Part shown: piece by piece, positions 1 through 43,932 of the stretch
How the letters are laid out: every line of letters starts with the position of its first letter
How positions within the stretch are numbered: position 1 is the stretch's first letter
Assembly: GCA_947632595.1 (NCBI GenBank)
Contig: CANRPY010000010.1
Span: forward strand, 1 to 43,932
Source: an uncultured Bacilli bacterium
GTDB taxonomy: Bacteria > Bacillota_I > Bacilli_A > RF39 > UBA660
Length of the DNA stretch: 43,932 bases
Direction: 5' to 3'
Made by a program: the position numbers and the translations under genes
The notes under the pieces: model-generated
What the model was told of the DNA's origin: nothing
Database searches by the model: none
The model's input: the letters and a program-made list of their open reading frames with translations, nothing else

Positions 1-26
1 ATTTTTTTAATTGTGTCAATTTACAC

Positions 27-55
27 TTGATATTTTACATATTAGGCCCTATAAT
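27..55 (+). promoter_or_regulatory. promoter of the HTH gene, with upstream palindrome
   Basis: TTGATA at 27-32 and TATAAT at 50-55 are separated by exactly 17 bases, a good housekeeping promoter. Just upstream, 14-25 reads TGTCAATTTACA, a palindrome with one mismatch that touches the -35 box. It could be an autoregulatory operator for the HTH protein encoded next; that is inference. Confidence 0.7.
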
Positions 56-77
56 TATGTTAGGAGGGTAAAAAAAG

Positions 78-845
78 ATGAAAGAATTAAATGCAATATT
101 AACGGAATTAGGAATTAGTAAAGTACGTTTTGCTAAATATTTAGGAGTTTCTCGCCAAATGCTTTATAATTATTTAAGTATTGATGATATTAATAATTGG
201 CCTAAGGAGAAGGCTACTAAATTACTTAGCTTATTAAATATAACTGATATTAGTGAATTAAAGAATATTAAAATTACGGGAGAATATATTATTGAAGTTG
301 AGAATCGTTTAAATGAAGCTGTTAAAGATTCTTCTAGTAAAGAAGTTATTGCTGATTTAAAAGGATTTAATAAGAAAGAACAAGAATTATTATCTGATAT
401 CATTTCTATTTTAAAAGAGAGATTGTCGAATGATAAGACAAAGGATTCTTATAATGCTTTTGTATATTTATATCATTTTATTCAATCTATGGAAACGAAT
501 CAGGAATTAAAATATAATTTAGCTTATTTTTCTAAAACTTTAGGATTTACAGATCCTATGGAATTTGCTTTTCATAAAGATAAACAATTTGTATTTGAAA
601 GTATTATGTTTAGTGCTATGACTTTGTATAATAATGGAGGAAGTTCTAAGAATAAACTTGGGGATGCTCATAAGAGATTTGTACAAAGTATTGAACAAAA
701 GAAAGAAGAGAAGTTATCTCGTACTCAAGAATTAAATACTGTTAAAATTCAAGCTTTAAAAGAACTTGGTTATGTTGAGATTAATGAGGATAATGCAAAA
801 GAAGTTTTTGAAAAAATTGCAGAGATTCAGTCAAGAAAAGTTTAA
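78..845 (+). CDS. helix-turn-helix protein of unknown role
   Basis: 255 residues. Residues 1-60 look like an XRE-type helix-turn-helix: a KVRFAKYLGVSRQMLYNYLS stretch, with the recognition helix around SRQMLYNYL. The remaining 190 residues are charged and mainly helical, have no membrane segment, and match no family I recognise; they may be for dimerisation or ligand binding. The start follows AGGAGG at 62-67 with a 10-base spacing. The gene is monocistronic: its own promoter lies at 27-55 and a perfect hairpin terminator includes its stop codon. A DNA-binding role is well supported by the N-terminus; targets are unknown. The neighbouring uracil operon is a possible target by position only. 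Confidence 0.85.
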   Translation: MKELNAILTELGISKVRFAKYLGVSRQMLYNYLSIDDINNWPKEKATKLLSLLNITDISELKNIKITGEYIIEVENRLNEAVKDSSSKEVIADLKGFNKKEQELLSDIISILKERLSNDKTKDSYNAFVYLYHFIQSMETNQELKYNLAYFSKTLGFTDPMEFAFHKDKQFVFESIMFSAMTLYNNGGSSKNKLGDAHKRFVQSIEQKKEEKLSRTQELNTVKIQALKELGYVEINEDNAKEVFEKIAEIQSRKV

Positions 846-859
846 TTCTTGACTTTTTT
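830..859 (+). terminator. intrinsic terminator of the HTH gene
   Basis: Perfect 8-bp stem (GTCAAGAA at 830-837, TTCTTGAC at 846-853), 8-base loop containing the stop codon, then six T. The 3' arm overlaps the -35 box of the next promoter. Confidence 0.85.
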
Positions 860-877
860 CTTTTTCTATATTATTCT
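849..877 (+). promoter_or_regulatory. promoter of the uracil operon leader
   Basis: TTGACT at 849-854, 17-base spacer, TATTCT at 872-877. Predicted transcript start is near 884, directly before the leader-peptide ribosome site AAGGTGA at 886-892. The -35 lies inside the 3' arm of the upstream terminator. Confidence 0.6.
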
Positions 878-897
878 TAATAAAGAAGGTGAAACGT

Positions 898-996
898 ATG
901 GGAATGGAAAGAAGTACACATAATATGATTCATCATCCAATTACTAGTGGACTTTTTTCTATTTCTTTTTTCTTTCTTGAAGAATCCTTGTTTTAG
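898..996 (+). CDS. putative leader peptide of the uracil operon
   Basis: A 32-codon ORF starting ATG at 898, five bases after AAGGTGA. It has no recognisable domain. Its second half is rich in Phe because it is read from a U-rich tract (951-978, 21 of 28 T). The stop codon TAG (994-996) lies in the loop and first 3' base of the terminator hairpin 979-1010, so a ribosome finishing this peptide would cover the 5' arm. This geometry matches the E. coli pyrBI leader, in which slow transcription through a U-rich tract at low UTP lets the ribosome catch up and block termination. It could also be a chance ORF; the ribosome site and stop placement argue against that. Confidence 0.55.
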   Translation: MGMERSTHNMIHHPITSGLFSISFFFLEESLF

Positions 997-1010
997 GATT
1001 CTTCTTTTTT
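979..1010 (+). terminator. attenuator terminator before the uracil permease gene
   Basis: Perfect 9-bp stem: GAAGAATCC at 979-987 and GGATTCTTC at 996-1004, loop 988-995, then six T at 1005-1010. It sits between the leader promoter and the permease start at 1045, so it must be read through for operon expression. I see no PyrR-type binding loop in the leader. Confidence 0.8.
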
Positions 1011-1044
1011 TATCGTTTTTCTTTCTAGAAAGTGAGGTTTTATT

Positions 1045-2493
1045 ATGAATGAGTCAAAGATGACTTACGACATTGAGGACATGCCACCTCTTGGGAAAAG
1101 CATAATTTTGGCATTTCAGCATTTATTTGCGATGTTTGGAGCAACAATATTAGTTCCTATCTTAGTAAATGCTGCAGCAGAATCTGAGGTATTAACGATT
1201 CCTGTTGCATTGGTTACTTCTGGAATAGGTACGTTGATCTACCTTATTTGTACTAAATTCAAGTCTCCTGTGTATTTAGGTAGTTCTTTTGCTTTTATCG
1301 TACCGATTGCTGCTGCTTATATGAAAGCAGGTATTGCAGGAGCTATGACTGGTATTATGGCTGTTGGTCTTCTTTATGTTGTTGTTGCAATCATTATTAA
1401 ATTTGTGGGGAAGGAATGGTTAAATAAGCTATTACCACCTGTTGTGATTGGACCTATGATTATGGTTATTGGATTAGGTCTTGCGCCTAACGCTATTTCG
1501 CAAATTGGACTTGCAGAAGGGTCTGCATTTGACTGGAAAGTCTTAGTGGTTGCGGTTGTTTCTTTCTTGGTTACAGCGTTTGTTATGACAAAAGCAAAAG
1601 GTTTCTTAAAAATTATTCCTTTCTTAATTGGAATTATTTCTGGATATGTTGTTGCTTGCTGTTTAGGTATGGTTGATTTTCAACCTGTTATGGATGCGAA
1701 ATTCTTTCAAATTCCTAAGTTTGTCATTCCTTTTAAAGATTATTCTTTAGAGTTTACGGCACTTGTTACTATCTTACCAGTTGCTTTGGTTACTTTATGT
1801 GAACATATTGGAGATCATACTTCTCTTAGTCATATTATTGGTAGAGATTTAATACGTGATCCTGGACTTGATCGTACATTAATGGGAGATGGAATTGCTA
1901 CTTTTGTAGCAGGATTATTAGGTGGACCTGCTAATACGACTTATGGTGAAAATACTAGTGTTGTTGGAATGACAAAAGTAGCTTCTGTAAAAGTTATTGG
2001 TCTTGCTGCTATCTTTGCAATTATTATTGGATTCCTTGGTAAATTTACGGCACTTGTCTCTACCATACCTGATGCTGTTCTTGGAGGAGTTTCTTTACTA
2101 CTTTATGGATTTATCGCAGTAAATGGACTTAAAGTATTAATCAAAAATCAAATTAATTTTGAAGAAAATAAAAATGTTGTGGTTGCTTCTTCTATGTTAG
2201 TCATAGGTTTAGGAGGTGCTGCTATATCTATTCTTTATAAAGATTTATCTCTTACGATTTCTGGTATGAGTTTAGCTGCTTTAGTTGGTATTCTTTTAAA
2301 TTTAGTTATTACTTCTGAAGAAGATAAAAAGAAAAAGATGTTAGTTGATGTAGATCTTTATCAAAAACTTAAAAATGAAATTAAGAGTGATGTTTTAAAA
2401 GAGTTAAAAGAAGATAAAAAGGTATCTACTAAGACTCCTATGATTGAAAAGAAACAAAGTACAAAGAAAAAACCGGAGGGTAAAAAGAAATGA
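1045..2493 (+). CDS. uraA: uracil permease (NCS2 family)
   Basis: 482 residues. A membrane transporter that imports uracil, probably with protons. The N-terminus has the family signature [14 protein letters not shown], and the middle has [18 protein letters not shown], the conserved substrate and ion region of NCS2 uracil carriers. Hydrophobic segments run along residues 20-425, about 14 as usual for the fold. After residue 425 there is an unusual lysine-rich cytoplasmic tail of about 55 residues, longer than in typical family members. The stop overlaps the upp start by 4 bases (ATGA), so translation is coupled to upp: import is tied to phosphoribosylation. Expression is likely controlled by the attenuator upstream. 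Xanthine permeases are the nearest alternative, but linkage to upp favours uracil. Confidence 0.95.
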
Positions 2494-3119
2494 AAAATGT
2501 GATTGAATCGAATCATCCTTTAATTGAACATAAATTATCTATTTTAAGAGATAAGAATACTTCTACGAAGGAGTTTCGAGAACTTGTTAAAGAAATTAGT
2601 ATGATTCTTTGTTATGAAGCGATGAGAGATGCCAAACTTGATGAAATTCAAATAGAGACTCCTATTAAGAAGATGAAAACGCATCGTCTTAATGAAGATC
2701 ATTATGCTTTTATTCCTATTTTAAGAGCTGGACTTGGTATGCTAGATGGTGTTATTAGTGTTCTTCCTACTGCTAAAGTAGGGCATATTGGAATGTATCG
2801 TGATGAGACTACGTATGAACCTATTAACTATTTCTTTAAAGTTCCTGATGGTATTGAAAATAGAGAGGTCTTCTTATTAGATCCTATGCTTGCAACTGGA
2901 GGAAGTGCAATAGATGCCATAGATCTTCTAAAAAAGAAGGGAGTAGAGAAGATTAAGTTCTTATGTATTATCTCTGCCCCAGAGGGCTTAAAACAGGTAA
3001 ATAAAGCATATCCTGATGTTCCTATCTATACTGCTTGTATTGATGAGAAATTAAATGAGAATAAATATATTGTTCCAGGATTAGGAGATGCTGGAGATCG
3101 AATTTTTGGAACAAAGTAA
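2490..3119 (+). CDS. upp: uracil phosphoribosyltransferase
   Basis: 209 residues, the normal length. Converts uracil and PRPP to UMP in the cytoplasm, the salvage step after uptake by the permease. The PRPP-binding loop is [10 protein letters not shown] at 131-140, and the uracil-binding C-terminal motif [14 protein letters not shown] ends the protein. The start ATG overlaps the permease stop; the ribosome site GGAGG lies in the last permease codons. A G-rich hairpin terminator follows the stop. Confidence 0.98.
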
Positions 3120-3125
3120 AAAGTA

Positions 3126-3146
3126 GGGGAGGATACTCCTCTTTTT
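3126..3146 (+). terminator. terminator of the uracil operon
   Basis: GAGGA at 3129-3133 pairs with TCCTC at 3137-3141 around a 3-base loop; flanking G-T pairs extend the stem, and a T-rich run follows. Confidence 0.7.
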
Positions 3147-3640
3147 CTTTTCCTGTAAATTCATTTTCTTATATTGTATTTCTTTTTATTTATTATTTTA
3201 AATAAAATATTTTATAATATTTATTCTTTTTCATTAATATATTTATATAATTAAATAATTAAATAATTTTTTCTTTAAGATTTTTCTTTTTCATTATTAT
3301 TTTATATATGGTGTATTTTTTCATTGTTCTTTCTATTCCAATAAAAAAAGGGGTATTCTCTCCTCTTATTATTACTTCCTATAATTGATATTATGTTAAC
3401 TTCTATATGTAATTCTTTTGATTTTTAATACTCCCCTACATTATACCATATTATTTGTAATGATTTTATTCATTTATTTTATTTTATACTTATTTTTATT
3501 GATAAATAAATATCTTCTTGAAATTGTTATATTGTTATTAATTATATGGATATCTATATTCCTATTAATCTCTGTTTCTATTTCTATATCTTCTATTAGG
3601 ATACTACTCCCCCTATTTTTATTCAATTTTTATAAAATGC

Positions 3641-3700
3641 ATTTTAAGCGTTTTATCTTTTATGAGATGGATAAGTTCTTTGTCTATTTCTCTTAAAATG
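3641..3700. repeat. 60-bp unit with inverted ends, copy 1
   Basis: Begins ATTTTAAGC and ends CTTAAAATG, so its ends are inverted repeats of each other. It shares with copy 2 both ends, the core AGATGGAT, the block TGTCTA and parts of the T-rich stretches. By eye the two are about 70% identical. An adjoining palindrome AAAATGCATTTT covers 3634-3645. Confidence 0.6.
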
Positions 3701-3707
3701 ATTGTTT

Positions 3708-3766
3708 ATTTTAAGCAATTTTTGATTTCATAGATGGATGGTTGTCTGTCTAAATTTCTTAAAATG
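3708..3766. repeat. 60-bp unit with inverted ends, copy 2
   Basis: 59 bases, same orientation as copy 1 and 67 bases downstream. Begins ATTTTAAGC, contains AGATGGAT and TGTCTA at corresponding places, and ends CTTAAAATG. It is followed by CATT, as the AAAATG before copy 1 is. Each unit could fold with its ends as an 8-bp stem. No third full copy is visible. Confidence 0.6.
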
Positions 3767-3950
3767 CATTCTAACTTTTTTCTATATTTTTAGAATTCGT
3801 ACCTCCTGTTTCTTTCTTCTTTCTTTTTTGATGATAGGGTAATCTTTTCTTCATTTTTCTTTTTTCTTTTTTTCTTATTCTCTTTTTCTCCTATTTTGTA
3901 TGATTGATAGGGGAAGTATTCTCATTTTTTCTTTTCTTTTTCTTATTTTA

Positions 3951-3959
3951 TGTTATAAT
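3951..3959 (+). promoter_or_regulatory. extended -10 promoter of the LPDTG protein gene
   Basis: TGTTATAAT, an extended -10 without a clear -35. Predicted start near 3966, about 20 bases before the ATG at 3988. Confidence 0.65.
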
Positions 3960-3987
3960 AGTAAGTCAAGTGAGGTGAATGAATCTT

Positions 3988-4365
3988 ATGAAGAAAGGAA
4001 TCCAATTATTACTTTTAGTACTTTGTCTTTTTTCGGTAACATTTGTATCTGCTAAAAAATATACTTGTGAGACTGTAGATGGTGCTTATTACGGTAAAGA
4101 TGGCAAAGAAGTTGATAAAGTACAATATGAGAAAGAATGTAGTACTCATCAATGTGAAATTGTTGGGGATACTTACTATGGTGCTGATGGAAAAAGTGTT
4201 AGTAGGGATACTTTTGAGAAAGAGTGTGATGCATCTGTTGTGTCAGAACTTCCTGATACTGGTAGTCACTTCTCTCCTACTGAGATCTTCTTTATGATTA
4301 TTGGTAGTATATTCTTACTTGGTGGTACTATTTTTACTGTTACATCTCGTTTATTACAAAATTAA
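3988..4365 (+). CDS. small LPDTG-type surface protein with two cysteine-bounded repeats
   Basis: 125 residues from ATG 3988. An upstream in-frame ATG at 3979 sits too close to the ribosome site AGGTGA (3973-3978). Residues 1-22 are a signal peptide with a long leucine-rich core. Residues 26-51 and 55-80 are two 26-residue repeats, each with one Cys near its start and one at its end 24 residues later, and a central YYG-DGK motif. A sortase-like LPDTG motif at 88-92 is followed by a hydrophobic segment (100-119) and a short tail with one Arg, so the protein is probably exported and either anchored to the wall or kept in the membrane. No sortase gene is in the window. Function unknown. Confidence 0.85.
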   Translation: MKKGIQLLLLVLCLFSVTFVSAKKYTCETVDGAYYGKDGKEVDKVQYEKECSTHQCEIVGDTYYGADGKSVSRDTFEKECDASVVSELPDTGSHFSPTEIFFMIIGSIFLLGGTIFTVTSRLLQN

Positions 4366-4385
4366 AAAGAACTTACGTTCTTTTT
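4364..4385. terminator. bidirectional terminator between the LPDTG gene and deoB
   Basis: Nine-bp stem: AAAAAGAAC at 4364-4372 and GTTCTTTTT at 4377-4385, loop TTAC. A run on one side and T run on the other let it work in both directions. It begins at the end of the LPDTG gene's stop codon and ends just before the deoB stop. Confidence 0.8.
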
Positions 4386-4386
4386 T

Positions 4387-5550
4387 TTACTCTAATTCTT
4401 CTAGAATACTTTTACCAATTTCAGGTGCTTCACAATCAAAGTTGTCTGCAATGGTTGCACCAATATCGGCAAAGGTTTCAAATGGTGGAAGACGATGTGG
4501 TGTTTTAAAATTTCTACTATAGATAATAACTGGTACATTTTCTCTTGTATGACCATTGCTTGTAAACGTTGGATCATTTCCATGATCTGCAGTTATGATT
4601 AATAAATCATCTAATTCTAGTTTATTTAAGATAATCTTTAAGTCGATATCTAATTCTTCAATTGCTCCTCCATAACCTTCTACATCTCTTTTATGACCAT
4701 AGGAGTCAAAATCACTTAGATTTACCATACATAGTCCTGTAAAATCTTTATCAATAATATCCGATAATTTATTCAGTGCCTCATTATTATCAATTGCCTT
4801 GATCATTTTATTAATGCCTTCGCCATCAAAAATATCATTTATTTTTCCTATTCCAATGACATTATAGTTCTTATCAATTAAATCGTTTAATATGGTCCTT
4901 TTTGGTGGTTTTATGGCATAGTCTTTTCTAGCATTATTCATTAATTTATATTTACCAGGAGTTCCACTAAATGGTCTTGCGATGATTCTTGCAATCTTAT
5001 ATCCTTTTGCTTGGGTAATTTCTCTTATTTTTTCACAGTAATTATATAGAGTGCTTACTGGTATACAATCTTCGTGGGCAGCAACTTGTAAATCGGAATC
5101 TGCAGATGTATATACAATTAAGGCACCATAGTTTACTTGGCGCTCTCCTAATTCTTGAATGATAGAGGAGTCTTGACTACAAGTGTTTCCCATTACTTTT
5201 CTACCAGTTATTTTTTCAATATCTGCTAGTAACTCATAAGGAAATCCTTCATTAAATGTTTGATAGGCTTCTTCACTTTTTAACCCTATCATTTCATAGT
5301 GCCCATTTAGAGAATCTTTTCCAATATTGGTTGGTTTTGCGATTGTATAATATGCTTCTACTTCTTTATCTTCTGTTAATGTTAAGGTATCTAGAAACCC
5401 TATCTTTTTTAAATTTGGGATAAATAAATCTTTTTGTTCTAATATGTGCCCTAAAGTATTCGAACCACTGTCTTTATAGTTGATGGCATCGATTGCTTCC
5501 CCTACTCCTAGAGAATCTAATACTACTAAAAATATTCTTTTAAATTTCAT
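4387..5550 (-). CDS. deoB: phosphopentomutase with an atypical active-site loop
   Basis: 387 residues, normal length. Interconverts ribose-1- and ribose-5-phosphate (and the deoxy forms) in nucleoside salvage. Alkaline-phosphatase-fold metal motifs are present: LDSLGVGEA with Asp12, and TADHGNDPTFTSNGHTREN near the C-terminus. The loop that carries the phosphorylated Thr in Bacillus enzymes (GKDTMTGHW) reads GKDSLNGHY here, with Ser80 at that position. The usual GNKPASGTE motif reads GNTCSQDSS (121-129). Overall similarity still clearly makes it DeoB-like, but substrate preference may differ. It lies 9 bases downstream of xerD, the order seen in Bacillus (xerD then drm/deoB). Confidence 0.9.
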   Translation of the reverse strand: MKFKRIFLVVLDSLGVGEAIDAINYKDSGSNTLGHILEQKDLFIPNLKKIGFLDTLTLTEDKEVEAYYTIAKPTNIGKDSLNGHYEMIGLKSEEAYQTFNEGFPYELLADIEKITGRKVMGNTCSQDSSIIQELGERQVNYGALIVYTSADSDLQVAAHEDCIPVSTLYNYCEKIREITQAKGYKIARIIARPFSGTPGKYKLMNNARKDYAIKPPKRTILNDLIDKNYNVIGIGKINDIFDGEGINKMIKAIDNNEALNKLSDIIDKDFTGLCMVNLSDFDSYGHKRDVEGYGGAIEELDIDLKIILNKLELDDLLIITADHGNDPTFTSNGHTRENVPVIIYSRNFKTPHRLPPFETFADIGATIADNFDCEAPEIGKSILEELE

Positions 5551-5559
5551 ATATCCTCC

Positions 5560-6447
5560 CTATTTTTTACTTCTTGGATGATATTTTTGATAGTCTTCCA
5601 TCACTTTTTCGTCACTTACTTTCGTATAGATCTTTGTTGTAGAAATATCGGAGTGTCCTAACATTTCTTGAATACTTCGTAGGTCAGCTCCTCTATTGAT
5701 TAAATGCGTTGCGAAAGAGTGTCTTAGTGTATGTGGAGATACATTTTCATTCAAGCCTTTTTCTCTTAAAATTGCTTTTAGGTTTTTAAAGAAACCTTGT
5801 CTTGTCATTCCTTCTCCATGATTATTTAAAAATAGTTTTGTACATGGTTTCTTTTTTTGTAGTTGGTCTCTTACTTCTAAGTATTTTTCTAGGTATTGTA
5901 GAGCATATTCCCCTACTGGGATTTCTCGTTCTTTGGATCCTTTTCCAAGGATTCGAATCATACAATTTGTTCTATCAATATCATTGATTTCTAAGTTGAT
6001 ACATTCACTTACTCGTAGACCACAACCATACATTAATTCTAACATAGCTTTATTTCTATAGTCAAATGGCGTATTGAGTGTAATATCTAATAGTTTATCT
6101 ACGTCTTCGATACTGAGTGTTTTGGGAAGTGATTTTTTTAATTTAGGACGTTCTATAAATTCTGAGATGTTTGTTTTTACGATTTTTTCTTTTTGTAGGT
6201 AAGCATGAAAGTTTTTAATGACTGTTAAATTATGAGCAATCGTTGTTGTTTCTTCCTCTTCTCTTGTTTTTAAGAAGTCTTTGATATCATCACTTGTAAT
6301 CTCCTCTACTCTTATTTTCTTTTTCTTTCTTAAATATTCTTTATATACATCTAGATCATTTTGATAAGATATTTTTGTTTTATCGGATAATCCTTTTTCA
6401 AAGATACAGTAATTTAAAAAGTCTTGTATGGCATCTTCTATTTCCAT
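5560..6447 (-). CDS. xerD: tyrosine recombinase XerD
   Basis: 295 residues, typical for Xer recombinases. With XerC it resolves chromosome dimers at dif during division. An N-terminal SAM-like DNA-binding domain (1-85) precedes the catalytic domain. All catalytic residues are seen: Arg145 (GCGLRVSE), Lys169, His239 and Arg242 (HTLRHSFATH), His265 (LGHSDISTT) and Tyr274 (IYTKV). Linkage to deoB favours XerD over XerC. The gene is divergent from rarA across a 92-base gap holding both promoters. Confidence 0.93.
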   Translation of the reverse strand: MEIEDAIQDFLNYCIFEKGLSDKTKISYQNDLDVYKEYLRKKKKIRVEEITSDDIKDFLKTREEEETTTIAHNLTVIKNFHAYLQKEKIVKTNISEFIERPKLKKSLPKTLSIEDVDKLLDITLNTPFDYRNKAMLELMYGCGLRVSECINLEINDIDRTNCMIRILGKGSKEREIPVGEYALQYLEKYLEVRDQLQKKKPCTKLFLNNHGEGMTRQGFFKNLKAILREKGLNENVSPHTLRHSFATHLINRGADLRSIQEMLGHSDISTTKIYTKVSDEKVMEDYQKYHPRSKK

Positions 6448-6470
6448 GTTATCCCTTCTTTACTATCTAT

Positions 6471-6479
6471 ATTATAACA
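6471..6479 (-). promoter_or_regulatory. extended -10 promoter of xerD-deoB
   Basis: On the minus strand this reads TGTTATAAT, identical to the divergent rarA promoter 31 bases away. No good -35 is visible. Confidence 0.65.
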
Positions 6480-6510
6480 AATCATTTGTTTTTTTGAAAG
6501 AGACTCCTTA

Positions 6511-6519
6511 TGTTATAAT
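6511..6519 (+). promoter_or_regulatory. extended -10 promoter of rarA
   Basis: TGTTATAAT. TTGAAA at 6494-6499 lies only 14 bases upstream, too close for a standard -35. The ribosome site AGGAGG follows at 6529-6534. Confidence 0.65.
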
Positions 6520-6539
6520 AGTTTATATAGGAGGTCTTT

Positions 6540-7754
6540 ATGGAGAAACCTTTAGCACTAAAATTAGCTCCTAAAAAGTTATCGGAAGTGATAGGACAAA
6601 AGCATTTAATTGGAAGAGGGAAAATTCTTACGAATTTGGTTAAAAATAAGAAGTTATTTTCGATGATTTTATATGGAAAACCTGGTATTGGGAAGACTTC
6701 TCTTGCGAATGCCATGATTCAGGAGTTGGGATTTATCTCAAGAAGTTTAAATGCGACGATTCATTCGAAAAAAGACTTAGAAGTTGTGATTGAGGAAGCT
6801 AAAATGTATGATGGTATTGTTTTGATTATGGATGAGATTCATCGACTTAATAAGGATAAACAGGATATCTTACTTCCTCATTTAGAGTCTGGTCTTATTA
6901 CTTTGATTGGAATGACTACTTCTAACCCTTATCACTCTATTAATCCTGCCATTAGAAGCAGATGTCAGTTATTTGAACTTCATGATCTATCAGAAGATGA
7001 TATTTTAACAGGACTAGAGCGTGCTATTTCTAGTGAATATTTACCTGGTATACAAATTGATATAGATGCTTTAAAATATATTGCCCAAATTTCATCTTGT
7101 GATTTACGATCTGCTTATAATTTATTGGAAGTTGCTTATTATGCTTCTAGTTCCAAAAAAATTACTTCTCAGGATATTGCTTTTATTCATAATAAACCTG
7201 TTTTTTTCTCTGATAAAGATGGAGAGGGTCATTATGATGTTTTAAGTGGATTACAGAAATCTATTCGTGGAAGTGATGTTCATGCATCTCTTCACTATGC
7301 AGCAAGACTAGTTGCGGAAGAAGATTTGGATTCTTTATTTCGAAGACTTTCTGTAATTGCTTATGAAGATATCGGTCTTGCGAATCCCTCTATTGGGCCT
7401 CATTTAGAGGCTGCGATTCAAGCATCTTTACGTGTTGGTTTACCAGAAGCTAGAATTCCGATTGGAGAAATTATTATTGAGATGGCTTTATCTCCTAAGA
7501 GTAATACGGCACATGTTGCGATGGATGCTGCTTATCAAGATATTTTAGATGGAAATGTTGGAAGCGTACCAAATCCTATTAAGACCGATGCTATTGGTTA
7601 TCTATACCCTCATGACTATCCAGGAGCTTTTGTTAAACAACAATATTTACCGGATAAATTAAAACATAAAAAGTATTATTCTCCAAAAGATATTGGATAT
7701 GAGAAAAATTTAAAGGTAATTTATCAAAAATTAGAACAACTAAAAAAAGAATAG
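6540..7754 (+). CDS. rarA: replication-associated recombination protein RarA (AAA+ ATPase)
   Basis: 404 residues. A clamp-loader-like ATPase acting at stalled replication forks. Walker A is GKPGIGKT at 46-53, Walker B is LIMDEIH (DEIH at 98-101), and sensor 1 / arginine finger regions are TTSNP and NPAIRSRCQLFEL. The C-terminal tetramerisation half is diagnostic for RarA/MgsA: YDVLSGLQKSIRGSDVHASL, then FRRLSVIAYEDIGLANP. Its stop codon lies in the stem of a terminator shared with convergent holA. Confidence 0.95.
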   Translation: MEKPLALKLAPKKLSEVIGQKHLIGRGKILTNLVKNKKLFSMILYGKPGIGKTSLANAMIQELGFISRSLNATIHSKKDLEVVIEEAKMYDGIVLIMDEIHRLNKDKQDILLPHLESGLITLIGMTTSNPYHSINPAIRSRCQLFELHDLSEDDILTGLERAISSEYLPGIQIDIDALKYIAQISSCDLRSAYNLLEVAYYASSSKKITSQDIAFIHNKPVFFSDKDGEGHYDVLSGLQKSIRGSDVHASLHYAARLVAEEDLDSLFRRLSVIAYEDIGLANPSIGPHLEAAIQASLRVGLPEARIPIGEIIIEMALSPKSNTAHVAMDAAYQDILDGNVGSVPNPIKTDAIGYLYPHDYPGAFVKQQYLPDKLKHKKYYSPKDIGYEKNLKVIYQKLEQLKKE

Positions 7755-7769
7755 ATTTCTATTCTTTTT
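7744..7769. terminator. bidirectional terminator containing the rarA and holA stop codons
   Basis: Perfect 11-bp stem: AAAAAGAATAG at 7744-7754 and CTATTCTTTTT at 7759-7769, loop ATTT. The left arm ends with the rarA stop; the right arm begins with the holA stop on the minus strand. Confidence 0.85.
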
Positions 7770-8703
7770 CTATATTTAAAATAAAGTTTTCAATTTCTCT
7801 ATGCGGATTTGTATCGGTTGTTTTTAGACGGTAGTCGATATCACTTAATTTCTTCATAATCTCTAATAATTCTTTTTCTGTATAGAGACCGATTAATTCT
7901 CTTGTTTTTTTAATTCGATAATCTGATTTTTCTTCTAGCATACTTGCAATTTCTCTATCTGATAAATTTCTTTTCGATAATAATTTTACTTGATAGATGA
8001 TTCTTATTTGACTTGCTAAAAGACCGATAATACTTAATGGTTCTATATTATATTCTAATAGTTCTCTATATTTTTTTAGAGCATCTTCTTTATCTTTTAA
8101 AGCAAGACTTCTTGAGAAAGAAAAGGTTAAATCTTTGGAGTCTCCTAATTTTTTTACTACGAGTTCTTCGATATCTTTTCTTTCTATCTTTTTTTCATCC
8201 CACTTATAATTTTTTAATTTTTCACATTCCATTTTGATCTTGGTTACATCTTTTTGACAAAGTTCTTCTAATAGATTGATTTCTTCTTGTGAAATCGTAA
8301 ATCCTTTTAATTGTTCTTTCATATAAGATTTTGGAGATACTTCTACTTCTATTGTCTTACATTTCTTTTTTAATTCTTTTGCTAATTTTGTTGTATGATT
8401 TAATTTTTTGGATTCTACGATTAGTAAATTTTCTGGAAGTGGGTTTTCAATATATTTATATAAATGTTCAAGGTTTTCTTTTTCTTCTTCTTGAGAAATT
8501 GCTTCTATATTTCTGATAATAACTATTTTTTTACTGGACAAGAAGTGATAGGTATCTAGATCTTCTAAGGCATTTTCTAGGGATGTTTCTTCAATATCAT
8601 AGATTGATTTTTCTGCCTCTTCAAATTTTTCTTGATGGATTATCTTCTTTTCTATTTCTTCTTTGGCAGCAAAATCATCAGATTCTAGTAGATAACTAGT
8701 CAT
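7759..8703 (-). CDS. holA: DNA polymerase III subunit delta
   Basis: 314 residues. The delta subunit of the clamp loader opens the beta clamp. The sequence follows the family pattern: an N-terminal domain with LSSKKIVIIRNIE and LLIVESKKLNHTTKLAKELKKK, no Walker A motif (delta has a degenerate AAA+ fold), and a helical C-terminal collar with the LALKDKEDALKKYRELL region. The start overlaps the alaS stop by 8 bases, so translation is coupled. It is last in the T-box operon kinase-kinase-alaS-holA. Confidence 0.88.
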   Translation of the reverse strand: MTSYLLESDDFAAKEEIEKKIIHQEKFEEAEKSIYDIEETSLENALEDLDTYHFLSSKKIVIIRNIEAISQEEEKENLEHLYKYIENPLPENLLIVESKKLNHTTKLAKELKKKCKTIEVEVSPKSYMKEQLKGFTISQEEINLLEELCQKDVTKIKMECEKLKNYKWDEKKIERKDIEELVVKKLGDSKDLTFSFSRSLALKDKEDALKKYRELLEYNIEPLSIIGLLASQIRIIYQVKLLSKRNLSDREIASMLEEKSDYRIKKTRELIGLYTEKELLEIMKKLSDIDYRLKTTDTNPHREIENFILNIEKE

Positions 8704-11389
8704 TTTCGGAAAGTTCCTTTGCGACTTCTTTTTCTAAGTCTTCTGCATTATTTTTCTCTGATGTTCCTCCTTGAGCGAATGTTGCACTTCCTCCTCCATT
8801 TCCTGATGCATAGGATGCTATTTTTTTCATAATGTATCCTGCATTGATTTTGGAATTACTCTTTGCGATAAAGTTCATGCTGCCCTCTTTTTTTTCATTG
8901 ATGAAGAAGATAAATCCTTCTTTCATTTCATTGATAAGAGAGTCTGCAATACTTTTTAAAATATTATTATCTTTATTGTTTACTGTCATGATGATGGTTT
9001 CTAATCCTTGAATTGTTTTGATATGTTCTCTATAGATATCTAGGTTTTGAAGAGATGCTTGTTCTTTTAGTGAATAATATTTCTTTTCTAATTCTTTTTC
9101 TTCTTGGTGAACATATTCTAATTCATTACGATTAAAGATAATATCTTTATAGGAAGTTGGAAGATCATTATTAATATCGACTTCAAACTCTAGTTTTAGC
9201 CCACTATTTCTTGCTTCTTCTAGAATTTCTTTTGCTTTCATCAATAGTCTTATTTTATCTTCATTATATGGCTTTATTACATCGTATAAAGCTTCTTCTA
9301 TTTTGTCATTTGTTGCGGCTTCTATACGATAGACATTACTTCCTTTAGATTCACAAGAGTAGATGGCAAGGCGTTTGATATCTTTTGTGTTTACGGCATG
9401 CGTTCCTCCACATAGTTCCATTGATTTTCCTATTTTTACCACTCTTACGGTTTCCCCATATTTCTCACTAAATAATGCCATCGCTCCCATTTGTTTTGCT
9501 TTTTCTAGTGGCATAATTTCTGTTGAGACAATTAAGTTTTCCTCTATCATGTTATTGGCAAAATTTTCTACTTCTAGGATTTTTTCATCTGTCATTTTAC
9601 CGGAATAGGTAAAGTCAAAACGTAATCTTTCATCATCTACATAGCTTCCTGCTTGATGAATGGTGTTGGATACGACTTGTTGTAGTGCATATTGTAGAAT
9701 ATGAACACTTGAGTGATTACATTCAATGTGTTTTCTTCTTTCTTTATCTACTACACATTCTACTTCGTCTCCTACTGTGATTACTCCGTCTAATAATCTT
9801 ACTTTATGTATATTTTGACCATTTGGTCCTTTAAAGACATCTACGACTCTTGCTTTAAAGTTTTTTCCAAGTAACATACCGGTATCGCTTACTTGTCCAC
9901 CTGCTTCTGCATAAAAACAAGTTCTTTCAATAGATAGGTAGGTATCATGATCAATCGATTCTACTTGTTCCTCTTTTGTAAAGATTGCTTGAATCTTGCT
10001 TCTTAGACGATAAATGCCATAGACAAAGTCTGATTTCTCTTTAAAATCTAATAATACTTTTTTCTGAGATGCCATAGACGTCTTTGTTTTGGCATTTTTC
10101 TTTGCAAGTTCTTTTTGCATATTCATGTATTTATCAAATTCTTCTTTAGATACTTTTAATCCTTTTTCTAACAAGTATTCTTCTGTTAATTCAAATGGGA
10201 ATCCATAGGTATCATATAATTTAAAAGCTTCTTCTCCACTAATCATTCCGTCATTTGAGTTTTCTGTTAATTCTTTTAGACGTCTTTCTCCTGCTTCTAG
10301 AGTTTTTAAGAATAGTTTTTCTTCTTCTAGAACCGTTGCTTCTACTTGTGCTCTTTTCTCTTTTAGATATGGGTAGGCATTTTGCATAACATCTACGACA
10401 TCAGAGACTATTTTATACATAAATGGACATTCAATTCCTATATTTTTTCCAAAGCGTACACTTCTTCTTAATAATCTTCTTAGGACATATCCTCTTCCTA
10501 CATTTTCAAATCCTGCTCCATCGGCAAGGGCAAAGGTGATGGCTCTTATGTGGTCAGCAATAATTTTAAATTCTTTTTGTCCAACGTAGTCAAATAAGGA
10601 TAATTCTATGATGTGTTTCATGATTGGTTTAAATAAGTCTGTTTCAAAGTTAGAGTCTACATCTTGGAAAATACAGCACCATCTTTCAAGCCCTGCACCG
10701 GTATCAATATTTTTACTAGGTAACTCTTGGTAATCTTTTCTAGCAACTCCTTCTTTGGCATTAAATTGAGAAAAGACGTTATTCCATATTTCTACATATC
10801 GTTCTTGGTCGATATCTTTTTGGAACTTTTCAAATGCGGTTCCATCTGGATCAAATTTTTCTCCACGGTCAAAGAAGATTTCGGAATCTGGACCACATGG
10901 TCCTTCCCCTATTTCCCAGAAGTTTCCTGGTAGTGGTACAATATGGTCTTCTGCAAGACCTACTTCTATCCATCTTTTTTTGGCTGCTTCATCGTCTTCA
11001 TATACGGTTACATATAATTTATTCTTATCAATATCAAAATGGTTTTTTGATGTTAATAACTCAAAGGCAAAGCCAATGGCTTCTTCTTTAAAATAATCTC
11101 CTACTGAGAAGTTTCCCATCATTTCAAAGAATGTTTGATGTCTCTTTGTTACTCCTACATTTTCAATATCATTTGTACGAATACATTTTTGTATGTTTAC
11201 AATTCTTCTACTTTCTGGTACTTCTGTTCCATCAAAATACTTTTTTAGAGGAGTTACTCCTGCATTAATCCATAATAGACTATCATCGTTGATTGGTACA
11301 AGGGGTGCACTTTCTAATACTTTATGTCCTTTTTCGGTAAAATAACGAAACCATGTTTGTCTTATTTCGTCATGTGTCATGTACTTCAT
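8696..11389 (-). CDS. alaS: alanyl-tRNA synthetase
   Basis: 897 residues, full length. Charges tRNA-Ala in the cytoplasm. In order: the class II catalytic domain from residue 5 (RYFTEKGHKVLESAPLVP, LLWINAGVTPLKKYFDG), the tRNA-binding middle, the editing domain with the zinc-type HxxxH motif (CNHSSVHILQYAL) and the later ELCGGTHAVNTKDI Cys/His motif, then the C-Ala domain with GNGGGSATFAQGGT. It lies 4 bases after a P-loop kinase gene. Control is probably by the upstream Ala-type T-box, which reads uncharged tRNA-Ala. Confidence 0.98.
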   Translation of the reverse strand: MKYMTHDEIRQTWFRYFTEKGHKVLESAPLVPINDDSLLWINAGVTPLKKYFDGTEVPESRRIVNIQKCIRTNDIENVGVTKRHQTFFEMMGNFSVGDYFKEEAIGFAFELLTSKNHFDIDKNKLYVTVYEDDEAAKKRWIEVGLAEDHIVPLPGNFWEIGEGPCGPDSEIFFDRGEKFDPDGTAFEKFQKDIDQERYVEIWNNVFSQFNAKEGVARKDYQELPSKNIDTGAGLERWCCIFQDVDSNFETDLFKPIMKHIIELSLFDYVGQKEFKIIADHIRAITFALADGAGFENVGRGYVLRRLLRRSVRFGKNIGIECPFMYKIVSDVVDVMQNAYPYLKEKRAQVEATVLEEEKLFLKTLEAGERRLKELTENSNDGMISGEEAFKLYDTYGFPFELTEEYLLEKGLKVSKEEFDKYMNMQKELAKKNAKTKTSMASQKKVLLDFKEKSDFVYGIYRLRSKIQAIFTKEEQVESIDHDTYLSIERTCFYAEAGGQVSDTGMLLGKNFKARVVDVFKGPNGQNIHKVRLLDGVITVGDEVECVVDKERRKHIECNHSSVHILQYALQQVVSNTIHQAGSYVDDERLRFDFTYSGKMTDEKILEVENFANNMIEENLIVSTEIMPLEKAKQMGAMALFSEKYGETVRVVKIGKSMELCGGTHAVNTKDIKRLAIYSCESKGSNVYRIEAATNDKIEEALYDVIKPYNEDKIRLLMKAKEILEEARNSGLKLEFEVDINNDLPTSYKDIIFNRNELEYVHQEEKELEKKYYSLKEQASLQNLDIYREHIKTIQGLETIIMTVNNKDNNILKSIADSLINEMKEGFIFFINEKKEGSMNFIAKSNSKINAGYIMKKIASYASGNGGGSATFAQGGTSEKNNAEDLEKEVAKELSEND

Positions 11390-11393
11390 ATTT

Positions 11394-11945
11394 TTATTCT
11401 CCTATTTCTTTTATAATTTCTTGAAGGCGGCTAATGACTTCTTCTTTACTACCGTTATTTAGAATGTAGTAGTCTGCATAGGCAATTGGGCCACCTTTAT
11501 ATAGATTTTCAATTTCTGATAAATCTCGATATTCAATTGCTTTTCTATCAAATGGTCTATCTGGACGAGTCGCGACTCTTTCATAACGTTTTTCTTTATC
11601 GGTTACGACACAAATTAATTTTAAGTCTTTGTATCTTTCTATTAAGTATTTATATTCATACCATGAGTATAATCCATCTAGTACGACATTATTTTTTTGA
11701 ATGGCTTCTTTAATTTCTGGATCTAGGAATTTGGCATAGCATTCTGGCCCGTGGTCTTTTCTTAGTTTTTCACGAAATTCTTTTTCGGTTTTGCCATCTT
11801 CTGATCTTTTGATTCCTGCTTCTTCCATTAATTTATAAGTGATTCCACCAAAGTATAGTTTGGTCCAATTCTTTTCTTCTAAATACTCTGTTACCACACT
11901 TTTTCCTGTTCCACTCATTCCAACGATTGCGATTAATTTATTCAT
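11394..11945 (-). CDS. P-loop kinase-like ATPase, possible nucleotide or dephospho-CoA kinase
   Basis: 183 residues. Walker A is GMSGTGKS at 9-16. The downstream order resembles small nucleoside-monophosphate and dephospho-CoA kinases: a lid-like RVATRPDRPFDRKAIEYRD region and a C-terminal ADYYILNNGSKEEV strand-turn typical of that group. The substrate cannot be told from sequence. Its start overlaps the other kinase gene by 8 bases, and AGGAGG precedes the ATG. Both kinases lie between the Ala T-box and alaS, so they should respond to alanine shortage. Confidence 0.75.
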   Translation of the reverse strand: MNKLIAIVGMSGTGKSVVTEYLEEKNWTKLYFGGITYKLMEEAGIKRSEDGKTEKEFREKLRKDHGPECYAKFLDPEIKEAIQKNNVVLDGLYSWYEYKYLIERYKDLKLICVVTDKEKRYERVATRPDRPFDRKAIEYRDLSEIENLYKGGPIAYADYYILNNGSKEEVISRLQEIIKEIGE

Positions 11946-12483
11946 AGGTTCCTCCTTCTTTTTCTACGATTGTTTTTGCAGAAAACTTCAAATCTTCTTC
12001 TTTTTCATTTTTTATTATGATATCAAAACCTTGATACTCATCAATTTCTGTTTCGGTTCTATGTTTCTTTTCTTCTTCTGTTAAACCATTTTCTTGATTT
12101 TCTCTTTCTATTTTTATTACCATTACGTCTTTTGCAGATGCTTTTATACGATCAATTTCATGAATTAGTCTTGCATCTGTAATGATAAAGGTATCAAAGA
12201 AGTTTTTTAAGATTTCGATATCTTCTAGTAGTCGATTTACTAAAAAGTCTTTTTTTCCTAGTTTTTCCTGAATCCATTCAATTCCCATTTTTTGTAGGAA
12301 TTCTCTAGGCTTTGTTTCTTCTTTTCCATCCCAACCAAAATAGGTTTTGGCATAAAGATATAAAGGCGTCGTTAACTGCATGATGCAAGGATGATATCCT
12401 TTTTGTTCTAACTCTTCTTTTAGATACTTTCCAAAGGTATTTTTTCCTGTTCTAGCTTTCCCACCAATTACATAGATTTTCAT
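11938..12483 (-). CDS. P-loop kinase resembling deoxynucleoside monophosphate kinases
   Basis: 181 residues. An atypical Walker A, GGKARTGKNT, at residues 7-16. The layout (GKNTFGKYLKEELEQKGY, then MQLTTPLYLYAKTYFGWDG, FLQKMGIEWIQ and FIITDARLIHEIDRIK) resembles phage-type dNMP kinases, where the FGWDG-K-PREFLQ region contacts substrate. The function is inferred from this pattern only. It is the first gene after the T-box leader, with ribosome site AGGAG six bases before ATG. Confidence 0.72.
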   Translation of the reverse strand: MKIYVIGGKARTGKNTFGKYLKEELEQKGYHPCIMQLTTPLYLYAKTYFGWDGKEETKPREFLQKMGIEWIQEKLGKKDFLVNRLLEDIEILKNFFDTFIITDARLIHEIDRIKASAKDVMVIKIERENQENGLTEEEKKHRTETEIDEYQGFDIIIKNEKEEDLKFSAKTIVEKEGGTYE

Positions 12484-12499
12484 TTTATTCTCCTTTTAT

Positions 12500-12647
12500 C
12501 CAAATAAAAGACCATCCTAGGAGGACGAATCTGCCCGGTACCATCCTAGTTTGGTCTTCTTTTTTATAACGGTATCCCGAGAAAACTCCAAAAGCTGCTT
12601 CTAGTAAACTTATGGTTAACTTTCACCAAACGTTAACTCTCTTCTCA
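12500..12647 (-). promoter_or_regulatory. T-box riboswitch, alanine type, of the kinase-kinase-alaS-holA operon
   Basis: Read on the minus strand. The stem I base pairs GAGAA (right after the permease stop) with TTCTC; the GGTGAAAG distal-loop motif follows; the specifier region is GAA-GCA with GCA (Ala) at 12596-12598. A CGG-GATA-CCG hairpin (12570-12579) fits stem III, and the T-box motif AGGATGGTACCGGGC is at 12533-12547. The terminator pairs GACCAAACTAGGA with TCCTAGGATGGTC and ends in a T-rich run near 12502. The antiterminator uses the T-box bulge, which would bind the ACCA end of uncharged tRNA. A weak -10 (TATAGT, 12657-12662) lies in the last codons of the upstream gene. Confidence 0.92.
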
Positions 12648-13847
12648 TAAGGATTTACTATACTCCTCTTTTTTCTTTGTTTTCTTATTTTCTATTTCTT
12701 CTTCCTCTTCTTCTGGTTCTATAATTTTTAATTTTTCATTGAAGAAGGTTGCGAATATTTTAATGCAGGCTATGACAGGTGTTGCGATAACCATACCTAA
12801 TATACCAAAAAAATGTTGGAAAATCAATAGTCCTAGCATGATTGTTACAGGATGTAACTTCATCGTATGACCCATAATTAATGGTTGATAGAAATTGTTT
12901 TCCAAGATTTGGACAATGACAATGGAGATTAAAACACAGATTCCTGTAATTGGAGAAGTTGCGAATCCTACAATTACTGCAGGGATTCCTCCAATATATG
13001 GTCCAAAGTATGGAATAATATCGGTTATTGCACAGAACATGGCAAAGACTATAGGTGCTTGCATTCCAGCAATGGTTAGACCAATTGCTTGTGTTAAGAA
13101 CACTAATAACATGATGATGAATACTCCTTGTACGTAGCTTCTTAGAGATGTATTGATTCGATTTAGTAATTCATCATAGTTTTCTTTCCATCTTGTTGGA
13201 ATAAAACGTTTAATACTTCTATTTACTTTCTTTAAATCAAATAGTAAGTAGAATCCTACCATTAATCCTAAGGTTATATTTAATCCTCCACTTACTACAC
13301 TCTTTCCAATATTTAATACATGTTTTGGAAGGTCGGATACAATACTCATTCCATAGTCTGTAATGAATTTCATAATATTTTTCTTTAATTCTGCTGTATT
13401 TACTAAGTTCTCTGTATCAAATCTTTGAATGAGTTTGATGGAGAAGTTGGTTAAATCTTCAAATAAACTTGGTGCTGCACTGACAAAGTCTTTTACTTGA
13501 GAAACTAGACTCGGTATTAGCGAATAAGAGAAAGCAATGATACATCCAATAATTAAAATATAGATTAAGATACAACCTAGAATTCTTGGAATCTTTTTCT
13601 TTTCTAATTTGGTTACTAATGGATCAAATAACCATGCGATTACAAAACCAATAAAGACTGGTGATATTACAACTAATATCTCTTTTATTATTTTTAGAAT
13701 TTTCCATTCTTTTAATAAATAAGTTCCTAATAAGATAATACATACGATTGCCATAAAAAAGCCTATTTTTAAAATCTTATTTATGGTTCGAATCATACTA
13801 TTGAAAGCAGGATAATCGATTGAGGTTTCTTTTTCTCTTCGAAACAT
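12645..13847 (-). CDS. AI-2E family transporter (PerM/YtvI-like membrane protein)
   Basis: 400 residues from ATG 13847. The in-frame ATG nine bases upstream abuts the ribosome site AAGGAG, so the inner one is preferred. About eight membrane segments occur in two groups, with the family signatures VISPVFIGFVIAWLFDPLV near the N-terminus, GGLNITLGLMVGFYLLFDLKK in the middle and FGPYIGGIPAVIVGF near the C-terminus. The tail is a charged Glu/Lys stretch. The substrate is unknown for most of this family; the name does not prove AI-2 export. The neighbour order permease then alaS is also seen in Bacillus (yrrI-alaS). Confidence 0.9.
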   Translation of the reverse strand: MFRREKETSIDYPAFNSMIRTINKILKIGFFMAIVCIILLGTYLLKEWKILKIIKEILVVISPVFIGFVIAWLFDPLVTKLEKKKIPRILGCILIYILIIGCIIAFSYSLIPSLVSQVKDFVSAAPSLFEDLTNFSIKLIQRFDTENLVNTAELKKNIMKFITDYGMSIVSDLPKHVLNIGKSVVSGGLNITLGLMVGFYLLFDLKKVNRSIKRFIPTRWKENYDELLNRINTSLRSYVQGVFIIMLLVFLTQAIGLTIAGMQAPIVFAMFCAITDIIPYFGPYIGGIPAVIVGFATSPITGICVLISIVIVQILENNFYQPLIMGHTMKLHPVTIMLGLLIFQHFFGILGMVIATPVIACIKIFATFFNEKLKIIEPEEEEEEIENKKTKKKEEYSKSL

Positions 13848-13871
13848 TTTCTTCATCTCCTTATATTCTTC

Positions 13872-13880
13872 ATTATATCA
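13872..13880 (-). promoter_or_regulatory. extended -10 promoter of the AI-2E family gene
   Basis: Reads TGATATAAT on the minus strand, about 25 bases before the ATG. Confidence 0.65.
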
Positions 13881-13934
13881 CGTTTTTTTCTTCTGGAAAG
13901 TGAATATTTACTTTTTCTTTTTTTTGAAATTGAT

Positions 13935-13940
13935 TATAAT
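13935..13940 (+). promoter_or_regulatory. -10 box of the IMPACT-family gene
   Basis: TATAAT, 16 bases before the ATG at 13957; no convincing -35. A ribosome site GGTGAGG lies at 13947-13953. Confidence 0.5.
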
Positions 13941-13956
13941 AGATTTGGTGAGGAAT

Positions 13957-14541
13957 ATGAAAACTATTTTAGAGGATACTTCTTCTTACTTAGAAGTAAA
14001 ACATTCTAAATTTTATTGTTATTTTTATCCTTTAGAGAGTCCCTCTATTACTTCTTATCTTGATGAATTACGAAAGATGCATCCTAAAGCAGACCACTTT
14101 TGTTATGCATATTTATTTGATGATTATAAGCATTTTTCTGATGATGGAGAACCTGGGGGAACGGCTGGTATGCCTATTTTTCATGTTTTAGAAAAAGAAG
14201 GGTTGAATCATGTACTCGTTGTTGTTGTAAGATACTTTGGGGGAATTAAATTAGGAGCAGGTGGACTTGTTCGTGCTTATACAAAGGCTGTTACTAGTAC
14301 TCTTCCCTCTTTAAATACCTGTTCTATGGAAAAAGGGTATCAAATTTCTCTTACGATTCCTTATGAAGAAGAGAAAAACCTTCTTTTTTTACTTGGAACT
14401 TCTACGATTCTTCATAGAGAATATGATTCTATCATTCATTATACTGTCTTAGTATCTTCTTCTGTTTATCAAAAACTTATGAAATATCAACCTATTTTAC
14501 TTCAAGAATGTATGATAAAAGAACTCAATTCTTCCGTTTGA
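13957..14541 (+). CDS. yigZ: YigZ/IMPACT family protein
   Basis: 195 residues from ATG 13957, after GGTGAGG. A longer frame opens upstream but encodes only a hydrophobic low-complexity run and includes the promoter. The N-terminal domain has the conserved IMPACT motifs: KHSKF near the start, then DGEPGGTAGMPIF and VVVVRYFGGIKLGAGGLVRAYTKA. The C-terminal part is the DUF1949-type ferredoxin-like domain. The bacterial role is uncertain; the eukaryotic relative modulates translation control. The stop lies within a terminator shared with convergent tdk, and the two coding ends overlap by 17 bases. Confidence 0.92.
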   Translation: MKTILEDTSSYLEVKHSKFYCYFYPLESPSITSYLDELRKMHPKADHFCYAYLFDDYKHFSDDGEPGGTAGMPIFHVLEKEGLNHVLVVVVRYFGGIKLGAGGLVRAYTKAVTSTLPSLNTCSMEKGYQISLTIPYEEEKNLLFLLGTSTILHREYDSIIHYTVLVSSSVYQKLMKYQPILLQECMIKELNSSV

Positions 14542-14551
14542 GTTCTTTTTT
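14517..14551. terminator. bidirectional terminator containing the yigZ and tdk stops
   Basis: Perfect 10-bp stem: AAGAACTCAA at 14519-14528 and TTGAGTTCTT at 14538-14547, with A and T runs outside. Both stop codons fall inside it. Confidence 0.85.
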
Positions 14552-15118
14552 CTTTTCTTTCATATAACAACTTGGACATAAAGATTCATAAGTAATTTTA
14601 CCTTCTCCATCGATTGCGACTTGGTTTCCGGAAAAAGTGTATTTTCCATTTACCATTCTTACGTTAAAGGTTGCTTTTTTGCCACATTTACAAATCGTTT
14701 TCATCTCTTCTATTGTATGAGCAAGTTCTAAAAGTCTTATACTTCCTTCAAATCCATTTGTATTAAAGTCTGTTCTTAGTCCATAACAAATAACGGGAAT
14801 TTCTTTTTCTATCGTTATCTTTAATAGTTCGTCTACTTGTTTTCTTTTTAAAAATTGAGCTTCATCTACAAAGATACAACTAATCTCTCTTTTTTGTTTT
14901 TTTAAGAGTTTTTCTAAATCTTCGTCCTCTTTGATTAAGTGATCTACTTCTCTTTCTAGACCAATTCTTGATACTACTTTATTTCCACCTTTTGTATCGA
15001 TAATTGGTTTTAATAATAATACTTCCATTCCTCTATCTTCATAGTTATGAATTGCTTGTAATAAAGCGGATGTTTTTCCACAATTCATGGCACCATAGCG
15101 AAAATATAATTTTGCCAT
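14525..15118 (-). CDS. tdk: thymidine kinase (type II)
   Basis: 197 residues from the ATG at 15118, eight bases after AGGAGGG; the frame opens 10 codons earlier but without a ribosome site. Phosphorylates thymidine to dTMP in pyrimidine salvage. P-loop GAMNCGKT at 9-16, Walker B CIFVDEAQFL around 81-90, GLRTDFNTNGFEGS around 113-126, and zinc ligands Cys143, Cys145, Cys181 and Cys184 with the lasso loop between. It follows sigE by 36 bases and may have its own promoter within the sigE end. Confidence 0.97.
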   Translation of the reverse strand: MAKLYFRYGAMNCGKTSALLQAIHNYEDRGMEVLLLKPIIDTKGGNKVVSRIGLEREVDHLIKEDEDLEKLLKKQKREISCIFVDEAQFLKRKQVDELLKITIEKEIPVICYGLRTDFNTNGFEGSIRLLELAHTIEEMKTICKCGKKATFNVRMVNGKYTFSGNQVAIDGEGKITYESLCPSCYMKEKKKELKRKN

Positions 15119-15138
15119 ATCCTCTACCCTCCTTGTAC

Positions 15139-15168
15139 AATATATCACGAACGTTTAATGATTTACAA
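15139..15168 (-). promoter_or_regulatory. possible promoter of tdk
   Basis: On the minus strand TTGTAA (15163-15168), 18-base spacer, TATATT (15139-15144). It overlaps the last sigE codons and would let tdk be expressed outside sporulation. Confidence 0.5.
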
Positions 15169-15874
15169 GGAGTTTTAATCGTTTTATTACTTTCTTTTCA
15201 ATTCTAGAAATATAACTTTGAGAGATTCCTAATCTATCTGCTACTTCTTTTTGTGTATACTCTTCATTTCCTAATAATCCATATCGTAAAACCATAATAT
15301 CTCGGTCTCTTGGTTTTAAGTTTTTAATCTCTTCCAACATCTTCTTTTTATCTTGTTCTTCTTCAATACTTTTTGAAATATATTCTTTTTCTGTTCCAAT
15401 AATATCTTCTAAATGTAATTCATTTCCATCACTATCTAGTGATAGAGATTCTTCCATACTTATTTCTTGTTTTACTTTTTTATTCTTTCTTAAAAACATT
15501 AAGATTTCATTATCAATACATCTAGATATATAGGTTGCTAATTTGATATTTTTACTAGAATTAAAAGTATTAATTCCTTTTATTAATCCAATACTACCAA
15601 TACTTACTAAGTCTTCTAAATCAACTCCTGTATTTTCATATTTTTTTGCTAAAAAGACAACTAATCTTAGATTATGTTCAATTAATTTTTCTTTTCCTTC
15701 TTCTTCTCCATTTTCTTTTAAATGGAGGTAGTAGTTTTCTTGTTCTTGAGACAATGGTTCTGGTAGGATATCGGTTGCTCCTACGTAAAATATATTTTCT
15801 TTTTTGGTAATTTTACAGATTATTTTTCTAATGAAACGCTTGATTTTCCTTAACACTCTTTTTATTTTTCTCAT
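15155..15874 (-). CDS. sigE: sporulation sigma factor SigE precursor
   Basis: 239 residues, the length of known pro-sigma-E. Directs mother-cell transcription early in sporulation. Residues 1-30 form a basic, amphipathic pro-sequence (many Lys/Arg with Ile), followed by the processing-site context FYVGATDILPEPLS. Region 2 contains NTGVDLEDLVSIGSIGLIKGINTFNSSKNIKLATYIS, diagnostic of sporulation sigma factors. Region 4 has RDRDIMVLRYGLLGNEEYTQKEVADRLGISQSYISRIEKKV with its helix-turn-helix. Its start overlaps spoIIGA by 4 bases, the usual operon with its own protease. SigK is similar, but the spoIIGA linkage settles the call. Confidence 0.96.
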   Translation of the reverse strand: MRKIKRVLRKIKRFIRKIICKITKKENIFYVGATDILPEPLSQEQENYYLHLKENGEEEGKEKLIEHNLRLVVFLAKKYENTGVDLEDLVSIGSIGLIKGINTFNSSKNIKLATYISRCIDNEILMFLRKNKKVKQEISMEESLSLDSDGNELHLEDIIGTEKEYISKSIEEEQDKKKMLEEIKNLKPRDRDIMVLRYGLLGNEEYTQKEVADRLGISQSYISRIEKKVIKRLKLLVNH

Positions 15875-16602
15875 ATGATTTCCTCCTCTATGGTATTTGG
15901 TAAGATACAGTTACATCCTTCTATTTGTAGTTTTTCTTTACTTCTTCCAATTAAACAACTCTTTACGACTTGTTCATTAATTTTTACTTTATCTGGTTTC
16001 ATAACTTCTATGATTCCTTCTGTATTTAAGGCTTTATATGGGATATAGAAGCATTTTTCTTCTGGGAAGTCTAATTCTACTAGAATAACTGATTTGTGAC
16101 TTATAGGGGATTTTATTTGGTTTCCTGTATCCATAAATCCTTCAAAAGTATATGTTTTTCTATTAATTGTGATTTCTACATGATACGTTTTTCTTTGTTT
16201 ACTCTTTTCTTTTTTCCATATTCTTAGAAAGATTTTTAAAATGATTCTTGTAAAAAATAATAAGTATATTATATTTTGATAGAAACTTAATTTGATGGGA
16301 AATAAGTAGATTGTTCCCCCTATTATGATACTTAATAGATAAAAATAAAAGGTTGTCTCTATTAGATTCTTTCTTCCAAAGGATATTAGATTCATGAGAA
16401 GACTTAGAATGATTTTTATTCCTACTAATTGATAACTACTTATTTTTATGTATAAGAATATGGTTGTGATAGAACCTAGTAGACTTCCTAATAGGATTCT
16501 TTTGTTCGTTGTTTTTTTCTTTAATAATCTTTTGGTTCCATATAAGATCATGTAATCTAGTAAGAAATTTAGAAGAAAGACGGATTCTGTATAGATTTTC
16601 AT
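15871..16602 (-). CDS. spoIIGA: sigma-E processing peptidase SpoIIGA
   Basis: 243 residues, somewhat shorter than the Bacillus protein of about 310. A membrane aspartic protease that removes the pro-sequence of sigma-E. Residues 1-125 hold about five membrane segments; the C-terminal domain contains the single catalytic motif GFMDTGNQ with Asp158, followed by the flap-like strand SVILVELDFP. The enzyme acts as a dimer, each partner giving one Asp. It is expressed just before sigE with a 4-base overlap. In Bacillus the forespore signal SpoIIR activates it; that gene is not in the window. Confidence 0.93.
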   Translation of the reverse strand: MKIYTESVFLLNFLLDYMILYGTKRLLKKKTTNKRILLGSLLGSITTIFLYIKISSYQLVGIKIILSLLMNLISFGRKNLIETTFYFYLLSIIIGGTIYLFPIKLSFYQNIIYLLFFTRIILKIFLRIWKKEKSKQRKTYHVEITINRKTYTFEGFMDTGNQIKSPISHKSVILVELDFPEEKCFYIPYKALNTEGIIEVMKPDKVKINEQVVKSCLIGRSKEKLQIEGCNCILPNTIEEEII

Positions 16603-16628
16603 TTTATCACCATGCTTATTTTAGCAAG

Positions 16629-16653
16629 AAAAAAACGACTATTTTGTCGTTTT
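16629..16653 (-). terminator. terminator between the small membrane protein and spoIIGA
   Basis: Perfect 8-bp stem: AAAACGAC at 16632-16639 and GTCGTTTT at 16646-16653, loop of 6, with a T run on the minus strand. It isolates spoIIGA-sigE from upstream transcription. Only 26 bases remain for the spoIIG promoter, whose type I cannot assign. Confidence 0.75.
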
Positions 16654-16972
16654 ATATTTTCTTTTTACGAATAAATATTTTTATGATGTATCCTAAAAAG
16701 ATGGCCATGATTCCTACAAAACACCATTTTAGGATTGTACATAATAATGGAATGGAATATGTGTATTTTTCTATTAAAGCAATGACGCTTTCTGGTAGAT
16801 ATTTTCCAATCAAAGCTGCGACATCTCTTAGACCAATATTATTTTTAATGAATGCTAAAATTCTTAAGAATATATCAATGATTGCGATAAAGAATACAAA
16901 AGATGAGAATCTTTTGAAAAACATGATAACGATAATGACTGCAATTATTAATACGATTAAATCTATATACAT
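16652..16972 (-). CDS. small membrane protein of unknown function
   Basis: 106 residues with three or four hydrophobic segments (about 3-40, 65-75 and 80-100) and a basic KKKI end. The ribosome site GAAGG is seven bases before ATG. It resembles no family I can name. Its place between spoIVB and spoIIGA-sigE suggests, weakly, a role in the spore envelope or simply chance linkage. Confidence 0.75.
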   Translation of the reverse strand: MYIDLIVLIIAVIIVIMFFKRFSSFVFFIAIIDIFLRILAFIKNNIGLRDVAALIGKYLPESVIALIEKYTYSIPLLCTILKWCFVGIMAIFLGYIIKIFIRKKKI

Positions 16973-17022
16973 ATTACTACCTTCTTACTATTTTTTATAC
17001 TCCTTTATTTTATCATTAAAAT

Positions 17023-17046
17023 GAAAAAAAGGAAATAGTTTCTTTT
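17023..17046 (-). terminator. weak terminator of spoIVB
   Basis: On the minus strand an AAAGAAA stretch can pair with TTTCCTTT across CTA with one imperfection, followed by a T run. Low confidence because the stem is AT-rich. Confidence 0.4.
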
Positions 17047-18010
17047 ACTCTTGTAAAAGTTTATCTCCTTCTTCTAACATTTTTTCGATATAGATTCCAT
17101 ATCCTTTTTTAGAATCATTTAATAATACATAATTTACAACTCCTATTACTTTATTTTCTTGAATAATGGGAGAACCACTCATTCCTTGAACAATTCCTCC
17201 TGTTTTTGAAAGTAACTCTTCATCTGTGATTTCAAATAAGATGTTTTTTACGGGATTCTCTTCTGTTTTTAGAATTGTAATTTCATAGTCATTTATCTCT
17301 GTACCTTCCACATTTAATCGTATTTTAGCTGGCCCTTTTTTAATTTCTTCTTTGTCCCCTACTTCTACTAAGTCTTCTTCTTGGTAGGTTCCTTGATACT
17401 TTCCATAGATTCCTGTTGTTTTATTTTTTTCGATGCTTCCTAAAACGTTATTTTTAAAATTGGCATGATATTCGCCAATATTTCCATCTTCACTTTTATG
17501 AATGTAGTTTAGTTCGATATCGTAAATATATCCATGACTTGTTTCAAAGAGATTTTTTGATGAGGTTTCTAAGATTTCATGACCAAGAGATGCATAAATT
17601 TTTGTTTCTGGGTCAATATAGGAAAGTGTTCCAATTCCATCTATCTCATCTTTTATATAAATTCCTGTTTGAAATTCTTTCCCTTCTTTTGTTACGACTA
17701 ATTCTTTTTCTAGTGTTTTATTATCTCTTACTATTTTGATAGGATAGACTCCTTCTTTTTGAATAATTTCTTGCATATCCTTACTATTTTTGATTTCTTT
17801 TTTCTTAATTTCTATTATTCTATCTCCTTTTTGGAGCCCACTTTCTTTGGCAGGATAGGTTCCATTTACTTGATAGAAATCTACAATATAGACTCCTTTT
17901 GAATGGATTTCTATTCCGATTGGTTCTCCGCTTACAATGATTTTATTGGAGTATGCGAAGACATTTAATGGGAAGAATAGTAATAGTAGCCATAACGCAA
18001 ATTTCTTCAT
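17045..18010 (-). CDS. spoIVB: SpoIVB serine peptidase
   Basis: 321 residues, shorter than the Bacillus protein of about 425, mostly in the N-terminal linker. A signal peptide covers residues 1-19, a PDZ domain runs about 28-105 (GVYIVDFYQVNG, SGLQKGDRIIEI), and the S55 peptidase domain carries His144 in ASLGHEI and the catalytic Ser in GMSGSP at 276-281. In Bacillus it is made in the forespore, crosses to the intermembrane space and triggers processing of pro-sigma-K. Its presence implies a late sporulation checkpoint. RBS GAGGTGG precedes the ATG. Confidence 0.95.
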   Translation of the reverse strand: MKKFALWLLLLFFPLNVFAYSNKIIVSGEPIGIEIHSKGVYIVDFYQVNGTYPAKESGLQKGDRIIEIKKKEIKNSKDMQEIIQKEGVYPIKIVRDNKTLEKELVVTKEGKEFQTGIYIKDEIDGIGTLSYIDPETKIYASLGHEILETSSKNLFETSHGYIYDIELNYIHKSEDGNIGEYHANFKNNVLGSIEKNKTTGIYGKYQGTYQEEDLVEVGDKEEIKKGPAKIRLNVEGTEINDYEITILKTEENPVKNILFEITDEELLSKTGGIVQGMSGSPIIQENKVIGVVNYVLLNDSKKGYGIYIEKMLEEGDKLLQE

Positions 18011-18086
18011 TTTACCACCTCATTTTTAGTATTTGCAACTCTTTTGTCAATTATTCTATTCTTTACAGTTTTCTTATGAATATGTT

Positions 18087-18115
18087 TTGACTTTCGCCTT
18101 ATTTTTCTATATATT
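18087..18115 (+). promoter_or_regulatory. promoter of the two-gene unknown module
   Basis: TTGACT at 18087-18092, 17-base spacer, TATATT at 18110-18115. The RBS GAGGTGAT starts only eight bases later, so the 5' leader would be very short. Confidence 0.7.
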
Positions 18116-18134
18116 TATTATAGAGGTGATTTGG

Positions 18135-18800
18135 ATGCCAACAAGTCAAGATAATCGTTATATAGATGAAAAAAGATTAAGACAAGGTGCTTTTCAAGAA
18201 GGAAATGGAAATCGTGATAATGATCGAATTCTCAAAATACGATTGAGTAATTATCTACGCCGTTTAAAAAAAATTGTAGGAGCGACTGCTGTTTCTGTTG
18301 CCCTTTTGGTTGGTGCAGGGATTGGAGTTGGTTCTTATGCGGTTGATCATATTCATGATAGTTATATTGTAAGTCAATACGCAAGTGAGTTTCGTAAAGA
18401 TTGTATTAATCCTGAGACACATCGTACAAATGATAATCAACACTATTTCTATGATTATTCTGATATTGCGGATTACTGTGAAGAAATGGGAGACTTTGAT
18501 TTAGGAATTTATTTATTCTATAAGAATACAAATGCTTATCAAACTGGTAGAGTTCTTGATTATACACCATATGATTCTTTAGATGCTTATCTTGCTGCTC
18601 ATCATTGGGATGATCCAGATGATTGGGAAAAAGATATGAATCGTAAAATTGTGTTATCTTATGAAAATAATAAAAATTTAGAAGAACTTCAGAAAATGGC
18701 TTTTGAACATCAAACGGGAAAAGATGGAGAAACGGTTATTGCAAACCCAGGGGATCTTCAACAAAATCCGGATGGTACCTATGGAGGTGGACAAAAATGA
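18135..18800 (+). CDS. membrane-anchored protein of unknown function
   Basis: 222 residues from ATG 18135, which follows AGAGGTGATTTGG; the frame opens earlier but upstream codons overlap the promoter. Residues 1-43 are polar and basic (cytoplasmic). One membrane segment lies at about 44-65 (GATAVSVALLVGAGIGVGS). The rest is an acidic, Tyr- and His-rich domain that would be outside, ending in a Gly-rich tail (NPDGTYGGGQK). No catalytic motif is apparent. Its stop overlaps the next gene by 4 bases. Confidence 0.8.
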   Translation: MPTSQDNRYIDEKRLRQGAFQEGNGNRDNDRILKIRLSNYLRRLKKIVGATAVSVALLVGAGIGVGSYAVDHIHDSYIVSQYASEFRKDCINPETHRTNDNQHYFYDYSDIADYCEEMGDFDLGIYLFYKNTNAYQTGRVLDYTPYDSLDAYLAAHHWDDPDDWEKDMNRKIVLSYENNKNLEELQKMAFEHQTGKDGETVIANPGDLQQNPDGTYGGGQK

Positions 18801-19015
18801 AAGAAATTGAAGTAATGACAATCAATCAACATGATTACTATATTATGAAAGAAGTACATGATAAAGGAATTTGTTATGTTTTCTTATCTGGAGTGGAAGA
18901 TCCAGAAGATGTTATGATTCGAAAAAGTATGCCAGATAATCCTAATTTATTTGTACCTTTAGAAAATGAGACGGAATATCATTTGGCTACTCTACTTTTA
19001 TTTAAAGAAAATTAA
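18797..19015 (+). CDS. small cytoplasmic protein of unknown function
   Basis: 72 residues, translation-coupled (ATGA) to the membrane protein before it. The pattern of short beta strands (INQHDYYIMKEV, ICYVFLSGVEDPEDVMIRK, NLFVPLENETEYHLATLLLF) recalls the DUF1292 type of small proteins, but the match is only by eye. It ends in a strong bidirectional terminator. A partner role with the upstream protein is inferred from coupling. Confidence 0.8.
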   Translation: MKEIEVMTINQHDYYIMKEVHDKGICYVFLSGVEDPEDVMIRKSMPDNPNLFVPLENETEYHLATLLLFKEN

Positions 19016-19016
19016 T

Positions 19017-19043
19017 AAAAAAACGAGAAATCTCGTTTTTTTT
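19017..19043. terminator. bidirectional terminator between the unknown module and xseB
   Basis: Stem AAACGAG at 19021-19027 with CTCGTTT at 19032-19038, loop AAAT, flanked by an A run and a T run. Confidence 0.85.
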
Positions 19044-19284
19044 AGTCTTCTTTTACTTCGAAGTCTACTACTTCTCCATTTTCTTTTACTAGTTTTGTAA
19101 TGGCTTCTTCAGCATTTTTTAGTTTTTCATCACAGGATTTTGCCAAAGACATTGCTTCATTAAATTCTGTTATTGCTTCCTCTAGTGGTACTTCTCCTGT
19201 TTCTAATTTCTTTACAATTTCTTCTAGATGATCTAGAGCTTCTTCAAAGGTTAATTCTTTTTCTTTTTCTTTTTTTTCAGCCAT
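19042..19284 (-). CDS. xseB: exodeoxyribonuclease VII small subunit
   Basis: 80 residues, normal length. Small subunit of the single-strand-specific exonuclease VII. It has the family motif LTFEEALDHLEEIVKKLETGEVPLEEAITEFNEAMSL followed by a second helix (CDEKLKNAEEAI), forming the helical hairpin that binds XseA. It lies 9 bases after xseA with AGGAGG before its ATG. Confidence 0.96.
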   Translation of the reverse strand: MAEKKEKEKELTFEEALDHLEEIVKKLETGEVPLEEAITEFNEAMSLAKSCDEKLKNAEEAITKLVKENGEVVDFEVKED

Positions 19285-19293
19285 ATGTCCTCC

Positions 19294-20547
19294 TTATATT
19301 ACTTTTGCGTCCAATGTTCCATCTTGTAATTCGATGGTTACCTGGTCGCCTGTTTTGATTTCTTTTGTACTTTTTACGACTTTCTCTTCTTTTTTTACAA
19401 TAGAATATCCTCTTTTTAAAGTTAAGAGAGGAGATAGTGTTTCCAATTTTGATAGAATTTGTAAGTATCGATTACTTTTTTTATCTAATATTTTATAAGG
19501 CTCTTTTAGAATATAGGAATTTTTTAGACGAATTAATTCCTTTTCTTTTTCATTTGTCAATGCTTTTAGACTATATTTTAGTCTTTCTACGATATTATCA
19601 AAAATCATTTCTTTTGTTTGATAAATCATGATTGGATTTTTTAAAATATTTCTCTCTCTTATTTCTAGTAGTCTTCTTTTTTCTTTCTTTACTTGATTCG
19701 TAATAGCATTGATTAATCTTATCTTTAATTGATCTAAATAGTTTTTTACATCTTTTAATTGAGGAACTGCCATTTCTGCTGCTCCTGTTGGAGTGGGAGC
19801 TCTTAAATCAGCAACAAAGTCTGCTATGGTGAAGTCTACTTCATGTCCAACTGCACTTATTACTGGTATTTTACAATCATAGATGGCTCTTGCGACGATT
19901 TCTTCATTAAATGGCCATAAATCTTCGATGCTTCCTCCACCGCGCCCTACAATTAGAGTATCTAATTCAAAGGTTTCAGCAAGTTTGATTTGTTTTACGA
20001 TATCTTCTTTGGCGTCTTCTCCTTGAACAAGAGAGGGAAACAAATAGATTTCTGTTAAGGGCCATCTTCTTTTAATCGTGGAGATGATATCTTTGATTGC
20101 AGCTCCTGTTGGAGCAGTAACAACTCCTATACGACTTGGGATTTTTTTAATTTTCTTTTTATGTTCTTCCCTAAATAATCCTTCTTCTGTTAGTCTTTTT
20201 TTCAATTGTTCAAAGGCTATATAGAGATTTCCTACTCCATCTTCTAGCATTTCATTTACATAGATTTGATAGGCTCCTGTCTGCTCAAATACACTGATTC
20301 TGCCTGTTACTAATACTTTCATTCCATCTTCTGGCGTAAATTTTATTTTACTTGCTTGTGATGAAAACATTATAGCACTGATTCTACTTGTCTCATCTTT
20401 TAATGTGAAATAAAAGTGTCCTCTACTATGTGCTTTAAAATTTGATATTTCTCCTTTTAAAAAGACTTCATTTAAATTGCCATCGGTATCTATTTTATAC
20501 TTAATATATCTTGTTAATTGTGTAACGGTTATATATTTATCTTGCAA
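19294..20547 (-). CDS. xseA: exodeoxyribonuclease VII large subunit
   Basis: About 418 residues if read from TTG at 20547. This start has the ribosome site AAAGGAAG and places the family N-terminus (QDKYITVTQLTRYIK) directly after it. An ATG at 20583 would overlap nusB by 23 bases with no good ribosome site. Residues 1-100 form the OB-fold nucleic-acid-binding domain (VFLKGEISNFKAHSRGHFYFTLKDE). The catalytic region has GVVTAPTGAAIKDI, VGRGGGSIEDLWPFNEE, ISAVGHEVDFTIADFVADLRAPTPTGAAE. A coiled-coil region and the C-terminal RGYSIVKK segment follow. Operon nusB-xseA-xseB. Confidence 0.95.
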   Translation of the reverse strand: MQDKYITVTQLTRYIKYKIDTDGNLNEVFLKGEISNFKAHSRGHFYFTLKDETSRISAIMFSSQASKIKFTPEDGMKVLVTGRISVFEQTGAYQIYVNEMLEDGVGNLYIAFEQLKKRLTEEGLFREEHKKKIKKIPSRIGVVTAPTGAAIKDIISTIKRRWPLTEIYLFPSLVQGEDAKEDIVKQIKLAETFELDTLIVGRGGGSIEDLWPFNEEIVARAIYDCKIPVISAVGHEVDFTIADFVADLRAPTPTGAAEMAVPQLKDVKNYLDQLKIRLINAITNQVKKEKRRLLEIRERNILKNPIMIYQTKEMIFDNIVERLKYSLKALTNEKEKELIRLKNSYILKEPYKILDKKSNRYLQILSKLETLSPLLTLKRGYSIVKKEEKVVKSTKEIKTGDQVTIELQDGTLDAKVI

Positions 20548-20560
20548 AAGAACACTTCCT

Positions 20561-20968
20561 TTACTCGTCTTTTCCTTCCTCATGATAAATTTTATCTAGG
20601 ACTCCATTAATCATCTTTGTTACAGCTTCTTCACTGTATTTCTTTGATAATTCAATTGCTTCATTGATTGCTACTACGGAAGGAGTCTCTGTATCCATTA
20701 ATTCATAAGTTGCTAGTTTTAGAATCGCTTGATCTACTTTGTTTAAACGGTCCATTGTCCATTCTTTTAAATATTTATTATCTAAGGCAATTATTTCTTC
20801 TTCTTTTTCTAAAATTGCTTCTAGAGTCTCTTTTACAAAGGAACTTTCGACTTCTAATTGTTCTTTCATTAAAGATTCTAAATCATAAGATATCTTACTT
20901 TCTCTTAATATTTCTATTTGATAGAGAATTTTCACGATTACTTCTCTTAATTCGCTTCTGTTTTTCAT
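20561..20968 (-). CDS. nusB: transcription antitermination protein NusB
   Basis: 135 residues from ATG 20968; a GTG three codons upstream is in frame but inside the ribosome-site region. NusB with NusE (S10) binds boxA RNA for rRNA antitermination. The N-terminal ELREVIVKILYQIEIL and the C-terminal signature ELSKKYSEEAVTKMINGVLDKI are typical, as is DRLNKVDQAILKLATYEL. It is 48 bases downstream of mutS, and first in nusB-xseA-xseB; folD, which sits here in Bacillus, is absent. Confidence 0.95.
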   Translation of the reverse strand: MKNRSELREVIVKILYQIEILRESKISYDLESLMKEQLEVESSFVKETLEAILEKEEEIIALDNKYLKEWTMDRLNKVDQAILKLATYELMDTETPSVVAINEAIELSKKYSEEAVTKMINGVLDKIYHEEGKDE

Positions 20969-21015
20969 ATCTATCACCTACCTCATTTTACCATATTCTT
21001 TTTTATTTGTCATTT

Positions 21016-23571
21016 CTAACTATTTTTATTCTTTACTTCTTTATGAATGTCATATAAGAAGCTTAACGCTTCCATTGGAGTCATTTCTAATGGGTTGATT
21101 TCTTTGATTTTTTCCTCGATTTCATTTTTCTTTGGAGTTACTTCTTGCTCTGGCAATTCAAACAAAGAAGTTTGTGTAAAGGTTTCTTTCTTGATGCTTT
21201 TCTTCTCATAAATACTTAGGATTTCATCTGCTCTTTTGATTAGACTATCTGGTAAATGGGCAAGACTTGCAACATGAATTCCATAACTTTTGTCAACGGC
21301 TCCGGGTTTTACTTTATGTAGGAAGATTAGTTTTTTATTTTCTTCCATAGCTGATACATGAACATTTTTTAAATTTTTTAAATCTTTTTCTAGAACTGTT
21401 AATTCATGATAATGGGTAGAAAATAGTGTTTTTGCTTTAATTTTATCATGAATATATTCTAATATTGCTTGGGCAAGACTCATTCCGTCATACGTTGCGG
21501 TACCTCTTCCTAATTCATCAAAGAGAATTAGACTTTTTTCGGTTGCTTCTTGGAGAGCGTAATTTGCTTCTTTCATTTCAATCATAAAAGTAGATTCTCC
21601 ACTTACTAAATCATCACTTGCACCAATTCTTGTAAAGATTTTATCAAAGATTGGAAGTGTTGCTTCTTTACAAGGCACAAAACATCCCATTTGAGCCATT
21701 ATAACAGTGATTGCACATTGTCTCATATATGTAGATTTTCCTGCCATATTTGGACCTGTGATTAGTAAAATATTTGTGGTGTGATCCATTACAATATCAT
21801 TTGGAATATATTTTTCTTTCATGACTTGTTCTACAACAGGGTGTCTACACTCTATTAGTCTTAATGTTTTTTCTTCTGTTAGATTTGGTCTTACATACTT
21901 ATTTTGATCACTTACTACGGAGAAAGATTGTAACATATCTACTTCACTTAGTATTTTTGCTGTTTTTTGAAGAGACTTTCCATATCGTTTGATGACTTCT
22001 CGAATATCCATAAATAATTTATATTCTAATGAGATGATTTTTTCTTCGGCACCTAATATAATATTTTCTTTTTCTTTTAAGACTGGAGTAATAAATCTTT
22101 CACAATTTACTAATGTCTGTTTTCTTTCGTATCCATACTCTTCTTTTATTAGACTACATTGTCCTTTGGATACTTCAATGTAGTAACCAAATACTTTATT
22201 AAATCCTACTTTTAAGTTCTTAATTCCGGTACGTTCTTTTTCTTCTTTTTCCATCTCTAGAATAAAGTCTTTAGAACCACTACTAATTTTCTTTAATTCA
22301 TCTAATTCATCATTATATCCTTTTTTAATAAGGCCTCCCTCATGTAGTGTAAAGGGAGCATCTTCTTCAATTGCGCTCTCTAATAAGGAATAGACTTCTT
22401 CATAGGTTTCTATTTTTTTATCAAAATGTAATTCTTTTAAAATCTCACTAATTTTTGGTAAGACTGATACGGAGTTTTTTAATTGAATTAAGTCTTTGGC
22501 ATTTAAGTTTCCATAGGTTATTCTTCCTACTAATCTCTCTAGGTCATAGACTTCGCCAAGGGCTGTTATTAAATCGTCTCTTAAGATAAATTCTGTACTT
22601 AAAAGAGATACTAAGTCATATCTTCTTTCTATTTCTTTTTTGCTTGTTAATGGGTTTAGAATGCTATATTTTAAGTATCTACTTCCCATTGCGGTTTTAC
22701 ATTTATCGAGTAACCATAGTAGACTATATTGTCTTTCTCTTGTCCGCATGGTCTCTGTTAATTCTAGATTTCTTTTTGTATTGGCATCAAACTCCAGATA
22801 CGTAGATGATTTGATAATGGTACAAGGTTGGAGATGATGTAGATCTCCTTTTTTATTTTCTATGATATAAGATAGTAAATGTTTTAAGGTTTTTACGATT
22901 CTTACATCTTCTATATTTTTATAAATATATTGATAGTCTTTTTCTTCATATTCTTCTTTTGTTATGGTTACTAAAATATCATGAGCAGAACGAAGGGTCT
23001 CTACAATTTCTCGATCGATTTCACTATTTACAATGACTTCTTTAAAGCCATACCTGTTAATCTCTTTGATGATTTTATTACTGTCTCCTTCTACTAGTGT
23101 TGCATAAACTTCTCCTGTTGAGATATCGGCATAGCTTAGTCCAAAACAATAATTAAAGTCATAGATATTTGCGATAAAGTTATTGTCTTTAGAATCCATA
23201 CTTGAGTCAATTCGTGTTCCTTTGGTTATTACTTGAATGACATCTCTTTCTACCATTCCTTTCGCTTCTTTAGGGTCTTCTAATTGTTCACAAATGGCTA
23301 CTTTATATCCTCGGTCTACTAAATCATTTGCATAAGAGGCATAGGCATGATGAGGAATTCCACACATAGGAACTCTATCGTCAAGACCTGCTTGTTTTCC
23401 TGTTAATGTTAATTCTAATAGATTGGATACTAATATGGCATCATCAAAAAACATTTCATAAAAGTCTCCTAAGCGAAAGAATATGATACAATCATCATAT
23501 TTGTCTTTAATCTCCATGTATTGTTGCATCATAGGGCTTAATTTTGTACGATCGACTTCACTTCTTTTCAT
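21016..23571 (-). CDS. mutS: DNA mismatch repair protein MutS
   Basis: 851 residues, full length. Recognises mismatches. The mismatch-reading motif is GDFYEMFF with Phe37-Tyr38-Glu39; connector, lever and clamp domains follow. The ABC-type ATPase has Walker A GPNMAGKST at 606-614, the Walker B/signature region ESTFMIEMKEANYALQEATEKSLILFDELGRGT, and the C-terminal STHYHEL. The start follows AGGTGG. mutL, the usual neighbour, is not here. Confidence 0.98.
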   Translation of the reverse strand: MKRSEVDRTKLSPMMQQYMEIKDKYDDCIIFFRLGDFYEMFFDDAILVSNLLELTLTGKQAGLDDRVPMCGIPHHAYASYANDLVDRGYKVAICEQLEDPKEAKGMVERDVIQVITKGTRIDSSMDSKDNNFIANIYDFNYCFGLSYADISTGEVYATLVEGDSNKIIKEINRYGFKEVIVNSEIDREIVETLRSAHDILVTITKEEYEEKDYQYIYKNIEDVRIVKTLKHLLSYIIENKKGDLHHLQPCTIIKSSTYLEFDANTKRNLELTETMRTRERQYSLLWLLDKCKTAMGSRYLKYSILNPLTSKKEIERRYDLVSLLSTEFILRDDLITALGEVYDLERLVGRITYGNLNAKDLIQLKNSVSVLPKISEILKELHFDKKIETYEEVYSLLESAIEEDAPFTLHEGGLIKKGYNDELDELKKISSGSKDFILEMEKEEKERTGIKNLKVGFNKVFGYYIEVSKGQCSLIKEEYGYERKQTLVNCERFITPVLKEKENIILGAEEKIISLEYKLFMDIREVIKRYGKSLQKTAKILSEVDMLQSFSVVSDQNKYVRPNLTEEKTLRLIECRHPVVEQVMKEKYIPNDIVMDHTTNILLITGPNMAGKSTYMRQCAITVIMAQMGCFVPCKEATLPIFDKIFTRIGASDDLVSGESTFMIEMKEANYALQEATEKSLILFDELGRGTATYDGMSLAQAILEYIHDKIKAKTLFSTHYHELTVLEKDLKNLKNVHVSAMEENKKLIFLHKVKPGAVDKSYGIHVASLAHLPDSLIKRADEILSIYEKKSIKKETFTQTSLFELPEQEVTPKKNEIEEKIKEINPLEMTPMEALSFLYDIHKEVKNKNS

Positions 23572-23588
23572 ATAACCACCTGTTTTTT

Positions 23589-23597
23589 ATTATATCA
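23589..23597 (-). promoter_or_regulatory. extended -10 promoter of mutS
   Basis: TGATATAAT on the minus strand, immediately after the terminator of the TPM gene. Predicted start near 23582, about 11 bases before the mutS ATG. Confidence 0.65.
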
Positions 23598-23631
23598 TAA
23601 AAAACTATCTTTTCTTTTGAAAAGATAGTTT
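23598..23631 (-). terminator. terminator of the TPM-domain gene
   Basis: Perfect 13-bp stem: 23602-23614 pairs with 23619-23631, loop of four, with a T run on the minus strand. The stop codon of the TPM gene is inside the stem. Confidence 0.88.
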
Positions 23632-24444
23632 CTTTTTGGAAGGTTTTTTTGTTGGGTGTTTTTCTATTTTCTTTTTTTCCGTTGTTGCGGTACTTGAATA
23701 GAACATTACAGCTTCTAATAAAAATAAAAGTAATATATTGATTGGTTTTAATATGTAGGAGAAGGATAATAAAAAGATATTTAATAGTAGAATGATTGCT
23801 ACTTCTATAATTTCTCCATCTGTTATTTTTTCTTTTCTTTTCATCTTCTTATATACTTTTGCAATTCTACTTGCGAAAAAGACTACTAACCATACCATGA
23901 TAAATAAGAAAATATTTCCATATTTCGTTAAAAAGTCAACATCTTCTACTACTTCCATGGAAGAAGCATCGATTCCGTACTTTTCACAAATATCTTTATA
24001 GATGGCAGAATAACCATTTATTAGGCCATAATCCCATTTTCCTTGTTGCATGTATGGAATAAAATAGTTTGCAATATAATTATCTAGAGAATCAGTACTT
24101 AGTAAATTCTCTATTTCTTCTCCTCTTTGAATTCTAATTTCTCGGTCTTCTTCCGATAATAAAATTAAGATTCCTCGGTCTGAGATATGAAAATTACTAA
24201 ATAATTGTTCTGAATACTCTTCTATTTCTAAATTTTCTAGATTTTTTACGGTTACTACATAATAATCTATCTTTTTTTGTTTATATAAAAATTCTGAATA
24301 GGATATCAAATACTCTTCTGATTCTTCTGATAGGAGATCTGCTTCATCCGTTACAAAGATTTGGTCTCCTTTTTCTACAATGGCATTTGTTTGAAAAGGG
24401 ATTAGGAATAATAAAGTCAGAAGTAGAATTTTTATCTTTTTCAT
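23605..24444 (-). CDS. TPM-domain membrane protein
   Basis: 279 residues. Signal peptide at 1-21, then a TPM (YgcG-type) domain at about 25-160 with the typical FVTDEADLLSEESEEYL start, YYVVTVKNLE and GILILLSEEDREIRIQRG. Two or three membrane segments follow (about 172-190 and 210-250), then a basic Lys-rich tail of about 25 residues. Such proteins are anchored with the TPM domain outside. Proposed functions include envelope maintenance or phosphatase activity; none can be proven here. Its upstream region holds a short, separately promoted transcript. Confidence 0.85.
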   Translation of the reverse strand: MKKIKILLLTLLFLIPFQTNAIVEKGDQIFVTDEADLLSEESEEYLISYSEFLYKQKKIDYYVVTVKNLENLEIEEYSEQLFSNFHISDRGILILLSEEDREIRIQRGEEIENLLSTDSLDNYIANYFIPYMQQGKWDYGLINGYSAIYKDICEKYGIDASSMEVVEDVDFLTKYGNIFLFIMVWLVVFFASRIAKVYKKMKRKEKITDGEIIEVAIILLLNIFLLSFSYILKPINILLLFLLEAVMFYSSTATTEKKKIEKHPTKKPSKKKLSFQKKR

Positions 24445-24453
24445 GATATCACC

Positions 24454-24475
24454 TATTCTTATTTTATCATAAGAA
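24454..24475 (-). promoter_or_regulatory. TPM gene promoter inside an inverted repeat
   Basis: On the minus strand an extended -10 TGATAAAAT (24460-24468) lies between ATTCTTA (24469-24475) and TAAGAAT (24454-24460), a perfect 7-bp inverted repeat with the -10 in its centre. It may be an operator. Confidence 0.5.
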
Positions 24476-24519
24476 TCTTTCTTGTTTTCTTCTTCTTTTT
24501 TCTCTTTTACAATTCTTTG

Positions 24520-24573
24520 TCAAACAAAAAAGAAGGGTCCAATTAATATTACCCTATTAAAGGATCCCCTCAT
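24520..24573 (-). ncRNA. putative short transcript or leader upstream of the TPM gene
   Basis: The promoter at 24580-24608 predicts a start at about 24573. Some 45 bases later the minus strand shows a T run (TCTTTTTT) after a hairpin: AGGGT pairs with ACCCT across 12 bases, or alternatively AGGG/TCC pairs with GGA/CCCT with a 2-base bulge. The predicted +1 coincides with the A of an ATG opening a 17-codon frame (MRGSFNRVILIGPFFFV), so it could be a leaderless micro-ORF. It could be an sRNA, a terminated leader or a micropeptide gene. Confidence 0.4.
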
Positions 24574-24579
24574 GATTAC

Positions 24580-24608
24580 ATTATATCATATTTTCCTTAT
24601 TTTTTCAA
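24580..24608 (-). promoter_or_regulatory. strong promoter upstream of the short transcript
   Basis: Minus strand TTGAAA (24603-24608), 17-base spacer, TATAAT (24580-24585) with the extended TGA before it. One of the best-matching promoters in the window, yet it drives no obvious gene. Confidence 0.75.
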
Positions 24609-24660
24609 GTTTTACCCCTATTCTACGTGCTTTTCTCTTATGAGTAGGGTTTGTTTTTGT

Positions 24661-24690
24661 AAAAAAAGAAATTCAATTTATGAATTTCTT
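24661..24690 (-). terminator. terminator of the TM2 gene
   Basis: Perfect 10-bp stem: AAGAAATTCA at 24666-24675 and TGAATTTCTT at 24681-24690, with seven T on the minus strand. Confidence 0.85.
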
Positions 24691-25048
24691 AATTTACTAA
24701 TGGTCTACCGTCTGCATCTTTATTGATGGATCCCGTAAGAATTAGAATTCCTTCAATAAATCCCCATATTGATCCAGCTCCACAGGTAATAAATGTTACA
24801 ACAATTTGAGCAATTGCTTTACCAGTAAATCCTAGGTAGAAATTATGAATTCCAATTCCTCCGAAGAAAATACCTAATAATCCAGCAGCCATTTTTGATT
24901 TTCCTCCAGTTGCTGTTTGAGCTACTGTTGGTTGTGGTGCGGCTGGTTGAACTGGTGCTTGTTGTGCGTTTTGAGCAGCTCCGCAACTAGGACAGAATTG
25001 TTGATTATCATCCATTTGAGCGCCACAACTTACACAAAACTTTGCCAT
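24689..25048 (-). CDS. zinc-ribbon and TM2-domain membrane protein
   Basis: 119 residues. A zinc ribbon at the N-terminus (CVSCGAQ and CPSCGAA, about residues 5-24), a Pro/Gln/Ala-rich linker (25-50), then a TM2 domain with two membrane helices (GLLGIFFGGIGIHNFYLGFTGKAIAQIV, and a second around GSIWGFIEGILILTGSI). Common in Bacillota, function unknown. Monocistronic, with its own promoter and terminator. Base composition is richer in GC than its neighbours because of the Ala/Pro/Gly content. Confidence 0.92.
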   Translation of the reverse strand: MAKFCVSCGAQMDDNQQFCPSCGAAQNAQQAPVQPAAPQPTVAQTATGGKSKMAAGLLGIFFGGIGIHNFYLGFTGKAIAQIVVTFITCGAGSIWGFIEGILILTGSINKDADGRPLVN

Positions 25049-25069
25049 ATCTTATCACTCCTTTATTAT

Positions 25070-25078
25070 ATTCTAGCA
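25070..25078 (-). promoter_or_regulatory. extended -10 promoter of the TM2 gene
   Basis: TGCTAGAAT on the minus strand, about 20 bases before the ATG; RBS AGGAGTG follows. Confidence 0.55.
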
Positions 25079-25121
25079 TACTATTTCTTTTTTTGAAATC
25101 TACTTTTTTAATTTTTGTCGA

Positions 25122-27140
25122 TTATTTTTGAAATTGTGAATTATATAGGTCTGCATAGAATCCTTTTTTCTTTAGTAATTCTTCATGAGTCCCTTGTTCT
25201 ACAATGTTTCCTTCTTTCATAACTAGGATTAAATTGGCATTTTTAATGGTTGACAAACGGTGAGCAATAATGAATGAAGTTCTTCCTACGGTTAACTTAT
25301 CCATTGCTTTTTGTACTAGTTCCTCTGTTCTTGTATCTACATTAGATGTTGCTTCATCAAGTATTAAGAATGGTTCATCTTCTACCATACCTCTTGCGAT
25401 TGTTAAAAGCTGTTTTTGTCCAGAAGAAATAGAATCATTATCTTCTATTTTGGCATCTAAACCACCAGGTAATGTTTTAATAAAATGATCGATTCCAACC
25501 GTTTTACAAATTTCCCATAATCTTTCATCACTTACATTTTCTTTATTAAAGATTAAGTTTTCTCTTACGGTTCCTTCAAATAACCAGGTATCTTGTAATA
25601 CCATAATGAATAAGTTATGGATATTATTTCTTTTTAAATCGTGAATGGATTTTCCGTCTATGACAATATCTCCATCTTTTATTTCATAAAACTTCATGAG
25701 TAAGTTTACCATCGTTGTTTTTCCAGCACCTGTTGGCCCTACGATTGCAATCTTTTCTCCAGCATGTACCTTGGCACTAAAATCATTAATGATTGTTCTA
25801 TTTTCATCATATCCAAATTTTACATGGTTAAATTCAATATTTCCGACAGCATCTTTTTTCTTTAATTCTTCTTTTAGATGATCTTCATTCTTTAATTCTT
25901 CTTCATCCATAAATTCGTAGACTCTTTCGGCTGCTGCTGCAATGGATTGCATTGTTGTTAGAGATTGTGCAATACGAGATAATGGATTGGTGAATAGTCG
26001 AATATAGATCATAAAGGCAACGATTGTACCAAAGGTAGTCATGTTATTCATAACGAGTATTGCTCCCACTACACATACGGCTACATATCCAAAGTTTCCA
26101 ATAAAGCCCATGATTGGTTGCATAATTCCAGATAAGAATTGACTCATACGATTGCATGTGTATAGTTTATCATTTATCTTATCAAATTCTTCTATCGCTT
26201 CTTCTTCACCATTATAAGCTTTTACAACATTATGTCCTGAGTATATTTCTTCTATATGACCATTTAGGTTTCCTAATTCTTTTTGACGTTGTACGAAGTA
26301 TTTTTGACTTATTTTTAGTAAGAAGAAGGAGAATATAAATCCTAAAATGCTGGATAAGATTGCAGTTAATGCCATTATCCAGTTTGTTACAAACATCATG
26401 ATAATAGAACCAATAAATAATGTGATATTGGCAACTAAAGAAGTAATATTATTACTCATATTAATTCCAATTGTATCTACATCGTTTGTTACTCTTGACA
26501 AAACATCTCCTGTTTCATGAGAGTCAAAGTATTTTAATGGTAAGATATTAATCTTTTCAGAGATATCTTTTCTTAATTTTTTTGAATAAGAACTTGCAAC
26601 ATAAGCCATTAATATTCCTTGAATGTATCCAAACAAAGAATTTAATAAATAGATAATTCCTAAGATGATGGCTCTTTTCTTTAATTCTTTTTGATTCATT
26701 TTTGGTTCTATGATGGATTGAATAGATTTTGGTAATTGATCTAATTCTTTTATCATTTCTTCGTTGTCTTGACCCTCTTTTACGTTTTGCATGATACTTA
26801 GAAATGCTAATTGATCTTTTCCTGAGATTTCTACTCCATCTACTTCAATTGGTGCTAAATCTTGTGATGCTGTTACCTTATAATTTTGTTCTACATTTTG
26901 GGTAATTTCTTTTGCAATTACTTCTATCTTTTTCGTATTTGGTTTAATACCATCACTTATGGCATCTGTTAAATCTGCTAATTTATTGGGTGCAATTGTT
27001 GATAATACGGCTGCAAATAAGGCTAGTATGACAGATAGAATCATTAAATAACGCCAATTATCTAATCCTTTAAAGATTCGAATCATGGAACCTTTAAAGT
27101 CTTTTGATTTTTCTGCTACATTCATTCCATGTCTAGGCAT
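25122..27140 (-). CDS. ABC exporter half, catalytic-site subunit
   Basis: 672 residues. A membrane domain of six helices, with an unusually large outside insertion of about 110 residues between helix 1 and 2 (about 65-160). The ATPase domain has Walker A GPTGAGKT, signature SSGQKQLLTIARG, an intact Walker B with catalytic Glu (LILDEATSNVD) and a normal switch His (IIAHRLSTI). It overlaps its partner by 8 bases and forms a heterodimeric multidrug-type exporter of the YheI/YheH or LmrCD kind. The large outer loop is typical of the YheH/BmrD type of partner. Substrate unknown; the MarR gene suggests a toxic compound as inducer. Confidence 0.92.
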   Translation of the reverse strand: MPRHGMNVAEKSKDFKGSMIRIFKGLDNWRYLMILSVILALFAAVLSTIAPNKLADLTDAISDGIKPNTKKIEVIAKEITQNVEQNYKVTASQDLAPIEVDGVEISGKDQLAFLSIMQNVKEGQDNEEMIKELDQLPKSIQSIIEPKMNQKELKKRAIILGIIYLLNSLFGYIQGILMAYVASSYSKKLRKDISEKINILPLKYFDSHETGDVLSRVTNDVDTIGINMSNNITSLVANITLFIGSIIMMFVTNWIMALTAILSSILGFIFSFFLLKISQKYFVQRQKELGNLNGHIEEIYSGHNVVKAYNGEEEAIEEFDKINDKLYTCNRMSQFLSGIMQPIMGFIGNFGYVAVCVVGAILVMNNMTTFGTIVAFMIYIRLFTNPLSRIAQSLTTMQSIAAAAERVYEFMDEEELKNEDHLKEELKKKDAVGNIEFNHVKFGYDENRTIINDFSAKVHAGEKIAIVGPTGAGKTTMVNLLMKFYEIKDGDIVIDGKSIHDLKRNNIHNLFIMVLQDTWLFEGTVRENLIFNKENVSDERLWEICKTVGIDHFIKTLPGGLDAKIEDNDSISSGQKQLLTIARGMVEDEPFLILDEATSNVDTRTEELVQKAMDKLTVGRTSFIIAHRLSTIKNANLILVMKEGNIVEQGTHEELLKKKGFYADLYNSQFQK

Positions 27141-28893
27141 TGTTTAATTCCTCCTCACTTAATTGCGATAAGGCAATTTCTTTATAGATTTCACAGTTTT
27201 TTAATAATTCTTTATGCGTACCAATTCCTACACATTCTCCTTTGTCTAGGACAACGATTTTATCGGCATGCATAATGGTACCAATTCTTTGCGCAACAAT
27301 CATTGTGGTTGCATTTTTGGTATATTTTTTTAATTCTTTTCTTAGTTTGGCATCGGTTGCATAATCAAGGGCACTGAAGGAATCATCAAAGATATAGATT
27401 TCTGGGTCTCTTGCGATAGCTCTTGCAATGGATAGTCTTTGTTTTTGACCACCACTCACATTGGTTCCTCCTCTTGCAATATGTGACTCTTCTTTTTCTG
27501 GCATCTTTTCTACGAATTCTGTTCCTTGTGCGACTTCGATTGCCTCTTTGATTTTCTTTTTCGATGGTTTTTCTTTTCCATTATCTCCGTATGCTACATT
27601 TTCTTCTATCGTTCCTGTAAACATTACTGCTGTTTGTGGAACATACCCTATCTTATTATTTAATGCTTTTATGTTATATTCTTTGACATTGACTCCATCT
27701 ACTAATACTTCGCCATCGGTTACATCATATAATCTTGGAACTAGATTGATTAATGTTGATTTACCACTTCCCGTGGATCCTATAAAAGCAATGGTTTCTC
27801 CTTTTTTTACCTCAAAATTAATATTTTTTAGTAAGTATTCTTCTGAATCGGGATATTTAAAACTAACATTTTTGAAAGAAACCGTTCCTTTTTCTTCGGT
27901 TTCTCCCATAAAGTTTCCATCTTGAATCATTATTTCGCTTTCTAATACTTCGTTAATTCTTTTGGCAGATACTTGTGCTCTTGGTAATACCATAAAGATC
28001 ATGGTAAGCATTAAAAAGGACATAATTACTTGTAGTCCATAACTTGAGAAGACTACCATATTACTGAATGTTGTGATTTTTTCAATCATGCCACTTTGAA
28101 TAATGAGATAGGCTCCTACCGTATAGATTCCTAAATGTTGGAAGTGCATGACAAAGTTCATAATCGGATCCATTAGAGCAAATGTTTTTTGAATGGTTAA
28201 ATGCGTATTTGTAATTTCTTCATTTACTTTTCCAAAACGTTCTTGCATAAAGTCTTCTGCTCCAAAGGCATGAACTACTCGAATTCCTGTTAGATTCTCT
28301 CTTGTTGCCCCATTTAATTTATCGGTTAATTTTTGAATTCTGGCAAATCTTGGACTTACTCTACTTATGATAAATAAGTTTGTTAGAACGATTATGATAA
28401 CACCAGTTCCTGTTACTAGACTCAATTCTTTACTCTTTCCTAGTATTTTCATTAAAGCCCATACAGCCATAACTGGTGCTTTTACTAGCATTTGTAGTCC
28501 CATACTAATTAACATTTCAATTTGTGTTACATCGTTTGTTGTTCTTGTAATTAAACTACTCGTTGAGAATTTTTTAATTTCTGCAATACCAAAGTCTTCC
28601 ACTTTCTTGAAGATTTTTCTTCTTAGGGATCTTGTAAATCTTGCAGATAACAAAGATGTTAGATATCCAACACATACTGTACAGATTAAGCTTCCTATGG
28701 CACAAATCATCATATGTGCACCAGATGTTAATATTTCTTTCATCGTACTGTCTTCTGTTTGTACTAGTACTGTAATATCACTCATATATTCTGGCATTCT
28801 TAAATCTAGGAATACGGAGAATACTACAAATCCTATTACCAGTATAATAATTCCTATGTCTTTCTTTTCAAAATTTTTAAACAGTTTAATCAT
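27133..28893 (-). CDS. ABC exporter half, degenerate-site subunit
   Basis: 586 residues with six membrane helices and an ATPase domain: Walker A GSTGSGKS, signature VSGGQKQRLSIARA. Two catalytic residues are changed: Walker B ends FDDSFSALD (Asp instead of Glu), and the switch His is Gln (IVAQRIGTI). This asymmetry is characteristic of heterodimeric type IV exporters with one weak ATP site and fits pairing with the 672-residue protein. The start overlaps the MarR stop by 4 bases. Confidence 0.92.
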   Translation of the reverse strand: MIKLFKNFEKKDIGIIILVIGFVVFSVFLDLRMPEYMSDITVLVQTEDSTMKEILTSGAHMMICAIGSLICTVCVGYLTSLLSARFTRSLRRKIFKKVEDFGIAEIKKFSTSSLITRTTNDVTQIEMLISMGLQMLVKAPVMAVWALMKILGKSKELSLVTGTGVIIIVLTNLFIISRVSPRFARIQKLTDKLNGATRENLTGIRVVHAFGAEDFMQERFGKVNEEITNTHLTIQKTFALMDPIMNFVMHFQHLGIYTVGAYLIIQSGMIEKITTFSNMVVFSSYGLQVIMSFLMLTMIFMVLPRAQVSAKRINEVLESEIMIQDGNFMGETEEKGTVSFKNVSFKYPDSEEYLLKNINFEVKKGETIAFIGSTGSGKSTLINLVPRLYDVTDGEVLVDGVNVKEYNIKALNNKIGYVPQTAVMFTGTIEENVAYGDNGKEKPSKKKIKEAIEVAQGTEFVEKMPEKEESHIARGGTNVSGGQKQRLSIARAIARDPEIYIFDDSFSALDYATDAKLRKELKKYTKNATTMIVAQRIGTIMHADKIVVLDKGECVGIGTHKELLKNCEIYKEIALSQLSEEELNNA

Positions 28894-29336
28894 TTTGTTC
28901 CTTCTTTCTTTAAGCTCTCTTTTATTTTATGACTAATCTTTATAAATTCTTCCAATTCTTCTTTGGAAATCTGTTCTAATACTTTTTGATTGATTTTTTT
29001 CATGTCTATTTCTATTTCTTCTAATACCTTTTTCCCTTCTTCTGTAATTTCTATTTTCGTTTTTCGGGCATCTATTTTAGAAGGTAGTTTTTGAATTAGT
29101 TTTTTCTTCTCCATTGATTTGATTACGGCAGAAATTGCTGCTTTCGATACATCTAGATTTTTTTGAATATCTTTTTGATAGATGGACTCTTTTTCTTCTC
29201 TTTTTAAATACTTTAGTATTCTCATTTGTAAAGGATTGGGTACGACTCCATGTTCTTTTTCTTTATTCATTTCAAAGAGATACTGGCAGATTGCTACATG
29301 TAGCTTTTTTACTTCTAATAAAATATTACTATCCAA
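28890..29336 (-). CDS. MarR family transcriptional regulator
   Basis: 149 residues if started at TTG 29336, eight bases after AGGAG and 18 bases after the predicted transcript start. The open frame continues 12 codons upstream into the promoter, so the longer version is unlikely. The winged helix lies at about 45-110: LKREEKESIYQKDIQKNLDVSKAAISAVIKSMEKKKLI, then the wing PSKIDARKTKIEITEEGKKV. Probably represses its own operon with the two ABC genes from the palindrome in its promoter. Confidence 0.92.
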   Translation of the reverse strand: MDSNILLEVKKLHVAICQYLFEMNKEKEHGVVPNPLQMRILKYLKREEKESIYQKDIQKNLDVSKAAISAVIKSMEKKKLIQKLPSKIDARKTKIEITEEGKKVLEEIEIDMKKINQKVLEQISKEELEEFIKISHKIKESLKKEGTK

Positions 29337-29360
29337 ATAACCATCTCCTAACCCTTCCTC

Positions 29361-29389
29361 ATCATATGTCAAAATAAAATAATAGTCAA
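29361..29389 (-). promoter_or_regulatory. promoter of the marR-ABC-ABC operon
   Basis: Minus strand TTGACT (29384-29389), 17-base spacer, TATGAT (29361-29366). Confidence 0.75.
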
Positions 29390-29407
29390 GTACTTAACTA
29401 TTATTTT
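29376..29407. promoter_or_regulatory. 32-bp palindrome, likely MarR operator
   Basis: Halves 29376-29391 and 29392-29407 are inverted copies with one mismatch (29387/29396). The centre is AAGT/ACTT and the arms are AAAATAATAG and CTATTATTTT. It covers the whole -35 box, so a bound dimer would exclude RNA polymerase. It may also act as terminator for the patatin gene, whose stop lies at its edge. Confidence 0.7.
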
Positions 29408-29408
29408 T

Positions 29409-30263
29409 TTACTCTTTACAATCTTTTAAATAAGTAATTAATTCTTCCAGACAATTTTTCGTATCTTCTACTCCTAAATTGTACATAGAAATGAGCTTTT
29501 CTTTGTCTCTTTCTATATGTTTTACTTCTATTTTCTTGGTTGGTCTAATGACAAATATTTTCTTGCGATCCTCTTTGCAATTTTGCTCTTTTATTTTGTT
29601 ATACATCTTTGGTCTATTTTTTACTGCTTCTAGGAAGTTTGGATATTTTTGATAACAAATTTTAAATGGCAAAATGGATTTTTCTTTTTTGCGATATTCT
29701 TTCCTTCTTGTTTCTACAACGATAATCTTATCATATCCTTGTTTTTTCGCCCATTCTACGGGAATGCTATCGGAGATTCCTCCATCTAGGTATTCATCAT
29801 TTCCTACTTTTACAATCTTGGATAAGATTGGCATGGAACCGGATGCTCTTAAATATTCCATTTCTTCTTCCTTCTCTAGGTCTTTTATTTTTTTATATTC
29901 CGGTTTTCCTGACTTTAGATTGGTTAAGACTGCATAAAAATCTATTTTAGATTTATGGAAAGTTTTAAAATCAAAAGGATCTGTTTTTCTTACTAATGTA
30001 TCAAAACAAAATTCTTTATTCATAACATTTCCTGTTTTTAGATAGGAATAAAAGCCCATATACTCTTTATTTTTTAAATTGGCTAAATTATAGCGTAGGA
30101 CTCTTCCTTTTTGTTTTGATAGGTAATTAATTCCAAATAATGCTCCTGCAGAGACTCCTACAACAGCATCTACTTCTATTTTGTTTTCTAGGAGAGTATC
30201 GATTACTCCGGCGGTATATATTGCTCTTAGGGCTCCTCCTTCTAAGACTAGAATTGATTTCAT
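29409..30263 (-). CDS. patatin-like phospholipase
   Basis: 284 residues. An acyl hydrolase with the Ser-Asp dyad. Oxyanion loop EGGALRAIYTAG (8-19), nucleophile Ser38 in GVSAG (36-40), and Asp160 in the DGG motif (YLDGGISDSIPVEWA). No signal peptide, so it acts inside the cell, probably on membrane lipids; substrate unknown. It lies 12 bases after a membrane-anchored unknown gene, likely one operon. Confidence 0.92.
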   Translation of the reverse strand: MKSILVLEGGALRAIYTAGVIDTLLENKIEVDAVVGVSAGALFGINYLSKQKGRVLRYNLANLKNKEYMGFYSYLKTGNVMNKEFCFDTLVRKTDPFDFKTFHKSKIDFYAVLTNLKSGKPEYKKIKDLEKEEEMEYLRASGSMPILSKIVKVGNDEYLDGGISDSIPVEWAKKQGYDKIIVVETRRKEYRKKEKSILPFKICYQKYPNFLEAVKNRPKMYNKIKEQNCKEDRKKIFVIRPTKKIEVKHIERDKEKLISMYNLGVEDTKNCLEELITYLKDCKE

Positions 30264-30275
30264 TTCCTACACTTC

Positions 30276-30911
30276 CTATTTGCAGTAGTCATTTTCCCCT
30301 TCTTTGGTTGTTAAAATGATTTCTTGATTTTCACATTTATAGAGACTTAATTTTTTATTCATCCATAAATCATTTGTTGCTCTAAAGATTTCTCCTGTTT
30401 CTTCTGCTGTTTTGCCCATATATGATAGATTTTCTATGATTTCATCAATTTCTTTTGGATTCTTTTCTAGAATTTCTTTTAACTCTGTTCCTGTTTTTTT
30501 ATCCTTTTTCTTTTCTTTGATACTCGTTATACAATCTAGATAGATTTTATAATCTTTTGTTTCTACATATAAGTCTTTTGAACTCTCACAGGTTGGGTTG
30601 TCGGCAATTTCTAAGATAAAATCATATGTATCTTTTGGACGTTCTAGTACAATTTCTTCTTGTAACCATAGAATATGGTATGTAATTTTATCTGATAAAT
30701 TGAATCTTTCACTTGGATTTTCTTTTACTTTTCTTTCTACTATATAAAAGATTCCTCTAAGTTTTTCTGTCTTTGTTTTTTCATTATAATTTCTTAGACA
30801 AAAAAGCGGACTATTTCCTTTTTTTAGATTGGTATAGTCATAATAGGTTGTTATTAAACCAAAGAGTAATACAATTAAAAAAATATTTCGAATGGCTTTT
30901 AAAAATTTCAT
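30276..30911 (-). CDS. membrane-anchored protein of unknown function
   Basis: 211 residues. One N-terminal hydrophobic segment (about 8-27) acts as anchor or uncleaved signal. The rest is highly charged, with five Cys (PLFCLRNY, NPTCESSKD, IYLDCITS, LYKCENQ, NDYCK) that could form disulfides outside the cell. No known domain recognised. It is first in a likely operon with the patatin gene. Confidence 0.78.
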   Translation of the reverse strand: MKFLKAIRNIFLIVLLFGLITTYYDYTNLKKGNSPLFCLRNYNEKTKTEKLRGIFYIVERKVKENPSERFNLSDKITYHILWLQEEIVLERPKDTYDFILEIADNPTCESSKDLYVETKDYKIYLDCITSIKEKKKDKKTGTELKEILEKNPKEIDEIIENLSYMGKTAEETGEIFRATNDLWMNKKLSLYKCENQEIILTTKEGENDYCK

Positions 30912-30937
30912 ATTCTACCCTCTTATTATTCTTCTTT

Positions 30938-30946
30938 ATTATAACA
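30938..30946 (-). promoter_or_regulatory. extended -10 promoter of the anchored protein-patatin unit
   Basis: TGTTATAAT on the minus strand, about 27 bases before the ATG and directly after the terminator of the 54-codon gene. Confidence 0.65.
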
Positions 30947-30951
30947 AAACT

Positions 30952-30980
30952 ATAAAAGATAAGTCAATTGACTTATCTTT
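30952..30980 (-). terminator. terminator of the small charged-protein gene
   Basis: A perfect 26-bp palindrome (30955-30980, halves of 13) followed by TAT on the minus strand. It contains the stop codon of the 54-codon gene. The true loop must open a few central base pairs. Confidence 0.65.
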
Positions 30981-31134
30981 CTTCTTTTTCTTCTTTTGCT
31001 TTTTCTTTCATCTTTTCATTTTGTTTTAAGATTTGCTCTTCTAAGGACTCTTTTATTGGTTCATAGATTTCTTCAATAGATGGAGTTGTTTCGTCTAATT
31101 TTTCTGAGATGATTTTTTTGATTTCTTCTTTCAC
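30973..31134 (-). CDS. small charged protein of unknown function
   Basis: 53 residues from GTG 31134, seven bases after AGGAGG. Acidic and basic residues dominate, mostly helical, with the last 20 residues almost only Glu and Lys. The frame stays open upstream through tRNA-Glu, but that part is not a gene. No family recognised; the ribosome site and dedicated terminators on both sides support a real gene. Confidence 0.6.
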   Translation of the reverse strand: MKEEIKKIISEKLDETTPSIEEIYEPIKESLEEQILKQNEKMKEKAKEEKEER

Positions 31135-31153
31135 ATTATTTCCTCCTCTTATC

Positions 31154-31179
31154 AAAAAATCGACTCCTAAGAATCGATT
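31154..31179 (-). terminator. terminator after tRNA-Glu
   Basis: Minus strand stem AATCGATTC with GAGTCGATT (one G-T pair), loop TTAG, then T run; arms at 31171-31179 and 31158-31166. It lies before the ribosome site of the small charged gene, so that gene depends on readthrough or an unseen promoter. Confidence 0.75.
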
Positions 31180-31189
31180 GTTGCATATT

Positions 31190-31266
31190 TGGTAGCCTGT
31201 ACGGAATTCGAATCCGTGAATGTTACCTTGAGAGGGTAATGTGTTAAGCCACTTCACCAACAGGCC
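31190..31266 (-). tRNA. tRNA-Glu (anticodon CUC)
   Basis: 77 bases with an encoded CCA end (31190-31192). Acceptor GGCCTGT with ACAGGCT (first pair G-T), D stem GTG/CAC, anticodon stem TTACC/GGTAA with loop CTCTCAA giving anticodon CUC for GAG codons, variable loop CATTC, and T arm ACGGA-TTCGAAT-TCCGT. All arms pair, so it should be functional. A single tRNA outside an rRNA or tRNA cluster. Confidence 0.95.
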
Positions 31267-31273
31267 ATGTATA

Positions 31274-31322
31274 AAAGACTATTTCATAATACCATAATTT
31301 TTTGGATTCTTCAATAGTCTTT
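31274..31322 (-). terminator. murC terminator-like inverted repeat enclosing the tRNA promoter
   Basis: AAAGACTATT (31274-31283) and AATAGTCTTT (31313-31322) form a perfect 10-bp stem with a 29-base loop; on the minus strand a TTTTAT run follows. The loop is long for a terminator, and it contains most of the tRNA-Glu promoter. Confidence 0.5.
31286..31314 (-). promoter_or_regulatory. promoter of tRNA-Glu
   Basis: Minus strand TTGAAG (31309-31314), 17-base spacer, TATTAT (31286-31291) with TGG just upstream as extended -10. Predicted start near 31279, about 13 bases before the mature tRNA. Confidence 0.72.
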
Positions 31323-31329
31323 TTTTTCT

Positions 31330-32649
31330 CTATTCGTTTTCTTTTTTATAAATGTATTCTTTAAAACAATTGATTAGACTCTCCATATAAGCACAACTCA
31401 TAAAGCAGATAACGGAATTTAATTCTTTTCCTAGTTTATCGATTGTTTCTTCACTAATCATTTCGCCATCTCTTAGGGAGTCTACGATTAATCTAGAGGT
31501 TACTCCTGGATAGTCATAGGCATATTCTCTATCACAATCTATTTCTGTTAAATAAGCTTTATCTGCTGTATTTAAGGCATCTACAAATTGGTCTTTAAAC
31601 ATTTGTGTTCTTGAATAAGTATTTGGTTTAAAGACTACTACAATTCTTTTATCTTTATATTTTTGTCTTACGGCTTCTAGGGTTGATTTAATTTCTGTTG
31701 GATGATGGGCATAATCATCAATGATTGTAGTATTTCCTACTTTAGAGATTGCAAAACGTCTCTTCGCATTTACAAAATCTTTTAAAGAATTATAGATAAT
31801 TTCTTTTTCAATTCCTAATTCTTTACAGATTGCGATGGCAGCGGCTGCATTTTGAATCATATGTTTTCCATATAGGGGGATTTCAAAACTGCCATAGAAT
31901 TCATGGTCAATATCTAGATCAAATCTTGAACCATCACTTTCTAATTTCATGTTTTTAATGACGATATCATTATTAAAACCAAATCCATAAAATTTTACTT
32001 TGGTTGCATAATTAATTTTTCTTACTTCATCATTATCTCCGTTTGCAACTACTAATCTTGCTGTTTGATTGGCAAAGATTTCAAAGGAATTTCTAATATC
32101 ATCAATATCTTTATAACACTCTAGATGTTCTTCTTCTATGTTGGTAATAATGGAATACATAGGATGATACGCTAAAAAGTGTTTATTAAATTCATCACTT
32201 TCTACTACAAAATATTCATTATTTGGAGATACTTTTCCATCTCCTGCTCCTATGAAGTAGTTACATCCTACACTATTTTCTAAAATATGTTTGATGATAG
32301 AGGAAGTCGTTGTTTTGCCATGTGTTCCACTTACGCCAATGGATTTAAATAAACTGATAACTTCTCCCATTAATTCATTATATTTTTTTATTTTTAAACC
32401 AAGAGCTTTTACTCTCTTCATTTCAGGGTGATCTTCTTGAAATGCTACACTATATGTAACAATGGTATCTGGATCAATTGGATGAGTTTGATCATAAAAG
32501 ATTTCTATTTCTCTTTCTTCTAGTCCTTTTTCGGTAAACTTATGACCCTTTTCGTCATCGTAGCCTGTTACATCATTTCCTAAGTCATATAGAATTTGTG
32601 CAAGGGTTGACATTCCTGTTCCCTTTATTCCTATACAGTAGTACTTCAT
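31330..32649 (-). CDS. murC: UDP-N-acetylmuramate-L-alanine ligase
   Basis: 439 residues, normal length. Adds the first L-Ala to UDP-MurNAc in peptidoglycan synthesis. N-terminal Rossmann domain (GIKGTGMSTLAQIL), ATP loop GVSGTHGKTTT at 105-115, VESDEFNKHFL, NIEEEHLECY, and the C-terminal ligase domain with DDYAHHPTEI and FKPNTYSRTQ. Its presence shows a wall-bearing cell, unlike true mycoplasmas. It stands alone, with its own promoter overlapped by a palindrome. Confidence 0.97.
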   Translation of the reverse strand: MKYYCIGIKGTGMSTLAQILYDLGNDVTGYDDEKGHKFTEKGLEEREIEIFYDQTHPIDPDTIVTYSVAFQEDHPEMKRVKALGLKIKKYNELMGEVISLFKSIGVSGTHGKTTTSSIIKHILENSVGCNYFIGAGDGKVSPNNEYFVVESDEFNKHFLAYHPMYSIITNIEEEHLECYKDIDDIRNSFEIFANQTARLVVANGDNDEVRKINYATKVKFYGFGFNNDIVIKNMKLESDGSRFDLDIDHEFYGSFEIPLYGKHMIQNAAAAIAICKELGIEKEIIYNSLKDFVNAKRRFAISKVGNTTIIDDYAHHPTEIKSTLEAVRQKYKDKRIVVVFKPNTYSRTQMFKDQFVDALNTADKAYLTEIDCDREYAYDYPGVTSRLIVDSLRDGEMISEETIDKLGKELNSVICFMSCAYMESLINCFKEYIYKKENE

Positions 32650-32669
32650 GTTATCACATCCTTTTTTTC

Positions 32670-32698
32670 ATTATAATAAAATTCAAGATATCTGTAAA
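32670..32698 (-). promoter_or_regulatory. promoter of murC
   Basis: Minus strand TTTACA (32693-32698), 17-base spacer, TATAAT (32670-32675). Ribosome site AGGATGTG follows before ATG. Confidence 0.8.
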
Positions 32699-32719
32699 GT
32701 TTCCATCTAGAACTTTACA
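32693..32719. promoter_or_regulatory. inverted repeat over the murC -35 box
   Basis: TGTAAAGTT (32693-32701) and AACTTTACA (32711-32719) are perfect 9-bp inverted copies with a 9-base spacer. One arm contains the entire -35 box. No T run follows, so a terminator is unlikely; an operator fits better. Confidence 0.55.
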
Positions 32720-32734
32720 ATTTATTTTATGCTT

Positions 32735-33346
32735 TTACTCTTCTTCTTGACTTCTCATAGAATAAATACATCCACAATAATTTTGTCGATAGAGATGATA
32801 TTTTTTGGATAATTCGATACTTCTTTGATAACCATTTTTCTTCTTAAAATCAGAATATAAGTATTTTGGTAAATAACTTTCTTCTAGATTATGTCCTATT
32901 TCATTGATCCAAGTTGCATTTTTATGAGGAGAAAGGGTTAGCGTTGTTGCATAAAGAGGGAACCCTAATTCTTCTGCTTTTTTAGCGGTTTCTTTTAAAC
33001 GCAATTCATAACATTTGTAGCAGCGTTTTCCTCTTTCTGGTTCTTGTTCTAGACCTTTTGCCATTTTCTCAAACTTCTCATTTTCAAATTCCCCTTCTAT
33101 TAGTTTTACTGGATATTTTGGGTTGATTTTATTTAATAAATCTCTTACTTCTTGTAAACGCTTTTCATATTCTTCTTTTTTAGAAATATTAGGATTGTAA
33201 TAATAAATTGTTATTTGAAAGTAGGATGCTATTCGTTCTAGTACAGCACTACTGCAAGGAGCACAACAGGCGTGTAGAAGAAGTGGAGTTGTTTCTTCGT
33301 ATTCTCTCATTTGTTTTTCCATTTCTAAATCATAGTTCAATTTCAT
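32735..33346 (-). CDS. queH: epoxyqueuosine reductase QueH
   Basis: About 203 residues. Reduces epoxyqueuosine to queuosine in tRNA, the QueH type that replaces QueG. Iron-sulfur and iron ligands are visible: HACCAPCSS near residues 25-33, KRCYKCYELR in the middle, and YCGCIYS near the end. The start is uncertain: ATG 33346 is only two bases after AGAGG, and TTG at 33340 has better spacing. The other queuosine genes and a preQ1 riboswitch are not in the window. Confidence 0.93.
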   Translation of the reverse strand: MKLNYDLEMEKQMREYEETTPLLLHACCAPCSSAVLERIASYFQITIYYYNPNISKKEEYEKRLQEVRDLLNKINPKYPVKLIEGEFENEKFEKMAKGLEQEPERGKRCYKCYELRLKETAKKAEELGFPLYATTLTLSPHKNATWINEIGHNLEESYLPKYLYSDFKKKNGYQRSIELSKKYHLYRQNYCGCIYSMRSQEEE

Positions 33347-33368
33347 CACCTCTTCTATTTTATCATGA

Positions 33369-33860
33369 TTATCTATATTTGTACTCTTCTCCTTTTTCTA
33401 AGGCTATTAAAAACTTTTTGATGTCATTTCTAGATTTTAAAATAATCGTTTTATAAGAATATTTTTGCATGATCTTTTTTAAATTTTCTTTTTTCTCATT
33501 CTCAATATATCCTATCATTTTCTCAAGAGGAGCTTCTTTTTCTCCTTTTGTTTTCTTCCTTCTTTTTTTCAAATTTTTTAGACATTCTTCTTTTGATATA
33601 TCTAGATAGAGAATCAGGGTTGCGGAGATGGATAAGACTTCTAAGTGAGACCTAGGCATTCCTTCTATGATCCATTCGTCTTTCTCTTTTAAGATCTTAT
33701 TTAATATTTCTTGTTGTTCTTGTTTGGTTCTCTTTTCTTTCGTTTCATCATTATGAACGATTTCATCAATTTCATATCTAGGAATTTGTAATCGTTCTGC
33801 TAGCGTTTTGGATAGTGTTGTTTTGCCACTCGCAACAGGTCCTAATATTACTATTTTCAT
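33369..33860 (-). CDS. small P-loop kinase (adenylate kinase / FlaR-like)
   Basis: 163 residues. Walker A GPVASGKTT at 7-15, then YEIDEIVHNDE and EWIIEGMPRSHLEVL (compare the family pattern of substrate Asp followed by a W-I-I-G strand), LYLDISKEECLKNLKKRRKK as lid. This layout matches proteins often named DNA topology modulation protein FlaR, an unproven function. It follows the acyl-CoA synthetase gene by 41 bases that contain a terminator. Confidence 0.78.
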   Translation of the reverse strand: MKIVILGPVASGKTTLSKTLAERLQIPRYEIDEIVHNDETKEKRTKQEQQEILNKILKEKDEWIIEGMPRSHLEVLSISATLILYLDISKEECLKNLKKRRKKTKGEKEAPLEKMIGYIENEKKENLKKIMQKYSYKTIILKSRNDIKKFLIALEKGEEYKYR

Positions 33861-33879
33861 TTTCTTCTCCTACAAGAAA

Positions 33880-33901
33880 AAGAAGAATTATCGTTCTTCT
33901 T
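33880..33901 (-). terminator. terminator of the acyl-CoA synthetase gene
   Basis: AAGAAGAA (33880-33887) and TTCTTCTT (33894-33901), loop of six; flanking A and T run on the minus strand. AT-rich, moderately strong. Confidence 0.6.
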
Positions 33902-35656
33902 TTACTTTTTTTCTTTTTTCTCTTCTTGTTTTTCTAATTCTTTGTAATCTACTTTTCCGTATAGTGTTTTTGGAAGTTCTTCTCTAAATTCATAGTATTT
34001 TGGTAGAGAATAAACGGATAGCTTTTCTTTACAAATATCAATAATTTCTTTTTTGATTTTAGCAGATGGTTCGATTCCTTTTTTCAATACGATAAAGGCT
34101 TTTGGAACATGCATTTTGTATTGATGTGGAATTCCAATGACACATACTTTTTCGACATCTTTATGTTCTGCAATGGTCTCTTCAATTTGAGATGGGTAAA
34201 CATTGAATCCAGATACGACAATCATTCGTTTTAATCTTTGTGTGTAGTAAACAATTCCGTTTGGAGCAATGTATCCGATATCTCCACTATGCAACCAAAT
34301 AGAGCCATCTTTATGTTTTCTTAATACTTTATCGGTCTCTTCTTTATTATTTAAGTATCCCATCATTAACGTTGGACCTTGTACACAGATTTCTCCTTCT
34401 TCTCCAAGAGGAAGTGGTTCTAGTGTTTCTGGATCAAAGATTTGGTATGTGTTTCCTACCATAGGGATTCCGATGCTTCCTGGTTCATTGGTTCCTGGGA
34501 AAGTATAGCAGGTTGCGGCAACACTTTCTGTCATTCCGTATCCTTTTCCAATATTTACATGAGCCCCATGTTTATGAAGAAAATCATTGATTCTTGCTTC
34601 CATTGGAATGGTTAAGTGATCTCCTCCGGAAATAATATATTTTAACTGAGACATATCTACATTATCAAATTTTGGATTAGACATCATTCCTTCCCAAAGA
34701 GTAGGAACTCCTAAGATTACTTGTGGACGGTCATTTTTCCAAATTTTATAAAATCTATTTGCTTCATATTCTGGCATTAAAATCGTTTCTACTTTTAAAC
34801 ATAATGGAGTATGTACACAAACTCCTAAACCAAAACCATGGAAAATTGGTAAAATGGTTACTATTTTATCTTTTGGTCTTACATCAATAACATTTACTGC
34901 AGATTGTTGAGCAATCGCATTAAAACTATAGTTAGAAATCATAATTCCTTTTGGTGTACCTGTTGTTCCTCCACTGTGTAGAATCAAAGCTAAATCTTCT
35001 TTTTTAACATTTGCCTTATAAGAATTCGTGCTGGATAATCCTGTTGCATAAAAGTCTTTCCAAGACATATAATCGTTGTCTCCTAGACTTGGCCTTTTCA
35101 TCGTAAGACTTCTTGTTAGAGTATACCCAATGGATAATCCTATAGGCATGGATTCTTTTGGAGAAACTAAGATTGTTTTATAGACTAGGGTGTTTGGAAT
35201 GACATCTTTCATTTTCTCATAGTCAAAGTCTACTAAAAATAATATTCTTGATTTCGAATCTTTTAGATAGTGTTCTAACTGATCTGGACTCGATAGTGGG
35301 TGAACCATATCGGCAACGGCACCTATTTTGTTACAGGCATAAAATACATAAATTGCTTCTGGCATATTTGGCATACATATCGTTACAATATCTCCATCTT
35401 TTACACCATATTCTCTTAATGCTTTTGCATATACGTTAATATTTGCGAAAAATTCATTGTAACTGATTCGATATCCAAAGTAATTTAAGGCAATATAGTC
35501 TTTATCTTCCCCTACTTCATCCACTAAGTAATCATAGATACTTTTATTGGTAAATTTGATACTTCTTTCTTCTCTTGAATAATATTCAAGCCATGGAGCA
35601 TCTTCATTTTTTTTCTTTTTAAATAATTTGGTCCATAAATCTTTTAATGGGGTCAT
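33902..35656 (-). CDS. AMP-forming acyl-CoA synthetase
   Basis: 584 residues. Activates a carboxylic acid, probably fatty, to acyl-AMP and then acyl-CoA. ATP-binding motif LHSGGTTGTPKG (about 228-239), GYGMTESVAA (about 377-386), and the A8-type hinge SGDIGYIAPNGIVYYTQRLKRMIVVSGFNVYPSQIEE. The C-terminal Lys motif (LPKTLYGKVDYKEL) is intact. A short basic N-terminus (LKDLWTKLFKKKKNE) could bind membrane. Substrate not deducible; acyl-ACP or aryl activation is possible. RBS AGGAG is eight bases before ATG. Confidence 0.9.
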   Translation of the reverse strand: MTPLKDLWTKLFKKKKNEDAPWLEYYSREERSIKFTNKSIYDYLVDEVGEDKDYIALNYFGYRISYNEFFANINVYAKALREYGVKDGDIVTICMPNMPEAIYVFYACNKIGAVADMVHPLSSPDQLEHYLKDSKSRILFLVDFDYEKMKDVIPNTLVYKTILVSPKESMPIGLSIGYTLTRSLTMKRPSLGDNDYMSWKDFYATGLSSTNSYKANVKKEDLALILHSGGTTGTPKGIMISNYSFNAIAQQSAVNVIDVRPKDKIVTILPIFHGFGLGVCVHTPLCLKVETILMPEYEANRFYKIWKNDRPQVILGVPTLWEGMMSNPKFDNVDMSQLKYIISGGDHLTIPMEARINDFLHKHGAHVNIGKGYGMTESVAATCYTFPGTNEPGSIGIPMVGNTYQIFDPETLEPLPLGEEGEICVQGPTLMMGYLNNKEETDKVLRKHKDGSIWLHSGDIGYIAPNGIVYYTQRLKRMIVVSGFNVYPSQIEETIAEHKDVEKVCVIGIPHQYKMHVPKAFIVLKKGIEPSAKIKKEIIDICKEKLSVYSLPKYYEFREELPKTLYGKVDYKELEKQEEKKEKK

Positions 35657-35729
35657 TTCCTCATCTCCTATTTTTTCTTGCTATAATACATTGTACTATT
35701 TTCTTTTTAAAATTACAATTCTAAGTTTT

Positions 35730-38168
35730 CTACTCAATATCGGTTCTTGCTAGAATCTGGGCAGGACGTTTTCTCATAATACGGAATACTGGTATTAGAC
35801 CTGCTAATATATGAATGCTATATACGGTTATGATACTTATGATGACGACTCCTGGACTCATTGCAATATAATCTTTTAGCATAGAAGTTTTCGATAAAAT
35901 TCCTAATAGATAGGACATTAAGAGTACACCAGGAATAGATGATATGGTTGTAATTGCTAAGATTTCTCCACTAAACATACGATAAATGTCTTTTTTCTTT
36001 ACTCCAATTGCACGATAAATTCCAATTTCTTTGATGCGAGATAAGAAAGAGGAACGTATCATTAAAAAGATTTCTATTAGAGATATTGCAAGAACAATTC
36101 CTGCTGCTGTTAGAGAAGTATTTACTTTATCTTCTCTTTTTTTCATATATTCTTTCTTTGAAATTTCATAGCTATCGGTTCCATGAATTTGATATTCATC
36201 CTTTAATTTTGCTAGTACTTTTTCTTTGTCTTTTGGATAAATACTGATATTAGAACTTGTTTCTATAAAGTATGTTTTTAGAGTATTGGTATTTACAAAA
36301 TAAGCATCATAATACTTTTTAGAAGTATAATATCCTACTACTACCAATTTATGATCATTGATTGAGTGATTGATATTACTATTTAATTTGATACTATCCT
36401 TTTGATCATATCGTACTATCGTTTCATAATCATTTTCTGGTAATCTTCCTTCTTTGATTTCAATTTCATCTAAGAAATAATGATAGTCATTGTATTCATT
36501 TCGATTTCTCATATCATATTCATCATATAGATAATAGACTTCATCTTCTCTATTATTTCTCGTATAGTACATAACTGGTAACATTTCCTCTTTTTCTACA
36601 TAGATAGATGGACTCTTCAGATTTGTTATGCCTACGATTTTCTTAGGTTCCATGACATTAAACGTTAAAACTCTATCTAACATGTCTTCTTCTGTTAATA
36701 GACCCATCATTTTTGATTGATCCGAGTTTAAGATATTTTTAATCACCATTCTATCTACTACTATTTCATTTTTGTTTTCTGGAAATTTTCCTTTTACAAT
36801 ATCTTCTTTTGTTATGGTCTCTAGAGATGTAATACTACCGGATATTGTCATTGTATAGTCTAGCAATTGATAGAAGTCATCTACTTGAAAAGGAATACTT
36901 ACCTGAGATTTTTTTGGTAAAACATATAAAATATCTGGATCATTTTCTAATTTATGATAGAGATCTAGATTAATTTTTTTGGTCTCATATAATACATAAT
37001 TTTTATTTTGTTTTATAAAATCTGTCTCATCTACTTTTATAGCTGCTTTCATGGAACTATAGGCATATACTACAAAGATACTCGATAAGAAGAATCCAAA
37101 TAATAAGATTTTCTTTAAGAATGAATAGTTCCATACTTTTTCAAATCCTTCTTTCCAGAAAGTAAATAGATTAAAGATAGAAGAATATTTTAATTTCTTA
37201 GAGTCTGTTTGTAGGCGGTCTCTATCAAATTCATATCGATTTATTTCTTCTTTGGAAATATTTTTATAATGATCATCAATCATTGTAATGTTAGAGTCTT
37301 CATCTACTACTTCTATTTTTTTATGATCTTTTGATTCAATATAAATATTATTGTTTTTTACTACGATATTTAAGGATACTTCTTCATCATCATTTTTATA
37401 GATGTTTATTTTTCCAAATTCTTGTTTTTCTTTAAAGTCTTTTAAATAAATATTGCTTTGTATGGCATAATCTAGTTCTCTTTCGTTTTCATTTTCATAA
37501 TCTTTTACTACTTTTCCATCTTCTATTTCGATAATTCTGGAGGCGAAGAATTCAGCAAGATTTCTTTCGTGAGTCACTAATATAACTAGTTTTTCTTTTG
37601 AAATTGCTTTGATGATATTCATGATTTCTAATGAATTTTTACTATCTAGGTTTCCGGTTGGTTCATCAGCAATGATAATATTAGGATTTTTTACGATTGC
37701 ACGGGCGATACCAACTCTTTGTCTTTCTCCTCCAGATAGAGTATTGCATGGTCTTCTCTTAAAACGAAGCATGCCTACTTTTTCTAGGACATAACATACT
37801 CTTTTTTCAATTTCTTTTTTGTCTTTGATGCCGATTAATTTTAGTGAGATGGCAACATTTTCATAGACAGATTTATTTTCTATTAGCTTATAATCTTGGA
37901 AAATGTATCCTATATTCAGATTTCTTATCCGATCAATTTTTCCTTGAAAACTCGTTGTCATTTTTTGGCCATTGACATAGATTTTTCCTTTTCCCACTTT
38001 ATCTAGGCCACCTATTACATTTAATAGGGTTGTTTTCCCAGATCCTGATGGTCCTAGTAGCGCAACAAGACCTTTTTCTTTGATTTCTAGAGAGGTATGG
38101 TTAATGACATGTAATCTATTCTTATGGAAGCGGTTATAATATTTATCTACATTTACTATTCGTATCAT
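35730..38168 (-). CDS. ABC ATPase-FtsX permease fusion protein (second of pair)
   Basis: 812 residues. Residues 1-225 are a LolD/MacB-type ATPase: Walker A GPSGSGKTT, LSGGERQRVGIARA, IIADEPTGNLD, VTHERN. A linker of about 100 residues precedes a first membrane helix (about 350-368), a large outside domain (370-690), then three C-terminal helices with the FtsX signature RIKEIGIYRAIGVKKKDIYRMF. ATPase and permease are usually separate genes; here they are fused. MacB-type systems move peptides or lipoproteins or act in antimicrobial peptide defence. One base separates it from its partner upstream. Confidence 0.9.
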   Translation of the reverse strand: MIRIVNVDKYYNRFHKNRLHVINHTSLEIKEKGLVALLGPSGSGKTTLLNVIGGLDKVGKGKIYVNGQKMTTSFQGKIDRIRNLNIGYIFQDYKLIENKSVYENVAISLKLIGIKDKKEIEKRVCYVLEKVGMLRFKRRPCNTLSGGERQRVGIARAIVKNPNIIIADEPTGNLDSKNSLEIMNIIKAISKEKLVILVTHERNLAEFFASRIIEIEDGKVVKDYENENERELDYAIQSNIYLKDFKEKQEFGKINIYKNDDEEVSLNIVVKNNNIYIESKDHKKIEVVDEDSNITMIDDHYKNISKEEINRYEFDRDRLQTDSKKLKYSSIFNLFTFWKEGFEKVWNYSFLKKILLFGFFLSSIFVVYAYSSMKAAIKVDETDFIKQNKNYVLYETKKINLDLYHKLENDPDILYVLPKKSQVSIPFQVDDFYQLLDYTMTISGSITSLETITKEDIVKGKFPENKNEIVVDRMVIKNILNSDQSKMMGLLTEEDMLDRVLTFNVMEPKKIVGITNLKSPSIYVEKEEMLPVMYYTRNNREDEVYYLYDEYDMRNRNEYNDYHYFLDEIEIKEGRLPENDYETIVRYDQKDSIKLNSNINHSINDHKLVVVGYYTSKKYYDAYFVNTNTLKTYFIETSSNISIYPKDKEKVLAKLKDEYQIHGTDSYEISKKEYMKKREDKVNTSLTAAGIVLAISLIEIFLMIRSSFLSRIKEIGIYRAIGVKKKDIYRMFSGEILAITTISSIPGVLLMSYLLGILSKTSMLKDYIAMSPGVVIISIITVYSIHILAGLIPVFRIMRKRPAQILARTDIE

Positions 38169-38169
38169 A

Positions 38170-40410
38170 TTATTGCTCCTCTCTATAGGTTGTCATTACA
38201 CTATTTTTAAATAATTTTTTAGAGTATCTTAGGGCAATTAAGATAGACATTCCTATAATGATTCCATATAAGATAACGTAATCATCCCATTTGAAATAAT
38301 CATGAATCGTACTTAGAATACCAATATTCCATGAAAAGACTTGATTTGCTTTCCCTAGTCCTGCAAAAAGGAAATAACTTATATTACTCACTACTAATAA
38401 TTCTAAAATTAATAGTTCTAAGCATACTCTTTTACTTGCTCCTAGCATTCTTAGAATGGAAAAATAAATATTTCTCGATTTTAAAATTATTTTAATAATA
38501 AAGTATGCAATAAAGAATAATACAAAGATAAATCCTAGAGTTACAATGATTTTTACGACACGTACTACTCCTGTTAATGGATCATGAATCAAGGTATCTC
38601 TTACTACGAGTGTTTTATAATTTTCTTTTTGTAGTTCTTTTACGGTGTTTTCCATTTTGTTAATATCTTTTACATATACACTCATTTGATATGTTCCATG
38701 ATCTACTAGTGCTTTGTAGTCTTCTGGATTGATATATAAATATCCTGAATACTTCTCATCATATTGATCTTCTGTGTAACCAGGTAAATCCATAATCCAA
38801 CCAATATTTTCTTTATTGTAGGTTTTTGATACCGTTAAGGTTTTTTCTTCCGTGTAATAAAGATTTTTATTGGTTATTTTGATTGGTTGCCCAATACAAT
38901 TGAAGTCTTTACAAAGATAGTTATCATCTTCTGTTAAAAAGGCTGTTCCAGGATATACCCAATGATTGGTTCTAATTCCCATATATGCCATATAAGGATT
39001 GGTTTCTATTTCTGTTCCTTGCCATTCAACTGTAATTTTACCGTATTTTTCATGTGTTTTTTCTTGAACATTTTGTAAGAATTCCTCTCCAGTATACGCA
39101 CGATAGATACCTATATTTTCCTCTTCTGTACTATTGATTCCTACTACAACATATTCTTTTTCTTTTATGATTTTTCCGTAGATATCATCAAATAAATATA
39201 TTTTTTGATTGAGAATTTTATCATATTCTTGTATGAGAAATGATGAGGAATCTCCTTCTAGAATTATTTCGTTTTCTTCTTTTGGAAGACGGCCATAAAA
39301 TTTCTTTTTCTTAAACTGTTCTTTTGAACGAACTAGGGCTGCTATCCAATACTGTTGATCTTCTGTTACTAAGGTATTGGAGGTATCTGTTGTTGCATCG
39401 TTTTCTATTAGGTAGTCTACATTATCTGTTTTTTTGATCTTCTCAATCTCTTCTTTGGTAAATGCTGATTTATCTTTTTTATTGATAATGACTCTATGAT
39501 CATCTAAATCATTAAAGATATAGTTACTTCCTGATTTATTTTCTTCATATTCTGCTTTTTTAAAGAAAGAGTATTCTCCCATTACAGCAAGTACTACAAA
39601 GGAATAGACTGCCATTAAAAGAAGAAACTTTGGTATGACATTAAAGGTATTTCTAACTCCTAATCTCATTTTATCTATTAATGATATATTTTTAAAATGA
39701 TAGTCCTCTGCTGTTTTATTATCTCTAATTTCTTCTCTTATTTTTTTATCTTCTAGGACTTTTCCATCATGCATCGTAATTTTTCTCGTTGCGATATCCT
39801 CTACTTGTTCGTAGTTATGTGTCACGATAATGATTAATTTGTCTTTTGAGATTTCTTTTAATAGTTTCATGACTTCTTCAGCAGACTTTTTATCAAGATT
39901 TCCTGTTGGTTCATCGGCAATGATAATAGGTACATCTTTTGCAAGAGCACGAGAGATTGCGACACGTTGTTTTTGACCACCTGATAATTTGGATACTTTT
40001 GTATTTTTATAAGGAAGCATCCCTACTCGTTCTAAAAGTTCTAATACTTTTTTCTTTCTTACTTTCTTCTTTACTCCATTTAAGGATAAGATTAAGTCAA
40101 CATTTTGATAGACTGTGTAGCTATTCATTAAATTGAAGTTTTGATAAATATTTCCAATATATTTTCTACGATAGATCTCCCAGTCTTTTTCTTGGTAGTG
40201 ACTGGTTTCTTTTCCTTCGACATAGAGTTCTCCTTCTTCATAGGATTCTAGTCCTGAGATTACGTTTAGAAGAGTGGATTTCCCAGAACCTGATTCTCCG
40301 GTGATTGCTACAAACTCTCCTAAATGAAATTCTAGACTTATTTTTTGAAAACCAGTAGTAATGAGTCCTTTACTATAGTAATATTTGGAAACATTTTTTA
40401 GTTCTAACAT
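38170..40410 (-). CDS. ABC ATPase-FtsX permease fusion protein (first of pair)
   Basis: 746 residues, same build as its neighbour. ATPase at 1-220 (Walker A GESGSGKST, LSGGQKQRVAISRA, IIADEPTGNLD, VTHNYE), a first helix at about 258-277 (FLLLMAVYSFVVLAVMGEY), a long outside domain with several Tyr/Trp-rich stretches, and three C-terminal helices with SILRMLGASKRVCLELL. The two fusions likely pair to one transporter with two ATPases and two permeases. A -10-like TATAAT lies just upstream, but no terminator separates it from the DUF1846 gene, so cotranscription is possible. Confidence 0.9.
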   Translation of the reverse strand: MLELKNVSKYYYSKGLITTGFQKISLEFHLGEFVAITGESGSGKSTLLNVISGLESYEEGELYVEGKETSHYQEKDWEIYRRKYIGNIYQNFNLMNSYTVYQNVDLILSLNGVKKKVRKKKVLELLERVGMLPYKNTKVSKLSGGQKQRVAISRALAKDVPIIIADEPTGNLDKKSAEEVMKLLKEISKDKLIIIVTHNYEQVEDIATRKITMHDGKVLEDKKIREEIRDNKTAEDYHFKNISLIDKMRLGVRNTFNVIPKFLLLMAVYSFVVLAVMGEYSFFKKAEYEENKSGSNYIFNDLDDHRVIINKKDKSAFTKEEIEKIKKTDNVDYLIENDATTDTSNTLVTEDQQYWIAALVRSKEQFKKKKFYGRLPKEENEIILEGDSSSFLIQEYDKILNQKIYLFDDIYGKIIKEKEYVVVGINSTEEENIGIYRAYTGEEFLQNVQEKTHEKYGKITVEWQGTEIETNPYMAYMGIRTNHWVYPGTAFLTEDDNYLCKDFNCIGQPIKITNKNLYYTEEKTLTVSKTYNKENIGWIMDLPGYTEDQYDEKYSGYLYINPEDYKALVDHGTYQMSVYVKDINKMENTVKELQKENYKTLVVRDTLIHDPLTGVVRVVKIIVTLGFIFVLFFIAYFIIKIILKSRNIYFSILRMLGASKRVCLELLILELLVVSNISYFLFAGLGKANQVFSWNIGILSTIHDYFKWDDYVILYGIIIGMSILIALRYSKKLFKNSVMTTYREEQ

Positions 40411-40440
40411 ATATCTTCCTTCCTATTCTCTTTTATTATA

Positions 40441-41910
40441 CTATTTTTCTATCTTTTCATCTATATATTCGCTTTCACATGTTAGATTTATTTTTAATTC
40501 TTTCATTGTTTTTTTGTCTGTTCCTGTTACCATGTAGGTTGCGTGAGCATCACAGTCTTTTAATTTCTTTAGATTTGCAATTGCTTTGGCGGCAATTGGA
40601 TTTGTTACAGAACAGATGCTTAATGCGGTTAAGACTTCTTGAAGATTTAGACGCTCTTCTTGGCCCATTTCTTTTTTTAAATTTAAGATTGGCTCTAGAA
40701 TGGTTGGGGATAATAGATGAATATCATCTGGTATTTTACTTAGAGACTTGATGGCATTTAATATGACGCTTCCACTCGCATTCATCAATGATGTTTGTTT
40801 CCCTGTTATTATTTTTTTCCCAATCTTTATGGCAATGACTGGTTTTCCATGTTCTTTCTTTTTCTTTTCTAGGGCAGGAGTAATGACATCTAGATATGTT
40901 TCATCTATTTCTAATTCATTCATTAATAATTTTATTTTCTTATAATTATCTTCATCACATAAACCCATCTTATAATTGTTATTTTCATGGTAATATCTTC
41001 TAACGATTTCTTTTTTTGCGGCTTCTTCTACGATATCATTATCGGTAATACAAAAACCTACCATATTGACTCCCATATCTGTTGGAGAAAAGTAAATCTC
41101 TTTTTCGGATACTTTATTTAGTATCTTTTTTAAGATTGGAAATGTTTCTACATCTCTATTATAATTTACGGCAATTGTCCCATATTTTTCTAAGTGAAAA
41201 GGATCAATCATATTTACATCTTTTAAGTCTGCTGTTGCTGCTTCATAGGCCAAATTCACGGGGTGTTTTAGAGGTAGATTCCAGACTGGAAATGTTTCAA
41301 ATTTCGCGTATCCAGCATTTCTTCCTTGGTTGTGTTCATGATAAATCTGAGATAGGCATGTTGCTAATTTCCCTGAACCTGGACCTGGAGCATTTACTAA
41401 AATTAAAGGCTTTGTTGTTTCAATATAAGGGTTTGCTCCATATCCTTCTTCACTTACAATTGTATCTACATCCGTTGGGTATCCTTTTGTAAAAGAGTGA
41501 AGATAGGTTTTGATTCCATTTCTGTTTAACTTTTTAATAAACTTATCGACACTTACTTGATTTTTATATAGAGTAACTACCACACTATTCACTGAAAAAC
41601 CCATTTTTTTAGATTGTTGAATTAGCTTTATGATTTCATTATCATACGTAATGCCATATTCTCCTCTAATCTTGTTTTTTTCTATGTCTTGCGCATTGAT
41701 ACAAAAGATAATTTCTAAATCGTCTTTAAGTTCTTGAAACATACTTATTTTTACATCATTCTTAAATCCCGGAAGAATTCTTGCTGCATGAGAATCATCA
41801 AATAATTTTCCTCCTACTTCCAAATATAATTTATCAAATAATTTAAATCTTTCTTTTATCTTTTGACTTTGTATTTTTACATATTTTTTGTTGTCGAATC
41901 CTACTTTCAT
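40441..41910 (-). CDS. DUF1846 family protein
   Basis: 489 residues from ATG 41910, preceded by AAGGTGAG; the frame opens nine codons earlier across the ribosome site. Matches the DUF1846 type: VGFDNKKYVKIQSQKIKERF at the start, LYLEVGGKLFDDSHAARILPGF, APGPGSGKLATCLSQIYHE with a P-loop-like GPGSGK, and VNLAYEAATADLKDVNMIDPFHLE. Cytoplasmic, no membrane segments. The function of the family is unknown; the fold is reported as nucleotide-binding, which the GPGSGKLA loop supports. Confidence 0.93.
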   Translation of the reverse strand: MKVGFDNKKYVKIQSQKIKERFKLFDKLYLEVGGKLFDDSHAARILPGFKNDVKISMFQELKDDLEIIFCINAQDIEKNKIRGEYGITYDNEIIKLIQQSKKMGFSVNSVVVTLYKNQVSVDKFIKKLNRNGIKTYLHSFTKGYPTDVDTIVSEEGYGANPYIETTKPLILVNAPGPGSGKLATCLSQIYHEHNQGRNAGYAKFETFPVWNLPLKHPVNLAYEAATADLKDVNMIDPFHLEKYGTIAVNYNRDVETFPILKKILNKVSEKEIYFSPTDMGVNMVGFCITDNDIVEEAAKKEIVRRYYHENNNYKMGLCDEDNYKKIKLLMNELEIDETYLDVITPALEKKKKEHGKPVIAIKIGKKIITGKQTSLMNASGSVILNAIKSLSKIPDDIHLLSPTILEPILNLKKEMGQEERLNLQEVLTALSICSVTNPIAAKAIANLKKLKDCDAHATYMVTGTDKKTMKELKINLTCESEYIDEKIEK

Positions 41911-41932
41911 TCTCTCACCTTCTCTATCTTCT

Positions 41933-41938
41933 ATCATA
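41933..41938 (-). promoter_or_regulatory. possible -10 box of the DUF1846 gene
   Basis: TATGAT on the minus strand, 22 bases before the ATG; no clear -35. Confidence 0.4.
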
Positions 41939-41987
41939 CAATATTTCTAATCTTTTTCCTATCATTATTTTTTATATTGTGTTCTTA

Positions 41988-41996
41988 TGTTACAAT
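41988..41996 (+). promoter_or_regulatory. extended -10 promoter of the unknown + strand gene
   Basis: TGTTACAAT, 19 bases before the ATG at 42016; a GAGGTTGA ribosome site follows. Confidence 0.55.
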
Positions 41997-42015
41997 ATCT
42001 TTGAGGTTGATTTGT

Positions 42016-42777
42016 ATGCTACATTTATTTCGACTTGCTAATGGGAAAAATCTTTTGGTTCGAAAAAGTAAAGTAGGAAAAATTCATGAGAATGCCATTG
42101 AGTTTGAACACTCTTATGAAGATGGTATGAAATTATATGAAGAGTATCGTAAAAAATCTATAGAAGAAGATATTTACTATTTAAAAGGTAGTAAATTTAT
42201 GAAGATGTTTTTAAAGAAATTTCGAAATGTTCCCCATTTTTATCATTTTTTTATCAATCATTTTAATCGACTAGATCAAAAAGAACCTAGAATTCCTTTA
42301 GATATTGGGTTAAAAATAGAAGAACTGATTTCTACGAAAGAAGCTTTTCTTGGAATGCATCGAAGTGATTCTATTCTTGGTAAACCGGTTTTAGAAGATA
42401 AAATTTTATATGCTATTATGAGGGAGGGATTAATTGACAATGGAGCTGCTATGCAAGGAGCGTTTTCTTCTTATGTGTCTCCTAGTCAAACGGTTTCTCC
42501 TGCCAATGACCCGATTCTCGCAATTGATCTTTTAAAAACTTCTTTTCGGGGATCTAGTGGTGCAGTATTGGTCTTACTTCCTAGAAAATATATTAATGGG
42601 CAATTTGATCTATTAAGGAATGTTGATCCTAAATGTGTTTTTCAATATGATGAGAAAGGGATTTGTTATATCAAACCAGAATTTATTGTTGGATATATTC
42701 ATCAAGATTCTAATGGATTCCAGTTTTACTCTAGAGAGGAAATATTAGCCAATCATCCAAAAAGAGGACTTTCATAA
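42016..42777 (+). CDS. protein of unknown function, possible ADP-ribosyltransferase-like fold
   Basis: 253 residues from ATG 42016, after GAGGTTGATTTGT. The frame is open further upstream but there encodes only hydrophobic noise overlapping the divergent gene. Residues 1-105 are charged and helical. Residues 110-230 show an order seen in ADP-ribosyltransferase-like proteins: a strand with His115-Arg116 (FLGMHRSD), a helix ending REGLIDNG, a Ser/Thr strand (YVSPSQTVSP), SSGAVLVLLPRKYI, and a last strand with Glu222 (IKPEFIVGYI). This is pattern inference, not a family match I can confirm. No signal peptide. Monocistronic; the stop is inside a shared terminator. Confidence 0.8.
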   Translation: MLHLFRLANGKNLLVRKSKVGKIHENAIEFEHSYEDGMKLYEEYRKKSIEEDIYYLKGSKFMKMFLKKFRNVPHFYHFFINHFNRLDQKEPRIPLDIGLKIEELISTKEAFLGMHRSDSILGKPVLEDKILYAIMREGLIDNGAAMQGAFSSYVSPSQTVSPANDPILAIDLLKTSFRGSSGAVLVLLPRKYINGQFDLLRNVDPKCVFQYDEKGICYIKPEFIVGYIHQDSNGFQFYSREEILANHPKRGLS

Positions 42778-42788
42778 GTCCTCTTTTT
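42759..42788. terminator. bidirectional terminator containing the stop of the unknown gene and the edge of the surface-protein stop
   Basis: Perfect 12-bp stem: AAAAAGAGGACT at 42759-42770 and AGTCCTCTTTTT at 42777-42788, loop of six. Suited to both directions. Confidence 0.88.
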
Positions 42789-43932
42789 ATGCTTCTTCAT
42801 AACGATACTCTAGTACAGATTCATTTCCTGCTTCATCATAAGCTACAACTTTATAGTTCCCAGTTCCAGTCCATAGTCCGTTGCTTCTTGAATACATTCC
42901 TGTTTTCTCATCATATGCGAATTTTGTGTTAGAAAAATTCCTATTGTATTCTTTGATTTGTTTTCCATCTTTGTATAGAAAGAAATTATATAAGTTACGA
43001 TCTTTCGCACTAAATTTTGTACTATTGGTTAGACCGTCTACTAATCCTGTAACTCCTATTTTGGGAACAGTAAAATCATAGACAACTTCATTTACAAGAG
43101 CATTTGTTATCGTTGTTGGATATGTTGTATTTCCTTTACTATCTGTCTTCTTTGCTTTATCGATTCCGTTTCCTGCTTGATCTGTTAAATTTTTAATTTG
43201 ATAGTCTACAACTTTTCCATCTTTTTCTAGAACATTATCTTTTATAAAGATACTTGCAGCATAGACATAATGTCCTGTAGTCCATCCAGCCGTTTCGTGG
43301 AATTTTGCTTCTTCTTCATTGATGACTAGCGTTGGCATTGTTGTTAATTCTTCTCCGACATCTAAAACAATAATGAATTTATCTCCTACTTTGGCAAGAG
43401 TGTTGTTACTTTTATTGTTTGTTCCTTCTACTCTAGCTTCAAGGACATTGGTTCTTACTGGGGTTGTATCATAAGTGTATTCTACGGACGCTTGATTTCC
43501 AGCTTTGTCGTAGGCTTCTACTTTGTATACGCCTTCTCCTTCCCATAAACCACAATTTCTTTTTCTCATCTTTGTTTCTTTATCTGTTGTAATATCCTCT
43601 TTATAAGTTTTTCTTATCTTTCCATTTCGATATAGAACAATCTTTTCTAGATTTAAGTCTGATGCTCCAAATCTACCATTATTGGTATAACCATCTTTTA
43701 AGTCTGATACATTTACTTTTGGTAGAGTAAAATCATAACGAATTGTGTTTGCATTTTCGTATGTTAATGTTTGTTTATCTTTTGCTTCTTTATATGTTAC
43801 ACCATTACCAGATTGATCTTTTAATCCTTTTACTTCATAATGAATCATTTGATTATCTTTTTCTGGAGATGCTTCTCTTATATAATAAGATGCGGCATAA
43901 ACTTTATTATCATTTGTATCTTGATCTTCAAC
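42787..43932 (-). CDS. C-terminal part of a repetitive Ig-like surface protein (cut by the window edge)
   Basis: The frame is open to the right edge; the first in-frame ATG (43848) is internal, because the codons before it (VYAASYYIRE) match a later repeat (VYAASIFIKD). At least 382 residues are visible. The unit is about 212-224 residues and occurs nearly twice: VYAAS, GLKDQSGNG/NLTDQAGNG, YDFTLPKV/YDFTVPKI, GLWEGEG/GLWTGTG and YKVEAYDKAGN/YKVVAYDEAGN recur in order. The YDxAGN ends are typical of bacterial Ig-like domains on cell-surface proteins. No LPXTG or membrane tail at the C-terminus, so anchoring must be elsewhere or non-covalent. Signal peptide not visible in this part. Confidence 0.85.
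   Translation of the reverse strand, partial: VEDQDTNDNKVYAASYYIREASPEKDNQMIHYEVKGLKDQSGNGVTYKEAKDKQTLTYENANTIRYDFTLPKVNVSDLKDGYTNNGRFGASDLNLEKIVLYRNGKIRKTYKEDITTDKETKMRKRNCGLWEGEGVYKVEAYDKAGNQASVEYTYDTTPVRTNVLEARVEGTNNKSNNTLAKVGDKFIIVLDVGEELTTMPTLVINEEEAKFHETAGWTTGHYVYAASIFIKDNVLEKDGKVVDYQIKNLTDQAGNGIDKAKKTDSKGNTTYPTTITNALVNEVVYDFTVPKIGVTGLVDGLTNSTKFSAKDRNLYNFFLYKDGKQIKEYNRNFSNTKFAYDEKTGMYSRSNGLWTGTGNYKVVAYDEAGNESVLEYRYEEA

Follow-up and report, generated by a model that had tools for sequence, protein, structure and literature searches.

In Bacillus subtilis the uracil genes are controlled by PyrR, and in the textbook enteric case, known experimentally in Escherichia coli, pyrBI attenuation relies on a ribosome running close behind RNA polymerase. 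How, then, is uracil uptake controlled in a member of the Bacilli in which PyrR is not detected? The window analyzed here, the whole stretch of 43,932 nucleotides, belongs to a 1.4-Mb, 51-contig assembly of the class Bacilli (95% complete) in which no pyrB, PyrR or rho reaches its cut-off, and it carries a uracil permease-upp operon. Since the genome has no detectable pyrB, this operon is likely its pyrimidine route. A preliminary description of the DNA proposed a pyrBI-like attenuator in front of the operon. The comparisons reported below support that reading at the level of sequence, and we give odds of about two in three that the leader is a pyrBI-type attenuator of transcription, coupled to translation, which would control uracil uptake and salvage.

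Direct reading bears out the succession of parts that had been described, namely promoter, ribosome-binding site, 32-codon open reading frame (ORF), U-rich tract and terminator (Table 1). The operon downstream was also correctly named, as both genes are matched by family profiles: the permease scores above cut-off with TIGR00801 (NCS2), its best single match, NF007995 (uracil permease), lying below its own cut-off, and upp scores above cut-off with TIGR01091/NF001097. The product of the leader ORF in the window is MGMERSTHNMIHHPITSGLFSISFFFLEESLF.

Table 1. Coordinates of the leader and operon features in the window.
Feature	Positions	Strand	Details and basis
Promoter, sigma-A-type, TTGACT-N17-TATTCT	849..877	+	-35 box TTGACT 849-854, -10 box TATTCT 872-877; direct reading
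Shine-Dalgarno of the leader ORF, SD-like AGAAGGTGA	884..892	+	direct reading
Leader ORF, pyrL-like	898..996	+	ATG 898 to TAG 994-996; 32 codons and TAG
Predicted 5' arm (purine-rich) of the hairpin within the ORF	900..915	+	pairs with 951-966; RNA folding
U-rich tract; would act as UTP-limited slow zone, also 3' arm of the predicted hairpin within the ORF	about 951..978	+	base profile, fold
Intrinsic terminator	979..1011	+	perfect 10-bp stem 979-1004, then T7 1005-1011
Uracil permease (UraA/NCS2)	1045..2493	+	profile search
upp, uracil phosphoribosyltransferase	2490..3119	+	profile search

The -10 box stands 20 nt from the leader ATG, so that the predicted 5' untranslated region is only ~13 nt long. 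The stop codon of the ORF had been placed in the terminator loop, which is nearly right for the window, where the TAG spans the end of the loop and the first bases of the 3' arm; the usual site in relatives is the terminator foot, where most of their stops overlap the beginning of the stem, and the window is the exception. Its leader reads TTGAAG where the relatives have TTAGAAG; the stop at the foot is thus gone and reading continues to the TAG at the loop end. Upstream lies an HTH-like gene (78-854); its terminator, at 829-854, shares sequence with the -35 box of the leader promoter, and the same upstream gene end precedes the leader in several relatives.

The permease was used to search 59 genomes, which yielded 23 same-genus leaders readable in full, that of the window included; one further same-genus locus, broken off at a contig end, was left out. 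For every locus the leader start codon was chosen manually by a single rule, an ATG behind a Shine-Dalgarno site. All 23 leaders share one arrangement and order of parts: a promoter, a start codon with its frame open, a U-rich end to the ORF, and a terminator. A promoter of the form TTG[AC]-N17-TANN[CA]T is found 18-22 nt upstream of the leader ATG in every one of them (1.8 expected), always with a 17-bp spacer between the -35 and -10 boxes. This signal emerged from the position-specific test alone, a generic best-match promoter score being no higher than in shuffled sequences. The stop codon falls between -12 and +22 nt from the foot of the hairpin in 23/23 leaders. Dinucleotide shuffling of the ORF interior gives an expectation of 2.4, and the other two frames have stops near the foot in 0 and 2 leaders, respectively; the 23 leaders are related to one another, so that they do not amount to fully independent observations. 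The placement of frame and stop also extends beyond the genus, to 25 of 27 leaders (2.8 expected). The distance from the leader ATG to the terminator ranges from 55 to 127 nt.

One might suppose that the ORF arose by chance between the upstream terminator and the promoter region of the permease itself, in an AT-rich genome where promoter scores taken by themselves do not rise above background (24 sites found for 21.7 expected). The retention of frame, promoter and terminator in 23/23 leaders refutes this explanation, which we regard as scarcely credible. The alignment of related leaders that the preliminary description had put forward as a check gave the pattern it anticipated: frame, U-tract and hairpin are kept in all 23 genus leaders and in many other families while the peptide varies, and none of the 23 assessable same-genus leaders lacks the ORF.

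The variation of the peptide bears on what the ORF is for. Median pairwise identity within the genus is 0.34, and comparison of the leader peptide with Pfam returned no match, PF08052 (PyrL) included. Both facts argue against a small functional peptide, for instance a membrane peptide, followed by an ordinary terminator, even though the C-terminal half is hydrophobic in most members. The base composition speaks against it as well, since the ORF has more T than its amino acids call for (z 8.4 over the last 11 codons, z 5.1 over the earlier ones), and we hold such a peptide to be very improbable. The same synonymous excess of T in the early codons counts against the attenuator reading also.

Along the ORF the T fraction climbs from about 0.2 at the start to 0.69 beside the terminator, with C near 0.1 throughout; in the last 40 nt of the 23 leaders T reaches 0.56 and C 0.12. 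As C stays near 0.1 while T rises, the enrichment is one of U and not of pyrimidines. The genes of the window average 0.285 T, with 57.9% purine on the sense strand, which sets the U-tract far from the coding norm. It is not universal, given that one group of genomes using genetic code 4 has merely 20-33% T in the last 40 nt.

Uracil genes of Bacillota are ordinarily governed by PyrR attenuation, and PyrR-bearing relatives do have loop motifs before the same permease, with the PyrR-binding element RF00515 over cut-off in two of them. Neither PyrR nor its RNA element is present here: RF00515 has no match in the window or in the rest of its genome, in agreement with the earlier remark that no PyrR-binding loop was seen, and no PyrR protein is found over cut-off in any of 36 genus genomes. 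PyrR control of the window leader, which the preliminary description had named as the finding that would overturn its reading, is thereby refuted and has next to no probability left. An Rfam search of the leader brought no riboswitch or other family near any cut-off.

The distribution of the architecture follows that of PyrR. With a fixed detector applied to 302 kb (the window and related loci), 43 matches were obtained, two loci being counted twice, all upstream of a uracil permease and none before any other gene; the whole 43.9-kb window holds a single match. In a class-wide sample of 198 genomes, from which 89 permease-type loci were read, pyrL-like leaders precede 18 of the 52 loci of genomes without PyrR and none of the 37 loci of genomes with it (Fisher 2e-5), whereas the PyrR loop motif shows the opposite distribution (0/52 and 32/37, respectively; Fisher 3e-19). 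The detector gave 0/89 false positives when run on reverse strands and 0.4/89 when run on shuffled sequences. The 18 leaders are spread over eight families. The 34 remaining permease loci of PyrR-less genomes score as neither type, some of them being other NCS2 genes or detector misses, and this tells against the attenuator reading. In genomes that read UGA as Trp, defined as those whose permease frame needs this reading, the ORF ends at the terminator in 13 of 14 cases once the T threshold is lifted, and the fourteenth does so by eye. Named records with pyrL-like leaders comprise gut metagenome-assembled genomes (MAGs) labelled Bacilli or Clostridia, Firmicutes bacterium ZOR0006 and an Atopostipes-labelled MAG contig; Streptococcus, Granulicatella and Erysipelothrix have PyrR-loop motifs in place of such a leader. 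Taken as an architecture (ORF, frame, promoter, U-enrichment, terminator, absence of PyrR and restriction to the permease), the leader is well supported.

Some loci in this survey deserve mention in their own right. The pyrL-like leader of the Atopostipes-labelled contig (L107, 1200-1475) may reflect a switch within its lineage or else a wrongly binned contig, as the Carnobacteriaceae-type loci of Desemzia, Atopococcus and Alkalibacterium carry PyrR-loop motifs. Five members of the window's genus have a pyrB that exceeds its cut-off, and in none of them does a pyrL-like leader stand before this gene. Other leaders, with no obvious short ORF, precede pyrB in the PyrR-less genomes L161, L162, L156 and L163; at least three of them have a terminator-like hairpin, and they possibly represent another pyrimidine-responsive attenuator. 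Leaders of other NCS2 permease genes (L249, L250) resemble purine-type riboswitches by eye.

RNA folding adds a second structure to the terminator. It predicts a long stem within the leader ORF of the window (Table 1) and an outer helix in which positions 884-889 of the Shine-Dalgarno pair with 972-977. Measured against shuffles that preserve the gradient from 5' purine to 3' U, the ORF hairpin has a median z of -3.06 in the genus, with 17 of 23 leaders below -2, and is weaker outside the genus (median z -1.4). The calculated median cost of opening the ribosome landing site is 4.5 kcal/mol before the U-tract is made and 14.7 kcal/mol after, and with a shuffled U-tract it is 8.1 kcal/mol versus the native 14.7 (p 5e-7). 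Compensatory base changes are few, double changes occurring in 7 of the 68 hairpin pairs examined across four subgroups, and for many pairs at least one member has lost the pairing; with so few compensatory changes the hairpin is treated as likely, not proven. The folding models thus favor an ORF hairpin with the U-tract as its 3' arm that is predicted to close over the leader ribosome site.

Such a hairpin followed by a terminator recalls the 1:2 and 3:4 pairings of codon-sensing attenuators of the trp/his type, in which 1:2, 2:3 and 3:4 hairpins are mutually exclusive. The 2:3 antiterminator signal is nil here (median z 0.0), the 5' halves of the leaders share no amino acid and have no early runs of regulatory codons, and their late Ser, Phe, Ile and Leu codons are the expected output of a U-rich sequence, all of which makes codon sensing most improbable. 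Leader-peptide attenuation does exist in bacilli, where His leader peptides precede hisS/hisZ (PMC2965389); these contain a stretch of His codons and act as classical amino-acid sensors, unlike the leader described here.

Returning to the pyrBI-type attenuator, we infer that ribosomes translate the leader, that UTP is the signal and that events follow the order outlined here. As polymerase departs from the promoter, the leader ribosome site would be exposed almost immediately. At high UTP, polymerase would pass the U-rich end of the ORF fast and the fresh U-tract would pair back onto the purine-rich 5' half and the leader ribosome site; with no ribosome near polymerase, the terminator would form and transcription would end before the permease. 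At low UTP, polymerase would be slowed in the U-tract, possibly aided by pause-promoting NusG, while a ribosome would load, trail polymerase and keep the ORF hairpin from closing. Once at the stop codon, at or in the terminator, this ribosome would block the stem and permease-upp would be transcribed. Given the 55-127 nt that separate ATG and terminator, termination is the expected default, and slow passage through the U-tract would switch the operon on.

Several published observations frame this scheme. In E. coli, termination was ~90% with a stop codon 28 bp upstream of a terminator and fell to <10% when that distance was shortened to 5 bp; terminators placed in the initial 100 bp of an E. 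coli gene remain functional, with the exception of short leaders in which pausing occurs (PMC4824070). Prevention of the pyrL terminator requires tight coupling across the leader (PMC5021804), and coupled RNA polymerase-ribosome complexes have been observed in cells of the mollicute Mycoplasma pneumoniae (PMC8116511). Ribosomes are outrun by polymerase in B. subtilis, a related member of the Bacillota (PMC13323073), which counts against the reading.

The NusG of the genome contains VVRNTPGVTGF (translated by eye), whose N and T we take, from its placement against B. subtilis NusG, to be the pausing residues. The motif TTNTTT is only moderately enriched, occurring in 22 of 23 leaders for 14.5 expected, a point against the reading. 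In B. subtilis, NusG pausing at TTNTTT needs particular N and T residues (PMC12288461).

A translation-coupled attenuator could also sense general translation capacity (ribosome supply, starvation or antibiotics) and not UTP, the U-tract being a structural arm or pause site. The tract is indeed the 3' arm of the ORF hairpin, its U-richness could stem from pairing with the purine-rich 5' half, and U is low in the code-4 group mentioned above. The occurrence of the architecture only before the uracil permease, and only in genomes lacking PyrR, nevertheless indicates a pyrimidine signal; moreover, U is enriched where C is not, and the U-tract persists in leaders whose ORF hairpin is weak. We therefore consider a sensor of translation capacity unlikely.

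The pyrBI-type reading can be set against known systems. With E. coli pyrBI (pyrL) the leader shares a pyrimidine gene, a short ORF with a Shine-Dalgarno, a U-rich stretch, translation overlapping an intrinsic terminator and the lack of a dedicated regulatory protein. It differs in the stop codon, which in E. coli pyrL lies past the terminator, 3 nt before pyrB, in contrast to the terminator foot or loop here, in its unrelated peptide, in its operon (permease-upp salvage as opposed to pyrBI biosynthesis) and in phylum. The ORF hairpin, significant in the genus, has z -0.8 in E. coli pyrL, where the corresponding values do not reach significance. The leader is accordingly pyrBI-like by design and is not classed with pyrBI by descent, on account of the unrelated peptide and the different stop geometry; the lack of a PF08052 match bears on descent and not on the mode of action, for which no conserved peptide is needed. 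PyrR attenuation (RF00515) of Bacillota pyr genes has the same target gene and the same on/off logic of the terminator but senses via a protein. The tlrB, vmlR and bmrCD leaders of B. subtilis likewise act by transcription attenuation, yet they answer antibiotics and not nucleotide supply.

No earlier report of a pyrL-like leader in Bacillota or mollicutes was found in the openly accessible literature. A new element here is the predicted ORF hairpin, which takes the U-tract as its 3' arm and covers the leader ribosome site. It is conceivable, although we propose it tentatively, that in PyrR-less Bacilli, code-4 mollicutes included, widespread protein-free UTP-sensing attenuators replace PyrR and work as a kinetic latch. 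The U-tract would then double as a UTP-limited slow zone and as the 3' arm shutting the leader ribosome site, a slow polymerase admitting the ribosome and a fast one excluding it; UTP sensing and the hairpin latch are both features that we infer. If this holds true, ribosome-coupled nucleotide sensing would have persisted or re-arisen in PyrR-less Bacilli, here in a rho-less genus, and these leaders would offer a compact natural probe of transcription-translation coupling for uncultured and mollicute lineages.

Two further observations concern the window. Its genes are strongly purine-rich though no rho exceeds the cut-off in the genome, unlike rho-less Bacilli, for which a weaker purine bias was reported (PMC13323073). 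At 3979-4365, the window encodes a small secreted-looking protein with an LPDTG end and a hydrophobic tail, just under the Pfam cut-off for an LPXTG anchor, in which a YYG-containing module is repeated twice.
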